From Pontiellaceae bacterium B12219 (GTDB taxonomy: Bacteria > Verrucomicrobiota > Kiritimatiellia > Kiritimatiellales > Pontiellaceae), in NCBI GenBank assembly GCA_029432795.1, contig JARNMJ010000019.1, forward strand, positions 1 to 64,000: DNA of 64,000 nt, given 5' to 3'. The notes under the pieces are model-generated. The model did not search any database and was not told the origin of the DNA. It saw nothing but the letters and a program-made list of their open reading frames with translations. This document shows, piece after piece, positions 1-64,000 of the stretch. Numbering within the stretch: position 1 is the stretch's first letter; every line of letters starts with the position of its first letter. The translations under genes and the position numbers were made by a program.

Positions 1-78
1 ATTTTACAGGCCTTTCAGGAAAGCGAATACACAAACAAGGAAAGCGACTTCTGCAACCAGTTGCAGTTGTTCGATTAA
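1..78 (+). CDS. C-terminal end of an unidentified protein (partial)
   Basis: The frame starting at base 1 is open for 25 codons and ends at TAA (76-78). The residues are hydrophilic and end in NQLQLFD, which reads like a real C-terminus rather than random sequence. The gene begins left of the window, so no domain can be assigned. It is too short to exclude a chance open frame. Confidence 0.35.
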   Translation: MLQAFQESEYTNKESDFCNQLQLFD

Positions 79-445
79 TATTGGGACGCTAGTGACTTTC
101 CAACTAAAATATTAATACTTACTGAATAATACGTGTTTTCCGAGCCGATGACGATCCGAAAACACTGCAGGTGAGTTTTGTTTTTGACCGGCGGATATTT
201 TACATTATTTCGGTGTGAAACGCGTGGAGCAGGTAATCGGTATGCGTAAATTCGGGGGAACGGATACGGAACGCATTCAGATCTTCGATAAAACGCTGGC
301 CGGAGGCTCCGGGAACGAGAGCTCAGGTGAGAAAAACAGATTGAGCCGTTTCATCGTGAGAGGTCTGTTGAGTAACCGGGCGGTTATCAAAAGGCTCGCC
401 TGAATTGCTGCCGGCCTTTGAAAATTCCGGCGTAGGGAAGAAATC
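79..445. other. Gene-poor stretch with an inverted repeat
   Basis: No convincing gene is seen. An inverted repeat with 8-bp arms, GTGTTTTC at 133-140 and GAAAACAC at 158-165, lies 55 bp after the partial gene and has no T-run, so it is not a clear terminator. TTGACC at 184-189 followed 16 bases later by TATTTC could be a sigma-70 promoter reading right. The 62-codon frame that follows (215-403) has no ribosome-binding site and low-complexity, uncharacteristic residues. Confidence 0.4.
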
Positions 446-757
446 CTATTTTGTGAGTTTAACGAATTCACGGCCGAGGCCGCAGGTTGCAAAATGGGTG
501 CATCGGTCCGCGCAGTATTCTTTTCGCCAGATGGGTGCACAACCATAGTAGCCGTTATGGAGGAAATCTTCTTCGGCTTCTTCCCAATCCACCATCCGAT
601 TCAGGCGCTCGCCCATATACCACTTGTTTTCATCAACAGCCATGCGGTATTGGTCGACCTGAAAATCTTTCAGTTTTTGGAACGCTTTACACCCGAGGCC
701 GTCTGAACCCGTTTGCTTTTCTTTGGCATCAGGTTTTTTATTTTGTTTTTTAAACAT
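446..757 (-). CDS. Small cysteine-rich hypothetical protein
   Basis: A 103-residue protein with a very basic N-terminus and a C-terminal cluster of four cysteines (C73, C82, C86, C92; spacing C-x8-C-x3-C-x5-C), a pattern that could hold a metal or Fe-S centre. The middle is rich in acidic and aromatic residues. The start is supported by GAGGAG 11 bases upstream on the minus strand. No signal peptide or membrane segment is seen. I do not recognise the family. It is transcribed away from the ovothiol pair, so it is probably not part of that operon. Confidence 0.6.
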   Translation of the reverse strand: MFKKQNKKPDAKEKQTGSDGLGCKAFQKLKDFQVDQYRMAVDENKWYMGERLNRMVDWEEAEEDFLHNGYYGCAPIWRKEYCADRCTHFATCGLGREFVKLTK

Positions 758-993
758 AACCCAATTCGCTCCTCAGCAATTGAAAGCAACCTAGAAGGTG
801 CGAATAAGAAGCGCAACATTAAAATCGAGCCTGAAAAAGGAGGAAAAGGCGGCGGTTTATGGGAACTGAGAACCGTAAGTTCGCCGTTTTACCTTTACTC
901 TTTCTCTTTAAATCGTTGGACTCTTTGCGCTGTACGTTCGGGTGATTTTCTTCGAATGGTGAATAATTAACAGAATTCTGCAATGAGGATGCT

Positions 994-3096
994 ATGGAGT
1001 TCATCACACAAAATATCGACCTGTCAGCCGGAAATGCTGAAGAGAAACGTGACGAGATTAAATATTACTTTAATCAAACATGGATGTTGTACGAACGTCT
1101 GTTTGAAACGCTGGTTTCGGATGCCGTGTTCTATGAACGGCCACAGCCGCTGCGGCATCCGCTGATTTTTTATTTCGGGCACACCGCCACATTTTTTGTG
1201 AATAAGCTGATGCTTTCGAAGCAGCTTAAAAAAAGGATCAATCCGGCGTTTGAATCGCTCTTTGCCATCGGCGTTGATGAAATGAGCTGGGACGATCTGA
1301 ACGATGCTCACTACGACTGGCCGACCGTGGCGGCGGTGCGCGCGTATCGCGATGCGGTTGCCAAGGCGATCAATACATTGATCGATGAAACCGAATTTTC
1401 AATGCCCGTCGGATGGGAAAGTCCGATGTGGTCGATCATGATGGGCATTGAGCACGAGCGGATTCATCTGGAAACCAGCTCGGTGCTGATCCGCCAGCTG
1501 GCACTCGATAAGGTGAAACCGCACGCACTTTTTCCATGCTTTGGAAAAAGCGGCGCGGCCCCCGAAAATGAACTGCTTCCCGTGGAAGGGGGGAACGTTC
1601 GGCTTGGCAAAGAAAAGGACCATCCATTGTACGGATGGGATAATGAATACGGATGTGTTGAATTCAGTGTGCCTTCTTTTTCGGCTTCCAAATATCTGGT
1701 TTCCAATGGCGAATTTCTGGAATTCCTGGAAGCGGGCGGCTACTCCGAAGACGCGTGGTGGGATGAAGAAGGCCTCGCCTGGCGGAACTACCACCACGCG
1801 GTGATGCCCGAGTTCTGGCGCGGCAAACCCGGTGCCTATCGCCTGCGGTTGATGACGGAGGAAATTCCGCTCCCGATGAACTGGCCGGTGGAAGTCTGCT
1901 ATCTGGAGGCTAAAGCATTCTGCAATTGGAAAAGTGAGCAGACGGGCCTCCAGGTTCGTATGCCGGACGAAGCGGAATACCGCCGCCTGCTGGAAGTGAC
2001 CGGGCTCGACCGGGAGCATCATTGCACTTCGATTTCCGCCAATTGGAATTTGGAGCACGGCGCATCGTCGGTGCCGGTTGACACCTTTGCCCACGGCAGT
2101 TTTTACGATGTGGTCGGCAATGTGTGGCAGTGGAATGAAACCCCGATTTATCCCTTCGACGGTTTTGAAGTGCATCCGCTTTATGATGACTTCACGGTTC
2201 CCACTTTTGATAATCGGCATAACCTCATTAAAGGCGGATCGTGGATTTCGACCGGGAATGAAATTACATTGCACAGCCGCTATGCCTTCCGCAGACATTT
2301 TTATCAGCATTCCGGATTCCGCTATGTGGTCTCCGATAAACCCGTAAAAAAGGAGTACGACGTGTACGAAACCGATGAACTGGTATCGCAGTATTGTGAG
2401 TTTCATTATGGCGACGAAGCGTTCAATACGCCGAACTTTCCGAAAGCCATCGCCAAGCTTGCGCTGCAGGCGGTCGGGGAGGGGGCCAAAGCAAAGGCGT
2501 TGGATATCGGCTGCTCCGTCGGCCGGTCGGCCTTCGAAATTGCAGATGTTTTCGAATCGGTTGATGCGCTCGATTTTTCCGCCCGCTTTGTACAGGTGGG
2601 CGTGCAGATGCAGGAAAAGGGGCGCATTCGCTATGAGCGGGCGGAGGAGGGCGAACTGGTCACCTTTCAGGAAAGAACGCTTGGTGAACTGGGGTTAAAC
2701 GGCGATTACTCCAATATCAGTTTTCTGCAGCAGGACGCCACGAATATGAAACCGCTCTTCAGCGGATATGATCTGGTGATTGCGGCCAATTTGATTGATC
2801 GGTTGAATGATCCTGCCCGTTTTCTGCAGGAGATTCCGAAGCGTATGAATGCGGGCGGCATTCTGCTTATTGCTTCGCCCTATACCTGGCTCGAAGAGTT
2901 TACGCCGAAGGAAAAGTGGCTCGGCGGCTTCAAACGCGATGGCGAACCGGTGACGACGCTCGATGGATTGCATGCCGAGCTCAATGGCGCTTTTCAACGA
3001 ATCGGCGATCCGGTTAAAGTCCCGTTTGTTATTCGTGAAACCATGCATAAGCATCAGCACACGCTTTCGGAAGTTACACTATGGAAGAAAAAATAA
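994..3096 (+). CDS. ovoA: OvoA: 5-histidylcysteine sulfoxide synthase fused to a 4-mercaptohistidine N1-methyltransferase
   Basis: OvoA is an iron enzyme that joins cysteine to C5 of histidine using O2, the first step of ovothiol synthesis. The 700 residues show the family's three parts. A DinB-like N-terminus has H63 and the HxxxH pair H154/H158, which match the three-His iron site of EgtB/OvoA. A formylglycine-generating-enzyme-like domain spans about 190-460 (GNVWQWNE, KGGSW). A SAM methyltransferase starts near residue 500 (ALDIGCSVGRS, motif I). In this family the C-terminal domain methylates the imidazole to give ovothiol A. The stop overlaps the start of the next gene by 16 bases, so the two are translationally coupled. 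EgtB is excluded by the length and the fused methyltransferase. One TTCCA-N5-TGGAA palindrome lies at 1532-1546. Confidence 0.9.
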   Translation: MEFITQNIDLSAGNAEEKRDEIKYYFNQTWMLYERLFETLVSDAVFYERPQPLRHPLIFYFGHTATFFVNKLMLSKQLKKRINPAFESLFAIGVDEMSWDDLNDAHYDWPTVAAVRAYRDAVAKAINTLIDETEFSMPVGWESPMWSIMMGIEHERIHLETSSVLIRQLALDKVKPHALFPCFGKSGAAPENELLPVEGGNVRLGKEKDHPLYGWDNEYGCVEFSVPSFSASKYLVSNGEFLEFLEAGGYSEDAWWDEEGLAWRNYHHAVMPEFWRGKPGAYRLRLMTEEIPLPMNWPVEVCYLEAKAFCNWKSEQTGLQVRMPDEAEYRRLLEVTGLDREHHCTSISANWNLEHGASSVPVDTFAHGSFYDVVGNVWQWNETPIYPFDGFEVHPLYDDFTVPTFDNRHNLIKGGSWISTGNEITLHSRYAFRRHFYQHSGFRYVVSDKPVKKEYDVYETDELVSQYCEFHYGDEAFNTPNFPKAIAKLALQAVGEGAKAKALDIGCSVGRSAFEIADVFESVDALDFSARFVQVGVQMQEKGRIRYERAEEGELVTFQERTLGELGLNGDYSNISFLQQDATNMKPLFSGYDLVIAANLIDRLNDPARFLQEIPKRMNAGGILLIASPYTWLEEFTPKEKWLGGFKRDGEPVTTLDGLHAELNGAFQRIGDPVKVPFVIRETMHKHQHTLSEVTLWKKK

Positions 3097-4274
3097 TCTA
3101 CGATTTCGACACCGTTGTTTCGCGGCAGGGAACCCATGCCGAAAAGTATGAAGCGCGTCAGCGCTTTTTCGGTAAAGCCGATGTGGAGCCGTTCTGGGTG
3201 GCGGATATGGATCTTCCAACCCCTGGATTTCTGGTGGAGGCGCTGAAGGCCCGATGCGAACATCCGATGTATGGCTATACCGAACAATACGACGGTATTT
3301 TTGATTCGATCCGCTGGTGGATGAAAAATGAACATAACGCGGAAGTGGATGGCCGCTGGCTCTCGTTGTCGCCCTCTGTTGTGACCAGTATTTCGCTGGC
3401 CATTCAGGCCTTTACCGAGCCCGGCGATTCGGTGGCCCTTCTGTCGCCGGTCTATGGCCCGTTCTTCAGCTGCACCAAGCAGAACCATCGCAAAGTGGTG
3501 GACTGTCCGCTGCATATTGAACATGGAAAATTCGAGATCGATTTCCTGACCCTGGAGCAGCAGCTCGCCCGCCCGGAAGTGAAGCTGATGCTGATGTGCA
3601 ATCCGCAGAATCCCGGCGGCCGGGCCTGGAGTTTCCAATGTCTGGAACTCGTGGTGAAGATGTGCGCCGAACATGGTGTAATTCTGTTCAGCGATGAGAT
3701 TCACAGCGATGTGGTTTATTCGCCGCACAACCACCAGACGGTACTTAATATTCCCGAAGCGGATGCGATTTCCGTTGTGGCGCATTCCATTGGAAAAACA
3801 TTTAATGCCAGCGGCCTGCAGGCCTCGTTCACGATGATTAAAAATGCAGAGCTCCGGTCAATGTTCCGTTCAATGCAGGAGCGTGTGCACGCGGCTGATG
3901 TCAATTTGCTCGGCAAGGTGGCACTGCGGGAGGCGTTTTCGCCGGCGGGAGCTGAATATAAGCGGCAGCTGCTGGTATATCTGCAGGAAAATATTCGCTT
4001 GGTTTGCGAGCGGCTTCGTCAAATTGACGGCCTGCAGGTTATGGAGCCGGAAGCCACATTTCTGGTCTGGAGCGACTTCAGAACGTTCGGCCCCTGGCAG
4101 GACGTTTTCAAAAAACTGATTCACGAAGCCAATGTGGCGCTGTCCGGCGGTAACTTTTTCGGTCCGGCCGGGGAAGGGTGGTTCCGCATTAACTGCGCGC
4201 ATCCGCGTTCAGTACTGCTTCCGGCCGTCGATCGGATCGTTGCCGAATTCGGAGCTACTGAACCGGGGGGGTAA
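3081..4274 (+). CDS. ovoB: OvoB-type PLP-dependent sulfoxide lyase (MalY/PatB fold)
   Basis: A 397-residue class-I/II aminotransferase-fold lyase of the MalY/PatB family. WVADMDLPTP near the N-terminus, NPQNPGG, SDEIHSD (PLP pyridine Asp) and SIGKTFNASG with K239 as the Schiff-base lysine are all visible. By sequence alone the family covers cystathionine beta-lyases. The 16-base overlap with ovoA argues strongly for OvoB, the enzyme that cleaves the histidylcysteine sulfoxide to 5-thiohistidine. The 3' end overlaps the convergent lipoprotein gene by 20 bases. The exact palindrome at 3633-3647 encodes FQCLE here. Confidence 0.85.
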   Translation: MEEKIIYDFDTVVSRQGTHAEKYEARQRFFGKADVEPFWVADMDLPTPGFLVEALKARCEHPMYGYTEQYDGIFDSIRWWMKNEHNAEVDGRWLSLSPSVVTSISLAIQAFTEPGDSVALLSPVYGPFFSCTKQNHRKVVDCPLHIEHGKFEIDFLTLEQQLARPEVKLMLMCNPQNPGGRAWSFQCLELVVKMCAEHGVILFSDEIHSDVVYSPHNHQTVLNIPEADAISVVAHSIGKTFNASGLQASFTMIKNAELRSMFRSMQERVHAADVNLLGKVALREAFSPAGAEYKRQLLVYLQENIRLVCERLRQIDGLQVMEPEATFLVWSDFRTFGPWQDVFKKLIHEANVALSGGNFFGPAGEGWFRINCAHPRSVLLPAVDRIVAEFGATEPGG

Positions 4275-5883
4275 CGTCCATCAGTTCATACAGGGCATCC
4301 AGCCCTTTCGGCCCGCTGTGAATGACGGCATTGAAATTTTTCGGGTCGGAAGATTGATCGGCCAGAAATACGAAATCGAACGCGGCGGGATTCTGTGTGA
4401 GGTAGTAGCGCAGAATATCGTCGGCCGCCAGAATCCAACGGCCTTTCATTTCGACGAGGGAATAGTTGATGGTGCCTTTCTGATCGGTGATGCGATAGAC
4501 CACTTCTGTGCAGCACTGGTAGGCGTCGTTCTGGAAATCGAATTTAAAGTCGTAGGGTGCACCGACATACTGCATCAATAGCAGCAGCTGGTTCAGTTGT
4601 TCCGCGGGGGTGATGTTCGGGCGGATGGCGACGAGGCGGTTAATATGGGTTTCGAGCAGTTTATCCAGCGAGTGGAGCACGACCCCTTCCGCAACCGCCT
4701 CAACGATATTAATTTGGTATCCGTCCGGTGTGGTTGTGGCATTCACATGTTCAATCAGTGCATCGGCCTGTTTTTCCGAAATGGCATGCTGCTTGAGAAA
4801 GTCATCGGTCAAACCGGCTTTGCGGCGCTCTTCCACTGTTCCGATATACGTGATGCCGTGTTTGAAGCTGCCGGGTAGAAATACATCAGACATGTAGCCG
4901 GCCGTATAGGTCAGCAGAATATCGCCCGGCTGGAGCATGGCTTTGATTTCGTCGGCCTGCTTGCCGGAGAAGGTGAGAATATGTGCGGTGGGACTTTTCA
5001 TGCGCGCGACGTTTTTAAAGATGAAGCCGCGGGTAGCGGTCTTGCTGCTGCCGTAACTCTTGCTGACATCCTTGCTGATCCGGGAGATTCGGCTATGCGC
5101 AATCCGGTCTTTCAGTTCCGGATAATGGCTGTATTGGGCATAGAGCAGATATTCCATCTGGATGTGGGCCGTGGCATGCAGTTCATCCATTTGGTCCATC
5201 AGTTTTCCATATACCGGATCGGTGGCTTTCACCTTGGAGAGGGGGCTTTCGGGATTTGCGAGGTCCTTGCAGAACAGCGCCCAGGAAATATCGAATTGTT
5301 CGAGAGCATCGAGGGTGGTGACGTTATAGGCGACGGAATCATAAAAGCCGGCGGGGATGTCGTAGCTCGGATGGGCGGTATTAATGATTCCGATGAGCTC
5401 TTTTTTGTCATGAAACAGGCTGACAAACCGTGAGCTGTATAACGTATGTTTCAGTGCGGCATTCATGCCGAGGATTCCGCCGCGTGTATGCACGTCAAGG
5501 TCGGGCGATGTGTTGAGCCGGTAGTAGTCGGCCATGTTCAGTAAGCTGTCCAGTGCATTCTGGAAGCGGAAAAGCATCAGCTCAATTTCTTTATTTTCGA
5601 CATCGCTGATATACGGGGATTCCTGAAAGAGCAGTGTGCGGCGGAGGGTGGCGGCTTCGACGGCCAGTTGATCGAGTTCGAGGGTCAGGGCATTCAGGCG
5701 TGTGTAGTCGAGCTGCAGCTGATCGCGTGTGTAGGTTTCGAGCGTGACCGGATTGGTCGAGGGCGTAAACAAATCGATCCAGTTTTCATGGGCCTCTTTG
5801 TGTTTCGTGGTGGAGCAACCGGTGAAGCATAAAAGAAAAACGGTGATCAAGAGGGAGAAAAAAGCGCGCGGTAAATTTATCAT
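4255..5883 (-). CDS. Lipoprotein with a C-terminal YiiX-like (permuted NlpC/P60) cysteine hydrolase domain
   Basis: A 542-residue protein. The N-terminus is a type II signal peptide with lipobox FTGC (lipidated C23), so it is probably anchored in the outer membrane. Residues about 40-300 are helical and unrecognised. The C-terminal third has the layout of the permuted papain-like YiiX/DUF830 family: QPGDILLTY, then SFKHGITY with H342, then AYQCCTEVV with C457/C458 as candidate nucleophile. Such enzymes act on peptidoglycan, acyl or peptide bonds; the substrate here is unknown. It is the last gene of a leftward run starting at 8020 and converges on ovoB. Confidence 0.7.
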   Translation of the reverse strand: MINLPRAFFSLLITVFLLCFTGCSTTKHKEAHENWIDLFTPSTNPVTLETYTRDQLQLDYTRLNALTLELDQLAVEAATLRRTLLFQESPYISDVENKEIELMLFRFQNALDSLLNMADYYRLNTSPDLDVHTRGGILGMNAALKHTLYSSRFVSLFHDKKELIGIINTAHPSYDIPAGFYDSVAYNVTTLDALEQFDISWALFCKDLANPESPLSKVKATDPVYGKLMDQMDELHATAHIQMEYLLYAQYSHYPELKDRIAHSRISRISKDVSKSYGSSKTATRGFIFKNVARMKSPTAHILTFSGKQADEIKAMLQPGDILLTYTAGYMSDVFLPGSFKHGITYIGTVEERRKAGLTDDFLKQHAISEKQADALIEHVNATTTPDGYQINIVEAVAEGVVLHSLDKLLETHINRLVAIRPNITPAEQLNQLLLLMQYVGAPYDFKFDFQNDAYQCCTEVVYRITDQKGTINYSLVEMKGRWILAADDILRYYLTQNPAAFDFVFLADQSSDPKNFNAVIHSGPKGLDALYELMDVTPPVQ

Positions 5884-5956
5884 ATGTCCTCAGTCAGTTT
5901 AATTGCGCTTAGTGATACACAGCTTTGCTCCTCTTTAAAAGGCGTCTTATTCACTA

Positions 5957-6790
5957 TTATTGCCGCCTGAAAAATCCCATCGCAACCCCGCCGAGGATCA
6001 GCGCACTGGCGATGGTGAGCCGAAGAGAGAACGCTTCGTTCAAAAACAGGATGCCGCCGAGCGCAGCCAGTATCGGAACCAGAAGTTGTAAAATGGAGGC
6101 GGAGGACGTGGAGAGATGCCGGAGCGCACGGTACCAGACCACATAGCCGAGGCCGGACATAAGGGCACCGGAGCAGATCGCAATAGCCGCTCCTTTAGCC
6201 GAAAGTTCCAGGGTTTGAAAACGAAAGAGGACAATCAGCAGAATGGGCGGGACGGCACAGATAAAATTACGGGTGGTCATCAAAATGGGAGCGGTTGCGC
6301 CCCGTCCGCGAATGGAATAGATGCCCCAGGCCGCGCCGGCCGCCAGCATCAGTGCCGCTCCGGCCGGATCGGGGGCGGCCAGTCCGGGCGAAACGAGATA
6401 GATGAGGCCGGCCATCGAAACGAGGCTGCCGATCCATTTGGCGGCGTGGATTTGTTCTTTCCGGATGAGGGCCCAGCCGAGCATGGTGATCTGTACGGCC
6501 CCCACCAGTATCAGCGTGCCGATGCCGGCTCCGATCGAGACATATCCGAGTGAAAAGGTGAGGGCGTAAATAAAAAGAGCGAAGCCCGAGAAGCGCGCAT
6601 TTTTCCAGGGATTGGAAGGGACGGATTCCCGGAAAAAGCGGGAGACGGGAATGAGGACCAACATGCCGCTGATCAGGCGCAATGCGGTAAAGGCCAGCGG
6701 GTCTATCCATTTATCGGCCAGTGCCAGACGGCACAGCAGCGAATTTGCGGCAAAGGCAATCAGGGCAATGGCGGTTAAAATCCAGGTCAT
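5957..6790 (-). CDS. EamA-family (drug/metabolite) transporter
   Basis: A 277-residue integral membrane protein with about ten hydrophobic helices and the internal duplication typical of EamA transporters. TALRLISGMLVLIPV in the first half and SSASILQLLVPILAALGGILFLNEAF in separate parts of the second half match conserved EamA patterns. The family exports amino acids, nucleotide metabolites or drugs; the substrate cannot be told. The start is six bases after the stop of the upstream HEAT-like gene, so they are likely co-transcribed. It contains one exact TTCCA-N5-TGGAA site (6603-6617) and one near match (6206-6220). Confidence 0.85.
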   Translation of the reverse strand: MTWILTAIALIAFAANSLLCRLALADKWIDPLAFTALRLISGMLVLIPVSRFFRESVPSNPWKNARFSGFALFIYALTFSLGYVSIGAGIGTLILVGAVQITMLGWALIRKEQIHAAKWIGSLVSMAGLIYLVSPGLAAPDPAGAALMLAAGAAWGIYSIRGRGATAPILMTTRNFICAVPPILLIVLFRFQTLELSAKGAAIAICSGALMSGLGYVVWYRALRHLSTSSASILQLLVPILAALGGILFLNEAFSLRLTIASALILGGVAMGFFRRQ

Positions 6791-6796
6791 GAAGCC

Positions 6797-7186
6797 CTAT
6801 AAAAAACGGTACATCCAGCGTGTGGTGGAAAAGCCGTTGATCTGCCGGATCGATTTTTTTACGCCGTATTCCACGATGTAGGCTGTTGCGTCGTAGGGCG
6901 GTTCCTGATGGGTGGGGTAGTTCAGGTTTCCAAGGGCTGGAAGGGCCCGGTCGCTGCCGAGCTGACCGAGTGCCCAGATGGCACTGTTCCGGCTTTCGAA
7001 GGAGGCACTCTCGTCTTCTACCAGTGCAATCAGTGCGCCGACGGCATCGCCGCCATACATGGATTGGGCCTCCGTTGCATATTGCTGAACCCCTTTGAAA
7101 ATCAGCCGGGTTCCGATGCCGTATAAAACAAAAACGGTGATGATGGTGATAATGATCGCCAGTTCTAATTTGGGTTTTTTAATCAT
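6797..7186 (-). CDS. Membrane-anchored protein with a HEAT-like repeat
   Basis: A 129-residue protein with one N-terminal membrane helix (about residues 8-27) and a short extracytoplasmic part. Residues about 50-85 (SRNSAIWALGQLGSDRALPAL) resemble one HEAT repeat, a helical pair used for protein contacts. The palindrome at 6928-6942 lies inside this repeat, encoding LPALG. Tight spacing to the EamA gene (6 bases) and to the PDZ gene (30 bases) suggests one transcript. The function is unknown. Confidence 0.6.
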   Translation of the reverse strand: MIKKPKLELAIIITIITVFVLYGIGTRLIFKGVQQYATEAQSMYGGDAVGALIALVEDESASFESRNSAIWALGQLGSDRALPALGNLNYPTHQEPPYDATAYIVEYGVKKSIRQINGFSTTRWMYRFL

Positions 7187-7216
7187 AACGTATCCGGAGA
7201 TTGGAGGTGATTGGGA

Positions 7217-8020
7217 TTAAAGCGGGGGGTGCATAACGATCAGCGAGCGCTGAACCGGAACGTCGAACGAGGCGAAGTCGCCATTTGGGGTTGGCCGTTC
7301 CATCAGCAGTTGAATCTCTGAGCCTGGCGCGCCGCGCAGGTGCTTTACAATTTCCTGAATGCTGAGTCCTTGAAAATAAACAATGGAGCCGTCGGGATTA
7401 ACCACGCCGGAAATATAGTCGCCGGGCTCCACCATACCGGTCGATTCCGCGGCGCTGAGAATGGTGGTGTCGCGAATTTTCGGAAGTCCGGTGGCATCCA
7501 TTTCAATCCGGGCCCCGATGCCGGTGAGGGCATTTTTGTTGATGGCTTCCAACGCGGTCCGCTGCTCTTCCGGATCGGTCAGTGTGGCGGCCCAGTCCAG
7601 TGCTGCCAGTGTGTCGACGCGAACATAGCGGGCGAGAGCCTCAATCAGATGCTGGCGGCGTGCAGGGTTCTGTTCCTGGTCGAGCAAGCGATTAAAATTC
7701 CGGGCCATCTGCGTATAGTACCGTTCCTGTGCCGCTCTCATCTGTTCTTCGCGGTTCGGTTGCGGAGGGCTTGGTTCGGGCGTCGGAGCGGGCTGTGCGG
7801 CAACCTCAGGTTGTTCTTCAGGAACTTCAGCCGGCTCAACGACGGGCTCGGCTTCGACCACCGGAGGCGGGGCTTCTGTTTTTTCGACGACCGGTTCAGG
7901 CGGATGTTCAGCCCGTGTTACCGGAGGTGGGTCGGGTTGCGGTGGTCGGTATAGCAGAAGGCCTGCTCCGACTGTAAGAGCAGTTCCGATGCTTAATGTA
8001 AGAAATAGCCTTTTTTTCAT
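7217..8020 (-). CDS. Proline-rich membrane-anchored protein with a C-terminal PDZ domain
   Basis: 267 residues. An N-terminal helix (about 5-24) looks like an uncleaved anchor and is followed by about 75 residues rich in Pro, Glu and Val that could span the periplasm, much as in TonB or GspC. A helical segment follows (about 90-170). The C-terminal 85 residues resemble a PDZ fold, with ESTGMVEPGDYISGV and GLSIQEIVKHLRG typical of the ligand-groove strand and helix. It may be a protease adaptor or scaffold. No catalytic residues are seen. It begins the leftward operon. Confidence 0.65.
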   Translation of the reverse strand: MKKRLFLTLSIGTALTVGAGLLLYRPPQPDPPPVTRAEHPPEPVVEKTEAPPPVVEAEPVVEPAEVPEEQPEVAAQPAPTPEPSPPQPNREEQMRAAQERYYTQMARNFNRLLDQEQNPARRQHLIEALARYVRVDTLAALDWAATLTDPEEQRTALEAINKNALTGIGARIEMDATGLPKIRDTTILSAAESTGMVEPGDYISGVVNPDGSIVYFQGLSIQEIVKHLRGAPGSEIQLLMERPTPNGDFASFDVPVQRSLIVMHPPL

Positions 8021-8147
8021 GATTCATCTGCCCTGTAACACAGGCTGCGTTTATCGGTGAATATGCAAACCGGGATGCTAACAGAATGCGTATAGCACGA
8101 AAAGTTAGAATCCCGGGGAACGGCCTGAAAGCGAGGGCGTCCGGAGG

Positions 8148-8360
8148 CTAGAAGAGTTCAGCTTTGAAGAAATGGTGATGTGCGGAAGGTTCCTCCGCAT
8201 CGCGCAACGCTCTGAGCTTTTCTTCTATATGTTCCAGATAGGCCATTTGCTGGTGTTTCAGCACTTCGGTTACGTAATGCGTCTGCTCGTGGGCATAGCG
8301 TGCGTAGACCAGAGCTGACAGAATATAATCATAATCCTCTCGGGTTAAAGGGTCCGGCAT
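8148..8360 (-). CDS. Small hypothetical protein
   Basis: A 70-residue, mostly helical, soluble protein with a charged middle (HIEEKLRALRDAEE). A near-perfect Shine-Dalgarno AGGAGGTG lies seven bases before the ATG, which makes it a credible gene despite its size. It is not recognised. It is separated by about 130 bases from the PDZ gene downstream, so co-transcription is possible but not evident. Confidence 0.6.
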   Translation of the reverse strand: MPDPLTREDYDYILSALVYARYAHEQTHYVTEVLKHQQMAYLEHIEEKLRALRDAEEPSAHHHFFKAELF

Positions 8361-8578
8361 GGTTCACCTCCTGCTTAAGACATCCTGCAGGCGAATAATG
8401 AAAAGAATGGTGTATCCTTTCGCGCCTGCCTGTACGTATACCACGTTTGAGGCGGAATGCTCAAGAAAGCATTTTGCAATTGCATGCAAACAGGCGACTT
8501 GAGAAAATTATAGGTGAGTTTTCTGTCCGGGGTTCTGTCGGAGACGGAAGCCGGTTTCTGCCGGAACGCCGGAGGGGG

Positions 8579-9415
8579 TTAAAAGCCGCGTTGCTGCGCG
8601 TTTCTGCGGGCACGCTGCTGTTTGGGCTGCGGCGGATTTTCCAGATAGAGGCCATACCATTCTTCGCCCAGACCGGCATTGGAAAAGTTTTTCGCTTTGT
8701 CATTCGACAGCTTTTCCCAGTTGCTTCCAAAGGTTGGATTTCCGGTTGCTTCTTTCGCTTTTGAAAGAATCTGGCGTGCTTCTTCCAATTTACCTTCTTT
8801 GACCAATGCCCAGCTCATTACGCCGTACAGGAGGGTGCCGCGATCGCCGCGAAACCATTTAATGTGCCGTTTGAAGGTTTTTTCAAGACCCTCGATATCC
8901 TTGTTTTTAAACTGCCGCGCCATCTTCATGGCCACTGCCATCGGATCCAGCAGCATCGGACCTTTAAACATTCCGCCGGCAGCAAGGATGGCGTCCACCT
9001 GATCAAATTCTTTCAGCTGATAAAGAAACTGCATGCGCATGGTGATGATCTGCCGGTTCATCATCATGGACCATTTTTTGAAGGGTTCCAGGCGTTTGGT
9101 AAAATCAAGTCCTTCCTGATAGATGGCTTTCTGGTCGGCCTCCAGCTGGCGCTGGATCATTTTGATGTTTCCGCCGGGTTTGCTTTGGAACTGCTGAATC
9201 TTACGGTTCATCCGTTGCTGACCCGCCAGCATACCTTCCTGCAGTTCTTTCTGCACCTTCGCGACGCGTTTGCGGACCAGAAAGCCGACGAGATAAAAGG
9301 CCGCAAGAAAGCCGACGATGCCGAAAAAGATTGTGGTTGGCCGGTTTACACCGGATGAGGTCAAGATTCCCACCAAGGCGATGGATGTAATAATCGAAAT
9401 TAAAATTGAAAGCAT
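8579..9415 (-). CDS. Hypothetical membrane-anchored protein
   Basis: 278 residues. Two hydrophobic helices lie in the first 48 residues (LSILISIITSIALVGIL and FFGIVGFLAAFYLVGFLV). They are followed by a basic, Gln-rich, probably coiled region (about 50-110) and a helical domain to about residue 240. The C-terminus is Arg/Gln-rich and disordered. The pattern suggests an inner-membrane protein with a large cytoplasmic domain, perhaps built of TPR-like helices, but no motif names it. A near match of the palindrome (TTCCA-AAGGT-TGGAT) is at 8725-8739. Confidence 0.55.
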   Translation of the reverse strand: MLSILISIITSIALVGILTSSGVNRPTTIFFGIVGFLAAFYLVGFLVRKRVAKVQKELQEGMLAGQQRMNRKIQQFQSKPGGNIKMIQRQLEADQKAIYQEGLDFTKRLEPFKKWSMMMNRQIITMRMQFLYQLKEFDQVDAILAAGGMFKGPMLLDPMAVAMKMARQFKNKDIEGLEKTFKRHIKWFRGDRGTLLYGVMSWALVKEGKLEEARQILSKAKEATGNPTFGSNWEKLSNDKAKNFSNAGLGEEWYGLYLENPPQPKQQRARRNAQQRGF

Positions 9416-9595
9416 TTTCTATAACCCTGCTCTTTTAAATATGTTAATTCAAAATGTGCACATCGAACGGTTGCTGTGCGTAAAGGCGGGGAACATAGCA
9501 GGATTTCGTGAAAGATGTCACGGCAGAGGATGATTTTGTTTTTTTTGTGCCGAATCGGCATTTTATAAAACGGTTTGTGACGAAGGGATGAAACC

Positions 9596-10144
9596 ATGAA
9601 GGTTAAAACCATAGAAGAAGCCTGCGCATTTGTGAAAAGTGTGCATATCTGCACGATATTTCCATCCGATAAAACGGCGCTGACCTCGCTGTATGAACAG
9701 GTTGATCTGCCGGAAAAACAACCGGGAGAATCGGGGTGGGGGCAGCGGATGGAAGCCGTCTGGCCGTGGAAAAATCAGTTGCCGGCCCTCTATCCGAACG
9801 AAATTTACTACGGTAAAATCAAAGGCGGATTTGCGGTTTTAATGTCGATGGATTATCTGGAAAACACGCACTTTCCGACGGCCTACCGGCCGGTCGAATC
9901 GCTGAATCAGTTGGCCGGGACCGTTTTTGAAAGGATTCGCATTGAGCCCTGGACCACCACCGATCTGCGGAAAGAGGTCGTTTTTGAAACCGGATGTTCC
10001 AAGAGCCAGTTCGACACCGCCCTCAAGAATTTGCAGATTTCATTGAATATCGTGCGGGAGTGCGCGGCCGAACAGGACACGTGGCTTCCGTTTCGGGAAG
10101 TGTATTCCGAGATTTGGAAAAAACATGTTCCGGCGGAAGACTGA
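9596..10144 (+). CDS. Hypothetical protein, possibly related to AlkZ/YcaQ winged-helix proteins
   Basis: A 182-residue soluble protein. The N-terminus (VKSVHICTIFP, then LPEKQPGESGWGQRM and AVWPWKNQLPALYPNEIYYGKIKGG) looks like a conserved family that I recall as AlkZ-related. The second half contains a probable winged helix (about 125-165). AlkZ/YcaQ are DNA glycosylases for crosslinks, but the QxQ or QxD catalytic motif is not evident here, so no repair activity is claimed. It converges with the DUF2235 gene with only three bases between them. Confidence 0.55.
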   Translation: MKVKTIEEACAFVKSVHICTIFPSDKTALTSLYEQVDLPEKQPGESGWGQRMEAVWPWKNQLPALYPNEIYYGKIKGGFAVLMSMDYLENTHFPTAYRPVESLNQLAGTVFERIRIEPWTTTDLRKEVVFETGCSKSQFDTALKNLQISLNIVRECAAEQDTWLPFREVYSEIWKKHVPAED

Positions 10145-10147
10145 GTT

Positions 10148-11176
10148 TTAAGGCTCCAGCGGTGGCCAGTGTCCATGTTGCGCAATGTATTTTTCAATGG
10201 CCTGACTTTTGTAGTTCATGCCGATATAGCGGTCGCGCACGCTGGAATGAACGGTGGTCGGCATTACGTTTTCGGCGTCAATGTAGCGCTTGAAAGCACC
10301 CAGCAGTTTAAACATGCCTTTGTATTCATTGTGTTGTTTTGCGCATGGATTCAGCTGAATCGCTTTCATATAGGGCTCAAACGTCAGATCGTGCTTTTCG
10401 GCTTCTCTGAGCATCCACATGAAGGGAATATCCGACAGCACGGTTCCGTTGGAATCCGGGCGATAGCCCCCGCCGACATCGGAATGCACCCCGGCAAACC
10501 AAACCTGTTTCAGATCGACGCCCGGTTTCGGGTCCCACATCGTCGGTTTGAAGTCGTCCCGCAGTTCGTCCAGCGCCAGCGCATGGCGCACCACGGTCAT
10601 ATTGCTGCCGAGTTTACGGTCATAAAACAGGTGCTTGTTTTTGATTAAGCCGAAAATAGTAATCGGCAGTCCCAGTGCACCCACCGTATCCCAGGCGCCG
10701 ACAAATTTAATTTTCACCTCCTGCTGAACAGCATAGTTTTCCCGCCATTCATACGAGTGTGCGCAGCTTGGCGAATATTTTTTGGTTTTGTAGAGGTCGA
10801 ACGCCTCTTCAACCATGCCTCCCAGTTCGCCGCGCAGAATGCTGCAGTTATTCAGCATTCCGCAAAGGCTCCGGATGGTATAGGCCCCGCGGCTGAAACC
10901 GAAGAGATAGATTTCATCGCCCGGATCGTAGTTGTGCACCAGAAAGCGGTAGCCATCCATTACGTTTTTTTCGAGCCCCTCTCCGAAACTGCCGCCGCTC
11001 AGTTTGTCGTGATACGAGCCGATACCCCAGTCGTAGAAAACGACCTGTTTCACGCCGGCGGCATCGTGCGGAGCAATGCCGCGTGCAAATCGGAGTACAT
11101 TGGTGGCACAATCGTTTTGGCCGATTCGTTCCGGCCGGTTCCAGGTTCCGTCTGCACAGATTACGATACGTTTCAT
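10148..11176 (-). CDS. DUF2235 / Tle1-like alpha/beta hydrolase
   Basis: 342 residues. The opening IVICADGTWN, the long insert and the nucleophile elbow LFGFSRGAY (S95) are hallmarks of DUF2235, the catalytic fold of T6SS phospholipase effectors of the Tle1 group. FAGVHSDVGGGY near residue 230 supplies the typical His/Asp region. There is no signal peptide and no VgrG, PAAR or immunity gene beside it, so an effector role is not supported. A cytoplasmic lipase or esterase is the cautious reading. Confidence 0.8.
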   Translation of the reverse strand: MKRIVICADGTWNRPERIGQNDCATNVLRFARGIAPHDAAGVKQVVFYDWGIGSYHDKLSGGSFGEGLEKNVMDGYRFLVHNYDPGDEIYLFGFSRGAYTIRSLCGMLNNCSILRGELGGMVEEAFDLYKTKKYSPSCAHSYEWRENYAVQQEVKIKFVGAWDTVGALGLPITIFGLIKNKHLFYDRKLGSNMTVVRHALALDELRDDFKPTMWDPKPGVDLKQVWFAGVHSDVGGGYRPDSNGTVLSDIPFMWMLREAEKHDLTFEPYMKAIQLNPCAKQHNEYKGMFKLLGAFKRYIDAENVMPTTVHSSVRDRYIGMNYKSQAIEKYIAQHGHWPPLEP

Positions 11177-11331
11177 TATTTGCCTCCCGGGGGTAATGGA
11201 TCGTTTGAACTTCGGAAATTATATGGAGATAAGCAGGTTAAGACAAGGCGCGAATCCGTTGGTGCCCGGGCGGCTGAGTGAGGAAGGCCGAAAGGGCAAA
11301 TGCATTTCGCCGGCATCGGCCCCAACGATGG

Positions 11332-11649
11332 CTATGAAATCAGTGCGGCTAAAAAATCAGACTCTTTAATGAATTGCAGTGATGCGCCGCGCTTTTTTAA
11401 ATCAACGGCTTTTTGGGCAACGCGTGTGCAGCAGGCAAAGGAACAGCATCTGACGCCCTTGCTGCCGATGACTATATAGTCCGTTTCTTCGCTTACATTC
11501 GGCGTAAAGGTTCCGCCTTTTCGCGCAACCTCATGCTCAAGGTCCGGCCGTTCATGTCCATCAAACTTCCCGGCTAAACAAAAGCTTTTTCCGTCAAACG
11601 AGAGGTCGGGATTCTGTGAATATTCGAGATCTGGGTTCAAGGGGTTCAT
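11332..11649 (-). CDS. BRCT-domain protein
   Basis: 105 residues. From about residue 17 (LSFDGKSFCLAGKF) to the end it reads as one BRCT domain: a beta strand, HEVARKGGTFTPNVSEETDYIVIGSKG, then a final helix. BRCT domains bind phosphopeptides or DNA ends and usually sit in NAD-dependent ligases, PolC or RFC subunits; a free-standing one may be a mobile accessory gene. GGAG directly abuts the ATG, unusually close for initiation, so the true start may differ. It borders the cassette island. Confidence 0.7.
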   Translation of the reverse strand: MNPLNPDLEYSQNPDLSFDGKSFCLAGKFDGHERPDLEHEVARKGGTFTPNVSEETDYIVIGSKGVRCCSFACCTRVAQKAVDLKKRGASLQFIKESDFLAALIS

Positions 11650-11795
11650 CTCCTTTATGCTCCATTAAATCTTGGGAATGCGATGCAGCGGATTAATCAA
11701 AATCATCGCCGAACATCCTGATGCCATTGGGTTAAATGAATCGACCCCAAGTCAGTTTCTTACTTGATGGACAACCTCATATGGCTGGTTAGCAA

Positions 11796-12413
11796 TTATT
11801 TCAATTCATCCACGCTACGCAATAATGCTTTCCCGGTAGAGGTGCAAAACCAACTTCCAGATGTTTGATCAATTAGCCGTAGGTGTTGCAAATATTCGTG
11901 GTTAAATGATCTCTTATCTCTAACCAAACCCATTGAATAGGCATTTGCTAGGGTCTTTAGTATGAACTTTGTTTTCGAACTATTCTCTGAATATATCTCA
12001 GAGAGTAAAATCAAATCTCGATCGGTTAATTTACTTAATAGTCGTGCTATTTCAGGATGAATACTTCCTTCAATAAATTCTCTGGCAACTAAGTTTGCCC
12101 ATAATGATCTCATTGATTCATCACACTGCTTTTCTGCATTATCAAAGACGATGTACATTACTTCTGGTTTCACAGATGGGTGATAATTTCCTTCATGAGT
12201 ACGTTTATCTTGGACGTGTTTTGACGCCTCATGAATAGTTTGAGCTATTATGAGTTTCTGAGCTTCTTCAAGAGCATTGAATTTTTGTTCAATCATTCGA
12301 CCGATACCATGAGTGGTTGCGGTCAGGGGGTGTAATAGCTGTTTTAAAATATCCGTAAATGACACCCAGACTTCTGCAGGAATAAATTTTGTTATATCAT
12401 GTGGTTCTGTCAT
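11796..12413 (-). CDS. Abi-alpha-like (DUF4393-type) protein in a cassette position
   Basis: 205 residues, AT-rich compared with its neighbours. The segment MRSLWANLVAREF, then SIHPEIARLLSKLTDRD, then the end STGKALLRSV matches the general layout I know from Abi-alpha/DUF4393 proteins, a family named for abortive phage infection. No enzymatic motif is visible, so a defence role is only suggested by this resemblance and by its position next to attC-like sites. Its ATG is 19 bases from the attC end at 12433. No convincing attC is seen on its own 3' side, so the cassette may be decayed. Confidence 0.55.
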   Translation of the reverse strand: MTEPHDITKFIPAEVWVSFTDILKQLLHPLTATTHGIGRMIEQKFNALEEAQKLIIAQTIHEASKHVQDKRTHEGNYHPSVKPEVMYIVFDNAEKQCDESMRSLWANLVAREFIEGSIHPEIARLLSKLTDRDLILLSEIYSENSSKTKFILKTLANAYSMGLVRDKRSFNHEYLQHLRLIDQTSGSWFCTSTGKALLRSVDELK

Positions 12414-12432
12414 TATCTTCTTCTTTGCTAGC

Positions 12433-12507
12433 GTTAAACGTAAGCCGCTTGGGAATCAGACTCTGACCGAATTGCCGGGCGGTGTCCAAGTAGGCTCAAT
12501 GTTTAGG
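12433..12507 (-). other. attC-like recombination site (integron cassette)
   Basis: A 75-bp imperfect palindrome between two leftward genes. On the minus strand it opens with CCTAAAC and closes with GTTTAAC. The inner arms TGAGCCTACTTGG and (reverse complement) TAAGCCGCTTGG pair with one unpaired base, the layout of folded attC sites. The end boxes differ from the consensus RYYYAAC/GTTRRRY, so it may be a weak site. Confidence 0.6.
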
Positions 12508-12517
12508 TTCTGTATTT

Positions 12518-13318
12518 TTATCTATAAGCCAAAGCAATTGATGTGAGAACTACTAAACATAATCCCATAAAACTATAAGATATAATGGTAAAAGGTTTTT
12601 CATGAACTGAATCCCAATCCACAAAGCCATCGGAATTTAGAATGGGAGCGGTAAATAATGATCCGAAATAGAAAACTATTGTGCCATTGAGAACAAAGAT
12701 TGCGCGTTTGATAGAATTCTGAATTGAGAAATTCACTTCATCAAAAAAGTTGAAAATGGAATCGGGCACATATTTTTTGAGATCAGCTGTGTCTCCTAAC
12801 ATGTTCTGTAATGAAGTAATTTCGAGCTGTCTCAAAATCAAGTCTGTGATTGTACATGAAAATAATATATCAAAAATGGCCACAGCAAAAAGGATCTTAG
12901 TTAATGATGTTGCTTTGCCCTCTTCTGCAAGGGTTCGTGCATGCTCTATTTTGGTGATGCGCATAACCTGATAGGATTTTAAAGCGAGTGCGTAATCGAC
13001 AAACAGAATCTTAAATGTAATTCCGGCAATTAATGGTGCTGCAGATTTAATGGGTAGTGAAAACATTTTCCCATCTTCAAATAATTGCACCCAAACACCA
13101 GTTAGTAGTGAAATGATGATCGTTAAGAATAAACTATTTCCCAGTACAAATACATAACCGTGGACGCTAAATGGATTGGAGCAAGCTTGGAGGAGTTTTG
13201 ATACTGCTTTGCCACAGCTTTTCTTTAGAGCTGTCGGGAAAATGTGGTCTAAACCCGAAATCAGAAAGGCGATTGCAGAGGCAATGCCTATATATGTGCC
13301 ATAAGTACCGATTGTCAT
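12518..13318 (-). CDS. Hypothetical multi-pass membrane protein (cassette gene)
   Basis: 266 residues with about six hydrophobic helices: near the N-terminus (YIGIASAIAFLISGL), then FVLGNSLFLTIIISLLTGVW, APLIAGITFKILFVDYAL, ILFAVAIFDILFSC, AIFVLNGTIVFYFGSLF and a final pair-like segment TIISYSFMGLCLVVL. No transporter or enzyme motif is recognised. Low GC and flanking attC-like sites on both sides mark it as a gene cassette. The start lies 12 bases from the upstream attC end, as usual for cassettes. Confidence 0.65.
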   Translation of the reverse strand: MTIGTYGTYIGIASAIAFLISGLDHIFPTALKKSCGKAVSKLLQACSNPFSVHGYVFVLGNSLFLTIIISLLTGVWVQLFEDGKMFSLPIKSAAPLIAGITFKILFVDYALALKSYQVMRITKIEHARTLAEEGKATSLTKILFAVAIFDILFSCTITDLILRQLEITSLQNMLGDTADLKKYVPDSIFNFFDEVNFSIQNSIKRAIFVLNGTIVFYFGSLFTAPILNSDGFVDWDSVHEKPFTIISYSFMGLCLVVLTSIALAYR

Positions 13319-13330
13319 AGTTTTCTTATT

Positions 13331-13419
13331 GTCCTAAACGTTATGGGTGAGCCGCCGGTGAACGGAAACCTTGCTGACTCAACGGACGTTTTCACCGTTG
13401 GCTCCGCCCTTTGTTAGGC
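13331..13419 (-). other. attC recombination site (integron cassette)
   Basis: The clearest of the three sites, 89 bp. Read on the minus strand it opens with GCCTAAC, a perfect RYYYAAC box, and ends in GTTTAGGAC. The inner arms GGCGGAGCCAACGGTGAA and (reverse complement) GGGTGAGCCGCCGGTGAA pair over most of their length. It sits directly between the stop of one cassette gene (13424) and the start of the next (13318). Confidence 0.8.
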
Positions 13420-13423
13420 TTTT

Positions 13424-13897
13424 TTAGTCATTTAACCAATACATTGTTTTTTGAACGGTGATCATTGGTGTTTTACGAATGATTGGTGCTACCGAGTTGC
13501 GAATTGAAGAAAGTAAATTCTTTCCCTGAGCATGATTGAAATCAGCTTCAGTTAAAAATTTTCCATCGACAGTCTTAATCTCCTCTACGACATCACATTT
13601 GAAATATGTTTTGGCTTCATCATTTTCTAAAAGGTGAATGTCATTCCCTTTAATTTTGGAAAGAGATGTTTCTATTACTTTAGCTCGGAATTGAACGACT
13701 CTCTGTAGAGATTGGTTATCTGTTCGACTTTCAGCATAATACAGATAGAGCCAAAACTCTTTCGTTTTATCTGAAGGTAAAGTGTGTGGTTCGAACCAAA
13801 GAAATGGAAAACAGAAGTACCGTTTCCCCGACGACTTCCATTTTTTTAGCTCATCATCAAACCAGTGTGGTTCAGTTGGGTATAAATATGAATTCAT
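13424..13897 (-). CDS. Hypothetical cassette protein
   Basis: 157 residues, rich in aromatic residues near the N-terminus (FCFPFLWFEPH, FWLYLYY) and otherwise soluble, with mixed alpha/beta character. No signal peptide and no known motif. Flanked by attC sites at 13331-13419 and 13924-14011, with only a few bases between stop and attC, so the whole 0.6 kb unit has the shape of one integron cassette. Base composition is poorer in GC than the surrounding chromosome. Confidence 0.6.
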   Translation of the reverse strand: MNSYLYPTEPHWFDDELKKWKSSGKRYFCFPFLWFEPHTLPSDKTKEFWLYLYYAESRTDNQSLQRVVQFRAKVIETSLSKIKGNDIHLLENDEAKTYFKCDVVEEIKTVDGKFLTEADFNHAQGKNLLSSIRNSVAPIIRKTPMITVQKTMYWLND

Positions 13898-13923
13898 GAT
13901 TTCTCCTGTGGTATAATTTTTCA

Positions 13924-14011
13924 GTCCAACGTTATGGGTGAGCCGCCGTGCACATAAACGTTGACCGGATCAACTGGCGTTTTCACGGTAGGCTCAAACC
14001 ACTGGTTCTGC
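13924..14011 (-). other. attC recombination site (integron cassette)
   Basis: An 88-bp palindromic site. On the minus strand it ends in GTTGGAC, a perfect GTTRRRY box, and its inner arms TGAGCCTACCGTG and (reverse complement) TGAGCCGCCGTG pair with an extra base. The opening box is GCAGAAC, off consensus. Its TATGGGTGAGCCGCC part is shared with the site at 13331-13419, showing a common origin. Confidence 0.75.
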
Positions 14012-14398
14012 TTATATTTCATTTAATATTTTAGAGCGCTTTATTTCATATTCTTCATGAGAGATTAGGTTTTTGTCTTTTAATTTTTTGATTTCATTAA
14101 GCCGACTTTCAACCGATCTATAACCGGGAACTGGTTGCTGCTTGTCGTCATCAAGAGTGGTTGTGTAGGAAAATTCTTCTGTGGGAATGCCTTCATCAGT
14201 AAATAGGTTAATTGCTCCAAATATTGCTCCGAGGAGTGCTCCGCCTGTCCAAAGTAGGCCAAACCAAACCGGGCCATCATTATCTTTACTGATCGTTGGA
14301 ATCAGCACAGTGACGCCAATGATTGCGAAGATTCCTCCCATTATCATTTGCATGAAGGAGGAAGATTTACTTGGTTTTATTTTTCCACGTGTTTTCAT
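14012..14398 (-). CDS. Small membrane protein with a C-terminal SHOCT domain (cassette gene)
   Basis: 128 residues. Two membrane helices (about 16-35 and 47-66) are followed by a hydrophilic linker and a C-terminal SHOCT-like motif, LNEIKKLKDKNLISHEEYEIKRSKIL, the short helix-turn-helix often found at the ends of small bacterial membrane proteins and thought to mediate oligomerisation. It is the first cassette gene in reading direction. No integrase gene lies upstream of it. Confidence 0.7.
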   Translation of the reverse strand: MKTRGKIKPSKSSSFMQMIMGGIFAIIGVTVLIPTISKDNDGPVWFGLLWTGGALLGAIFGAINLFTDEGIPTEEFSYTTTLDDDKQQPVPGYRSVESRLNEIKKLKDKNLISHEEYEIKRSKILNEI

Positions 14399-14635
14399 TT
14401 TTTGTCCATGCAGAACAGTGTATTAGACGGACGTTGATAATTCAGGGTGTTTTATAGGGGGCCGTAATGACCGATATTATCCTGTTACAAGGAGTGAGTT
14501 TATAAAGAATACAATTAATTGTTTCGATATGAAATTTGTAAAATAATTCTAATAAATAGGCTAAATCCTGAAAAAGGGTGGGTTTGGGAGTGGGGATTCA
14601 TTGGTCAGCGTCAGTGAGCTGTTGGAACAATAAAT

Positions 14636-14705
14636 TGGAGGGATGCCGTCCTCGGCGTCCGTAGCTGAAGCGCGCGCGGCGGACATTGAGGATAATGTCC
14701 CTCCA
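14636..14705. repeat. Dispersed double-hairpin element, intergenic copy
   Basis: A 70-bp imperfect palindrome with ends TGGAGGGA and TCCCTCCA. Inside are two hairpins: GGATGCCG-TCCT-CGGCGTCC (one G-T pair) and GGACATT-GAGGAT-AATGTCC. Related sequence occurs at 20518-20550 in metG and 25675-25729 in the AddB-like gene, so this is a repeat family and not a one-off hairpin. Confidence 0.7.
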
Positions 14706-14790
14706 TCCTGCGCGTACTATCGCAGGCATCTTGCCTGCTCCTTGTGGGGCGGGGATTTTCTTAATTGAGTGTCAGTTGGTCTGCCCCCTT

Positions 14791-14829
14791 ACACAAAAGC
14801 ATTTCCAAGGATTGGAAATGCTTTTGTGT
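14791..14829. other. Perfect 17-bp stem hairpin built around the TTCCA-N5-TGGAA palindrome
   Basis: Arms 14791-14807 and 14813-14829 are exact reverse complements, with the 5-base loop AGGAT; the innermost ten paired positions are the dispersed TTCCA/TGGAA palindrome. It lies 32 bases beyond the fumA stop, where a 3'-end hairpin would be expected, but no T-run follows on the minus strand (AAGGGGG instead), so it is not a classic intrinsic terminator. Confidence 0.7.
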
Positions 14830-14861
14830 GACACGGTCTGATTTCTCAGCGTCGCAGGTAA

Positions 14862-16481
14862 TTATTTCCCCTTCAGAATGTCGGCGAAGAAGTTGTTGCC
14901 TTTGTCGTCGACGAGGATGATGGCGGGGAAATCGACCACTTCAATTTTGCGGACGGCTTCCATGCCGAGTTCTTCCATATCGACGATTTCAACTTTCTTG
15001 ATGTTCTTTTCGGCGAGCAGAGCGGCGGGGCCGCCGACGGAGCCGAGGTAGAATCCGCCGTGTTTGGCACAGGCATCGGTTACGCTCTGGGCGCGGTTGC
15101 CTTTGGCGAGCATGATCATCGAACCGTGCTGCTGCTGGAAGCCTTCCACATAGGGATCCATGCGCTGGGCGGTGGTGGGGCCGAACGAGCCGGAGGCTTT
15201 TCCTTTCGGTGTTTTGGCCGGGCCGGCGTAGTAGACCGGGTGGTCTTTAAAGTACTGCGGCATCGGCTCGCCGCGATCCAGAATTTCCTGAATCTTGAGG
15301 TGGGCAATGTCGCGCGCCACGATGAGCGGGCCGTTGAGGCGGACGCGCGTGGTGACGGGATAGTTTGAAAGGTCGGCCAGAATTTCGTCCATCGGGCGGT
15401 TCAGATCGATGACCGGAGCATCATCTTCGAGTTTGCCGATATTGGCGGGCGCATATTTGGCGGGATCGTGTTCGAGCTGTTCGAGGAAGATGCCGTCTTT
15501 GGTGATTTTGGCCTTAATATTCCGGTCGGCAGAGCAGGAAACGCCGATGCCGACGGGGCAGCTGGCGGCGTGGCGCGGCATGCGGATGACGCGGACATCG
15601 TGGCAGAAATATTTTCCGCCGAACTGCGCGCCGATTTTTGAATCGCGGCTCATCTGCAGCACTTTTTCTTCCCATTCGAGGTCGCGGTAAACACGGCCGG
15701 TTTCGTCTCCGGTGGTTGGTAGGTCGTCGAGGGCGCCGGTGGAGGCCATCTTGACATATTTCATGGTGGCTTCGGCGGAGGTGCCGCCGATGACGACCAC
15801 ATAGTGGTAGGGCGGGCAGGCGGCGGTGCCGATATTAAAGAACTCGGCTTTCAGGAATTCTTCGAGGTTTTCTTCGGTGAGCAGCGATTTGGTTTTCTGG
15901 TAGAGATAGGATTTATTGGCCGATCCGCCGCCTTTGGTCACGAAAGTGAGATCGTATTCCATTCCTTTTCCGGAATAGATGTCGATCTGCGCGGGCAGGT
16001 TGTTGCCGGTGTTCTTCTCGGTGAACATGTCGAGCGGTGCAATCTGGGAATAGCGAAGGTTGAAATCCTGGAAGCAGCGATAGACTCCTTTGGAGAAGGC
16101 TTCCTTTTCGTCGAAATCGGTCCAGACCTGATTGCCTTTGCTGCCGACGACAATGGCTGTGCCGGTGTCCTGGCAGGTGGGCAGCTCGCCATAGGCGGCG
16201 ATGATGGAGTTTTCCAGGAAGCAGCGGGCCACGAAGATATCGTTTTCGCTGGCTTCGGGGTCGTCAAGAATCTTGGCAACCTGCTGCATGTGGGCCGGGC
16301 GCAGGAAGAAGGAAACATCGTGGAATGCTTCGTAGGCAAGGTGTTCAAGAGCTTCTTTTTCAACAACAAGCACATCCTTTCCGTTGAATTGGTCAACTCG
16401 TACGCCTTCGGTGGTGAGGAGGCGGTATTGGGTTTTGTCGCCGCTGTGCTGAAAAGTCGGGGTATAGGTATATTCGCTCAT
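14862..16481 (-). CDS. fumA: Class I (iron-sulfur) fumarate hydratase
   Basis: 539 residues, the single-chain FumA/FumB type that hydrates fumarate to malate in the TCA cycle. C103 (PTCQDTGTA), C222 (GTAACPPYH) and C316 (GVSCSADRN) match the three cysteines that hold the labile [4Fe-4S] cluster in E. coli FumA (105, 224, 318). [10 protein letters not shown] and [11 protein letters not shown] belong to the substrate site. Length and start agree with the family. Transcribed alone; the divergent DUF481 gene begins 150 bases away. Oxygen-sensitive fumarases of this class are common in anaerobes. Confidence 0.92.
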
Positions 16482-16632
16482 GATAAATCTCCGTGAATTA
16501 AAAAGTGAAACTCAACTTTCGTGACAACGGATGAAATTTTCAAGGTTCAAGTTTAAGGATTACTTAGAGTTGCGGGGTTACAGGTCTTTCGTTTATGGTT
16601 CGTTTCTCAGTAAAGATTAAGGAGAGTTGGAG

Positions 16633-17364
16633 ATGAAATTGATTAAGGGAGTTGTCCTGGCCATGTTGGTTGCGGCACCGGTTGCGGGTTTGGCCGATGA
16701 AGTGACGAATGTGACCTATAAAAGCAGTGTTGCACTGGGTGCGACGTTTAAATCCGGTAATACGGATCAATCGTTATATACGATGGATTTTCAATGGGAT
16801 CGTTATTCACCGAAAAATGACTGGGTGAACAGCCTGTACGGCGAATACGGCGAAACCGAAAATGCGCAAACGGAAGGTAAAGTCCGTGGACAGTCGAATT
16901 ATCGCTATAAAATCGGCGGCAAGAAATTCTTCGTCGGTGCATTCGGCGAAGCCCTTTCGGATGCCATCAGAAAGATTCGGTTCCGGGGAACAATCGGTCC
17001 GGATCTCGGTTATTATTTCATTAACAAAGAAAAGCATAAGTTCGATGTGTCGTTGGGTCTCAACTATGTGTATGAGCGCACAGCCGCGGATGAACGGGAT
17101 TACGGCGCGTGGCGCCTGGCCGGAAATTACTTTATCGATTTCACGGAAATCTCAACGTTTTATCTTAATATCTCATACAGCGGTAACATTGACGATGTGG
17201 AGGACAGCAGTGGTCTTCTGGTAACCGGTCTGAAGAGCAAGGTTTCCGACAATCTGTCGCTCTTTATTGAATTCCGCGATGATTACGACAATGAGAAGGA
17301 TGTGGGTGTCGCCGAAAATAACGACATCACTGTGCTGGCCGGTCTGGCCTACGATTTCATGTAG
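16633..17364 (+). CDS. DUF481-family outer-membrane beta-barrel protein
   Basis: 243 residues from the ATG at 16633, chosen over an in-frame TTG at 16627 because AAGGAG lies eight bases before the ATG. A Sec signal peptide ends near GLADEVT. The rest is a run of amphipathic strands (VALGATFKSGNTDQSLYTMDFQWDR, LGLNYVYERT) ending in an aromatic residue close to the C-terminus, as in outer-membrane barrels. The phrase GNTD is typical of DUF481 proteins, whose role is unknown; salt-stress induction is reported for one member. A GAAA-loop terminator follows. Confidence 0.75.
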   Translation: MKLIKGVVLAMLVAAPVAGLADEVTNVTYKSSVALGATFKSGNTDQSLYTMDFQWDRYSPKNDWVNSLYGEYGETENAQTEGKVRGQSNYRYKIGGKKFFVGAFGEALSDAIRKIRFRGTIGPDLGYYFINKEKHKFDVSLGLNYVYERTAADERDYGAWRLAGNYFIDFTEISTFYLNISYSGNIDDVEDSSGLLVTGLKSKVSDNLSLFIEFRDDYDNEKDVGVAENNDITVLAGLAYDFM

Positions 17365-17385
17365 GTTCCGCCGATTGGAAATTCA

Positions 17386-17411
17386 AGCCGTCCGAAAGGG
17401 CGGCTCTTTTG
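17386..17411 (+). terminator. Intrinsic terminator after the DUF481 gene
   Basis: Stem AGCCGTCC/GGGCGGCT (one G-T pair) closed by a GAAA tetraloop and followed by TCTTTTG. It separates the DUF481 gene from the cupin gene 20 bases further on. Confidence 0.75.
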
Positions 17412-17432
17412 TTTAAAACCCGGAGCGTTCCA

Positions 17433-17927
17433 ATGGCTGGAAACAACCCTTTCCCGATGGCCCTCGATGCGCCGGCGGATCTGTTGGTGAAAATGGATGA
17501 TGCCCTGATCGGGCAGGCCATTGAACAGAGTCGGCAGAGTCCGAGAAAACGGATCATTCTTCCGTTGCACAAAGCGCCCTCCGCATTGCTGCAGCGCATG
17601 CTGAATGCCATTCAGCCGGGCAGTTATATTCGTCCGCATCGGCACAGCGCCGAGCGCGCGGAGAGTATTGTGGTGCTGCGCGGCCGCTTGCGGTATCTGA
17701 CCTTTTCCGAAGAGGGGGCTGTTTTCCAATCTCTGGAACTGCGGCCCGGCGAGGGCGTTGATACTGAAGGCGGAATCTGGCACAGCTTCCAGGCTCTGGA
17801 ACCCGATACCGTTCTTTTTGAAGTCAAACCCGGTCCGTATCTTGCGGAAAACGATAAGGAATTTGCCGCGTGGGCTCCGGAAGAATTTTCCCCGAAGGTC
17901 GAGGAATATATGACAAGTCTGGTGTAG
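17433..17927 (+). CDS. wbuC: WbuC-family cupin protein
   Basis: 164 residues from the ATG at 17433, which has GGAG eight bases upstream; an in-frame TTG at 17409 lies inside the preceding terminator and is unlikely. The cupin signature is clear: GSYIRPHRHSAERAES (metal-binding His pair and Glu) and GIWHSFQALEP (second His). WbuC proteins are small metal-binding cupins found near O-antigen or sugar genes; the reaction is unproven. Three exact palindromes fall here: one spans the start codon (17428-17442), two encode FQSLE and FQALE (17724-17738, 17787-17801). Confidence 0.75.
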   Translation: MAGNNPFPMALDAPADLLVKMDDALIGQAIEQSRQSPRKRIILPLHKAPSALLQRMLNAIQPGSYIRPHRHSAERAESIVVLRGRLRYLTFSEEGAVFQSLELRPGEGVDTEGGIWHSFQALEPDTVLFEVKPGPYLAENDKEFAAWAPEEFSPKVEEYMTSLV

Positions 17928-17951
17928 AGCGGACTTCGCGAAGCGAGCCCG

Positions 17952-18704
17952 CTATTGTGCGCAGAACTTCACAACCTCTTCATAGGGCATCGTACCGCCG
18001 AACAGATCCAGTGCGGAGCCGATCGTGACGTCAATTCGCCCCTGCCCGACGATGTTGAGTTTTTCCAGATCCTGAAAATTCCGGACCCCGCCGGCATAGA
18101 CGCAGGGAATCGGGGCGTGTTCGGCCAAAAGGGCAATCAGTTCTTCATCCATGCCCTGCTGTTTGCCTTCCACATCCACGCCGTGCACCAGAAATTCACA
18201 GCAGTGGTCGGCGAGTTCGCGCAATGAATCGGCATCCACCACGGTTTCGGTGAAGGTCTGCCAGCGATCGGTGACGACGTGGTACTGCCCGTCCTTTTTT
18301 CGGCAGCTCAGGTCCAGCACCAGCCGATCGCGCCCGGTTTCGCGAACCAGTTTACTCAACCGGTCCGGATCAATCTGCCCGTTTTGAAAAATGTAGGAGG
18401 TCACAATTACCTGCGAAGCGCCGGCTTCCAACCATTGGAAGGCGTTTTCGGCGGTGATTCCGCCGCCCACCTGCAGGCCGTTGGGCCAGCCGCCGAGGGC
18501 TTCGCGTGCGGCATCGTCGTTCCCGGTGCCGAGTTTGATCACGTGTCCGCCGGTCAGTCCGTCGGCTTTGTAGCGCTCGGCGTACCAGGCCGGCGGTTTT
18601 TCGGACACAAAATTGGTTTCCGGCTCGGCACCATCGGACAGCGAACCGCCGATAATCTGTTTTACTTTGCCATTATGGAGATCTATGCAGGGTCTGAATT
18701 TCAT
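17952..18704 (-). CDS. hisA: HisA of the eukaryotic (HIS6-like) type
   Basis: 250 residues. The enzyme opens the ribose ring of ProFAR to PRFAR, the fourth step of histidine synthesis. The opening MKFRPCIDLHNGKVKQI, the phosphate-binding GGGITAENAF and the end GSALDLFGG match the fungal/plant HIS6 form, including the ETNFVSEKPPAWYAERYKADGL stretch, rather than the common bacterial HisA. The catalytic aspartates are D8 (CIDLH) and the D of LVLDLS. No other his gene is nearby. It contains one exact palindrome (18426-18440, encoding FQWLE) and one near match (18063-18077). Confidence 0.85.
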   Translation of the reverse strand: MKFRPCIDLHNGKVKQIIGGSLSDGAEPETNFVSEKPPAWYAERYKADGLTGGHVIKLGTGNDDAAREALGGWPNGLQVGGGITAENAFQWLEAGASQVIVTSYIFQNGQIDPDRLSKLVRETGRDRLVLDLSCRKKDGQYHVVTDRWQTFTETVVDADSLRELADHCCEFLVHGVDVEGKQQGMDEELIALLAEHAPIPCVYAGGVRNFQDLEKLNIVGQGRIDVTIGSALDLFGGTMPYEEVVKFCAQ

Positions 18705-18754
18705 ATGTGAACCACGGAATAAGCGGCGTTGAACCGTAAAAATTTTAATTGATA

Positions 18755-18783
18755 ACCACGAAACACACTAAATACACGAAAAA
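18755..18783. repeat. Short A-rich dispersed word (ACCACGAAACACAC type)
   Basis: A 29-base stretch made of repeating CACGAAA/ACACTAAA/ACACGAAA units, upstream of metG. A degenerate second piece (GAACCACGGAAT) is at 18712-18722. Such words are commonly scattered between genes in several phyla. Similar ones in this window are listed at 23659, 28317, 33431, 39663 and 52805. Confidence 0.5.
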
Positions 18784-18901
18784 GGGGGGAAAGCAATGGC
18801 CTATCGCGGATCAATCATCACTGAACAACTAATCCTTGTATCTTGCGGCGTTGGGCCTATCATCGCCCGTTCATTTTTTAAAACCGCAGAAGAGATGTAT
18901 T

Positions 18902-20872
18902 ATGAGCGAAAAACCATCGAAATATTACGTAACCACGCCGATCTACTATGTGAACGATAAGCCGCATATCGGCCATTCCTACACCACTATTCTGGCGGAC
19001 GTGCTGGCGAGCTATCATCGTCTGCTCGGTATTCCGACCCATTTTCTGACCGGAACTGATGAGCATGGTCAAAAGGTGCAGCAGGCGGCCGATGCCAATG
19101 GAATCACCCCGCAGGAGCAATGCGATCAGACGGTGGTCCGTTTTCAGGAATTGTGGAAACGGCTTGAAATTCAGAATGACGATTTTATCCGAACCACGGA
19201 AGAGCGGCATAAAACCGTTGTGCAGCAGACCCTGCAGGAACTCTTTGATCGGGATGAGATTTATAAAGCGGAATATGAAGGCTGGTATTGTGTCGGCTGT
19301 GAACGCTTTTTCACTGAAAAAGATCTCACCGAGGGAAATTGTCCCGAGTGCGGCCGGCCGGTCGATAAGATCATCGAATCCAACTATTTTTTCCGCATGA
19401 GCAAATATCAGGATTGGCTGATTGACTATATCGAGACGCATCCCGATTTCATTCAGCCGTCGTTCCGTGCCAATGAAACGCTCGGGTTTTTGAAAAACAA
19501 GGAGCTGCAGGATCTCTGTATTTCGCGCCCGAAGTCGCGATTGGCCTGGGGAATTGAACTGCCGTTTGATTCTGATTTCGTGACTTATGTCTGGTTCGAC
19601 GCCCTGATCAACTATATCTCTGCCGTCGGCTATAAATCCGATGAAGAGCAGTTTAATAAATGGTGGCCGGCTTCCTGCCAGCTGATTGGAAAAGACATTC
19701 TTACCACGCATACGGTCTATTGGCCGACGATGCTGAAGGCCATGAATGTGGCGATGCCGGAATCCATCTTTGCGCACGGCTGGTGGCTGACGGGCCGCAC
19801 CAAAATGAGCAAGTCGCTCGGCAATGTGGTGAATCCGATGGATATGATCGATTCCTACGGCGTCGATGCCTTCCGCTACTTCCTGATTGCGGAAATGACC
19901 TTGGGGCAGGATGCCTCCTTCACCGAAGAGGCCTTCGTGAAACGCTATAATGCCGATCTGGCCAACGATCTCGGCAATGTGACAAATCGCGTGCTCAATA
20001 TGATTTCCCGCTATTGCGACAATAAGGTGCCGGCCTCTGCCAAGGGCGATTTTGATACCGGACTGGAAGATGCGCTCTGGAAGGAAACCGTTGAGGTTGC
20101 CGATGAAATGGGTCCAATGATTGGCAACATGAAGCTGGATGCTTCTGTTGGCCTGGTGATGACGGCGGTTCGTAAAATCAATGTCTATCTGCAGGAACGC
20201 GCTCCCTGGAGTCTGGCGAAGGAAGAGGGCAATGAAGCGCGTATTGCGTATTGTCTTTACACGGCGGCCGAGTGTCTGCGTGTTTGCGCCGCCCTGCTTT
20301 TCCCGGTGATGCCTGAAAAAATGCTGGCGCTGCGTACCGCGCTGGGCATGGGCGATGCCAAGCCGCAGCTCGATAAGCTGACGCAGTTCGGCGTTTTGAC
20401 GGCCGGTTCCGAAATTTCCCAGCCCGGGGCGCTTTTTCCGCGGATTGAAGTGGAGAAAAAAGAAGAGAAGAAGCCGGCCGAAAAGCCGAAGAAACAAAAA
20501 CAGCAACCGAAGAAGAGTGGAGGGACGACGCCCTCGTCGTCCGCCGACGGCCTGATTACGTTTGATCAGGTGATGGCGGTGAATCTCAAAACGGCGGTTG
20601 TTCTGGAAGCAGAGAAGATCGAGGGGGCGGATAAACTGCTGAAGCTTCAGATCGACCTCGGCGACGAAAAGCGCCAGCTGGTTGCAGGCATTGCCTTGCA
20701 CTACACGCCGGAAGAGCTGGTTGGAAAAACGATCGTGGTGGTCGCCAATCTGAAGCCTGCGAAACTGCGCGGTGTTAAATCGGAGGGCATGTTGCTGGCC
20801 GCATCAATCGGCGATGATTTGCGGCTGGTTACCGTTGAAGGTGAACTGGGCCCCGGTGCCGCGGTTAAGTAA
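18902..20872 (+). CDS. metG: Methionyl-tRNA synthetase
   Basis: 656 residues from the ATG at 18902; an in-frame ATG 66 bases upstream is not preceded by a ribosome-binding site and would add unconserved residues. The enzyme charges tRNA(Met). HIGHS (HIGH motif), the zinc knuckle CVGCERFF/CPECGRP, KMSKS (RTKMSKSLGN) and a C-terminal tRNA-binding OB domain (about 555-656) are in order. A Lys/Pro-rich linker (about 515-555) joins body and OB domain. It carries an in-frame copy of the dispersed hairpin element (GGTTPSSSADG). Confidence 0.95.
   Translation: MSEKPSKYYVTTPIYYVNDKPHIGHSYTTILADVLASYHRLLGIPTHFLTGTDEHGQKVQQAADANGITPQEQCDQTVVRFQELWKRLEIQNDDFIRTTEERHKTVVQQTLQELFDRDEIYKAEYEGWYCVGCERFFTEKDLTEGNCPECGRPVDKIIESNYFFRMSKYQDWLIDYIETHPDFIQPSFRANETLGFLKNKELQDLCISRPKSRLAWGIELPFDSDFVTYVWFDALINYISAVGYKSDEEQFNKWWPASCQLIGKDILTTHTVYWPTMLKAMNVAMPESIFAHGWWLTGRTKMSKSLGNVVNPMDMIDSYGVDAFRYFLIAEMTLGQDASFTEEAFVKRYNADLANDLGNVTNRVLNMISRYCDNKVPASAKGDFDTGLEDALWKETVEVADEMGPMIGNMKLDASVGLVMTAVRKINVYLQERAPWSLAKEEGNEARIAYCLYTAAECLRVCAALLFPVMPEKMLALRTALGMGDAKPQLDKLTQFGVLTAGSEISQPGALFPRIEVEKKEEKKPAEKPKKQKQQPKKSGGTTPSSSADGLITFDQVMAVNLKTAVVLEAEKIEGADKLLKLQIDLGDEKRQLVAGIALHYTPEELVGKTIVVVANLKPAKLRGVKSEGMLLAASIGDDLRLVTVEGELGPGAAVK
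20518..20550. repeat. Half copy of the dispersed hairpin element inside metG
   Basis: It begins with TGGAGGGA and contains GGACGACG-CCCT-CGTCGTCC, a perfect 8-bp hairpin that matches the left half of the 14636 element. It keeps the metG frame open and falls in the disordered linker between the synthetase body and the C-terminal OB domain, where an insertion would be tolerated. Confidence 0.65.
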
Positions 20873-20891
20873 TCCGGTTCAGCTCTTCAAT

Positions 20892-20914
20892 CCCCTTGTT
20901 TCAAGGGGGTTTTA
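20892..20914 (+). terminator. Intrinsic terminator after metG
   Basis: Stem CCCCTTG/CAAGGGG with a TTT loop, followed by GTTTT, 20 bases past the metG stop. Confidence 0.7.
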
Positions 20915-21058
20915 GGCGTGAGGGGTGTTAATAACATTGCCTTAAAAAGGGGTTGCAACAAGAGGGGGCAACTGCAATCTTAGATTTAAGTTTTCGCAAA
21001 ATTCCACGATGGTCGTGGTATGGATGCTTTTTTGGCGAATTAACTGGAGGTATGCTTC

Positions 21059-21886
21059 GTGAATAAATTGGTTACTGTTGGTTTGGCAGCTGTTTTTGCT
21101 GCAGGTTTTTCAAATGCCCAGAGCGGCATCGTAATGGTTGAGCAGGTCGACGTTGTCAACTCAGATGGGCCGGAAGCAACGGCTGAACTGGCTGTGGTGT
21201 CTGCAGATGTTTGGCGTGGTCAGATTCAAAACGAAGATTTTGTTATCCAGCCGCAGTTCACCATTGCGCAATACGGCGTGAGCTTCAATGTGTGGGCGAA
21301 CTATGATTTCAGCAAAAACTATGTCGGTGTTGATAACGATATCAGTGAAATCGATTTGTCGCTGGCGTATACGCTTCCGGTTGACCTGAACGACTTTTCG
21401 TTTGATATCGGTATCATCAGCTATCAGTTCCCGGCCAATGGCGCCTATTCGGGCTCAAAGGGAGTCAACATGGAATCTACCACCGAGATCTTTGCTGCGG
21501 CACATTTGCTGACGCTCAAGGACTATATCATCCCTTCGGCGACGATCTTCCAGGACATCAAAGAAGTGGACGGTACCTACATCCTGCTGGATATCGTTGC
21601 GCCGTATCAGGTGAGCGAGTACCTTTCGGTTGAAGCGGGTGCCTCCACCGGTTGGGGAAATAACAACTACAATAAATACTACTATGGCTTGAAAGGCGGA
21701 AATGCCGGCTTCAACGACTATAACTTCTGGGGAACCGTCAGCTACGAACTGCTGGACGGCCTGACAGCTTCCTTCAACCTGACTTACACCGGTCTTTATG
21801 GCGGTAAGGTTAAGAATGCCGGAAAACAGAAGTATGAAGCGGGCGAAAAACTGTGGGGCGGCCTGAACATCGCTTACGACTTCTAA
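21059..21886 (+). CDS. TorF-like outer-membrane beta-barrel (putative porin)
   Basis: 275 residues from a GTG start; TGGAGG lies nine bases before it, and the only nearby ATG is out of frame. A signal peptide ends at SNAQS. The first strands (ELAVVSADVWRGQIQNED) carry the VWRG phrase typical of TorF-like putative porins, followed by alternating amphipathic strands up to the last AYDF with a terminal Phe, the barrel-assembly signal. It is monocistronic, with a strong terminator after it. Probably a small-molecule porin; the substrate is unknown. Confidence 0.7.
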   Translation: MNKLVTVGLAAVFAAGFSNAQSGIVMVEQVDVVNSDGPEATAELAVVSADVWRGQIQNEDFVIQPQFTIAQYGVSFNVWANYDFSKNYVGVDNDISEIDLSLAYTLPVDLNDFSFDIGIISYQFPANGAYSGSKGVNMESTTEIFAAAHLLTLKDYIIPSATIFQDIKEVDGTYILLDIVAPYQVSEYLSVEAGASTGWGNNNYNKYYYGLKGGNAGFNDYNFWGTVSYELLDGLTASFNLTYTGLYGGKVKNAGKQKYEAGEKLWGGLNIAYDF

Positions 21887-21908
21887 TCCAGAGTCTGAGT
21901 CTGATGAA

Positions 21909-21938
21909 AACGCTCCGTTCGCTCGGGGCGTTTTTTTT
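21909..21938 (+). terminator. Intrinsic terminator after the TorF-like gene
   Basis: Stem AACGCTCCG/CGGGGCGTT with loop TTCGCT, followed directly by a run of eight T, 23 bases after the stop. Confidence 0.85.
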
Positions 21939-22004
21939 GGTTTCTCGCCGGAAGTCAAACCGTTAACATCTTTCAACTTTTAATCAACCATAGAGGGGCA
22001 AGCC

Positions 22005-22484
22005 ATGAATGAACTGCTGAACCTGCTAAAACAGAACGCTCTTGAGTCGCCGGAAAACCTGGCCAAAATGCTGGGCACCACGGCGGACGATGTCAAAAAA
22101 CAGATTGCCGATTTTGAAAAAGACGGTGTTATTCGCGCCTACCAGGCCGTGGTGAACGAAGAAAAGCTGGACGCTTCACTGGTCACGACCGTGATTGAGG
22201 TGAAGGTGACGCCCGAAATTGAAGGCGGCTTTGATCGCATTGCTGATCGGATCAGCCGCTTCCCGGAAGTGGATTCGGTATTCCTGATGTCCGGCGGTTT
22301 CGATCTGCTGCTCTTTATTAAAGGGCGCACCATGCACGACTCCTTCAGTTTCGTGAGTGAAAAACTTTCCACGATGTCCGGAGTAACCTCCACGGCTACG
22401 CACTTCATGATGAAGGCCTACAAGCAAAGTGGAATTATTATGAATACGGGAGACGACGATGAACGACTCAAAGTCTCTCCATAG
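22005..22484 (+). CDS. Lrp/AsnC-family transcriptional regulator
   Basis: 159 residues. An N-terminal winged-helix (about 1-55; SPENLAKMLGTTADDVKKQIADFEKDGVI in pieces) is followed by the Lrp/AsnC ligand-binding RAM domain (about 65-140) with the characteristic GGFDLLLFIKG. It probably senses an amino acid and controls the aminotransferase gene that overlaps its end by 26 bases. The arrangement of an Lrp regulator translationally coupled to an aminotransferase points to a shared amino-acid pathway. Confidence 0.8.
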   Translation: MNELLNLLKQNALESPENLAKMLGTTADDVKKQIADFEKDGVIRAYQAVVNEEKLDASLVTTVIEVKVTPEIEGGFDRIADRISRFPEVDSVFLMSGGFDLLLFIKGRTMHDSFSFVSEKLSTMSGVTSTATHFMMKAYKQSGIIMNTGDDDERLKVSP

Positions 22485-23637
22485 TAAAATTGCGAAAACG
22501 GTGCGGGAAATTCCCCGATCCGGCATTCGCGATTTTTTTGAAATTGTCAGCTCGCGCGAAGGTGTCATTTCTCTGGGGATCGGTGAACCCGATTTTGTGA
22601 CGCCCTGGCATATTCGCGAGGCCGCGATACAGGCGCTGGAACGGGGGGTAACGAGTTATACTTCCAATATGGGCTTGCTCTCGCTGCGGCGAGGAATATC
22701 CCAGTATGTCGAAAAGAAAACCGGCATTCAGTATAACCCCGAAACGGAAGTGCTGGTCACGGTCGGCGTTTCCGAAGGTTTGGATCTGGCCGTTCGTGCA
22801 TTGATTGAGCCCGGCGATGAAGTCATCTATCATGAACCGAGTTATGTATCCTATAATCCGACCGTTCAATTTGCTTACGGTGTGCCCGTCGGGATTCAGA
22901 CCCAAAAGGAAAACGGTTTCCGGCTGACGCGTGCCGAGCTCGAAGCGCATGTAACGCCACGCACCAAAGTGCTGCTGCTTAACTATCCGAACAACCCCAC
23001 CGGGGCCGCCCTTTCAAAGAAAGATGTGGAGGAGATTGCCGCATTTGCCATTGAGCACGACCTGATTGTATTAAGCGATGAAATCTACGACGAGCTCACC
23101 TACGACCGCGAACACTTCAGTCTGATTTCCGTTCCGGGCATGCGCGAGCGCACCATTTATCTGCACGGCTTTTCCAAAGCCTGGGCCATGACCGGATTCC
23201 GCATGGGCTTCACCTGTGCTCCGCCGGAACTGACCGAAGCCATGATGAAGATCCATCAGTTCACCATGCTCTGTGCTCCGATCCTCAGCCAGGAAGCATC
23301 CATTGAAGCGCTGAAGCATGCGGACAAGGACATTGCCTACATGAAGGCGGAGTATAAAAAACGGCGGAACTATATCCATTCGTCCTTCGAAGAGATGGGG
23401 ATTCCCTGCATCCGTCCCGACGGAGCGTTCTACGCCTTTGCCGACATCAGCCAGTTCGGCATGAGCGCCAAGGAGTTTGCGCTCAAGTTGCTCGATGAAG
23501 AAAATGTGGCCTGTGTGCCCGGCACGGCATTCGGCAAATGCGGCGAAGGATTCATCCGCTGTTCTTATGCCACCTCATTCGAGCAGATCAGGGAAGCGAT
23601 GGTGCGCATAGCCCGTTTCATCGAAAAACTAAAATAA
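22459..23637 (+). CDS. Class I/II PLP aminotransferase
   Basis: 392 residues of the AspC/Ia-gamma type. SLGIGEPDF, PNNPTGA, SDEIYDELTYD and HGFSKAWAMTGFRMG, with K240 as the PLP-binding lysine, and the C-terminal FIRCSYA (substrate Arg) are all present. The family transfers amino groups from aspartate, aromatic amino acids or alanine to 2-oxoacids; the exact substrate cannot be read. The start overlaps the lrp-like gene, indicating one transcript. Confidence 0.85.
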   Translation: MNDSKSLHSKIAKTVREIPRSGIRDFFEIVSSREGVISLGIGEPDFVTPWHIREAAIQALERGVTSYTSNMGLLSLRRGISQYVEKKTGIQYNPETEVLVTVGVSEGLDLAVRALIEPGDEVIYHEPSYVSYNPTVQFAYGVPVGIQTQKENGFRLTRAELEAHVTPRTKVLLLNYPNNPTGAALSKKDVEEIAAFAIEHDLIVLSDEIYDELTYDREHFSLISVPGMRERTIYLHGFSKAWAMTGFRMGFTCAPPELTEAMMKIHQFTMLCAPILSQEASIEALKHADKDIAYMKAEYKKRRNYIHSSFEEMGIPCIRPDGAFYAFADISQFGMSAKEFALKLLDEENVACVPGTAFGKCGEGFIRCSYATSFEQIREAMVRIARFIEKLK

Positions 23638-23658
23638 CAGAATAATCTGCTTATATGG

Positions 23659-23760
23659 ATGGCCACAAAAAGGCACACGACTGCGCGCAGGCTAAGCAGT
23701 CTGCACAAAGGCAACAGCTGCCGGGGTCTGCGTGTTTCTTGAGTCTCTTTGTGGCTGCAT
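23659..23760. repeat. Inverted-repeat intergenic element (GCCACAAA type)
   Basis: The ends mirror each other: ATGGCCACAAAAAGGCAC on the left, and ATGCAGCCACAAAGAGACTC when the right end is reverse-complemented. The centre holds a second short inverted pair (GACTGC/GCAGTC around 23679-23703). It fills the gap between the aminotransferase and the AddB-like gene. The composition matches the dispersed CCACAAAGnnnCAC word family. Confidence 0.55.
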
Positions 23761-23782
23761 TCCATACGGGGGAAGTCAGATT

Positions 23783-26700
23783 ATGAACAATGAGCTGATT
23801 GTATTCCCGACCGAGCTGGCACTTAGGCGTTTTCAGCAGGAAGAGGCGTTGAAAAACGGATGGGTCGATGCCTCATCGCACACCACTTTTTCCCGGCTTC
23901 GCAATATTTGTCTGCCCTATGCATCGGTCAAAGGGCAGCGGCTGGATGCTGCGCAGCAACTCCTGCTGCGCCGGCAGGTAACCGAAGTGGCGGCCGGTCA
24001 TTTTGCAGGGCAGGGTGCCTTGGGTGAACTTTCGGAGCGCGCATTGGGCGATGTGCTCGATCAGCTCATCAAAGAGCTGGCCGCGCTTCCCGGCGAAACC
24101 GCGCGAATTGTGAACTGGCTGCTCGATCAACCCCGCCGCGGCAAGCTCTATCAGCTCGGCACGCTGTTCAGTGTCTGGCGCGCCACCATCAAGCAGGATG
24201 GAATTGCCGATGCGCTGGAGGTGAATCACGCCATTCTGAAGCTACTCAAAGGGCCGAGAGAAAACTGGCCGCCGCAACTCCGCGACTGCCGACAGATCAC
24301 CTTCCGCTCGGTGCGCTGGTTTAATCCCTTCGAAGAGCAATGCGTTTCCGCACTGAATAAAAAAATGAAAGTACGTGTGGAGTCGGCTCTTCCGCCCGCA
24401 CATGCCGAGGCCGCCGCCGACCGGATGGGGCAGCGGATTCGCTCCGAAATTATGGCGGAACCCTGGGCCGTGTGGGCAGAAGACCTCGGCGATGCGCTGG
24501 CGGTCGACAGCGCCGAAATTCTGCAGCTTTCCGATGTCACTCGCATCAACTTTTCCCGCTCCGCCGGGGCGTACGGCGAAATTGAAGATCTGGCCCGCCG
24601 CATTTGCTGGAATCTCCAGACTTTGAACATTCCGGCCAATCGGATTGCGCTGGTGGTTCCAAACCTGGGAACCGTGCAGGATATTGTGCCGCACGTATTC
24701 AGCCGCTTCCAGATTCCCTACTATTTCCGTCGCGGTCGTCCCGTATTGTCGTCGGCCTGCGTGAAAGCCTTTATGGCCTGGCTTGCTTTTCCGTTGCATC
24801 CGGAACGGGATATTCGCATTGATCTGGTGCGCAATCCCTCACTTCACTTTGATGACCGGGAAAATGAAATAGAACGCCTGCTGAAGATGTCGCCGCGTTT
24901 AAACGTGAAGGTTTCAACCTGTTCCGGGTTTCAGGCTTTGGAACTTCTGAACGAGCGGGTGGTTGAGCCGGAGGATCATTTTAATGCACAGGCGCTGGCG
25001 GTGGTGCGCACGGTGTTGGAGCGACTGGGTGCTCAGGTTTTACCGTTGAAGGATTTGGTCGATCTGATTGAAGAGCTGTTGGAAAATGAAACCGTCCGCC
25101 CGCGCGACAGCCATGAACAGGGCGTCTGGATTCTGAATCCGCACGATGCGGTCGGCCTTGAATTTGATGTCGTGCTTTTTGCGGGATTGAACGACGGCGA
25201 GTTTCCGGGTATTCCGAAACAGGACGCGCTCTTGAATGACCTCGAACGCTTTTTCCTCCGCGAACATCTCGAAGAGCTGGGCCGTCCGTTGCCGAAAATG
25301 GCGTTGCCGAAGGCCGATGTGCTTTTTGAGCAGGAGTCGGTGCTTTTTCTTTCGGCGCTCGGCATGGCCCGTGAGCAGCTCGTTTTTTCGTGTCAGGCGG
25401 TGGATCAGGAAGGGAATGAAAAAGGCGGCAGCGACTATTTTCAGAAACTGTGGAATCTGGCGGGCTGGCCCGCTCAGGAGGATATGCAGCTGAGCCCTTA
25501 CGATCAGTGGCGCATCCAAACCCTGGAAGCGGGCAATCTGTTTTCCAATCATTGGAACGCACAATTCAACACGAAGCCGGAAGATCGGATTCCGATGCCC
25601 GGAGAATCGTTTCTTCCGATCATTCCGTTGCCGCTTTGCCGCGCCAAGGATGAGGCCTTGCAGGCGACGGTGTTTGGAGGGACGGCGTCCGCGTTGTCCG
25701 CGACGGAGCGTGAGGACACGGTTCCTCCAGTGAAAATCGATCATCTCGTGAAGATGCTGGAGATGGAAGCGGAGCGGGAGGTGTTTCTGGATACGCCGAT
25801 CGATGAGCGCGCGCCTTCAATCTATTGCGGGCACATTCCGGCGCTGAAGGAAAAGATTGCTGACTGGTTTGAACAGAAAAGGGAAATGAGTCCGACGGCG
25901 TTGGAGGCGCTGGCGCAATGTCGCTATGTCTTTTTGATCGAGCGCATGTTCGGAAACCGCGATCCGCGCGTGGCCGACGACACGCCCGATCCGATGGAAC
26001 GCGGCGGATTGATCCATTCCATTTTACATGAAATTTATGACGCGATCGCCCGCGGGCATAGCGGGATTGAGGCACCGCGCTATTGGGCGGTGAAAACCTC
26101 CAGTGGCTGGAAACGCCGAACCGAAGACGGCGTCGGGGCGATTCCGCTGGCCGTTTTTCTTCCGGAGTTTGGAAACGACTACGAAGCCTTTGCGCGAAAA
26201 ATTGCCAACCGCCGCATGGATAGCGAAACGCTGGGGCATCCCGGCGTCTGGGCGGCGGAACGTGAAAAGATGCTGGAAATGGTGCTGAATTTTATCCGCT
26301 ACGATGCCGAAACCTGCGCGGCGGAAAATCGCTATCCGGCGCTCTTTGAATTGAAGTTCGGCGAGGAGACGGCAGTGGATCTCGGGCCGGTTAAATTGCA
26401 CGGTGTTATCGACCGGGTGGATCTGATTTTTGCGGATACGGGCGATCTGGCAACGTTGCGGGTGCTCGATTATAAAGGCTCGTCGCGGGCTCGGAGTAAG
26501 ACCGAAGAGTATGCCGCCGATATTATCCGGAATTTCGACTGCCAGCTTCCGATTTATGCTTTTGCGGCGCAGCAGGTTTTCTTCGATGCATTTAATACGG
26601 ATGCACTCAATGCCATGACCGAGGCGGGCTATCTGATTTATGAACGCGATTTTCCAGCCCTTGGAAAGTCGGTTCCGAAGAGTCGAATTTCGATGGATCG

Positions 26701-26854
26701 GGAAGGACTGGTTCCTGGATTTCTTGAGACGCTTTTTCGAAATGTCGCCTGTCTGAAAAATGGAGATTTCGCTGTTGATCCACTGATTGCCGGTTATACT
26801 GATTATGTGTCCCTCTGTCGGACGGAGGCGATCGACCGGAGTGAGGTCGAATAA
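23783..26854 (+). CDS. AddB/RexB-like nuclease subunit (PD-(D/E)XK family)
   Basis: 1023 residues from the ATG at 23783 (GGGGGAAG upstream); the frame extends 51 bases further to a GTG inside the intergenic repeat. The C-terminus has the RecB-type nuclease: LHGVIDRVDLIF, then LRVLDYKGSSR (catalytic D and K) and QLPIYAFA. The middle has AVGLEFDVVLFAGLNDGEFP, as in AddB and UvrD-like helicases. A Walker A GKT is absent from the N-terminus (LIVFPTELALRRF instead), so the helicase part is probably inactive, as in RexB. It likely processes double-strand breaks with an AddA partner not in this window. It contains two exact palindromes and a dispersed hairpin element. Confidence 0.75.
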   Translation: MNNELIVFPTELALRRFQQEEALKNGWVDASSHTTFSRLRNICLPYASVKGQRLDAAQQLLLRRQVTEVAAGHFAGQGALGELSERALGDVLDQLIKELAALPGETARIVNWLLDQPRRGKLYQLGTLFSVWRATIKQDGIADALEVNHAILKLLKGPRENWPPQLRDCRQITFRSVRWFNPFEEQCVSALNKKMKVRVESALPPAHAEAAADRMGQRIRSEIMAEPWAVWAEDLGDALAVDSAEILQLSDVTRINFSRSAGAYGEIEDLARRICWNLQTLNIPANRIALVVPNLGTVQDIVPHVFSRFQIPYYFRRGRPVLSSACVKAFMAWLAFPLHPERDIRIDLVRNPSLHFDDRENEIERLLKMSPRLNVKVSTCSGFQALELLNERVVEPEDHFNAQALAVVRTVLERLGAQVLPLKDLVDLIEELLENETVRPRDSHEQGVWILNPHDAVGLEFDVVLFAGLNDGEFPGIPKQDALLNDLERFFLREHLEELGRPLPKMALPKADVLFEQESVLFLSALGMAREQLVFSCQAVDQEGNEKGGSDYFQKLWNLAGWPAQEDMQLSPYDQWRIQTLEAGNLFSNHWNAQFNTKPEDRIPMPGESFLPIIPLPLCRAKDEALQATVFGGTASALSATEREDTVPPVKIDHLVKMLEMEAEREVFLDTPIDERAPSIYCGHIPALKEKIADWFEQKREMSPTALEALAQCRYVFLIERMFGNRDPRVADDTPDPMERGGLIHSILHEIYDAIARGHSGIEAPRYWAVKTSSGWKRRTEDGVGAIPLAVFLPEFGNDYEAFARKIANRRMDSETLGHPGVWAAEREKMLEMVLNFIRYDAETCAAENRYPALFELKFGEETAVDLGPVKLHGVIDRVDLIFADTGDLATLRVLDYKGSSRARSKTEEYAADIIRNFDCQLPIYAFAAQQVFFDAFNTDALNAMTEAGYLIYERDFPALGKSVPKSRISMDREGLVPGFLETLFRNVACLKNGDFAVDPLIAGYTDYVSLCRTEAIDRSEVE
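25675..25729. repeat. Dispersed double-hairpin element inside the AddB-like gene
   Basis: A 55-bp copy with ends TGGAGGGA and TTCCTCCA, and two internal hairpins (GGACGGCG-TCCG-CGTTGTCC with wobble pairs; CGTG-AGGA-CACG). It adds about 19 residues (near 631-649, GGTASALSATEREDTVPP) without breaking the frame. Confidence 0.65.
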
Positions 26855-26884
26855 GACGAAACCTAAATAACAAGGAGCCAGGGA

Positions 26885-28291
26885 ATGCAGATTAAACTCA
26901 ATTTTTTCGGTGCAGCAAAAAATGTTACAGGCTCCTGTTATTATCTCGAGGCCAATGGGGTCCGGCTGTTGATCGATTGCGGGCTCTATCAGGAACGCAA
27001 ACTGAAGCCGCGCAACTGGGCCGATTTTCCGGTTCCGGCAAATACCATTGATGCCGTGCTGCTGACCCATGCTCATCTTGACCATTGCGGCCGTCTGCCC
27101 AAGCTGGTGAAAGAAGGGTTTAAGGGCAAAATTATGGCCACCGCGGCCACGGCGGAAATCGCCAGCATCATCATGGAAGATTCCGCGCACCTGCAGGAAG
27201 AGGACATTAAGCACAAAAAGAAACGGCATGAGCGGACCGGTAAAAAGAGCCCGTTCCCGTATGAACCGCTATACACGATGGAAGATGCACAGAAGGCGAA
27301 ATCGCTGTTTGATAAAGTCCGCTATAAAACCAAGGTCCCGGTGGGCGAGGGCATCACCGCGGAATTCCGTGAAGCAGGGCATGTGTTCGGATCGTCCTCC
27401 ATTCGGATTGAAGTGCAACAGGGTGGCGAAACGCGTACCATTTTATTTTCGGGCGATGTCGGGCGGTGGGATCTGCCGATTATGCGCGATCCCGATCAGT
27501 TTGAGCAGGCCGACTATGTGCTGATTGAATCGACCTACGGCGACCGCGTGCATGGAGAGGTGGCGGATATTCCCGGCGAGCTGGAGCGGGTCATCAACGA
27601 AACGGTGAAGGCGGGAGGAAATGTAATCATTCCAAGTTTTGCGCTCGAACGTACACAGGAGTTGCTCTATCACCTGAACATCCTGCTGAAAGAAGACCGC
27701 ATTCCGCACCTGCTTGCATTTGTCGACAGTCCGATGGCCATCAAGGTTACCGACGTCTTTAAAAAACATCCGGAGCTTTACGATGAAGAAACCATGGCAC
27801 AGATTCATGCGGGAGAGCAGCCCTATGAGTTTCCGGGGCTGACGATGTCGCGGACGGTGGATCAGTCGAAATCGATCAACCACATTAAGGGCACCGCCAT
27901 CATCATTGCGGGCTCGGGGATGTGTACCGGCGGCCGCGTGAAGCATCATTTGAAAAACAATCTGGACCGACCGGAAAGCACGGTTCTTTTTGTAGGCTAT
28001 CAATCGGTCGGAACACTCGGCCGCATTATTCTAGACGGGGCGGAAGAGGTGCGGCTGTTTGGCGAAGTTCAACCGGTGCGGGCGCGTATTGAAAAGATCT
28101 CCGGTTTTTCAGCGCATGCCGATCAGAACGAACTTCTGCGATGGATTATCTCCATCAAGCAAGCGCCGCGTAAGGTGTTTGTAACTCACGGGGAAGAGGA
28201 GCAGGCGACGGCGTTCGGTAAGTTCCTCTCCGAAAAAACCGGATGGTCCTGCATGGTGCCGGATTACGAGCAGGAAGTGATTCTGGATTAA
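26885..28291 (+). CDS. Metallo-beta-lactamase/beta-CASP RNA hydrolase
   Basis: 468 residues of the CPSF-73/YsiA-like bacterial group. The MBL metal motifs THAHLDHCG (HxHxDH), EAGHVFGSS and FSGDVG, and the beta-CASP motifs including GSGMCTGGRVKHH and the C-terminal SGFSAHADQ, are all seen. Such proteins are RNases acting on RNA or tRNA 3' ends. It is shorter than RNase J and lacks its C-terminal domain. It follows the AddB-like gene by 30 bases and may share its transcript. Confidence 0.88.
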   Translation: MQIKLNFFGAAKNVTGSCYYLEANGVRLLIDCGLYQERKLKPRNWADFPVPANTIDAVLLTHAHLDHCGRLPKLVKEGFKGKIMATAATAEIASIIMEDSAHLQEEDIKHKKKRHERTGKKSPFPYEPLYTMEDAQKAKSLFDKVRYKTKVPVGEGITAEFREAGHVFGSSSIRIEVQQGGETRTILFSGDVGRWDLPIMRDPDQFEQADYVLIESTYGDRVHGEVADIPGELERVINETVKAGGNVIIPSFALERTQELLYHLNILLKEDRIPHLLAFVDSPMAIKVTDVFKKHPELYDEETMAQIHAGEQPYEFPGLTMSRTVDQSKSINHIKGTAIIIAGSGMCTGGRVKHHLKNNLDRPESTVLFVGYQSVGTLGRIILDGAEEVRLFGEVQPVRARIEKISGFSAHADQNELLRWIISIKQAPRKVFVTHGEEEQATAFGKFLSEKTGWSCMVPDYEQEVILD

Positions 28292-28316
28292 GCAGCCCCG
28301 GTTCCGGCTGAATATA

Positions 28317-28391
28317 ATGGCCGCAAAAGAACGCAGCGATCCCGGAAGAAATTACTTTTTGGACCGTTGCTCTTTTTGCGGCGTTCTTTCT
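28317..28391. repeat. Inverted-repeat intergenic element (GCCGCAAAA type)
   Basis: The left arm GGCCGCAAAAGAACGCA and the reverse complement of the right arm (GCCGCAAAAAGAGCAACG) match. The right arm runs into TTCTTTTTTTCG, so the element may also end transcription of the gene before it. It is a variant of the A-rich dispersed family. Confidence 0.55.
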
Positions 28392-28483
28392 TTTTTTCGA
28401 GCCTCGGATGGAATCCTTCCGGCTTTTATTTTTGCCCAATGGCAGGGACGTGTCTATATTCCGGCTTTTGCGAATGAATTTAG

Positions 28484-29851
<1,368 letters not shown>

Positions 29852-29873
29852 TGCATTGAGTGGGTACTGAACG

Positions 29874-29898
29874 AGGCGGCCGACTGGCCGCCTTTTTT
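29874..29898 (+). terminator. Intrinsic terminator after purB
   Basis: Perfect stem AGGCGGCC/GGCCGCCT with a GACT loop and a T6 run, 22 bases past the purB stop. Confidence 0.9.
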
Positions 29899-29940
29899 GT
29901 TCTCTTTTCTTTGGAAGTACTTTTCGGCAGACTGTGATCC

Positions 29941-30624
29941 ATGAAATTGATGCCTGTCATTCTGTTCCTGTCTTTTACTCTGCCGGTATTGGCTGAAGTC
30001 CGGACGTGGACCGCGAAGAATGGAAAGACGGTGGAAGCTGAATTTGTGCTTCGCGGCATGAAATCGGTGCGGCTGAAAACGGATGCCGGTAAAATACTGA
30101 ATGTGCCGTTCGACGGATTGAGCCGTGATGATCAGGTTTATGCCGAATTGCAATCGCCCCCGAGTTTGAGTGTGGAGGTTGATCCGAATGAAAACCATGT
30201 CGGGCATTCCGTTAACCGCCGGAATAACGAGGGCTATCTGATTCTCGATTTCGAAATAACCATACGGAAAAAGAGCCGCATGAGTTATTCCCGCCCCCTG
30301 AAAACGAACCTTTATGTGGTCGGGGTTCAGGAAGTTTCCGGAGCATATATCATCCTGCAGCATCATACGTCCCGCGTACTTTTTAATGAAAAGCGGAACT
30401 CCCAGACCATTAAGGTTTCGCAGCTGGTACTGCCGCAAACCCAGGCGGATCTTTTAACCGAATCTGAATATGAAGGGTATGTGCTGACCATCACCGATGA
30501 GCGGGGTGAAAAAATCGGGGTGCACTCCAATCGCAAGGCATTTGAAAGCCGGCCGGATTTTTTCAGTGCCCTGAAGACCGGTTCGATCTTTTCCCGCAGC
30601 GACCTTCAGGGCGCACCCAAATAG
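29941..30624 (+). CDS. Secreted protein with an SHD1-like domain
   Basis: 227 residues. A signal peptide ends at VLAEV. The segment RTWTAKNGKTVEAEFVLRG, then VRLKTDAGKILNVPFDGLSRDDQ, resembles the SHD1 domain that recurs in secreted PVC-group proteins (RxWTxxdGkxxxAeFv...vpl..LSxxDq). The remaining 150 residues are beta-rich and unrecognised. The function is unknown; SHD1 was defined in yeast Sla1 as a ubiquitin/peptide-binding fold, but that role need not carry over. Confidence 0.65.
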   Translation: MKLMPVILFLSFTLPVLAEVRTWTAKNGKTVEAEFVLRGMKSVRLKTDAGKILNVPFDGLSRDDQVYAELQSPPSLSVEVDPNENHVGHSVNRRNNEGYLILDFEITIRKKSRMSYSRPLKTNLYVVGVQEVSGAYIILQHHTSRVLFNEKRNSQTIKVSQLVLPQTQADLLTESEYEGYVLTITDERGEKIGVHSNRKAFESRPDFFSALKTGSIFSRSDLQGAPK

Positions 30625-30816
30625 CCGCAGTTCTGGTTTTTTTCGCTGATCGACCGTTGGTTATGCCGAGGGGAATCGCTGCACGGCGTTTATGCAGGGC
30701 GAGCAAATGGTTTCCGGCTGCATTTCGCCCGATGGATCAACAGGCGGGGCGCGAGAGTTCGGGGCTTCCTGCTCATTTCAGTTTTCATCATGAAATTCAC
30801 GGAGTAGGATGCACGC

Positions 30817-32190
30817 ATGAATCCACGTTCCTTTTCCAATCTTCCTTTATCCGCCGAGCAGCTTTCCAATCTCGACAGCCTGGGCTATCACAACATGACG
30901 CCGGTGCAGATGGCCGCGCTGCCGGGCGCACTGGCGGGTAAGGACCTGATTGTTCAGGCCCGAACCGGGAGCGGTAAAACGGCGGTCTTTGCATTGGCGT
31001 TGCTGGCTCGGCTTGATCTGAGTTCGCCGGACACCCAAATCCTGGTGCTTTGTCCGACCCGTGAACTGAGTATTCAGGTGGCCACTGAACTGCGGCGAAT
31101 TGCGCGGCATCAACAGAATATCACGCTGGCGACGTTGTATGGCGGGCAGGCGGCAAGCCTCCAGAAGCAGGCGCTCAAAAAGGGGGCGCACCTTGTTGTA
31201 GGCACGCCGGGGCGGGTTGCGGATTTGGTTGAACGGGGAGCGTTGGTATTGCGAAACCTTTCGATGCTGGTGCTGGATGAAGCGGATCGGATGCTCGATA
31301 TGGGGTTCATAAAAGAGCTCAAACAGATTACCCGTGTGATTCCGCGAAAACGGCAGACCCTGCTGTTTTCGGCGACATTTCCTGAAAATATTCAGGAGCT
31401 CAGTGGAAATCTGCAGCGGGATCCCCGGCGGATCACGGTGGACGAGCCGGACGCTGCGGATATTGAGCAACGCGTCTTCCGTTGCGCGCCGGAGGAAAAA
31501 CTGGAGGGGCTGAAAACGCTGCTGCTGGCAACCCAGCCGACCTCTGCGGTGATTTTCTGTAATTTCAAGCAAAGCACGCTCGATATCCGCGCGTTTCTTC
31601 GGAAGTTGGGCATCAGCGCGGTCGCCCTCAACGGCGATCTGGACCAGCGGCATCGGGAAGATATTCTGATCCAGTTCAAGCATCAGAGCTGTTCGGTGCT
31701 GATTGCGACCGATGTGGCCGCGCGGGGACTGGACATCAAGGACCTGCCGGTGGTGATTAACTATGAGCTTCCAGCGCCGGATATTTATGTGCACCGGATC
31801 GGGCGTACCGGGCGCGCTGGAAAACGCGGAATTGCTGTGAGCCTTTGCGGGGAACGCGAACAGGGGAAGCTCGCGCAGATCAACGCCTATCAGTCGTCTT
31901 CGCTTAAAATGGAGGTCCTCAGGGATTTGCGTCCTGCTGAAAAAAATATCCCGCGTCCCTTGAATGTGACTTTTTCCATTTCCGGAGGTCGGAAAGCAAA
32001 GTTGCGGGCGGGCGATATTCTCGGTGCATTAACCGCCGAGGGCGGCATCGCGGGGGCGGAAGTCGGTAAAATCGATGTTATGGATTTTATCTCCTATGTT
32101 GCTGTGGCCCGCTCCGCCGCGACCCGCGCGGAGCAAATGCTCAGCGGCTCGAAGATCAAAGGCAGAAGCTATACCATCAAAAAACTCTAG
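30817..32190 (+). CDS. dbpA: DbpA-type DEAD-box RNA helicase
   Basis: 457 residues. An ATP-dependent RNA helicase acting in 50S ribosome assembly. Q motif (MTPVQMAALP), ARTGSGKT (Walker A), PTREL, TPGR, LDEADRML (DEAD), SAT, and HRIGRTGRAG are in order. The last 75 residues form the DbpA RNA-binding domain (RAGDILGALTAEGGI, then GKIDVMDFISYVAV), which recognises 23S rRNA hairpin 92 in known members. The fit in length and domain order is full. Confidence 0.92.
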   Translation: MNPRSFSNLPLSAEQLSNLDSLGYHNMTPVQMAALPGALAGKDLIVQARTGSGKTAVFALALLARLDLSSPDTQILVLCPTRELSIQVATELRRIARHQQNITLATLYGGQAASLQKQALKKGAHLVVGTPGRVADLVERGALVLRNLSMLVLDEADRMLDMGFIKELKQITRVIPRKRQTLLFSATFPENIQELSGNLQRDPRRITVDEPDAADIEQRVFRCAPEEKLEGLKTLLLATQPTSAVIFCNFKQSTLDIRAFLRKLGISAVALNGDLDQRHREDILIQFKHQSCSVLIATDVAARGLDIKDLPVVINYELPAPDIYVHRIGRTGRAGKRGIAVSLCGEREQGKLAQINAYQSSSLKMEVLRDLRPAEKNIPRPLNVTFSISGGRKAKLRAGDILGALTAEGGIAGAEVGKIDVMDFISYVAVARSAATRAEQMLSGSKIKGRSYTIKKL

Positions 32191-32218
32191 CCGGACGAAC
32201 CCGCAGCGCAGCCGCGTT

Positions 32219-33367
32219 TTATTGCAGCGGTATGAGATGGCGGACTTTCCAGAAACCAACGGGATCGTCGGTGGAGACGGTAATGTTGGTTGAAAGCACC
32301 TCGGCAGCGCGAAAGCGGGCTATCTCTTTCCAGTTGCAGAGATTGATCGTGTGCAGGATGGCATAGGTGGTGTCCGGTTTGGTGTTGAACTGGATCTCGG
32401 CCTGTTTGCTTCCGGGCGTGGCATAAAGGTCTGCACCGACGCTGCCGATGGCTTCGTCGATCAGTTTCTGCCGCCAGATGGCGTAGGCCTGAATATCGGT
32501 GGCTTCATCGGTTCCGTAACTGCTTTCCAGCGTTTCCATCATCGCGTCGAAATCGAGCGAGGTGGCCCAGGTTCCGCTGCTGCCGATATCCGTTTCGAGC
32601 CCGATTCGGACGGTGGCGTTGGTGATGTTGGTGCGTTCCCAGCTGACGCCGTCATCGATAGAGCTGAAGGAGTCGCGGTCGAAGGGCATGAGCGAGATGC
32701 CGGTGAGGTTGGTGGAGATGGCGGCAAACCAGGCATCGCGCTCGGCGGTATCGGTCCAGCCGATGGAAGGGGAACTGTCGAACCAGACGGGCAGATCGGC
32801 ATAGATCGGGAAATCGGGCAGACCGTTGGTAACAAAATGAGTGCGCACGGCGGCATAGGTGTCGCGAAGTAGGTTCAGATAGTCGCGTTTCAGGGTGGGG
32901 GAGCCGTCCTTGAAATCGGTCAACGCCTGCGGTTCGATGTCGAGGTGAAGCCCGTCGAACTGCCCGGCGGCGGGTTGGCCGGCGTTGAAATTGATGACCC
33001 GCTCGGTGATTTTGGCGAGAAAGGATGCGTGGTTGGTGGGGAAAATCCAGGTGTTTTCCGACATGAGGAACTGCGATTCAATGCCCTCGGCGTCGAGTTT
33101 GGCGTTCCAGGCGGCAACGACGGCCGGCTCGCTGACGGGGCGGTTCTGATAGCTTCCGTAGACTTTTTTGATGCCGTGGCCGTTGAAGAAATCGAGGGTC
33201 TGGGTTTCGCGAACAGGTGTGCCGACAATGCTGACGGAGCCGTAAACGCTGCCCGAGGCGGCCCAAAACCAGACAGCGCGGTTTTTATTGGCGGTGCAGG
33301 GCAGGGCCGCCAGCAGCAATATGGCAGTGGATGCGGCGATTCGCTTGGAGCTCTTTGTTTTGGCCAT
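32219..33367 (-). CDS. Secreted TIM-barrel-like protein, possible glycoside hydrolase
   Basis: 382 residues from the ATG at 33367, which has AAGGAGAG upstream; the longer open frame would run through the exact palindrome at 33392-33406. A signal peptide ends near PCTANK. GQFDGLHLDIEPQ looks like the catalytic strand of a (beta/alpha)8 glycosidase (DxxxDxE type, as in GH18), and strands follow with FPIYADLPVWFD and GISLMPFDRDS. The C-terminal 60 residues resemble a small beta-sandwich. The family is not identified and the substrate is unknown. Confidence 0.6.
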   Translation of the reverse strand: MAKTKSSKRIAASTAILLLAALPCTANKNRAVWFWAASGSVYGSVSIVGTPVRETQTLDFFNGHGIKKVYGSYQNRPVSEPAVVAAWNAKLDAEGIESQFLMSENTWIFPTNHASFLAKITERVINFNAGQPAAGQFDGLHLDIEPQALTDFKDGSPTLKRDYLNLLRDTYAAVRTHFVTNGLPDFPIYADLPVWFDSSPSIGWTDTAERDAWFAAISTNLTGISLMPFDRDSFSSIDDGVSWERTNITNATVRIGLETDIGSSGTWATSLDFDAMMETLESSYGTDEATDIQAYAIWRQKLIDEAIGSVGADLYATPGSKQAEIQFNTKPDTTYAILHTINLCNWKEIARFRAAEVLSTNITVSTDDPVGFWKVRHLIPLQ

Positions 33368-33709
33368 TATCTGCTCTCCTTCTTTCGCGGGTTCCAAGGG
33401 TTGGAACCCACCTCGTTGCATAGCAATTACAGCACGGAAATACACGGAATTATACGGGAAATGTGCTTCCGGCCGCTGGAACTCCAACGCGAATGCGGGG
33501 TGTTGAATATTCCGTGATGAGCCTGCAGTTGATCCCGTGCTGAACCGGGCCGGGGTTCGTTAGCTGTGAAGGGGATGGCGGAGGACGCTGAAAAGAGCTG
33601 AAAAAGGTTTTTGGGTGATTCACTACTTTTGGATTAGGACTAGGCAATCCCGGCGAAATATTGTTTAGTTTCGGGAAGTCGCAGATTTTTAAATCAGGAG
33701 AGGGTACCT
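33368..33709. other. Divergent intergenic region upstream of accB
   Basis: 342 bases hold the 5' sides of the TIM-barrel gene and accB. Near the left end is the exact palindrome 33392-33406. The A-rich dispersed word lies at 33431-33459 with a partner (TTCCGTG) near 33509-33515. AGGAGAGGG at 33696-33704 is the ribosome-binding site of accB. No further gene is visible. Confidence 0.6.
33431..33459. repeat. Short A-rich dispersed word (CACGGAAATACACGGAAT type)
   Basis: Three near copies of an 11-base unit (AGCACGGAAAT, ACACGGAATTAT, ACGGGAA). A reverse-complement fragment lies 50 bases away, giving an inverted arrangement like the other members of this family. Confidence 0.5.
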
Positions 33710-34165
33710 ATGGAATTCAAAGAAATTAAGCGCATCGTTGAGTTGATGAAGTCAAACGATCTAAGTGAATTTTCGCTGAAAGATGCCGAATTTGAACTTT
33801 CGCTGAAACGAGGCGGAGATGAGCCGCAGGTGGTTTACGCTGCCGCCCCCGCACCGGTCGCCGCCGGAGCTGCTCCTGCAGCTCCCGCTGCCGAAGCCGC
33901 GCCAGCCGCCGATGAGAATGACGGATTAATTGAGATTCCGTCTCCAATCGTTGGAACATTTTATCGTAAACCCGCACCGGATGCGGATAATTTTGTCGAA
34001 GTCGGATCGGAAATTACGGAAGAATCTGTGGTTTGTATTGTTGAAGCCATGAAAGTGATGAACGAAATCAAGGCGGATGTGAAAGGGGTCATTAAGAAGA
34101 TCCTTGTAGACGATGCTTCGCCGGTACAGTACGGGCAGCCGCTCTTCCTCGTTGAACCGAAATAA
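33710..34165 (+). CDS. accB: Biotin carboxyl carrier protein of acetyl-CoA carboxylase
   Basis: 151 residues. It carries biotin between the carboxylase and carboxyltransferase steps of malonyl-CoA synthesis. An N-terminal helical region, a Pro/Ala linker (about 45-65) and a C-terminal biotinyl domain with EAMKVMN (biotin on K115) are as expected. accC follows 11 bases after the stop, an accBC operon. A near-match palindrome (CTCCA-ATCGT-TGGAA) lies in the biotinyl domain. Confidence 0.95.
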   Translation: MEFKEIKRIVELMKSNDLSEFSLKDAEFELSLKRGGDEPQVVYAAAPAPVAAGAAPAAPAAEAAPAADENDGLIEIPSPIVGTFYRKPAPDADNFVEVGSEITEESVVCIVEAMKVMNEIKADVKGVIKKILVDDASPVQYGQPLFLVEPK

Positions 34166-34176
34166 GGGGTTTGCCC

Positions 34177-35538
34177 ATGTTTAAAAAGGTATTGATTGCC
34201 AACCGCGGCGAAATTGCGTTGCGCATTATTCGCGCCTGCAAAGAGCTGGGTGTTCTTTCCGTTGCGGTATATTCCGAGGCTGATGCGGATTCGCTTCACG
34301 TGCAAATGGCCGATGAAGCCATTTGCATTGGACCGGCTTCCGCTGTTGAGAGCTATCTGAAAATCACCAACATCATCAGCGCCGCCGAAGTGGCGGATGT
34401 CGATGCGATTCATCCGGGCTACGGTTTCCTCGCGGAAAATGCACATTTTGCTGAAATCTGCGGAAACTGTAACATCACATTTATCGGCCCGTCGCCGGAC
34501 TGCATTCGCAATATGGGCGACAAGGCTATTGCGCGGGATACCATGAAAGCTGCCGGGGTGCCGATCACTCCGGGGTCTGACGGTATTCTTCCGACAAAAG
34601 AAAAGGCGCTCGAACTGGCTCAGAAAATGGGCTATCCGGTTCTGCTTAAGGCGGTTGCCGGCGGTGGTGGAAAGGGCATGCGCGTTGCGCGTAACGATGT
34701 TTCGTTGGTGCAGGGCTTTATGGCCGCGAGTGCTGAAGGTCAGGCTTCGTTCGGAAATCCCGATCTGTTCATGGAAAAATATATCGAGTCTGCGCGGCAT
34801 GTGGAGGTTCAGATTATCGGCGACAAACACGGTAATGTCTGCCACCTCGGCGAACGTGACTGCTCAATTCAGCGCCGACATCAGAAGCTGGTGGAAGAAG
34901 CGCCTTGCCCGACACTTTCCGAAGAAGAACGTCAGGCGCTTGGCGATGCCGCTGTGAAAGCTGCCAAAGCGGTGAATTACGACAGTGCCGGTACGCTTGA
35001 ATTTCTCTACGACGAAATCGAGAAAAAGTTTTATTTCATGGAAATGAATACCCGCATTCAGGTGGAACACACGGTTTCCGAAGAAGTGAGTGGTATTGAT
35101 TTGATGAAAGAACAGATCCGCGTGGCGGCCGGCGAAAAGCTGTCGTTCACCCAGGATGAAATGAAAATCACCGGCCATGCGATTGAGTATCGCGTGAATG
35201 CTGAAGATCCGTATAACAACTTTACGCCCTCCCCGGGGCCGGTTGAAGCGGTTCATTTCCCCGGAGGACCCGGCATTCGAATCGATTCGCATGTCTATTC
35301 CGGCTACACCATTTCACCGTACTACGACAGCATGATCGGCAAGATCATTACGAAGGGTAAGAACCGGGATGAGGCCATCATGCGTATGCGCCGGGCACTG
35401 GAAGAATTCACGATCAATGGACCGCACACCTCGGTTCCGCTGGGTGAAGCACTGATGATGGATAAAGCCTTTATAGAGGGAACGTATAATACCGCCTATC
35501 TTGAGAAATTTATGCATGAGGTATTTTTGAATTCGTAA
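34177..35538 (+). CDS. accC: Biotin carboxylase of acetyl-CoA carboxylase
   Basis: 453 residues from the ATG at 34177 (AAGGGG upstream), preferred over a TTG six bases earlier. It carboxylates AccB-bound biotin with ATP and bicarbonate. FKKVLIANRGEIALRIIRACKE at the start (in parts), the Gly-rich ATP loop KAVAGGGGKGMR, ERDCSIQRRHQK, and the catalytic region EMNTRIQVEHTVSE are seen. Length equals the family norm. Second gene of accBC; no acc carboxyltransferase gene is in the window. Confidence 0.95.
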   Translation: MFKKVLIANRGEIALRIIRACKELGVLSVAVYSEADADSLHVQMADEAICIGPASAVESYLKITNIISAAEVADVDAIHPGYGFLAENAHFAEICGNCNITFIGPSPDCIRNMGDKAIARDTMKAAGVPITPGSDGILPTKEKALELAQKMGYPVLLKAVAGGGGKGMRVARNDVSLVQGFMAASAEGQASFGNPDLFMEKYIESARHVEVQIIGDKHGNVCHLGERDCSIQRRHQKLVEEAPCPTLSEEERQALGDAAVKAAKAVNYDSAGTLEFLYDEIEKKFYFMEMNTRIQVEHTVSEEVSGIDLMKEQIRVAAGEKLSFTQDEMKITGHAIEYRVNAEDPYNNFTPSPGPVEAVHFPGGPGIRIDSHVYSGYTISPYYDSMIGKIITKGKNRDEAIMRMRRALEEFTINGPHTSVPLGEALMMDKAFIEGTYNTAYLEKFMHEVFLNS

Positions 35539-35564
35539 TCGCCGATAGAAGGAGCAGCTGGGTT

Positions 35565-35981
35565 ATGGAACATCAATTGGATAGTGATATGGAAACTGAT
35601 GGACTTGTGGCCGAAACCACCGGTTCTTCATACGGACAGATCAGCATTAACAACAACGTAGTGGCCATCATTGCGCACGAAACCGCAAAAAAGGTTCCGG
35701 GTGTGGTTGAGCTGCAGGGAACGCTGGCCGACGGCATTGCCGGAATGATCGGTAAAAAGAGCAAGGACAAGGGCATTCGTATTGAAAAAGAAAACGAAGA
35801 GCACCTGACGATTGATCTTAATGTTGTCTTGGCGTTCGGCGTGAAAATTCCTGAAATCTGTGTGCAGCTTCAGGCCGCTGTGAAAGAAGCGGTTGAGGAT
35901 ATGACCGGCCAGCAGGTGTTTGCCGTGAACGTTGTTGTTCAGGGCGTCCGCAGTCTGGAAGTGAAAAAGTCCGAGGATTAA
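35565..35981 (+). CDS. Asp23/Gls24 (YqhY-like) protein
   Basis: 138 residues of the Asp23 family: ISINNNVVAIIAHETAKKVPGV at the start (in parts), a LNVVLAFGVKIPEICVQLQAAVKEAVEDMTG region (in parts), ending with VNVVVQGV. In Bacillus subtilis a homologue (YqhY) also sits directly after accBC and affects acetyl-CoA carboxylase activity, so the same link is likely here. It is followed five bases later by its membrane anchor AmaP. Confidence 0.85.
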   Translation: MEHQLDSDMETDGLVAETTGSSYGQISINNNVVAIIAHETAKKVPGVVELQGTLADGIAGMIGKKSKDKGIRIEKENEEHLTIDLNVVLAFGVKIPEICVQLQAAVKEAVEDMTGQQVFAVNVVVQGVRSLEVKKSED

Positions 35982-35985
35982 AATC

Positions 35986-36531
35986 ATGAAAACGCGCTCA
36001 GGCTTTGGAAGCCTGCTGACTACCATACTGCTGCTCGTCATTGGCAGCGCACTGATATACGGCAATCTCGTTAACCGGGAGGTGGGCGATATGATTGCCA
36101 AGCTGCTGGTGATGCCGTGGGTCGGCGCTGCGCTGGGCGTGGTCATGATTCTCTCGATTCTGTTGCAATGGTTCGGTGGAATTGGAAAAAAACGAAAGAA
36201 AAAATTCATCGATTTCCAGTCTGATGATGGAAACGTCGGCATCAGCATCAAAGCCATTCAGGATTTCATTGAGCGTGTCGGTAAGGAATTCGCAGCTGTT
36301 AAAAGCATTGAAAGCGAATTGATTGAGCAAAAAGGCACGCTTGATATTGCGATCAGTGTAAAAGTGGTTTCCGGAAATAAGATTCCGGAACTCTCCGCCG
36401 TGCTGCAGCAGCGTATTCGTGAAAGTGTTCGGGAATCGCTCGGTCTGGACCAAATCCGAAATATCACGATCAAGATTTCTGAAATTGTCGGTGAACCGGC
36501 TAAGCATGAAGACGCGCCTGCGCATAACTAG
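35986..36531 (+). CDS. amaP: AmaP-like membrane anchor of Asp23
   Basis: 181 residues. Two N-terminal membrane helices (about 8-27 and 42-63) are followed by a basic stop-transfer (KKRKKKF) and an Asp23-like cytoplasmic domain with IRESVRESLGLDQIRNITIKI. AmaP anchors Asp23 to the membrane in Gram-positive bacteria. The adjacent Asp23-family gene supports the same pairing. Part of the accBC transcript by spacing. Confidence 0.8.
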   Translation: MKTRSGFGSLLTTILLLVIGSALIYGNLVNREVGDMIAKLLVMPWVGAALGVVMILSILLQWFGGIGKKRKKKFIDFQSDDGNVGISIKAIQDFIERVGKEFAAVKSIESELIEQKGTLDIAISVKVVSGNKIPELSAVLQQRIRESVRESLGLDQIRNITIKISEIVGEPAKHEDAPAHN

Positions 36532-36552
36532 ACCTCTTCGGACATATAAATT

Positions 36553-37119
36553 ATGGATCTCCAAAAAATTCAGGCGGAATCACGTAAAGTTGCCGATCAG
36601 GTGTTTTCGGAACTGGCCCCGAAGGTGGAGGACATTGCCCGGGAGATTGCGGCCTGCCTGAACGCCGGCGGAAAAGTGATGATGTGCGGGAATGGCGGAA
36701 GCTCGTCCGATGCACAGCATTTTGCCGGAGAGCTGGTGAACCGTTTTCTGATGAACCGCAAACCTTATGCCGGGATAGCGCTCAATACCGATGCGGCCGT
36801 GATGACCTCGATCGCCAACGATTTTTCCTACGATGAAATCTATTCGAAGCAGGTCGAGGGGCTGGGCCGAAAAGGCGATATGCTGGTCGGTTTTTCAACC
36901 TCTGGAAATTCGGCAAACATTCTGCGCGCCTTTGAGGTGGCAAATGAAATGGGAATTCAAACGGTAGCCTTTACCGGCGGAACCGGCGGTAAAATGCTGG
37001 AACGTTCCGATTTTGTATTGCTCGTTTCATCTTCTTCTCACACTCCGCGGATTCAGGAAGGCCATGAGCTGATGATGCATCTGATCTGTGAACGGGTTGA
37101 AGAACTGATGGAAGGCTGA
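36553..37119 (+). CDS. gmhA: Phosphoheptose isomerase (SIS domain)
   Basis: 188 residues of the GmhA/DiaA group: sedoheptulose-7-phosphate to heptose-7-phosphate for lipopolysaccharide core. CGNGGSSSDAQHFAGELVNRF (in parts), FSTSGNSANI and SSSHTPRIQEGHELMMHL show the sugar-phosphate site and catalytic Glu/His. Length fits GmhA. DiaA is an alternative, but the full set of catalytic residues favours GmhA. It implies a heptose-containing LPS. The gene follows amaP by 21 bases. Confidence 0.88.
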   Translation: MDLQKIQAESRKVADQVFSELAPKVEDIAREIAACLNAGGKVMMCGNGGSSSDAQHFAGELVNRFLMNRKPYAGIALNTDAAVMTSIANDFSYDEIYSKQVEGLGRKGDMLVGFSTSGNSANILRAFEVANEMGIQTVAFTGGTGGKMLERSDFVLLVSSSSHTPRIQEGHELMMHLICERVEELMEG

Positions 37120-37126
37120 CGCATCG

Positions 37127-37894
37127 GTGTTTCGGAAATCCATATGCAGCAGCTGTTTGTTTCTTGCCGTTTCGATCCTTTTTCTTTCCGGTTGCAGCAC
37201 CATGGAAAAGGGCCGGCCGCCGGGACCTTGGCACGAAGCCTATGAACCGATTGAAGATGCGGATACGGAAGCTTTCGTTTTCCAATCTCTGGAAAAAGCA
37301 AAACAGCAGTTCGGTGAGCCCGTCATCCCGGTAAATGAAATTATTTTCCGGCGTTCCCGCAAAACGGAAGCGGCGCGCAGATACCGCATTGGCGAAGACT
37401 TTTCGCTCACTCAATGCATTGATCCGACCAACGGGGTCTTTGTGATTTATATTGGAGTCGATCCGGACCACGAAAACTATTACCCCTTGCTCGGGCATGA
37501 ATGCGCTCACTTAATTAACGCGCATATTACCGATTGGTATATGGAGGGCATCGCCACAGTTTTCTCGGAAGAGGTTTGTGCCGATGCCGGGAAAGGCTGG
37601 GGGAGCTGGGACCGGCACTTTTCCCGTTCCCGTAAAGATCCTTACGCGCTTTCGTATCGGATGATGAAGGGGCTGAAGGAAACCTTCCCGGAACAGTATC
37701 CGGCATTGCTGGCATTCGCCACGCAAAATGGGAAACGCCCGCCCTGGCTCCAGATTAATATGGATGACTGGCTGGAAACTCTTCCGGACGGCCGGGAGAA
37801 TGAAGCTCTCGACATCATTGAGCCGAATGTGAAGGTTCTGCGACGGCAGGTGAACGATCAATATGGTTTTGTCGTGCCTGCCGCATTGGATTGA
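37127..37894 (+). CDS. Lipoprotein with an HExxH metalloprotease-like site
   Basis: 255 residues starting at a GTG. Type II signal with lipobox LSGC (C23), so membrane-anchored. LGHECAHLINAH carries the HExxH zinc motif (H124, H128), and DWYMEGIATVFSEE downstream offers E140 in the WxxEG setting seen in peptidase-MA/M1-like enzymes. The overall family is not recognised. The exact palindrome at 37280-37294 encodes FQSLE. It starts seven bases after gmhA, likely co-transcribed. Confidence 0.65.
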   Translation: MFRKSICSSCLFLAVSILFLSGCSTMEKGRPPGPWHEAYEPIEDADTEAFVFQSLEKAKQQFGEPVIPVNEIIFRRSRKTEAARRYRIGEDFSLTQCIDPTNGVFVIYIGVDPDHENYYPLLGHECAHLINAHITDWYMEGIATVFSEEVCADAGKGWGSWDRHFSRSRKDPYALSYRMMKGLKETFPEQYPALLAFATQNGKRPPWLQINMDDWLETLPDGRENEALDIIEPNVKVLRRQVNDQYGFVVPAALD

Positions 37895-37933
37895 TCCGCA
37901 CTTTCGGCCCGGATCTTAAACTGCAGCGGTTTT

Positions 37934-38611
37934 TCAGAAGAGCTGGTTGATGAAGGTTGCGATATCTTCAATTTCTTCCGGACAAACCGAATGCTCCATT
38001 TCGTAGGTGGTAAACCTGCAGGAGAATCCCTTCTGTTTAAGATGCTCAACCGCCTGCTCCGCAAGAACGGGCGGGACCACCTGATCCCGCGTCCCGTGAC
38101 CTACCAGGATGGGTATGGTCCGATTGGCTTCCGGGTAGGCACTCCCGTCATCGCTCGGAACCGGAATGTAACCGGAAAGGGCGATGATTCCGGCGAGCGG
38201 CGCGGTATAGCGCAGGCCGGTATGGTATGCAACGGCTGCGCCTTGAGAAAAACCTGCGAGGACAATCTGATCCGCCCGTATGCCGCTTGTCCGTTCCGCA
38301 GCGATAAAGGCTTCGATTTGTTTTCGGCTTTCCGCCATATCGTCCACCGAGACATCCCGCGTGGAGCCGATGCTTTTGATGTCATACCAGGCCGGCATCG
38401 ACATACCGCCATTCAGGGTAACGGGGCGAACCGGAGCATGGGGAAAGATAAACTTCACAGCCCCGTTCAGCTGGCGCTCCAACTGGGGAACAATCGGCGC
38501 GAAATCATGCCCGTCGGCCCCCAGTCCATGCATCCAGATAATGGTCAGCTTCGGGGTCTCCGTATTGCCGGCGACGACATGCGGTAAAAGAGACGGTGTA
38601 TTTTCTGTCAT
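37934..38611 (-). CDS. Carboxylesterase/phospholipase (alpha/beta hydrolase)
   Basis: 225 residues of the phospholipase/carboxylesterase family. IIWMHGLGADGHDF forms the oxyanion region, LAGFSQGAAVAYHTGL holds the nucleophile serine, VGHGTRDQVVP the aspartate and YEMEHSVCPEE the histidine. Length is typical of the family (218-226). It hydrolyses short-chain esters; the natural substrate is unknown. Cytoplasmic, with no signal peptide. Confidence 0.88.
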   Translation of the reverse strand: MTENTPSLLPHVVAGNTETPKLTIIWMHGLGADGHDFAPIVPQLERQLNGAVKFIFPHAPVRPVTLNGGMSMPAWYDIKSIGSTRDVSVDDMAESRKQIEAFIAAERTSGIRADQIVLAGFSQGAAVAYHTGLRYTAPLAGIIALSGYIPVPSDDGSAYPEANRTIPILVGHGTRDQVVPPVLAEQAVEHLKQKGFSCRFTTYEMEHSVCPEEIEDIATFINQLF

Positions 38612-38827
38612 GGAAATCCTTATGAAATTTTTAAAACGAACGAGCGCAATGTTTACATCATTCGGGCGTCGGACAAAAGGTCCTTTCTCCGGTGAAGGAA
38701 GAGCATTGCAGGGAATAGGGAAAGCGGTATAATGGGCGGGTTATCCACTTGCCGTGTAATCCGGTGAGCTGTGTTTTTCACCTGAATCTCCAGCTCGGAT
38801 CAGAATCTTTAACGAGGTATTTGAACG

Positions 38828-39610
38828 ATGAAGAAACTATGTGTATTGCCCCTTTTTCTTGCGCTGTCCGTTTTTGCAAATGACGATGGTTTTAAACCTT
38901 TGTTTGACGGAAAAACGCTGAACGGCTGGGCGGCGGCCCGCAGCAGCGGAGAAGGCAGCACGGGGGCATTTTCGGTTGATGCCGAAGAGCAGGCCATTCA
39001 CACCTATGCCGGGTGTGAGCCGGGTTCCAAACAGTCTAATGACTGCCTGGTTTCAGATGCCGAGTTCAGTCATTATATTCTCAAAGTGGAGTACAAATGG
39101 CTGGACGATCGGTTTGCACCCCGCGCGGATTGGGACCGTGATGCCGGTTTGCTCTTTCATGTTCATGGGAATCTCAAACGGGTATGGCCGCTGAGCATGG
39201 AAATGCAGATTGGCGAGTCGCCGGGGGATAAACCGGATGGAAAGGGCAATAAGGGCCGTTTTCATACGGGCGATCTCTTTGTGCTGGGCAAACAGTTGCG
39301 CTCCGACACACCCGCTAACGGGAAATTCTATGATGCAAAAGCGAAGCCGGTGACGGGTAAGAGTATCAGAACCGGTTTGGGTAAAGAGAAACCCAAGGGG
39401 GAGTGGAATGAAATGGAAATTCACGTTCACGGTTCGGAGAAAGCGACGTTTATCCTGAACGGTGAAGTGGTTCTTGAAACTTACAATATGGTTCAGCTTC
39501 AGGACGACGGTTCAACCATTCCGCTGGATAAGGGCCACATCGGTCTCCAGGCAGAGTGGGCTGAACTCCTGTACCGCAACATCCGCATCAAGGAATTGCC
39601 TCATCAATAA
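38828..39610 (+). CDS. Secreted DUF1080 (3-keto-disaccharide hydrolase-like) protein
   Basis: 260 residues. A short signal peptide ends at VFAND. FKPLFDGKTLNGW is the family opening, followed by YILKVEYKW, DAGLLFHVHG and SMEMQIGE, a concanavalin-like beta-sandwich typical of DUF1080 (PF06439). Members are abundant in PVC bacteria and are linked to sugar breakdown; one set cleaves 3-keto-glycosides. Strong in family, open in substrate. Confidence 0.85.
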   Translation: MKKLCVLPLFLALSVFANDDGFKPLFDGKTLNGWAAARSSGEGSTGAFSVDAEEQAIHTYAGCEPGSKQSNDCLVSDAEFSHYILKVEYKWLDDRFAPRADWDRDAGLLFHVHGNLKRVWPLSMEMQIGESPGDKPDGKGNKGRFHTGDLFVLGKQLRSDTPANGKFYDAKAKPVTGKSIRTGLGKEKPKGEWNEMEIHVHGSEKATFILNGEVVLETYNMVQLQDDGSTIPLDKGHIGLQAEWAELLYRNIRIKELPHQ

Positions 39611-39662
39611 ACAGATCGCCAAGCGATAGCTGGCGGAGGGGGGCGCGCGAGCCCTGCCCGAC

Positions 39663-39693
39663 GATTCCGCATTGATCCGTGTTCATCTGTGGC
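39663..39693. repeat. Dispersed word of the CCACAGATGAACACGGAT type
   Basis: On the minus strand the sequence reads GCCACAGATGAACACGGATC and continues with AATGCGGAATC, a word known to be scattered between genes of many environmental bacteria. It lies between the DUF1080 gene and xth. Confidence 0.55.
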
Positions 39694-39719
39694 AGGTCTT
39701 GGCGGAAGATGGAGGTCGA

Positions 39720-40490
39720 TTAGTGGTCGGTGATGAGTTCGATCGGGCAGTGGTCGGATCCGGTGACGTCGCAATGGATGTCGGCCGATTGTATGCGCGG
39801 TTTCAGGCTTTCGCTGGCGAGAAAATAATCGATGCGCCATCCGACGTTGTTGGCGCGGGCCTGACCGCGATAGCTCCACCAGGAGTAGCGTACGGTTTCC
39901 GGCTGTAACCAGCGGAAGGTGTCGATCAGTCCGGTTTGAATGTATTGGGTCATTCCATCGCGCTCTTCGTCGGTATAGCCGGCTTTGCCCTCGTTGGGTT
40001 TGGGGCGTGCCAGATCAATCGGTTGATGGGCGACATTCATGTCGCCGCAGAGCAGTACGGGTTTTGTTTCCTCCAGCTGGCGGACCTTTTCGCGCATCAG
40101 CACATCGAATTCCTGCCGTTCGGCCAGACGGGACAGATCGCTTTTTACATTGGGGACATAGGTATTGATCAGGAAGAAATCCTGAAATTCCAGACATTGG
40201 AAGCGGCCTTCGGAATCAAAGCGGTTATCGCCCATACGCGTTTCATAGGACAAGGGCTCGATCTTGGTCAGTGTGGCCGTTCCGCTGTAGCCTTTACGGT
40301 CGGCTCCATTCCAGAAACCCTGGTATCCGTTGGAGGAAGCGGTGGTCTGAATTTCTTCCGGCAGGTCATCGTTGTGCACTTTAATTTCCTGCAGGCATAC
40401 GATGTCGGGGGCATGGGTGTTTAAAAAATCGGGGAACCCTTTTTTCATGACGGCGCGGATTCCATTAACGTTCCAGGATATACATTTCAT
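39720..40490 (-). CDS. xthA: Exodeoxyribonuclease III
   Basis: 256 residues. An AP endonuclease and 3'-5' exonuclease of base-excision repair. ISWNVNGIRA, CLQEIK (catalytic Glu), INTYVPN, GDMNVAH and GSDHCPI (final Asp-His) are present in order. Length matches the family. The exact palindrome at 40188-40202 encodes FQCLE. Monocistronic. Confidence 0.93.
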   Translation of the reverse strand: MKCISWNVNGIRAVMKKGFPDFLNTHAPDIVCLQEIKVHNDDLPEEIQTTASSNGYQGFWNGADRKGYSGTATLTKIEPLSYETRMGDNRFDSEGRFQCLEFQDFFLINTYVPNVKSDLSRLAERQEFDVLMREKVRQLEETKPVLLCGDMNVAHQPIDLARPKPNEGKAGYTDEERDGMTQYIQTGLIDTFRWLQPETVRYSWWSYRGQARANNVGWRIDYFLASESLKPRIQSADIHCDVTGSDHCPIELITDH

Positions 40491-40728
40491 TATTCAGGGC
40501 TCCATGGGTGAAATAGGGTTTTGTGTTCTACAGCGTCCGGCCTTGCTTGTCAGTTATTTTGCGCGCTCGAAACCGGCATCGCATGGATTCCATTCACTTC
40601 CATGAAGAACCACTCTTCCTGTCTTTACAATTTAGTGATAGGACTTCCATCTTTAATCACAGCGTTGAGAGGATCAATGCTCAACGAATCAACCGCACCT
40701 CGGTGCCTTCATAAACGGAACTCTGAAT

Positions 40729-41613
40729 TTGAAAACAATACTTGGAACACACAGCGGGGCATTTCATGCCGACGACGTTTTTGCCATTGCGGCTTTATCC
40801 ATGCTCTACCCGAACTATGAGATCCGCCGTTCCCGCGATCCCGATGTGTGGGCGGAGTGTGATTTTCTTGTGGATGTGGGCGGGTGTTACGATCACGCCA
40901 AACGGAAATATGATCACCATTTTAAAAACGGGCCCACGTACGACGATGGATTGAAAATGTCCTCCGTGGGTTTAATCTGGTTGCACTACGGAGCGGGGAT
41001 CTGCGGCAGTTCAGCGGTTGCCGACCAGGTTTGCCGGCAGCTGATCCGGCAATTTGATGCTCATGATAACGGGGTGAAGCTTTCAACTCCGCTGGCGGAT
41101 TTTTCCGATGTGCGCGAAGTATCGCTATCGGGGTCTATTTCCATGATGAACCCTCCGGATCGTTCTAAAGCCGATGAAGCCTTTGCGAACGAAGTGGTTC
41201 GGGCGCGTCTATTACTGGAAGCGGCGATTGCCCGGGCAGCGCATTGGATGAACAGCCGCGCCGGATTGGAGGTCGCTCTTAACGACGCGTTGGCTGAAAA
41301 ACGGGCCTATATTCTTGTTCCGGAAGATTGCAAGTGGCAGGAGCATCTCTTTAACAGCGAAGGGAATGAGTCGATTCTTTATGCCGTTTTTGCCAATGGG
41401 GAAAAGTGGTTTGCGCAAGCGGTTCCATCTGCTCCGGGGGAGTTTTCGAACCGCAAGGATTTTCCCGAAGCATGGGCCGGATTGTGTGATGAAGCATTTT
41501 CAAAAGCCGCCGGAGTGCCCGACGGAATCTTCTGTCATCAAGGGGCTTTTCTCTGTGCAACGGGCTCGCTGGAGTCGACCCTCAAACTGGTGGATGATGC
41601 CATTCGCGCTTAG
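40729..41613 (+). CDS. MYG1-family exonuclease-like protein
   Basis: 294 residues from a TTG start at the family's conserved beginning: THSGAFHADDVFAIAALSML. DVGGCYDHAKRKYDHHF and SSVGLIWLHYG are diagnostic of MYG1 (UPF0160), DHH-like metal proteins; the eukaryotic member is a 3'-5' RNA exonuclease. The DHH residues H13, D15/D16 and the DHH of KYDHHF are intact. The ribosome-binding site is weak. Confidence 0.85.
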   Translation: MKTILGTHSGAFHADDVFAIAALSMLYPNYEIRRSRDPDVWAECDFLVDVGGCYDHAKRKYDHHFKNGPTYDDGLKMSSVGLIWLHYGAGICGSSAVADQVCRQLIRQFDAHDNGVKLSTPLADFSDVREVSLSGSISMMNPPDRSKADEAFANEVVRARLLLEAAIARAAHWMNSRAGLEVALNDALAEKRAYILVPEDCKWQEHLFNSEGNESILYAVFANGEKWFAQAVPSAPGEFSNRKDFPEAWAGLCDEAFSKAAGVPDGIFCHQGAFLCATGSLESTLKLVDDAIRA

Positions 41614-41691
41614 ATGCAACGTGAAGGAATGCCGTTTGCGCGCATAGTTTACTGTTGAAATGGCAAATGGTTAGAGCAATAGTCCCTGTCT

Positions 41692-42201
41692 ATGGTTGAA
41701 ATAGTCCAGGGGGATATCACAGCGATGAAGGTGGATGCCATCGTGAATGCCGCCAACCCGAGTTTGTTGGGCGGTGGCGGGGTGGATGGTGCCATTCATC
41801 GTGCGGCCGGTCCGCGGTTGAAGGCGGAGTGCGCAATGGTGGGCGGATGCCCGACGGGCTCTGCCAAACTGACAGAGGGCTATGATCTGCCGGCCCGTTT
41901 TGTGATTCATGCGGTCGGCCCGGTTTGGCGCGGCGGGGATGCCGGTGAAGACGAACTGCTTGCTTCGTGCTACCGGAATGTGCTGCGCCTCGCGCAGGAG
42001 CACCGGATTGATTCGATCGCCTTCCCGAGCATCAGCACCGGGGCTTATGGTTTTCCCATTGAGCGCGCCTGCGGTATTGCACTGAGCGAAATTTTCCGGG
42101 CATTGGATGAAGGCAGTCGGCTGAAGCAGATTTATTGCGTCTGCTTCTCCGATGCCGATTTTGAAGTCTATGAACGGATACTAGCCACCTTCGGGGAGTA
42201 G
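41692..42201 (+). CDS. ymdB: Macrodomain O-acetyl-ADP-ribose deacetylase
   Basis: 169 residues, a single macrodomain. VDAIVNAANPSLLGGGGVDGAIH (in parts) and SISTGAYGFP form the ADP-ribose pocket and match YmdB/MacroD, which hydrolyse O-acetyl-ADP-ribose and mono-ADP-ribosylation. No toxin gene is adjacent. Its 3' end overlaps the convergent glutaredoxin gene by 21 bases. Confidence 0.9.
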   Translation: MVEIVQGDITAMKVDAIVNAANPSLLGGGGVDGAIHRAAGPRLKAECAMVGGCPTGSAKLTEGYDLPARFVIHAVGPVWRGGDAGEDELLASCYRNVLRLAQEHRIDSIAFPSISTGAYGFPIERACGIALSEIFRALDEGSRLKQIYCVCFSDADFEVYERILATFGE

Positions 42202-42480
42202 CGTATCAATTTCGCCGGAAGCAATCAGCGGTTCCATTTTACGCCAGCCGCCGATGTGACGGTTTCCGATAAAAATCTGAGGAACAAATTCCACCGGACC
42301 TCCGCAGCGTTTGTACATTTCGCGGGTATGGGGCGAATCCACAAATTCATCCGCTTCGGCGTCGTATTCAATGGCATAGGCCGTGAAGGTGATTCCGCGT
42401 TTGTGCAGAAAGTCGATTGCTTCCGTGCAGAGGCCGCATACTTTAGAGTAGTAGATGTGAACTTCGGGTTGTTTTACCAT
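42181..42480 (-). CDS. Glutaredoxin-family protein
   Basis: 99 residues with the thioredoxin-fold start EVHIYYSKVCGLC and a dithiol active site C15-G-L-C18. GPVEFVPQIFIGNRHIGGW is the cis-proline and glutathione-contact segment. The CGLC site differs from the usual CPYC. It overlaps both the macrodomain gene (3' end) and the stop of the next gene upstream by seven bases, so it is cotranslated with the barrel gene. Confidence 0.8.
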   Translation of the reverse strand: MVKQPEVHIYYSKVCGLCTEAIDFLHKRGITFTAYAIEYDAEADEFVDSPHTREMYKRCGGPVEFVPQIFIGNRHIGGWRKMEPLIASGEIDTLLPEGG

Positions 42481-42941
42481 TTGAGCAGAATCCCCGCATT
42501 GTAGGACGCGCCGTCAAAGTAGGTTCCGTCCAGGTCGTTAAAGCGTACTTCGGCCATCACACCGACCAGCAGAAAGGTGGCCTCAAGTCCAAGCTGCGCA
42601 AAATATCCGGGGTTGTTATCCAGGTTGGGCATATCTGAATTGAAGATATAATATCCGGCGCCCACGCCGGCATACGGGGAAATAAAGAACGGGAGTCGGG
42701 CATTGATTGAGACATCCAGCGGGATCATCTCTGTATCTATATCACTGAAGTCGATGTATCCGCCGCGCAGCTCTGCGGCACCAAACCCAAGAAATGTTTT
42801 TTTCAGTCGAAGGCCGGCTCCGGTACCGGAGGAGTCGGCATCCCAGTAGGTGCCGTAAGCCGTCAGGCTGGTATCGGCGTGTGCCAGACCGGCTGCGAGA
42901 ACGAGCAGGAGTGTGAAGCTTGCGCGGAGTAATATTTTCAT
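42474..42941 (-). CDS. Small outer-membrane beta-barrel protein
   Basis: 155 residues from the ATG at 42941, chosen because a clean signal peptide (ILLRASFTLLLVLAAGLAHA) begins there. The body is strand-rich (LTAYGTYWDADSS, LPFFISPYAGVGAGYYIF) and ends in LLKW, an aromatic C-terminus for barrel assembly. It resembles small OmpA/OmpW-like barrels in size, but no family is certain. Confidence 0.65.
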   Translation of the reverse strand: MKILLRASFTLLLVLAAGLAHADTSLTAYGTYWDADSSGTGAGLRLKKTFLGFGAAELRGGYIDFSDIDTEMIPLDVSINARLPFFISPYAGVGAGYYIFNSDMPNLDNNPGYFAQLGLEATFLLVGVMAEVRFNDLDGTYFDGASYNAGILLKW

Positions 42942-43003
42942 GTTTGCATCCTTTGTTTTTTGCCTTGGTGTTGGAATCGACCTGATTAAACAGGACCCCG
43001 ATG

Positions 43004-43885
43004 CTAGCGCTTCAGCAGCTGGAGGTCGAGCTTTCCATCGGCCATTGGCGGGCACCAGAAATAGCTTCCGCTCACGGGTTTTGAAAAATTGAAGAGCGCA
43101 TCCGTAATGCCGTCTTCAGCACCGATCATCCGGGCCAGCTGTGCTTCAAAGGCCGAGAAGTCTTTCCCGAATGCAACGAAATTCAGCCCTTCTGCGTAGG
43201 CATCGGCCCAGGGCATGGAGCGCCGCAGCACAAATGCTTCGGGTGAAAAACTTTCCTGTTCGGTTCGCTTGGTGTGGGCCGAGGGCGGGGCGTCGTCGAG
43301 TTCTTCATTATCGCTGATCCGCCGGCCGATCATTCGGTCCTGTTCGTCCTGAGGGAATTGTTTGAAACGGTTGAGGTTGTGCACCCAGGTCTGAACGGCC
43401 GCAAAACTGGAGCCGTCGAGTCCTTCACCGGACTGCTGCACAAAGGCGGTTTTCAGCGCCTCTTCATCTTTCGGATTTTCGGTGCCGTCTTCATAGCCGG
43501 AGAGGTCGCGCCCGCTGCCGTGTTTAAACCCGTCGATCACGTTGATGCATTCAAAGTCGTCGGCAATTAAATCGCGAACGGCCCGGCTTTCGTTGATCAG
43601 CAGTCCGCGCTCGTCGCCCCGGAGCCAGCACCACAGCGCGGCAGGCGTTGACGGCACGTCGACCGATGCCGCCGCATAGACCGGAAATGTTCCAAGGGTT
43701 GGAAGATCGATTCCGAGCGCTTCGGTCAGCGATTTCCCTAATCCGACAACCATGGAATCCCCGTCGGTGCGGTCCGCCAGGCGGACGAGGCTGCGGGCGG
43801 GGGATGCCCCCTGTTTAATTGAAAAAAGCATATACCGCCCATGCGCAGGAATGGGGGCTGAAATGCCGGATTGATAGGTCTTCAT
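43004..43885 (-). CDS. Dyp-type peroxidase
   Basis: 293 residues from the ATG at 43885 (AAGGAGATTGC before it); the frame extends 129 bases upstream without conserved sequence. A heme peroxidase: the distal GxxDG motif is GYEDGTENP, and the proximal heme ligand is probably the His of QTWVHNLNRF. The C-terminal NFSKPVSGSYFWCPP fits the family. There is no Tat signal, so it is cytoplasmic, of the YfeX-like group. No encapsulin gene is nearby. An exact palindrome at 43690-43704 encodes LPTLG. Confidence 0.88.
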   Translation of the reverse strand: MKTYQSGISAPIPAHGRYMLFSIKQGASPARSLVRLADRTDGDSMVVGLGKSLTEALGIDLPTLGTFPVYAAASVDVPSTPAALWCWLRGDERGLLINESRAVRDLIADDFECINVIDGFKHGSGRDLSGYEDGTENPKDEEALKTAFVQQSGEGLDGSSFAAVQTWVHNLNRFKQFPQDEQDRMIGRRISDNEELDDAPPSAHTKRTEQESFSPEAFVLRRSMPWADAYAEGLNFVAFGKDFSAFEAQLARMIGAEDGITDALFNFSKPVSGSYFWCPPMADGKLDLQLLKR

Positions 43886-44112
43886 GCAATCTCCTTGATG
43901 TTGATTGGGCGTATTAAATCTAAATAGAAGCACTGCTGAAATCAGAAAGGATGGAAAAAAATAAATCCGTATTGGAGGTGCGGGTATATTGCAGAATTTG
44001 AATACATTGCTCATTCGGGCCGAATCGTTTCGTGGCTGACTTCCTCCCCTTGGAAGAGACGATGTTCCAGGGGTTGGAACATTAAAAACAATGTATTAAG
44101 GGAGATTATCAT

Positions 44113-45678
44113 ATGAAAAACTGCACCACCTTTCTGCTGGCCGTCGGTCTGAGTTCGGCCGCTTTGACAACACAGGCGCGTATTTCGATTGCGCCGATCG
44201 GAACGTACGCTTCGGGTATTTTTGATGAAGGCGCGGCCGAGATTACCGCTTTCGATGCTGCATCAAAGCGGCTGTTCGTTTCGAATGCCGATGAAAATAC
44301 ATTGGACGTGCTCGATCTTGCCGATCCAGCAAATCCGGTTCTGTTGCATAAGATTGATCTGAGCGTTTATGGCGACGGCGTGAATTCCGTTGCTGTTAAG
44401 GACGGTGTGGTTGCCGTGGCCTGTGAAGCGGATCCGAAACAGGAGCCCGGAACCGTTGCCTTTCTGGATGTGGAAGGAAACCTGATTACGAGTGTCATTG
44501 CGGGCGCGCTGCCCGACATGCTGACGTTTACGCCGAACGGACGCTATGTGCTGGTGGCCAATGAAGGGGAGCCGAATGATGACTATACGGTCGACCCCGA
44601 AGGCACGATCTCCATTATCGACCTGAAAAAGGGGGTTCAAAACCTGACGCAGGCGGATGTTAAAACGGTATCCTTTTCTCCGTACAATCGTTTGGAACGG
44701 CTGCTGAAGTTTGCGCAGATTCGCATTTATGGACCGAATGCCACCGTGGCGCAGGATCTTGAGCCGGAATATATTGCTGTCAGCGATGACAGCCGTACGG
44801 CCATGGTTACACTGCAGGAAAACAATGCTGTCGCGATCATTGATATCCGTTCCGCCAAGGTGAAACGAATCAAGAGTCTGGGGTATAAATGGCATGTTCT
44901 GCCGGGACACGGGATGGATGCTTCGGATAAAGACGACGGGATCAATATTGAAAACTGGCCGGTTGCCGGCATGTTTCAGCCGGATGCCATTGCTTCCTAT
45001 ACGGTGCGTGGGCGGACCTATTATGTGACCGCCAACGAAGGGGATTCCCGCGATTACGACGGCTATTCGGAAGAAACCGACATCGGCAGTATCGAGCTGG
45101 GCAGCTGGATCAACAATCGCTTTCCGACGATTCAGGATAAAGAAAATCTGGGCCGGTTGGGAACAACCACGGCGGCTCCGTTCGGCCTGAAGAACGGAGT
45201 ATATCATCAAATGTTCAGTTTTGGTGCGCGTTCGTTCTCCATCCTGGATGAGCACGGGCACCGGCTCTATGATTCCGGGGATGATTTCGAGCAGATTACT
45301 GCAGAGCTCATTCCGGAGCACTTCAATGCCAATAACGACAATACCAAGTTCGACAACCGCTCCGACAACAAAGGACCGGAGCCGGAAGGTGTGGTTGTTG
45401 GTAAGGTGAACGGCCGTTTCTATGCGTTCATCGGCCTGGAGCGCGTCGGCGGAATTATGGTTTACGATGTTTCCAATCCTCGGAACCCGGATTTTGTGCA
45501 GTATATCAACAACCGCGATTTTGATGCGGATGTTGAAACGCCGGAAGCAGGGGATCTCGGGCCGGAAGGGCTGGTCTTCATTGCTGCCGAAGAGAGTCCG
45601 AACGGAGCGCCTCTGCTGGTGGTGGCCAACGAAGTGAGCGGCACCACCACGATCTACGAAATCTCGACGATGGAATAA
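44113..45678 (+). CDS. Secreted choice-of-anchor I family beta-propeller protein
   Basis: 521 residues. A signal peptide ends near TTQARIS. Repeats such as KRLFVSNADENTLDVLDLADPANP (in parts), GRYVLVANEGEPNDDY and RTYYVTANEGDSRDYDG are the pattern of the choice-of-anchor I / mesenchyme-specific-like beta-propeller, often found fused to phosphatases or with varied C-terminal anchors; here there is no anchor at the end. It is probably periplasmic or extracellular. Upstream (44041-44079) lie one exact and one near palindrome. Confidence 0.8.
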   Translation: MKNCTTFLLAVGLSSAALTTQARISIAPIGTYASGIFDEGAAEITAFDAASKRLFVSNADENTLDVLDLADPANPVLLHKIDLSVYGDGVNSVAVKDGVVAVACEADPKQEPGTVAFLDVEGNLITSVIAGALPDMLTFTPNGRYVLVANEGEPNDDYTVDPEGTISIIDLKKGVQNLTQADVKTVSFSPYNRLERLLKFAQIRIYGPNATVAQDLEPEYIAVSDDSRTAMVTLQENNAVAIIDIRSAKVKRIKSLGYKWHVLPGHGMDASDKDDGINIENWPVAGMFQPDAIASYTVRGRTYYVTANEGDSRDYDGYSEETDIGSIELGSWINNRFPTIQDKENLGRLGTTTAAPFGLKNGVYHQMFSFGARSFSILDEHGHRLYDSGDDFEQITAELIPEHFNANNDNTKFDNRSDNKGPEPEGVVVGKVNGRFYAFIGLERVGGIMVYDVSNPRNPDFVQYINNRDFDADVETPEAGDLGPEGLVFIAAEESPNGAPLLVVANEVSGTTTIYEISTME

Positions 45679-45705
45679 GCCTGTCCCCTCAGGTTTCCTG
45701 AACAG

Positions 45706-45750
45706 GAAAGCCCGGCATCGCCCTCCAGACGATGCCGGGCTTTCTCTTTT
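45706..45750 (+). terminator. Intrinsic terminator after the beta-propeller gene
   Basis: A perfect 15-bp stem (arms 45706-45720 and 45730-45744) with a 9-base loop, followed by TCTTTT. Confidence 0.9.
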
Positions 45751-45851
45751 CTGCTTCAAAGGGGTGATTGAGGGACGATTAGCCTTTATTTTTCCGCAGG
45801 TTGAAGGGAATATTCAGCGATTTCAGGCATTTTCGGAGAAGAGGTATATCC

Positions 45852-46796
45852 ATGGCAGGCAAGCAAAATAAACTCGGGCGCGGGCTCGATGTATTGATCA
45901 AAGACGGAACCACTGCAAAACAGCTGGCAACGACGCGCAACGTGGCGGAAAAAGCTCCGCTTCCTGCTGCCGCGGCGGAAGGCGGCGGAGTGCGGGAAGT
46001 TCCGGTTGCCAAAGTGGTTCCCAGTCCATGGCAGCCGCGTATGGTATTCGATTCGGAAGCGCTGACCGAGCTGGTGGAATCCGTCAAAGTTCACGGTGTG
46101 CTGCAGCCGTTGCTCGTGCGCATGGTGGGCTCCAAGTTTGAACTGATTGCCGGCGAACGCCGCCTCCGTGCAGCCCAGGCGGCTATGCTGGGCCGCGTGC
46201 CGGTGATTGTGATTGAAGCGAGCGATGAAAAAGCGCTCGAAATTGCCCTCATTGAAAACCTGCAGCGCGAAGACCTGAACCCGATTGAAGAAGCGGAAGG
46301 GTATGCGCTGTTGCAGAAAAAGTTCAGTCTGACGCAGGAAAAGGTTGCGGAGCGGGTGGGGAAAGCCCGCGCATCCATTGCCAACTCCCTCCGCCTGCTG
46401 GAACTTCCGGATGGTATTCGGAAGTATGTCGCCGAAGGGCTGCTTTCCGTCGGCCACGCAAAAGTGCTGTTGTCGCTGGAAACCGAAAAAGAACAGGGCA
46501 TCCTCGCCAAAAAAGCAATCAAGGACGGCCTCTCGGTCCGGGCTCTGGAACGGCTGGTTAAAAAACTGCATATGCCGGCCAAAAAAGCACGGGCGGAAAA
46601 AACAGACCTGCCTGCCGATTATCTGCAGACGCTCACCGACGAGCTGCATCAGTTCCTCGGAACCAGCATTCGCATCACGCCCTCTAAAACGCTCGCCAAC
46701 GGCCGCAAGGTTAAGGGATCGTTGGAAATTGATTATCACGATAATGAAGAGCTCGATCGCCTGCTGACGATCATGGGCTACTCAAGCGATCTTTAA
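45852..46796 (+). CDS. parB: ParB chromosome-partition protein
   Basis: 314 residues from the ATG at 45852 (AGAAGAGG before it). A CTP-dependent DNA clamp that spreads from parS. NKLGRGLDVLI at the start, the CTPase motif ELIAGERRLRAA, ENLQREDLNPIEEAEGY, a helix-turn-helix (about 150-200) and the C-terminal dimer domain match ParB/Spo0J. parA is not next to it and no parS-like GTTTCAC palindrome was noticed in the window. The M48 gene begins two bases after the stop. Confidence 0.92.
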   Translation: MAGKQNKLGRGLDVLIKDGTTAKQLATTRNVAEKAPLPAAAAEGGGVREVPVAKVVPSPWQPRMVFDSEALTELVESVKVHGVLQPLLVRMVGSKFELIAGERRLRAAQAAMLGRVPVIVIEASDEKALEIALIENLQREDLNPIEEAEGYALLQKKFSLTQEKVAERVGKARASIANSLRLLELPDGIRKYVAEGLLSVGHAKVLLSLETEKEQGILAKKAIKDGLSVRALERLVKKLHMPAKKARAEKTDLPADYLQTLTDELHQFLGTSIRITPSKTLANGRKVKGSLEIDYHDNEELDRLLTIMGYSSDL

Positions 46797-46798
46797 TC

Positions 46799-47917
46799 AT
46801 GGTTGATGCGAAGGCAAACCGGGAGGCAATGGCGAAGGAATACGACGCCGTAAACAATCGTCTTTATCTCATCCAGATTATCGTGCTGACGGTACTGCTG
46901 GCCGTGTATCAGCTGACCGGCGCTTCGACAGCACTGGCCAACGGCCTTGCGGCGCGGTTTGGTGAAAACCTCTGGTATGTCACGAACGCCGTTTATACCG
47001 TGGTTTCCGTGTTTGGGTTTGTGGCGTTCATGATGCCGTTTTCCTACTACAGCGGATATGTGCTGGAGCATCATTACGGATTATCGAATGAAACGTTCGG
47101 CGATTGGCTGGGCGATTTTATTAAATCGCTGTTCATTGACCTTGTGCTGGCAACGGTTCTGTTTTCGGTGATCTACGCGTTGCTTCGGTTGATTCCGGAA
47201 TGGTGGTGGCTGGCGGCTTCGGTGTTCTATATCCTGTTTGCGGTGGTGATTTCCACGATCGCCCCTGTGATTATTATGCCGCTTTTTCATACCTTCCAAC
47301 CATTGGAAGAAGGCGATCTGACGGCGGCGGTCCGCTCGATGATGGAAGATGCCGGTATCGAGGTGGTCGGTGTGTATAAATGGGGGTTGGAGGAGCGAAC
47401 CTCAACAGCCAATGCGGCCTTTACAGGCTTTGGAAAAACCAGACGGATTATTCTGGGCGATACGCTGCTGACGGGCTATTCGCAGGATGAGATTCTGGCG
47501 ATTCTTGCGCACGAGGTCGGCCACTATAAAAACCGCGATATGATGCGCCTGATGATTACCAGTTCCGTGCTGGCGCTGGCGGGCTTTTATATTGCGCATC
47601 ATGCGCTGCTCAGCCTGACTGCCCTGGTGGGTATTGCGAATATTTACGACATTGCGGCGGCCCCCATTTTCATATTCAGCCTTTTCCTGTTTTCGCTGGT
47701 CTCGATGCCTTTTTCGAACATGCATTCCCGTCGCCGTGAATTTGCGGCCGATGCCTATGCCGTCAAAACGATGGGCTCATCCGACGCCCTGATTTCCTCT
47801 TTTGAAAAACTGGCCGATCAGAATCTCTCAAACAAAGAGCCGGCGGCCTGGGTGGAATTTCTGCTGCACAGTCATCCATCCATGGCACGACGAATTGAAC
47901 GCGCCCGCAATCAGTGA
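46799..47917 (+). CDS. M48-family membrane metalloprotease (Ste24-like)
   Basis: 372 residues with several membrane helices. The zinc motif HEVGH (H238-H242) and the downstream Glu of SRRREFAADAYAV form the M48 site. The layout, helices first and then the catalytic domain, is Ste24/CAAX protease 1-like. It may serve membrane-protein quality control. It follows parB by two bases. The palindrome 47294-47308 encodes FQPLE. Confidence 0.88.
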   Translation: MVDAKANREAMAKEYDAVNNRLYLIQIIVLTVLLAVYQLTGASTALANGLAARFGENLWYVTNAVYTVVSVFGFVAFMMPFSYYSGYVLEHHYGLSNETFGDWLGDFIKSLFIDLVLATVLFSVIYALLRLIPEWWWLAASVFYILFAVVISTIAPVIIMPLFHTFQPLEEGDLTAAVRSMMEDAGIEVVGVYKWGLEERTSTANAAFTGFGKTRRIILGDTLLTGYSQDEILAILAHEVGHYKNRDMMRLMITSSVLALAGFYIAHHALLSLTALVGIANIYDIAAAPIFIFSLFLFSLVSMPFSNMHSRRREFAADAYAVKTMGSSDALISSFEKLADQNLSNKEPAAWVEFLLHSHPSMARRIERARNQ

Positions 47918-47946
47918 ATGCACGACCGTGAATAAGGGAAAGCTCC

Positions 47947-49551
47947 ATGGACGATCGTTCCAAACCCCATGCACTTGACGCCGATGGCGGGGGATTTTTC
48001 TCCCGCGAGTCGATGTCGAGTATTCCGTGGATGGTGGTTGGAAAGCTGGCCCTGTTTTTCATCTACATCGGTATCAGCATTATAACCGTCGACGGGCTCG
48101 GGCGCGAAAAATACGGTGTTTACAGCCTGTTGATGAACCTATCGCAATATATGCTCATGCTGTGCGGAATGGGACTCGGTGTTGCACTTATGCGGTATAT
48201 TCCCGAACTTGCGGCGCGCCGAAACCGTTTCGGTCTGGTGCATCTGCTTTGGAAATCAGCAGCGTTGCAGTTGAGTGCCGTGGTCATTGTTTCCACCTTG
48301 CTGCTGATTTATGCAGAACCGCTGCAGCGGCTCTTTAAAGCGGAGGAGGTCGAGAACTTCCGGTTTTACCTCTTTCTGGCATGCGTTATCACGAGTGTGC
48401 TCTTGATGAAGGATTTTGTGGGGACGGCTTTCACATCGCTCTACAAAACGCGGGTGGTGGCACTGCTCTCGGTTTCTCAGGGCGTGGTTTGGATTGGGCT
48501 GCTCTATGTCTGGCTGCTGGTTCGGCCGGCGGTGGCGACAGCACTGACGGTTCAGATTGTTTCCGTTGCGGTTATTTATACACTGGGTTCGATACTGCTG
48601 GTTCAGCATGTCCGGAATCTGCCGTGGGAGGTTAAGGAATTCGGGATCGGGAAAAAAAGAGCGCTGGTTTTTTCCGGCACCGTCATGCTCAGTTCGCTGC
48701 TCCGGATCGTCATGTTTAAATATTCCGAGATCTTTTTTCTCGCGGCGATTGCCGGAACCACGGTTGCCGGTATGTATGATCTGGGCTATACGCTGCCGTA
48801 TACCGCCATCACGTTTCTTCCGCTCGCTTTTCTTCCGATCTTCACCGCTGCCTTTGCAGAGGCGTATGTTCGGGATAAGACCTGTCTGGGACGACTGATT
48901 AAATCCTACTACAAACTGCTCATGCTCGTATCGCTTCCGGTGGCGGTGCTGGGGGCTTATTTTTCGCCCATAGCCTATCGCCTGATCTATCGCGGAGAAA
49001 TGGATGAAGCCGGGCAGATTGCTTCGGCGCTGTGCATTGTGCTGTTGCTGCCCCTGGTTTCGATGCCGCTTTCCGCGGCCATCAAGGCCAAAGAAAAAGT
49101 GCTCAACATGATGCCGATGCTGGTTTTACAGCTGGTGGTTAATCTGTTTCTGGACTGGCTGTTGATTGTGCATTTCCGCCTGGGCATGTACGGGGGCATT
49201 CTGGCGGTTGTCGGCACCTTTGTCTTCACCATTCCTATACGCCTGTGGGTGGTGAGCCGTATTATCGGCGGGGTCTATTTCCCGGCGCTGTTCTGTCTCC
49301 GTATCACCGTTGTGCTGGCCGCTCTGGCCGGCAGCTTTTACTGGATATCGCAAAAAGCGGCCCTGTTTACATGGGTTGAAAGCCGCTTGCTGAATCTGGT
49401 GTTCCTGGCCGGAATCGGAGGTTTTTATCTGTGTGCCTTTCTGCTGATGGTGCGGTATCTGCGGCTGGTTCGAAAGGAAGACGTTCAGGACTTCCAGGCC
49501 TTGGATATTGCCCGGCTGAACTCCGTTCTGCGCTTTCTGGTGAAAAGCTAG
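47947..49551 (+). CDS. Wzx-type polysaccharide flippase/exporter
   Basis: 534 residues with about 12-14 membrane helices, of the MOP-superfamily oligosaccharide flippases. The start FFSRESMSSIPWMVVGKLALFFIYI (in parts), LMRYIPELAARRN and LKAKEKVLNMMPMLVLQ-like segments are typical. It would move lipid-linked sugars across the inner membrane. No glycosyltransferase is adjacent, which is unusual for a Wzx. Its last four bases overlap the convergent sulfatase gene. Confidence 0.75.
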   Translation: MDDRSKPHALDADGGGFFSRESMSSIPWMVVGKLALFFIYIGISIITVDGLGREKYGVYSLLMNLSQYMLMLCGMGLGVALMRYIPELAARRNRFGLVHLLWKSAALQLSAVVIVSTLLLIYAEPLQRLFKAEEVENFRFYLFLACVITSVLLMKDFVGTAFTSLYKTRVVALLSVSQGVVWIGLLYVWLLVRPAVATALTVQIVSVAVIYTLGSILLVQHVRNLPWEVKEFGIGKKRALVFSGTVMLSSLLRIVMFKYSEIFFLAAIAGTTVAGMYDLGYTLPYTAITFLPLAFLPIFTAAFAEAYVRDKTCLGRLIKSYYKLLMLVSLPVAVLGAYFSPIAYRLIYRGEMDEAGQIASALCIVLLLPLVSMPLSAAIKAKEKVLNMMPMLVLQLVVNLFLDWLLIVHFRLGMYGGILAVVGTFVFTIPIRLWVVSRIIGGVYFPALFCLRITVVLAALAGSFYWISQKAALFTWVESRLLNLVFLAGIGGFYLCAFLLMVRYLRLVRKEDVQDFQALDIARLNSVLRFLVKS

Positions 49552-51374
49552 CCGAACTTCTGAATCAGATCGTCGCGCATCCGTTCTTCATAGGATTTTT
49601 TATCCGGCTGAAGGGCGCGCACCGTCGGCATCAGCGTCTGGCCGTCATCACCAAGCCAATCGACAATGTTCAGCACCGTCAGCGAAGCGTATGAACCCTG
49701 CGTCAGAAGATTTTCCAGACATTGGAAACCCGCTTCTTTTTCGCCGGTATTAATCAGGGTCCAGGCGGCCATGGCGCGTACTTCGTGCGACTCATCGCTC
49801 AAGCCCTGGAAACCCAGTTTCTGATTGTTCAGCAGAAAGCCGCCGACCATGCCCCAGTAGCGTATTCCGGAATCGGGATTTTCCAGCATCGTTCCGAAGG
49901 TTGGAAGATGGGCTTCATTTTTCTCCAGTGCGAGATCGGCGGCATCGAGCAGGTCGGGCACGCTGTATAGATGGGGATCGCGCACCATATCGTAAATGGT
50001 GAGGTTGTTTTCGGCCGCGCGTTTCACCATTTCTGATTCGGGAATCAGGCCGGCGTCATAAAACATGATCTGCTGTTGCCGCAATGCGGTCCGCAGTTTT
50101 TCGGAGATCTGCGCGTATTCCGGATTTTCAATGAGGTTTTCCACGTTATCCGGATCGTTCTCCATATCGTACAGCTCTTCCGTCCATTCTTTGGGTTTAA
50201 AGAACCGCGCCTGCACTTCGGAGGCCTGGCCGGATTTCACGTACCGGTCCCACGCCTGGGTTGCTTTCATCTTCCAGAGGAATTGCAAATGCTGCACCCA
50301 CGGAACGTAGGGCATGTAGTTGCGGATGTAGAGAAAGCGCTTGGTGGAAATGGCGCGTGCATTTTCAATGCGTTCGTCCATGCGGCCGCGGAAGGAAAAG
50401 TTAAACTCCTTTTCCGGCTCGGTTCCCGAACCCAGGAAAATGGTGCCCTGCATATAATCCGGCACGTCCGATCCGGTTAAGCTGAGCCAGGTTTTCGGCA
50501 TGTCGACAAAGCTGACCAGGCGGTCGATTTTGGTGCCGGGCTGCGGCGCGGGCCACAGATGCTTGAATCGTTCCGGCATGCGGATAATCAGCGGACAGTG
50601 GAGGCCGCTTTGAAAGAGGTAGCGTTTGCTGCGGGGGAGCACGCCGCCATGGTCGGAGTTGTGGATAACGATGGTGTTTTCCGCGAGGCCCATAGCGGAA
50701 AGCTTTTCGAGTGAGGCTCCGATTTCGCTGTCCATCCGTTTCATGGCATCGTGATATTTGGCGTAGTTTTTCCGAACATCGGGAAGGTCGGGGTGGTACG
50801 AGCGCAGTCTGGTGTCGGCGGGATCGTGAAGGGTGTTTTCCACATTGCCCTGTGCTTTGCTTTCGTGCGAGGTGGTGGAATTAATGACCTGGAAAAAAGG
50901 CTGATTTTTCTTCAATGCATTCCAGTCCACTTCGCCGAGATGGTCCCAGCAGGCCGCGTCCGGGCGGCCGCCGATATTATAATCCGTCTTTTTGTCGTTG
51001 CCGACATAGTAGCCGTTGGCTTTAAGGAAATCGGGATAGTATTTTATGCGGTCGTGCGGAATATCGTAACGGCTGCGCATGGGGAACGTTCCGTCGGAGA
51101 TGGCCAGTATGCCGGTAATCCAGGTGCTGCGACTCGGTGCGCAAACCGGCGCATTGGCATAGGCGTGCATATACTGAAAACCTTCTTTGGCCAGCTGGTC
51201 AATATTCGGTGTTTGGGCATGGGGATTTCCGTAGCATCCCACCCAGTCGACGCTGTTGTCTTCACAGGTCAACCAGAGAATATTGGGTCGTTCATGGGCA
51301 GGTTTCGCGCGCGCTCCAACCGCAGTGAGTGATGCCGCGAAAACAGTGGATTCCAGGAAGCGACGACGTTGCAT
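49548..51374 (-). CDS. Secreted sulfatase with C-terminal helical repeats
   Basis: 608 residues. The start RRRFLESTVFAASLTAVGARA looks like a Tat-type signal (in parts). PNILWLTCEDN binds calcium and NAPVCAPSRSTWITG carries the sulfatase signature C78-x-P-S-R, where C78 becomes formylglycine. HNSDHGGVLPRSKR is the second metal region. The last 150 residues (EVRAMAAWTLINTGE) look like HEAT repeats. Sulfatases of this type desulfate polysaccharides such as fucoidan or carrageenan. A near-match and an exact palindrome are in the tail. Confidence 0.88.
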   Translation of the reverse strand: MQRRRFLESTVFAASLTAVGARAKPAHERPNILWLTCEDNSVDWVGCYGNPHAQTPNIDQLAKEGFQYMHAYANAPVCAPSRSTWITGILAISDGTFPMRSRYDIPHDRIKYYPDFLKANGYYVGNDKKTDYNIGGRPDAACWDHLGEVDWNALKKNQPFFQVINSTTSHESKAQGNVENTLHDPADTRLRSYHPDLPDVRKNYAKYHDAMKRMDSEIGASLEKLSAMGLAENTIVIHNSDHGGVLPRSKRYLFQSGLHCPLIIRMPERFKHLWPAPQPGTKIDRLVSFVDMPKTWLSLTGSDVPDYMQGTIFLGSGTEPEKEFNFSFRGRMDERIENARAISTKRFLYIRNYMPYVPWVQHLQFLWKMKATQAWDRYVKSGQASEVQARFFKPKEWTEELYDMENDPDNVENLIENPEYAQISEKLRTALRQQQIMFYDAGLIPESEMVKRAAENNLTIYDMVRDPHLYSVPDLLDAADLALEKNEAHLPTFGTMLENPDSGIRYWGMVGGFLLNNQKLGFQGLSDESHEVRAMAAWTLINTGEKEAGFQCLENLLTQGSYASLTVLNIVDWLGDDGQTLMPTVRALQPDKKSYEERMRDDLIQKFG

Positions 51375-51400
51375 GGTGTTCTCCTACATGTGACAGTTGA

Positions 51401-51429
51401 AAAATCCCATCCGGCATAGCGGATGGGAT
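51401..51429 (-). terminator. Intrinsic terminator of the monooxygenase-like gene
   Basis: Perfect 10-bp stem ATCCCATCCG/CGGATGGGAT with a 6-base loop. On the minus strand it is followed by TTTT, matching leftward transcription from the gene ending at 51437. Confidence 0.8.
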
Positions 51430-51436
51430 ACGGGGA

Positions 51437-51742
51437 TTATGCGTTTTCCAGAACGGTTAAGGAGACGTCTTCAACCAGATCGGCGACATCAGCTTGATAC
51501 TGTTCCATATGCGGCGAGGCCAGGTGAGCATGCAGTGCTTCAATCGATTCCCATTTTTCAATAACGGTTACGACCGTTTCATCTTTCCTCTGCACCTCAA
51601 TTCCGCTTTCGGCATCAACGGCGGGGATGTAATCAATACATCCCTTTTCCGCAAGGACATTGGGGACGTTCTTTTTGAAGATTTCAATAAACTCCGGGCG
51701 TTTGCCCGGCTTTACTCCGATAGAGGCGATCACATGAATCAT
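51437..51742 (-). CDS. Antibiotic biosynthesis monooxygenase (ABM) domain protein
   Basis: 101 residues from the ATG at 51742, nine bases after CGGAGA; upstream ATGs lie too close to the ribosome-binding site or inside the neighbouring gene. A ferredoxin-like ABM fold: IHVIASIGVKPGKRPEFIEIF, GCIDY, VTVIEKWESIEALHAHLASPH (in parts). Members include quinol monooxygenase YgiN and LsrG-like enzymes; the activity here is unknown. It follows the small lipoprotein gene directly. Confidence 0.8.
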   Translation of the reverse strand: MIHVIASIGVKPGKRPEFIEIFKKNVPNVLAEKGCIDYIPAVDAESGIEVQRKDETVVTVIEKWESIEALHAHLASPHMEQYQADVADLVEDVSLTVLENA

Positions 51743-51743
51743 T

Positions 51744-51992
51744 TTAATCATCTCCGTCGAGGTCAATGTTTCCAATCTGTTCCGCGAAATGAAGGATATT
51801 CTGTTTCGTCTGGGCATATTCCGTATCGTTGATGATGCCTTTTTCGTAGGCGGCCTGCAGATCAATCAGTTCCTGACCAATCGTGATATGACGATTTGCT
51901 GTGATTGACACTCTGTTAAATGCTGCACCGGCACAGCCGGAAAGCAATGCAATGGCGGTTAAGGCGAGCGCACTGTTTAAAACCTTTTTCAT
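51744..51992 (-). CDS. Small SHOCT-like lipoprotein
   Basis: 82 residues. Lipobox LSGC near residue 20 marks a lipoprotein. The tail DLQAAYEKGIINDTEYAQTK resembles a SHOCT helix pair. Its stop is one base from the ABM start, so they are cotranslated. No function is known. Confidence 0.65.
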   Translation of the reverse strand: MKKVLNSALALTAIALLSGCAGAAFNRVSITANRHITIGQELIDLQAAYEKGIINDTEYAQTKQNILHFAEQIGNIDLDGDD

Positions 51993-52022
51993 GGGGGGGC
52001 TCCTTGGTTGTGTTGATGTTGA

Positions 52023-52748
52023 TTACGCGTAAAAATCGGTGATGATTTTCCAGGCGTCTTCGGCTTTGTCGCAGAAGGTCATCAAATCCAGATCTTTGGG
52101 GCTGATGAGTCCGCATTCCGCCAGATAGTCCCAGTTGACCAGTTTTTTCCAATGTTCGGAATCGAACAGAATCACCGGCATTGGATCAACCTTTTTTGTT
52201 TGGATCAGGGTCAGCGATTCGAAGAGTTCATCAAAGGTGCCGAAGCCGCCCGGGAAAATGACCACCGCTTTGGCGCGCTGCAGAAAGTGCATTTTGCGCA
52301 TGTGGAAATAGTGGAATTCAAAATTGAGTCCCGGTGTGACATAGGGGTTGGCTTCCTGTTCAAACGGCAGCTCGATGTTGAGCGAGATGGATTTGCAGTT
52401 GGCCTCTTTGGCTCCGCGGTTGCCCGCTTCCATAATGCCGCCCCCGCCGCCGGTCACGATCACATATTCACATTCGTGGTTGGTTTGGCAGGTGGCGCTG
52501 ACGAGTGCGGCCAGCTTGCGTGCTTCTTCGTAGTAGGGTACCAGCGAGGCCAGCTTTTCATTTTTACATTTTTCAGCGCCTTCGGGGGAAGGAATGCGCG
52601 CACTGCCGAAGAGGACAATTGTGGATTTCACGCCTTCTTCCTGCATGGTCACTTCGGGGTGCAGATATTCGAGCTGCAGCCGAATGGGCCGGCAATACGG
52701 CGAATTGAGAAAGGACATATTTTCGTAGGCGAGAGGGGGTGCAATCAT
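52023..52748 (-). CDS. LOG-family protein (TIGR00730)
   Basis: 241 residues from the ATG at 52748 (GGAG nine bases before it). GGGGGIMEAGNRGA and PGGFGTFDELFE are the two LOG motifs for nucleotide binding. Family members are cytokinin riboside 5'-monophosphate phosphoribohydrolases or nucleotide hydrolases such as PpnN. The N-terminal extension (about 30 residues) is longer than in plant LOGs. Confidence 0.88.
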   Translation of the reverse strand: MIAPPLAYENMSFLNSPYCRPIRLQLEYLHPEVTMQEEGVKSTIVLFGSARIPSPEGAEKCKNEKLASLVPYYEEARKLAALVSATCQTNHECEYVIVTGGGGGIMEAGNRGAKEANCKSISLNIELPFEQEANPYVTPGLNFEFHYFHMRKMHFLQRAKAVVIFPGGFGTFDELFESLTLIQTKKVDPMPVILFDSEHWKKLVNWDYLAECGLISPKDLDLMTFCDKAEDAWKIITDFYA

Positions 52749-52804
52749 GAGCAAGCTCCAGTATTAGGTTTTAAGTTCAGTCGTATCCGGTTCAGCAGAG
52801 TGGT

Positions 52805-52844
52805 TTTCACGTTTCAAGTTTCAGCTTTCACGTTTCAAGTTTCA
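52805..52844. repeat. Tandem TTTCACGTTTCAAGTTTCA repeat at the lemA 3' end
   Basis: Two identical 19-base units (52805-52823 and 52826-52844) at a 21-base period. The second contains the lemA stop codon: on the minus strand the unit reads GTGAAACTTGAAACGTGA, giving VKLET and TGA. Such words occur between genes in many genomes. Confidence 0.75.
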
Positions 52845-53385
52845 CTGCCGGGGCTTCCCGGACCGCGGGATCCACATTGAAAAAATCATGGGGTTTAAAA
52901 TTGAAGGCGTTGGCAATCAGGTTGCCGGGAAAGGCTTCGCATTTATTCCGATAGTCGCGGACATTTCCGTTATAAAACCGGCGGGCGGCCTGAATGCGGT
53001 CTTCTGTATTCACCAGCTCCTGCTGCAATTGCATAAAGTTCTGGTTGGCTTTCAGCTCCGGGTAGGCCTCGGCAATGGCCAGCAGTTTCTGCACGCCGGC
53101 AACCAATTGTTTTTCAGAGCCTTCCTGATGGCCGATGCTGCCGCGATCGGCGGCGCATTGGTTGCGCAGCTCAATTACTTTTTCAAGGGTTTCCTGCTCG
53201 TGTTTGGCATAGCCCTTTACGGTTGAAACCAGATTGGGGATCAGATCGTAGCGCCGCTTCAGTTCGGTATCCACATCGCTCCAGGATTCAGAAATATGAT
53301 TCCGCAACGCCACCAGGGTGTTGTACGTCGCGATCACATAAATGATCGGTAACAGCAAAATCACTGCAATAACAATCAGTTCCAT
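52828..53385 (-). CDS. lemA: LemA-family membrane protein
   Basis: 185 residues. One N-terminal helix (about 3-22) and the helical LemA body: YNTLVALRNHISESWSDVDTELKRRYDLIPNLVSTVKGYAKHE (in parts), QELVNTEDRIQAARRFYNGNVRDYN-like segment, FPGNLIANAF. The last five residues and the stop come from a dispersed repeat, so the C-terminus is not native to the family. The role is unknown. The DUF-type membrane gene upstream (53489-54151) may be a partner. Confidence 0.88.
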   Translation of the reverse strand: MELIVIAVILLLPIIYVIATYNTLVALRNHISESWSDVDTELKRRYDLIPNLVSTVKGYAKHEQETLEKVIELRNQCAADRGSIGHQEGSEKQLVAGVQKLLAIAEAYPELKANQNFMQLQQELVNTEDRIQAARRFYNGNVRDYRNKCEAFPGNLIANAFNFKPHDFFNVDPAVREAPAVKLET

Positions 53386-53488
53386 TTCAATTCCCGGGTA
53401 AAATAATTTTGTCCTTAATCATTTCAGAAAGCCCCGCTCCCTGTCAGACAGGTTTCCTGATTCGGCAACATAAGCATGAACAGCATAA

Positions 53489-54151
53489 TTATGCAGAGAA
53501 GAGGTAGTCCGGCATCCGTTCGCGGATTTCAATCAGCCGCTCCAGATGGGGTTTAATTTCCTCCACCTTCAGACAACTGGAATAACCCACCGCCAGCATA
53601 TTCTGATCAACCTCCAGATTAATATTCGGATGGCCCAGCAGATAGTCGATCATCTGCGCATTGCAGAAATCGTAAGCGAACTTTTTATCCTTGGAACGCA
53701 CCGCGAATTTTTTTGAAAACTCATGCGATTCAAAATCGATGTCGTCGAATCCCACCGCCTGCGCAATTTTCGAAAAAAAGCTCTCTTTGGCAATCGTCAG
53801 TTCCGGGAAATATTTCGGCAGTGTCAGCACAAAAAAGGAAAAGTGATGATGATTGGTCTGTCGCCGACCTTTGGAATCGGTGGAGTAGGTTTCGTAGTGA
53901 TAATCAAACACCGAAATCGGATGACCCTGAAAATCCCCGGACAGGATATTGTAGCAGTAACGGTTCGAACCCTGCCGCAGCTTATCCAGAAAGGAATAGC
54001 GGTCGGCCAGCTGGTAGTCGCGGTCATGATGAAAATCAAGGCCGAGCTCTTCCGCCAGCAGGGTCATGGCATCGCGCCGTTTCTTCCCGGCCATAATGCC
54101 CCAGATCATGGCCCCGATGATGCAGAATACAACAATGATTGCGCCGCCCAT
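53489..54151 (-). CDS. Hypothetical membrane-anchored protein next to lemA
   Basis: 220 residues. One N-terminal membrane helix (about 3-20), then a cytoplasmic domain with FQGHPISVFDYHYETYSTDSKGRR (in parts) and a beta-rich centre. It resembles the general plan of DUF3137-like proteins that often accompany LemA, but no firm match can be made. It is 103 bases upstream of lemA on the same strand. Confidence 0.6.
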   Translation of the reverse strand: MGGAIIVVFCIIGAMIWGIMAGKKRRDAMTLLAEELGLDFHHDRDYQLADRYSFLDKLRQGSNRYCYNILSGDFQGHPISVFDYHYETYSTDSKGRRQTNHHHFSFFVLTLPKYFPELTIAKESFFSKIAQAVGFDDIDFESHEFSKKFAVRSKDKKFAYDFCNAQMIDYLLGHPNINLEVDQNMLAVGYSSCLKVEEIKPHLERLIEIRERMPDYLFSA

Positions 54152-54231
54152 AAAAAACTCCTGATTTAATCGTCAACATTTAAGCGGTTGTACGCTCAAA
54201 TTCCGATTATAATTTTAGACGTTTGATGTAT

Positions 54232-54639
54232 TCAGGGAATCGCTTGCGTTGGCGGTGTATTTTCCGCAGGGGCCGGCTCGTCCATCCACTGCGAGGAAAA
54301 CGGATCGGCCAGCCAGATGGCAATGAACAGAAGACACAGAATGGCCATTGAACAATAAAACAGAATGCGTTTTCCCGGTGTGCGCAACCTGTTTTTTTGA
54401 GGCGCAACAAGCGCGCTGGCCGGACCATAAGCTTCCGGGGCATCCATTTCAGCAATGATCGCTTCCAGGCTCTCGGCATCCGGTTTGCCGTTGGTTCGGG
54501 TTTCGAGCATGTTTTGAATGCGCATTTCCAGTGTTTGGAGAATCTCGCGTTGCTCATCCATCGGGTAATTCGAAAGATGCGGTTCAACTGCAGCGATATG
54601 CTCGGCAATGCGCGTTTTTAATTCGATCGGTAAATTCAT
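54232..54639 (-). CDS. HAAS-like (DUF1700-type) membrane protein
   Basis: 135 residues from the ATG at 54639 (CCGGAGAAC before it), favoured over the longer frame. The helical hairpin LSNYPMDEQREILQTLEMRIQNML followed by AIIAEMDAPEAYG (in parts) is the HAAS/DUF1700 pattern, which is often coupled to PadR regulators. One membrane helix (about 92-112) and a short acidic tail follow. No PadR gene is adjacent. A near-match palindrome lies at 54526-54540. Confidence 0.6.
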   Translation of the reverse strand: MNLPIELKTRIAEHIAAVEPHLSNYPMDEQREILQTLEMRIQNMLETRTNGKPDAESLEAIIAEMDAPEAYGPASALVAPQKNRLRTPGKRILFYCSMAILCLLFIAIWLADPFSSQWMDEPAPAENTPPTQAIP

Positions 54640-54935
54640 AGATGTTCTCCGGCTGCAGCGCTTCTTTGCAATTCGCAGGGGAGTATGCCGAATTGTCAGG
54701 CGGAGCAAAGCGAAAACACAAGCACGGGACGCAGAGGAAGATTCAGTGTGAACTGTGGCTTTCCTGATGGTGAGCCATTCGTATCGGTAATGTGGAAGAA
54801 GCTTCACGATTGAGTTCAGTTGAATATTACATAGGCGGATCGATTAAGTTATATTTTTTTAAATATAATATTATTTGAAATGGACTTTGGTGGGCTAATG
54901 ATGTTTTACGTATTGTATGTATACGGAAAAGGGCT
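54640..54935. promoter_or_regulatory. Upstream region of the cas operon
   Basis: The last 100 bases are markedly AT-rich, in contrast to the flanks, and contain the inverted repeat TATATTT-TTTT-AAATATA (54850-54867) and TTGAAA at 54874-54879. A weak dispersed word (ACAAGCACGGGACGCAGAGG) is near 54717. Promoters of cas operons are often AT-rich and H-NS-like regulated; the exact start site cannot be read. Confidence 0.4.
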
Positions 54936-54941
54936 TTGGGT

Positions 54942-57365
54942 ATGCGGTTTTCAAATGACTATGGGGATATTCCGGTTGTTCCGGCAGAGTTCTGTTATGC
55001 CAAATCAGATATGCTGGGGCATGGTATCGTTTTGCTCCAAGACCATTGTTTGTTAGCAGGAAAAGTTGGTCATGCACTGTTAAACCAAGGCCGTTGTGCT
55101 TTTCCTGAGGGGAGCCCGTTTATGGTTGCCGCTCATGATGTGGGAAAAGCTTCCCCGGGATTTCAGAGGAAATATTTTAGCCGAACGCTGGAGACCCTGT
55201 GCCCGGAACTTGCTTCTGCCAGTTTGGAGGGGCGCGGTTGGCAGACGAATCATGCTGTGGTCGGTGAAGCGGCATTCCGGGAACATTATCCCGCTCTTGC
55301 GGAATGGGGTAAAGTGGTGGGGGTGCATCATGGTTCCCGTAAAACCCCGCTGTCTGGAACGTGCGGCAATTATGGTGGTGCCGAATGGGCGGCGGAGCGG
55401 GACAAATTATTGGAATGGCTGGAGCAACAGTTCGGTACTCCGCCTTCTGAATTGCCCTCTCCGGAGCAGTTTAAGCTGGTGGCAGGGCTGACGTGCGTGG
55501 CTGATTGGTTGGCATCGAATGAAGAGCTTTTTGCCGACCCGGCGTCGACGGACGAAGCGCAGATATTGGCAGTCTTGCATGATGCAGGTTGGCGCAAACC
55601 GAAACTTCGATCCGGATTGTCGTTTGAAGATGTGTTTCCATTTTTACCTAATTCGATGCAACAGGGGTTTATTCAATCCGTGGATCAGCGCGGGGTATAT
55701 GTGCTGGAAGCTCCGATGGGTTTGGGCAAAACCGAGGCCGCACTTTTTGCGGCGTATAAACTGATGGAAACCGGTCAAAACAACGGGCTTTATTTTGGTT
55801 TGCCGACCTGCCTGACGAGCAACCGTATTCATACGCGTGTGGAAGCATTCATGGATCAAATTCTAGATAATTCCACCTATGTAAAACTGATGCACGGTCA
55901 GGCGTGGATGAATTTAGAATCGGGCGCCAAAGAGTTTCGAGTGGGCATGAGCTGCTTCAGTCCGCGAAAGCGAGCCCTGCTCGCACCCTTTGGCGTCGGT
56001 ACTATCGATCAGGCCCTGCTCAGTATTTTGAATGTAAAGCATGCCTTTGTACGCACGTTCGGTCTGGCGGGTAAAGTGGTGATCCTTGATGAGGTCCACA
56101 GCTACGATGCTTATACCGGAACCCTGTTGAATCTATTGATTGATGAGCTGCTGAAGATCGGCTGTTCGGTGATTATTCTTTCCGCCACGCTCACCGCCAA
56201 ACGTCGTAACAAATTTACCGGTCAAATGGGCTCGCCTTCGAATTATCCGCTCATCAGTTCCGCGCGGGGCTGCGTCGTTCCTGAGCCGCCCGCCGACCAT
56301 TCTGTACATATTCATTTTTCCGAAAAGAACATTCTGATTGAACGTGCGGTGGAGGCGGCATCGAAGGGAGCATGTGTATTGTGGATCTGTAATTCCGTCG
56401 CCGAGGCGCAAGCGATGTATAGCCAGGTTCAGAGTGCGATGAATGAAGGGGCGTTTAAAACGGGGCTGTTGCATTCCCGATTTCCGGCCTGGCGGCGGGC
56501 AGAACTGGAAGACGACTGGATGGAGTATCTCGGAAAAAATGGTTCGCGCGATGAAGGGTGCATTCTGGTGGCCACGCAGGTGGTGGAGCAGAGCGTTGAT
56601 ATTGATGCCGATCTGCTCATCACCGAACTCGCCCCGACCGATATGCTGTTGCAGCGCATCGGTCGACTCTGGCGGCATCCACGCGAATCACGGCCCTGCG
56701 ACCGGGCGGAAACATGGATTTATGATGCGGAAGAGGTTTCTCGCAAATACATCTATTCCGACTATGTGCTCTGGTGTACCGAACAGGTTTGGTGTAACCG
56801 CAAAGAGGTCGTGTTGCCGCGTGATATTCGCGACCTGCTCGAATCCACGTATGCTTCCCGAACGAATCTGCCGGAGGATGTTGATGCCTTGCGTGTAAAG
56901 CAGGAATCCAAATGCAAAAAACTGATACAAAAGGCGAAAGGCGTTACGGCGCTTTTTGCCGGCGATGACGACGAAATGAACGCCCCGACGCGGTACAGCA
57001 CGATGCCTACCATGCAGGTGCTGATCGTGCGCTGCATTGATGACCTTGATACGTGCGCAGAGATTGAATTGACCAATGGTGAAACCCTGCGGCTGACCGC
57101 CGGTGTTCGCGATTTTAAACAGGCCATCTCCATTCACCAAAACCTGATTTCCATGCCACGATTTTTGAAGGAAATTAAAACGCCGCTCTGGCTGCAATCG
57201 CTGGTCCTTGATGCGGTGGTGGTGCTCAAACTCGACGGCGAACAGCTTTCGATGCTCGACGGCACCGAAGTGCCGCGTGGCTACCACCCGGATAAAGGCG
57301 TCTACAAGCGCGAAGAAATTTTAATGAAACCACAATGGGAGATGTACGATGAATCTGATTGGTGA
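54942..57365 (+). CDS. cas3: Cas3: HD nuclease-helicase of the type I-E CRISPR system
   Basis: About 807 residues from the ATG at 54942 (GGAAAAGGG before it); a TTG two codons earlier is an alternative. It degrades DNA marked by Cascade. The N-terminal HD nuclease has AAHDVGKASPGF and NHAVVGE. The SF2 helicase has EAPMGLGKTEAAL (Walker A), LDEVHSYDAYT (DEVH), SATLTAKRR and VATQVVEQSVDIDADL, ending in QRIGRLWRH. HD and helicase are fused as usual for I-E. The 3' end overlaps casA by 17 bases. No TTCCA palindrome is found in the entire locus. Confidence 0.95.
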   Translation: MRFSNDYGDIPVVPAEFCYAKSDMLGHGIVLLQDHCLLAGKVGHALLNQGRCAFPEGSPFMVAAHDVGKASPGFQRKYFSRTLETLCPELASASLEGRGWQTNHAVVGEAAFREHYPALAEWGKVVGVHHGSRKTPLSGTCGNYGGAEWAAERDKLLEWLEQQFGTPPSELPSPEQFKLVAGLTCVADWLASNEELFADPASTDEAQILAVLHDAGWRKPKLRSGLSFEDVFPFLPNSMQQGFIQSVDQRGVYVLEAPMGLGKTEAALFAAYKLMETGQNNGLYFGLPTCLTSNRIHTRVEAFMDQILDNSTYVKLMHGQAWMNLESGAKEFRVGMSCFSPRKRALLAPFGVGTIDQALLSILNVKHAFVRTFGLAGKVVILDEVHSYDAYTGTLLNLLIDELLKIGCSVIILSATLTAKRRNKFTGQMGSPSNYPLISSARGCVVPEPPADHSVHIHFSEKNILIERAVEAASKGACVLWICNSVAEAQAMYSQVQSAMNEGAFKTGLLHSRFPAWRRAELEDDWMEYLGKNGSRDEGCILVATQVVEQSVDIDADLLITELAPTDMLLQRIGRLWRHPRESRPCDRAETWIYDAEEVSRKYIYSDYVLWCTEQVWCNRKEVVLPRDIRDLLESTYASRTNLPEDVDALRVKQESKCKKLIQKAKGVTALFAGDDDEMNAPTRYSTMPTMQVLIVRCIDDLDTCAEIELTNGETLRLTAGVRDFKQAISIHQNLISMPRFLKEIKTPLWLQSLVLDAVVVLKLDGEQLSMLDGTEVPRGYHPDKGVYKREEILMKPQWEMYDESDW

Positions 57366-58785
57366 TCCTTGGATTCCGGTTGTCTATGCCGATGGATCGG
57401 CATGCGCGGTCGGATTGAAACAACTCTTTGAGGAAGCCGATCAAATCAGCGATCTCAGTGTAAATCCGCCGCAACGTATTGCACTTATGAGGCTGTTACT
57501 TTGCATCACTCAGGCCGCGCTCGACGGACCGGCTGATGATGCCGATTGGAAAACCTGTCGCCCGCGTATCATTCAGGAAGTCATTGCATATCTTGATGAG
57601 CGATTGGATAAGTTTGAACTCTACGGCGATCGACCGTTTTTGCAGGTGGCTGGGCTGCGGGCGGATAAAAAAGCCGATATCGACAAATTGTTAGAAACCT
57701 CTATCGGTGACAGCGCGCTATTTTTGGAGCAACGCTCCGTTGACGGGCATGTTTTTTCAGATGCTGAAAAGGCGTTGGCCTTGCTCGTTTTTCAAAATTA
57801 TTCAGCGGGAGGGAAGACCGGTCAATCGGTGTGGGGGAGTAAACACAGCGAGTCAACATTTACTGCTCCTTGTTTCACCAATCTTTTTCTCTTGCTGCGA
57901 GGATCCAACATGCTCGATTCCTTGTGGCTCAATTTAATTCCCTTTGATCGGGACTCGCAAGAAAAAGGTGCTCCGGTTTGGGATCAGATGCCGCAGAGTG
58001 AAACGGATGCAGCTGCGTTTGAAAATGCATATGAAACGCGGCTAGGGCGCATGGTTCCGTTTAGCCGATTAGCGCGTCTTTCCGCAGATCCGGCTGATGC
58101 ATTCTGTATCGTCGGTCCTGTACCTAAAAAATATCTTTTCTCAAATGATCCCACTACGTTTCGAGAACCTTATTTGACGCTACGCTTGTCTAAGAAAAAT
58201 GAGCACTACTACATGAAGACGAATCCCAACAAGCATATTTGGCGGGAGCTGGGAAGTATGCTCTGTTTAAATAATCAAACCGAGAATTTCCCTGCGCTGA
58301 ACCTTTCGAATCTCCAACCTTCCGGCTTGGAAGAAATTGATGTCTGGTGCGGCGGTCTGGCACGAGGAGCGCAGGCTGCAAAAATCTTTGATGCGGCGGA
58401 ATGGAACTTTTGTTTGCCCGTTTCAATGCAGGGTGAGGCTCCGCTTTCAAAGTATGAAAAGGGCGTTTCTTTTGCCAACCAAGGAGAATGGGCCCTGAAA
58501 AAATCGGTGTCGGAATATGCCGGTTTCATGAAGGCGGAGAGCGGTGTATTTACCGGACATGCCGGACGTTTTTATTGGGGCATGCTGGATGTCGAGAGTC
58601 CGCTGCTTTTGGAAATAGCCAATGATGATACGTGTGACTTCAGCGATTGGAAAATGCGGGTCTATTTCGCGATGAACCGGTCGTTCGAAAAGGCTTGTCC
58701 ACACGAAACACCACGTCAGATTCAAGCTTATGCGCAGGCGCGTCGGTTTTTGAGAATTAAGGAAACAGGAGATAGCAATGAGTGA
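57349..58785 (+). CDS. casA: Cas8e (Cse1/CasA), large subunit of Cascade
   Basis: 478 residues. It recognises the PAM and recruits Cas3. NLIGDPWIPVVYADG at the start is the diagnostic CasA opening; LSVNPPQRIALMRLLLCI, QNYSAGGKTGQSVWGSKHSES (in parts) and GLARGAQAAKIFD follow the family pattern. Length is a little below E. coli CasA (502). It overlaps cas3 and casB, so the operon is translationally coupled. Confidence 0.92.
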   Translation: MNLIGDPWIPVVYADGSACAVGLKQLFEEADQISDLSVNPPQRIALMRLLLCITQAALDGPADDADWKTCRPRIIQEVIAYLDERLDKFELYGDRPFLQVAGLRADKKADIDKLLETSIGDSALFLEQRSVDGHVFSDAEKALALLVFQNYSAGGKTGQSVWGSKHSESTFTAPCFTNLFLLLRGSNMLDSLWLNLIPFDRDSQEKGAPVWDQMPQSETDAAAFENAYETRLGRMVPFSRLARLSADPADAFCIVGPVPKKYLFSNDPTTFREPYLTLRLSKKNEHYYMKTNPNKHIWRELGSMLCLNNQTENFPALNLSNLQPSGLEEIDVWCGGLARGAQAAKIFDAAEWNFCLPVSMQGEAPLSKYEKGVSFANQGEWALKKSVSEYAGFMKAESGVFTGHAGRFYWGMLDVESPLLLEIANDDTCDFSDWKMRVYFAMNRSFEKACPHETPRQIQAYAQARRFLRIKETGDSNE

Positions 58786-59266
58786 CCGGGAAATGAAGGC
58801 TGAAAAGCTGATGGCTTTTCTGCAGAAGAATAAAACAGATCGCGGAGTGATGGCGGATTTGCGCGCGGGGTTCAGCGAGGCGACGGAATACCGCGCCTGG
58901 TCCCATTTGGCGCAGTTTTGTTCGCTGACAGGATTTGATCGAATCGTGGTTCAAACGGTCGCCGCCGGATTTGCCACGCAGCCGGAGTGCGCAAACAAAG
59001 GAAACCTGGGAACAACGATGCGCGCTATCGCAGGCGGAAATAAGGACGGGTTGGCTTCTTTCGAAGGCCGCTTTCGACGTTTGTTGACCTGCTCGGATAC
59101 GGAAGAAATTTGTCGATTTGTGCCGGGCATTATCCGGACGGCGAAGGCCAAGGGCATTGCCGTGAACTATCGTCGGCTTTATACTGATCTCTGCTATTGG
59201 AACGGCGGGAGGACAAAGGTTCAGTGGGCCGAAGCGTACTGGGGAACGGCGGGAGGGGACCAATGA
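58778..59266 (+). CDS. casB: Cse2 (CasB), small subunit of Cascade
   Basis: 162 residues, all helical and basic. RGVMADLRAGFSEATEYRAWSHLAQF (in parts) and FEGRFRRLLTCSDTEEICRFVPGIIRTAKAKGIAVNY (in parts) match Cse2, which stabilises the R-loop. The start overlaps casA by eight bases and the end overlaps cas6e by four (ATGA). Confidence 0.88.
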   Translation: MSDREMKAEKLMAFLQKNKTDRGVMADLRAGFSEATEYRAWSHLAQFCSLTGFDRIVVQTVAAGFATQPECANKGNLGTTMRAIAGGNKDGLASFEGRFRRLLTCSDTEEICRFVPGIIRTAKAKGIAVNYRRLYTDLCYWNGGRTKVQWAEAYWGTAGGDQ

Positions 59267-59868
59267 AGTATCTTTCGCGAATAGTCGTGGATCGATCAAC
59301 AGCGGCGAAGCGCCATTTAATGCACAGCTATGCATGGCATCAGGCGTTGTGGCATGCATTTCCTGATGCCAATGAACGCATTTTCCTGTTTCGGGTGGAG
59401 GAGAAACCATCCGGCTTTTTGCTCTATCTCTTGTCTGAAACCGAACCGGATGCCCAGGCGTGGGGAAATTGGCAGACTAAGAAAATTTCTGAAGCCTTTC
59501 TTGAATCCAGCGTCTATCGCTTTCAGCTATGCGCCAATCCCACACGGCGCTATGTGAACGATGGAAATGGAAACCGCTTCGAGAAGAGTAAACGTTTTGT
59601 GGTGGCAGATCCGGAAGAACTCAAAAGCTGGATGCTGAAAAAAGCGGAGCAGGGCGGCTTTTCGATCGATATCGCATCGCTGCAGATCAGTCCGCCGCTC
59701 AATCAGTATTTTTATAAAAACGGGAAACGCGGCAACCATAAGCGTGTTGAGTTCGAAGGCGTGCTTTCCGTGAACGATCGCGAAGTATTCAAACAAACAT
59801 TCAACCGGGGTATCGGCAGTGCCAAGGCATTCGGCTTTGGTCTGCTGGTGCTGCAACCCATTCATTAA
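59263..59868 (+). CDS. cas6e: Cas6e (CasE) crRNA-processing endonuclease
   Basis: 201 residues from the ATG at 59263 (GGAGGGG upstream, ATGA overlap with casB). MKYLSRIVVDRSTAAKRHLMHSYAWHQALW (in parts) carries the His typical of the catalytic site, and GIGSAKAFGFGLLVLQPI is the Gly-rich RAMP loop. It cuts the repeat at the hairpin base, leaving the 8-base 5' handle. In E. coli this gene follows cas5; here it precedes cas7. Confidence 0.9.
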   Translation: MKYLSRIVVDRSTAAKRHLMHSYAWHQALWHAFPDANERIFLFRVEEKPSGFLLYLLSETEPDAQAWGNWQTKKISEAFLESSVYRFQLCANPTRRYVNDGNGNRFEKSKRFVVADPEELKSWMLKKAEQGGFSIDIASLQISPPLNQYFYKNGKRGNHKRVEFEGVLSVNDREVFKQTFNRGIGSAKAFGFGLLVLQPIH

Positions 59869-59881
59869 AGGAGAACAAATC

Positions 59882-60940
59882 ATGAACGTATTGGAACTGC
59901 ATATTTTACAATCCTTTCCCGTAACCTGCCTTAACCGCGACGATGTCGGCGCTCCCAAATCCGCCATTTTTGGCGGGCAGCAGCGAGCCCGCGTGAGTTC
60001 ACAATGCTGGAAACGCGCCATTCGTGAACAGGCGGCGGAATTTGAGTCGGGGCTGTTTACCGGGAAACGAGGCCATTTTATAGCTGAAGCTTTGACGACT
60101 GCGCTTTGTGAACTGGAGGTTGAACCGGAAAAGGCGAAAGAGGTAGGCGAAGAGATTGCCACGTTCGTCGGCAAGAAGAATGCAAAGTCGAAAGCGGTGC
60201 ATAAAACCGATGTTGCGCTCTTTTTTTCCAAAGGAGAAATCGCAGCGATTGCCTCGATGGCCAAGGAGCAACTAGATGAAAATGGGTCAGTCGATTTTAA
60301 AAAGGGAGGTTTGAAAAAGTGTATCGAGGCTGCCGATGTTAAGGATTTGGGTGATATTTCTATTTTTGGCCGGATGGTGGCCAGCGATCATACGTTGATG
60401 CTCGAAGGTGCAGGCATGTTCAGTCATGCGCTTTCCACGCACAAGGTCAGCAACGAGATTGATTTTTTTTCAGCAGTGGACGATATGAGCCATGAGGATG
60501 ATGAAGGTGCTGGGCATATCGGGACGTTGGAATTTAACTCTGCCTGCTATTATCGTTACATCGCCCTTAATCTGGATCTTCTGCGCGATGAGGACCACCT
60601 TTCCCACTTTACTGAAGAAGAATTCAAGGCGGTGGTGGATACCTTTATCCGCGCCTCCATTCTGGCGGTGCCGAATGCCCGCAAGAATTCGATGATGGGC
60701 TTTAACCCGCCCGAATATGTGCTGGGAACTATTCGGCAGGGGCAACCTGTTTCTTTGGTGAATGCCTTCGAAGAAGCGGTGCGGGCAAAAGGGGCGGGCG
60801 TCGTGAAACCTTCAATCGAAAAGATGATTGAAAAATTTGAGTGGATGAAAAAAAACTATGGTTTTGTGCCCTCCACAGAATGCCGTCTGCCCGAAATGCC
60901 GCTGGATGCATTTGTGAAGGAGTTGGTAGATCATGCCTGA
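59882..60940 (+). CDS. casC: Cas7 (Cse4/CasC), backbone of Cascade
   Basis: 352 residues from the ATG at 59882 (AAAGGAGAACAAATC before it). LELHILQSFPVTCLNRDDVGAPKSAIFGG (in parts), RVSSQCWKRAIRE and ALSTHKVSNEIDFFSAVDD (in parts) are the hallmark segments of Cse4/CasC, which coats the crRNA in six copies. It overlaps cas5 by eight bases. Confidence 0.93.
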   Translation: MNVLELHILQSFPVTCLNRDDVGAPKSAIFGGQQRARVSSQCWKRAIREQAAEFESGLFTGKRGHFIAEALTTALCELEVEPEKAKEVGEEIATFVGKKNAKSKAVHKTDVALFFSKGEIAAIASMAKEQLDENGSVDFKKGGLKKCIEAADVKDLGDISIFGRMVASDHTLMLEGAGMFSHALSTHKVSNEIDFFSAVDDMSHEDDEGAGHIGTLEFNSACYYRYIALNLDLLRDEDHLSHFTEEEFKAVVDTFIRASILAVPNARKNSMMGFNPPEYVLGTIRQGQPVSLVNAFEEAVRAKGAGVVKPSIEKMIEKFEWMKKNYGFVPSTECRLPEMPLDAFVKELVDHA

Positions 60941-61574
60941 AAAACATCTGTTGCTGTATCTGGATGCGCCGATGCAGGCGTGGGGGCATTCCAGCCGGTT
61001 TAATCGACGGACTTCTGCCAGCTGGCCCACTAAGAGCGGGATTGTCGGAATGCTCTGTGCCGCGATGGGTATTGAACGGGACGACGAAGCGGGCATTGCA
61101 CGTTTCGCCGGTCTTGGAATGTGCGTGTTCGTCGTGAAGGCGGAAGGCGGGCGTCTGATCGACTACCACACCGTGGGCGGCGGCTATGATCCAAAGACCC
61201 ATCGTCAAAATATGATTGGAAAGAATGCAGTGCTTACCGATCGCGAATATCTGATCGATCATAAGTTTGGTGTCGTTCTTTCGGGCGAGGTTGGTCTGCT
61301 CGAAAACTGCGCTCATGCTCTTGAAAATCCGCAGTGGGGCATTTGGTTCGGACGCAAAAATTGTATTCCGGCTGCGCGAATCTGCGAGGGCCTCTTCGCA
61401 ACTTCTGCTGAGGCGGTGGCGCATCTGGAAACGCTGACGAAACGGATGTCGATGCGGATGGTTCGCGAGGTGGAATCGTTTGCAGAAGGAACCGATTCGC
61501 TGATGGATGTGCCGGTTAATTTTCACACTCGGAGCTTCAAGCCGCGCCGTATTGCGGATGAAACGGAAAGCTGA
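60933..61574 (+). CDS. cas5e: Cas5e (CasD)
   Basis: 213 residues. LLLYLDAPMQAWGHSSRFNRRTSASWPTKSGIVGM (in parts) is the CasD opening, followed by DYHTVGGGYD and EYLIDHKFGVVLSG. Cas5e binds the 5' handle of the crRNA. Length is close to E. coli CasD (224). It ends two bases before cas1. Confidence 0.92.
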   Translation: MPEKHLLLYLDAPMQAWGHSSRFNRRTSASWPTKSGIVGMLCAAMGIERDDEAGIARFAGLGMCVFVVKAEGGRLIDYHTVGGGYDPKTHRQNMIGKNAVLTDREYLIDHKFGVVLSGEVGLLENCAHALENPQWGIWFGRKNCIPAARICEGLFATSAEAVAHLETLTKRMSMRMVREVESFAEGTDSLMDVPVNFHTRSFKPRRIADETES

Positions 61575-61576
61575 AT

Positions 61577-62410
61577 ATGCCGATCTTTGAGAAACCGCCG
61601 AAGGAAACCCTCGCTGCAGCCAAGGATCGCTGGACGCCCGTATTTCTCGAACACGGACGGCTGGAAGTTGATGACTCCAGCATTAAATGGATCGGTGCTG
61701 ACCGCACGGTGTTGCGGCTGCCCGTTGCCACCATCAGCGCCTTGCTGCTCGGTCCCGGGACAACCGTCACCCATGCCGCCATCAAGGCGTGCGCCGACTG
61801 CAATACGCCGCTGTGCTGGGTGGGCGATGAGTCGATCCGTTTCTATGCCATCGGTATTACGCCTACCCACGATAATTCCAACGCCCGGAAGCACAGCAAA
61901 CTGCATGCTTCCTCGACCAAAAGCGCCGAGGTGGCGAGGTGCATGTTTCTGAAACGGTTTCCCGGAGAAAATGTGTCAGAAAAAACGGTGGCTGAACTGC
62001 GCGGAATGGAAGGGCATCGCGTCCGTACGCTCTACCGCGAAATGGGCGAGCGCTACGGAGTGACCTGGAAAGGGCGCAACTACAATGCCAACAACTGGGA
62101 GGTCTCCGACACCATTAACAAAGCCGTCTCTGCTGCCAATGCCGGGCTCTATGCCCTGACGGCTTCCATTGTCTGCTCTATGGGGTATCTGCCGCAGCTG
62201 GGTTTTATTCACACCTCAGGCACCTGGCCCTTCATCTTTGATGTTGCTGATGTCTATAAACCCATCACCACGCTACCCGCCGCTTTCGCCACAGTGAGCG
62301 CAAACCCCAAAGCGCCAACCGCCGAAGTTCTTAAACAACTGAAAATTGAAATCGAAAACCAACGGCTTCTTCAACTGATTCCCAGGCATATCGAGGAATA
62401 TTTGAAATGA
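61577..62410 (+). CDS. cas1e: Cas1e spacer-acquisition integrase
   Basis: 277 residues. Catalytic Glu in LRGMEGHRVRTLY, His in LGFIHTSG and the acidic pair in PFIFDVADVYKP form the divalent-metal site. The start RWTPVFLEHGRLEVDDSSIKW (in parts) is I-E-like. With Cas2 it integrates new spacers at the leader end. The 3' end overlaps cas2 by four bases. Confidence 0.95.
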   Translation: MPIFEKPPKETLAAAKDRWTPVFLEHGRLEVDDSSIKWIGADRTVLRLPVATISALLLGPGTTVTHAAIKACADCNTPLCWVGDESIRFYAIGITPTHDNSNARKHSKLHASSTKSAEVARCMFLKRFPGENVSEKTVAELRGMEGHRVRTLYREMGERYGVTWKGRNYNANNWEVSDTINKAVSAANAGLYALTASIVCSMGYLPQLGFIHTSGTWPFIFDVADVYKPITTLPAAFATVSANPKAPTAEVLKQLKIEIENQRLLQLIPRHIEEYLK

Positions 62411-62700
62411 CTGTTATCGTATGCAACAACACGCCCGATTGCATCCGCGGTCACCTGAAACGCTGGTTCATCGAACCAAAACCCAATGTGTTTGTCGGAA
62501 CCGTCAAAGCTAAGACCCGCGAAAAAACATTGGCATACATCCGGCGGAATGCGCCCGATTTAGGGATGCTCGTTATTGCTTCCGATCGCTCCGTCCAAGG
62601 GTTCAATATCCATACCTTTGGTGTCACCAATAGGCAGGTAGTAGAATACTCCGGTCTTCACCTTATTGCAGAAAAGTGGGAAGAAACGCCTGCTTCGTGA
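62407..62700 (+). CDS. cas2e: Cas2e
   Basis: 97 residues. CNNTPDCIRGHLKRWFIEPKPNVFVGTVKAKTREK (in parts) is the CasF/Cas2e signature, with the tail HTFGVTNRQVVEYSGL. It forms the Cas1-Cas2 complex for spacer uptake. Only 56 bases separate its stop from the first CRISPR repeat. Confidence 0.93.
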   Translation: MTVIVCNNTPDCIRGHLKRWFIEPKPNVFVGTVKAKTREKTLAYIRRNAPDLGMLVIASDRSVQGFNIHTFGVTNRQVVEYSGLHLIAEKWEETPAS

Positions 62701-62756
62701 TCTTTGATAATCGAATATATTGCGGTATCCGTTGGTGCATGCTACCAAATGTTGCT
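62701..62756 (+). promoter_or_regulatory. Short CRISPR leader
   Basis: 56 bases between cas2 and the first repeat, AT-rich at its left end (TAATCGAATATATTG). By position and orientation it is the leader, though it is shorter than the usual 60-200 bases of I-E systems, so IHF-site and promoter elements would have to lie partly inside cas2. Confidence 0.55.
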
Positions 62757-62968
62757 GTTTTCCCCACGCCCGTGGGGATGTTCCGACCTCTTCACCGCGT
62801 TGCAGCACCGCCGGAAAGTTTTCCCCACGCCCGTGGGGATGTTCCGCAGACTCCGAGTGGTTCAATGGCCCTGACGGGGTTTTCCCCACGCCCGTGGGGA
62901 TGTTCCGGTTATCGCACCGCTCCACCCGCCATCCACGCGGTTTTCCCCACGCCCGTGGGGATGCTCTG
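62757..62968 (+). CRISPR. Type I-E CRISPR array, 4 repeats and 3 spacers
   Basis: 29-base repeats start at 62757, 62818, 62879 and 62940, giving 61-base units with three spacers of exactly 32 bases (62786-62817, 62847-62878, 62908-62939). The repeat has the I-E hairpin CCCCAC-GCCC-GTGGGG (arms flanking GCCC) and ends in ATGTTCCG, the expected 8-base crRNA handle. The last repeat is degenerate (ATGCTCTG), marking the leader-distal end and rightward transcription. Spacer targets cannot be told from the window. Confidence 0.97.
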
Positions 62969-63020
62969 TAGAACCACTCGCCAGTTGTGGATTGACAGTT
63001 CTTTAAAATGGGGCCCCTTT

Positions 63021-63075
63021 GTCTGCACTGCTGGAGGGGCAGACGCGGTATTCCCGGGCGGAGAGACCTCCGCCC
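63021..63075. other. Two hairpins downstream of the CRISPR array
   Basis: GTCTGC (63021-63026) pairs with GCAGAC (63039-63044), and GGGCGGA (63056-63062) pairs with TCCGCCC (63069-63075) around a 6-base loop. TGGAGGGG in the first loop resembles the end of the dispersed element, so this may be a decayed relative. Confidence 0.45.
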
Positions 63076-63113
63076 CTTCGGTAAAGCGGTCTGAAAATCA
63101 GGTTGAAACAGGC

Positions 63114-63554
63114 TTAGAGATACTTCATCCAGCCGATCAGGTTGGTGAGCTTCCAGTCCTGCCGACGGTAAAATCCGAGGGCGGGGTGGTTATCGCGGTC
63201 GGCCTGGAGTTGAAGCCGGGCGAGGCCGCGGTCGGTTGCCCAGTCCTCCACAGCCTGAAGCAGCAGGGTTCCGATGCGTTTTCCGCGATGGCCGATATCA
63301 ATGATGACATCTTCCACATGTCCCACTTCGGCTCCCATGGAGGTTGAAACGTGGAGCTGTACGGTACACATTCCGAGGAGTTCGCCATCGGATTCTGCAA
63401 CAAAGATCTCCGCACTCTCGCGGGCGAGCAGGAGTTCCAGCCCCCGAATCTGGGTCAGGTAATCGGGGGTGAAATCAACTTCAATGGCAAACAGCTGATA
63501 GAGCAGTTCGGCCATCGCAGGGAGATCTTTCGGTGTTGCAGTCCGTATATTCAT
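63114..63554 (-). CDS. GNAT-family N-acetyltransferase
   Basis: 146 residues. MNIRTATPKDLPAMAELL is the usual GNAT start and VIIDIGHRGKRIGTLLLQAV contains the acetyl-CoA pyrophosphate loop (R/QxxGxG/A as HRGKRIG). ADRDNHPALGFYRRQDW gives the C-terminal strand. The substrate is unknown. It lies outside the cas operon, on the opposite strand. Confidence 0.85.
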   Translation of the reverse strand: MNIRTATPKDLPAMAELLYQLFAIEVDFTPDYLTQIRGLELLLARESAEIFVAESDGELLGMCTVQLHVSTSMGAEVGHVEDVIIDIGHRGKRIGTLLLQAVEDWATDRGLARLQLQADRDNHPALGFYRRQDWKLTNLIGWMKYL

Positions 63555-63586
63555 AGTCCTGATGTGTTATTGGGTTCGTGTTCAGA

Positions 63587-64000
63587 TCATGATTTTGCCT
63601 GTTTTTTAGGCGATTTTTTTTTACTCCGGCGTTTTTTGAAGAGGGTTTCGTAGTCGATATCGAGTTTCTGGATTTTATAGCGCACCATGCGTTCGGTAAT
63701 GCCCAGCTCGCGGGCGGCCGCGCTGATGGTACCTTTGTGGCGTTTGAGCGAATCGACAATGAGGTCGCGTTCGAGCATGGCCACGCGCGCTTTCAGGGTG
63801 TGCTGATTGCTGCCGGTGGCAGCAATGGCGACGGGGGTTTGCAGGGTGGGCGGTAGATCGTGCCCGTGAATGACTCCGTCTTCTTTGCCCATGAGGACGG
63901 CAAATTCAATGGTGTTTTCCAGTTCCCGAACATTGCCGGGCCAGTGGTAGGCCATGAGCATATTAATGGCCGGCGTGCTGATCCGTTTAATTTCGACCCC
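63587..64000 (-). CDS. NifA-like sigma-54-dependent regulator, C-terminal part
   Basis: The frame stays open to the right edge, so only about 137 C-terminal residues are seen. The end of the AAA+ domain (RISTPAINMLMAYHWPGNVRELENTIE in parts) and a Fis-type helix-turn-helix (AARELGITERMVRYKIQKL) are present, followed by a Lys-rich tail. The AAA+ segment looks closest to NifA among the enhancer-binding proteins I know, but nitrogen-fixation genes are not in view, so the regulated genes are open. Confidence 0.85.
   Translation of the reverse strand, partial: GVEIKRISTPAINMLMAYHWPGNVRELENTIEFAVLMGKEDGVIHGHDLPPTLQTPVAIAATGSNQHTLKARVAMLERDLIVDSLKRHKGTISAAARELGITERMVRYKIQKLDIDYETLFKKRRSKKKSPKKQAKS

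Follow-up and report, generated by a model that had tools for sequence, protein, structure and literature searches.

The window analysed here is a 64,000-nucleotide stretch (G000:C110:1-64000) from a marine Pontiella-type bacterium. It is part of contig C110, which is 73.8 kb long and belongs to a draft assembly of 273 contigs. The related records adjoining it in the comparison are those of Pontiellaceae, phylum Kiritimatiellota. Four genes on the minus strand form a cluster of integron cassettes between two chromosomal genes annotated with Pfam. The left flank (10148..11176, minus strand) encodes a Tle1-like phospholipase-fold protein, and the right flank (14862..16481, minus strand) encodes a class I fumarase with Fumerase and Fumerase_C domains. 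The fumarase gene lies outside the cluster and is conserved in most genus-mates. A near-perfect inverted repeat, ACAAAAGCATTTCC...GGAAATGCTTTTGTGT, was found behind the fumarase gene at 14791-14829 and is probably a terminator.

The cassette genes were annotated as open reading frames and searched against Pfam. Cassette 1 (14012..14398, minus strand) encodes a membrane protein of 128 aa with a SHOCT-like C-terminus that scored below the Pfam cut-off. Cassette 2 (13424..13897, minus strand) encodes an unknown protein of 157 aa. Cassette 3 (12518..13318, minus strand) encodes a 266-aa membrane protein with weak similarity to MASE10, also below the cut-off. Cassette 4 (11796..12413, minus strand), which was not part of the original prediction, encodes a 205-aa Abi_alpha-like protein (PF14337, 31.0 bits against a cut-off of 29). 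PADLOC and NCBIfam searches of the cassettes gave nothing useful, and the cassette 4 gene reached an E-value of 0.02 at best in PADLOC. Integron cassettes are known to carry phage defence functions, and an Abi_alpha-like cassette fits this pattern. From its Pfam match, the cassette 4 gene is a candidate for phage defence by abortive infection.

As had been proposed from the sequence alone, the genes run leftward, alternate with attC sites and are low in GC; their GC content is 36-38%, compared with 52% for the window. Each reading frame is followed by an attC in the same direction. A relative of the cassette 2 gene with 78% amino acid identity is present in the main integron array of another genome of the genus, G024, as a cassette directly after an attC. 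The cassettes are therefore mobile and not fixed genes. In the sister species G001 (Pontiellaceae B1224, L066), the Tle1-like and fumarase genes are 37 bp apart with nothing between them, and the segment corresponding to window positions 11199-14861 is missing. This difference is either a gain in the window genome or a loss in G001, and other relatives have yet other neighbours.

A gene for a BRCT-domain protein (11332..11649, minus strand; Pfam) lies between the cluster and the left flank. It is probably not a cassette, because the covariance model described below finds no attC with it. Small BRCT-domain proteins occupy variable positions across the genus (window 11332-11649; L148 6813-7121; L154, L206, L207). 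A BRCT gene beside intI in G001 was considered as a shared integron flank. This idea was dropped, since the gene is convergent (tail to tail) with intI there and is not linked to integrons elsewhere.

attC sites and the interrupted far end

Three attC sites had been predicted at 12433-12507, 13331-13419 and 13924-14011. A covariance model (R1) was trained on 16 attC sites from elsewhere in the assembly (contigs C15, C16, C23, C24, C216, C228 and C231), excluding the sites of the window. Compensatory changes were found at 9 of the 13 predicted pairs in this training set. The model recovered all three sites on the minus strand within 1.6 kb, far above chance, although the E-values of such a home-made model are approximate. 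attC1 (13922..14013) is intact and scored 101.7 bits (E 3.6e-25), which is the highest score of any attC in the genome. attC2 (13331..13421) scored 59.5 bits (E 8.3e-14), and attC3 (12424..12515) scored 53.5 bits (E 3.5e-12). The next-best match in the 64-kb window had 7.9 bits (E 6.5). The model matched 38 attC sites genome-wide at E ≤ 0.1. The core GTTGGAC of attC1 and the intact R'' box GCCTAAC of attC2 are both in the sequence where they had been noticed. The crossover triplet is GTT in attC1 and attC2. In attC3 it is GCT, the only such case among 87 aligned attC sites.

These 87 sites, from this genome and related ones, showed compensatory changes at 12 of 13 stem pairs, 94% of cells paired and a covariation score of 0.65, compared with 0.16 for shuffled and at most 0.10 for slid versions, although the alignment was fitted to the structure and these figures lean in its favour. 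The slid controls paired at about 35%. Single-sequence DNA folding of the cassette-orientation strand was only weakly better than that of shuffled sequences (z of −2.8, −1.3 and −0.3). The evidence for attC thus comes from the covariance model and the covariation in it rather than from how stably one site folds. The unremarkable folding would suit ordinary dispersed repeats or terminators, but this reading is refuted by the model scores, by the compensatory changes and by the presence of the same kind of site in long arrays adjoining intI in several genomes. An Rfam scan of the window returned no match, and was uninformative as no attC match was reported. Two further attC matches, at G000:C204:16848-16938 (60.7 bits) and G000:C273:99562-99654 (40.4 bits), stand alone and lack a clear attI-like motif in their vicinity; they are possibly solo cassettes.

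At its far end the cluster carries the opening nine bases of another attC, attC4 (GCTAACCAG; 11785..11793, minus strand), which is interrupted after AACCAG by the end of an insertion sequence. The adjoining segment (11690..11784, plus strand) consists of this IS end and a transposase C-terminus with its stop at 11767. Past AACCAG, the sequence is common to G028, G026, G023 and G032 (BLAST against loci L198-L201, 72-80% identity). The junction AACCAG|CCATCTGAGG is identical in the window, in L198-L201 and in contig C231 of the window genome. An intact end with a longer frame is present in G032 (L201:5189-5779) and was annotated as Transposase_20, of the IS110/IS116/IS902 family. A fourth attC of another subtype was also considered for the region behind the Abi_alpha-like gene, but was ruled out when translation of the relatives gave the C-terminal part of an IS110 transposase.

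Some insertion sequences of the IS1111 group, such as ISKpn4 and ISPst6, insert at one end of attC; they are described in PMC11187229, which cites Tetu and Holmes and Post and Hall. Like the elements treated there, the window remnant belongs to the IS110/IS1111 family, lies at an attC end and has the same junction (AACCAG|CC) in five genomes. Unlike them, it keeps just the transposase C-terminus and one IS end. By its sequence, the fragment looks like the remnant of an IS1111-attC-type element. Ends of IS110/IS1111-family elements at the same attC point were seen in five Kiritimatiellota genomes (L198-L201 and L033 7946), a candidate IS1111-attC lineage in this phylum.

The attI-like head and the integrase

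The cluster is headed by an attI-like site (14414..14432, minus strand), a feature beyond those originally described. It reads AACAGTGTATTAGACGGAC on the plus strand and GTCCGTCTAATACACT|GTT on the cassette strand, with the boundary at CTAATACACT|GTTCTGC. The site is positioned exactly where the first cassette must start. In seven intI-linked arrays of the genus, the boundary between the first cassette and the intI leader has AACAGT followed by a partly conserved stretch; on contig C216 of the window genome it is AACAGTGTGTTAGATCG. The window site is the best 18-mer match in the window and lies exactly at the array boundary. It agrees with the intI-linked attI of C216 at 15 of 19 positions, with a cluster head at C231:23073-23091 at 19 of 19, and with heads in G027 (C7) and G024 at 18 and 17 of 19. 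The 19-mer pattern AACAGTGTNNTAGACGGAC occurs at four places in 28 genomes (the window, C231, G024 and G027). All four head cassettes and none adjoins intI. The cassette sides of the window and C231 heads are unrelated (11/30), despite the identity of the sites.

The remainder of an attI module of about 127 bp extends over 14433..14540 as a leader on the non-cassette side. It is homologous to G024:C1:3040186-3040311 and G027:C7:197845-197970, with 77-79% identity past the crossover (E about 3e-23). The copies in these two sister species are at a different locus, in an intI-less cluster beside a threonine dehydratase gene. No remnant of intI was found at 14380-14880, between the attI-like site and the fumarase gene, and promoter consensus matches in the module are weak. 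The minimal core of attI2, AATAAAATGTT (PMC12901181), matches the window sequence AATACACTGTT at 9 of 11 positions. The window site may be functional; the exact-boundary cassette difference between G024 and G027, described below, bears on this indirectly.

Genome-wide searches with TIGR02249 and PF00589 found no tyrosine recombinase anywhere on C110, which extends the original statement that none is within reach. An integron integrase is encoded on another contig, at C216:1220-2161 (TIGR02249, 425 bits against a cut-off of 265). The cassettes of C216 run away from intI in the usual divergent arrangement. In the window genome intI lies on C216 only, and it does not adjoin the attI-like site of C110. 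Because C110 has no intI, while the assembly elsewhere contains a true integron integrase along with attI and array contigs, the cluster qualifies as a CALIN (cluster of attC sites lacking integron-integrase) in a genome whose intI has an array of its own. The earlier reading as a CALIN is thus supported, with attC scores far above chance and genes that are not fixed in position.

intI was detected above the cut-off in 14 of the 28 genomes of the genus. The integrase of C216 belongs to a 457-aa frame if its upstream part (L015, about 880-1220) is included. The extra N-terminal part, of at least about 110 aa, resembles a second core-binding domain, and long intI forms are also present in G005, G009, G012, G018 and G021.

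Orphan attI sites in related genomes

A looser motif, AACAGTKKRYTARRCGGA, with one mismatch allowed, gave 39 matches in 58 genomes, compared with 7 for the reversed pattern. Nearly all matches come from this genus or from f2, a neighbouring family of the order. Among 27 examined sites without a full intI nearby, 18 have attC within 5 kb. These attC matches lie on the cassette side in 33 of 34 cases and in cassette orientation in all 34; the lone exception belongs to a neighbouring attI. Near the other 9 of the 27 orphan sites there is no attC, and chance will account for some of these matches. The window genome has at least four attI-headed clusters without intI (C110, C206, C228 and C231).

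The attI modules form families in which similarity starts exactly at the crossover. Type B modules of 215-275 bp occur in four copies in G024 and G027, and type C modules of 188 bp in two copies in G024. The 215-275-bp module was seen three times within 9 kb in G027 (L253 9311, 11264 and 17908) and once in G024 at the corresponding position (L254 8664), as tandem attI heads without intI. Five modules that are 97.5-100% identical on the intI side are present on three contigs of G005 (L289-L292, L152). In four of the five, intI is cut 302-415 bp past attI, at differing points, and the cut-off points adjoin insertion-sequence-like ends (AAAAAGGGTCA) and IS110-type transposases. Each of the five modules then has different DNA on the cassette side, from the crossover on. 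In G032, a 43-aa scrap of intI was found beside an orphan attI. The main integron of G024 has about ten tandem 240-bp cassettes (L219:5162-7576) whose attC sites are nearly identical and in which no reading frame is evident, and TRF gave 94% matches over 10.1 copies.

The threonine dehydratase (ilvA) locus of G024 and G027 offers a direct comparison of cassette content. The two genomes are 93% identical from the threonine dehydratase gene through the module to the A of AACAGT. Homology ends exactly at the attI AAC and starts again precisely at the AAC of the first attC, so that the breakpoints fall on the two crossover points. Between them lies a first cassette that is wholly different in the two genomes; the second is common to both (93%). 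Both genomes lack intI at this locus; the intI of G024 is 735 kb away, and none was found in the assembly of G027, which holds unplaced array pieces. Because the two genomes agree on the intI side, intI was lost before the two split, and the change of the first cassette therefore needed an enzyme from elsewhere. However, the common crossover triplet is GCT, expected to be a poor IntI substrate, and for this reason exchange in trans is not taken as proved. Alternatively, the difference may come from homologous recombination between attC arms or from older cassette turnover. In a search for an empty site, close copies of the threonine dehydratase gene among genus-mates were found only in G024 and G027. 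The window module is without a syntenic copy in other species, and the suggestion of exchange in trans is drawn from G024/G027 and G005.

Origin of the cluster and comparison with known systems

The explanation that we favour, and hold with reasonable confidence, is that the cluster is the remains or an incomplete copy of an integron: an attI platform that has no integrase beside it and is probably still usable by the IntI of the genome in trans. The cluster would then be a four-cassette integron segment that retained attI and about 110 bp of leader and lost intI. From known integron biology, its cassettes would have entered through ordinary IntI recombination (attI × attC), and the first ones would be expressed from a promoter in the module. 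The IntI of C216 could still act on the cluster in trans. The far end is closed, since attC3 has GCT at the crossover and attC4 was cut by the IS110/IS1111-family element. The window cluster belongs with the other attI-headed clusters without intI in the genome, described above. We are less sure that capture in trans is still ongoing, and likewise that the cluster originated as a decayed or partly copied integron.

The most serious rival is a pure fossil: a formerly complete integron at this place whose intI disappeared long ago and whose cassettes are now inherited without further exchange. The closed far end agrees with this, and decay would also predict the four G005 loci at which just the first 300-415 bp of intI remain, as well as the scrap in G032. 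Yet the core of attI is intact, and so is attC1, the top-scoring site of the genome; a functional-looking IntI is present; and the cassettes at the orphan attI of G024 and G027 differ with exact boundaries. We regard the fossil as possible but rather doubtful. Successive insertion of the cassettes by IntI into a secondary chromosomal site (attG), with no prior integron, has been reported as a way for cassettes to enter genomes (work cited in PMC12444791 and PMC12901181), and a single IntI elsewhere and the empty locus of the sister species would suit it. This route is disfavoured and improbable, because the head is a recurring module rather than local sequence: it equals another cluster head at 19 of 19 positions, and the 127-bp module recurs at unrelated loci of this and other species, while attG sites would not have a leader in common. 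A misassembly that separated the cluster from a main array beside intI is more improbable still. The assembly is a draft, and array contigs C15, C16, C23 and C24 are clearly broken at repeats. Nevertheless, the cluster has an attI-like head and is flanked within its contig by ordinary chromosomal genes to the left and right, the intI-less clusters on C206, C228 and C231 have at least 23 kb of contig on the integrase side without intI, and the single-contig genome G024 has the same arrangement.

The favoured platform might also be part of a wider system of one integrase and many docks in Pontiella-type genomes. In such a system attI modules of 100-400 bp, with homology that starts exactly at the crossover, would have multiplied through the genome although no functioning intI went with them, and every module would gather its own cassettes by way of the one IntI in trans. 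We consider this quite conceivable, though somewhat short of an even chance. If true, it would be a source of CALINs distinct from decay in place and from attG insertion.

CALINs are proposed to be degraded integrons and are roughly as common as complete integrons in genome surveys, according to the account in PMC9024848 (IntegronFinder). Whether they arise by decay or by integration elsewhere is debated. Like the CALINs of that account, the window cluster has three full attC sites with cassettes, no nearby intI and a complete integron in the same genome. Unlike them, it keeps a recognisable attI-like head. According to the sources, attI is poorly described outside class 1 integrons, and they report none at the heads of CALINs; such heads would usually pass unseen because the tools ignore attI outside that class. 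In Xanthomonas, PMC12444791 describes several CALIN loci away from the resident ilvD integron. The situation here is similar in that several intI-less clusters occupy particular loci of a genome with a complete integron elsewhere; it differs in the attI-like modules that head the clusters, whereas the account of the Xanthomonas loci in that paper reports no attI at their heads.

A search of the open-access literature found nothing on point for multiple or orphan attI and no paper treating Kiritimatiellota and integrons together. The CALIN is already a known kind, and the repeated attI-headed form is new. Repeated orphan attI heads suggest how scattered cassette clusters arise and that they may keep changing. 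A genus with recognisable intI-linked and orphan attI makes the origin of CALINs testable, and attI consensus sequences are supplied here for the phylum Kiritimatiellota. A further parallel is the Delta-attI-type cassettes of class 1 and class 2 integrons (PMC12901181), which also have extra attI copies away from intI, used there by IntI. Those cassettes lie within an array and have attI at the 3′-end in place of attC, whereas here attI heads a separate cluster with its own leader of 100-275 bp.
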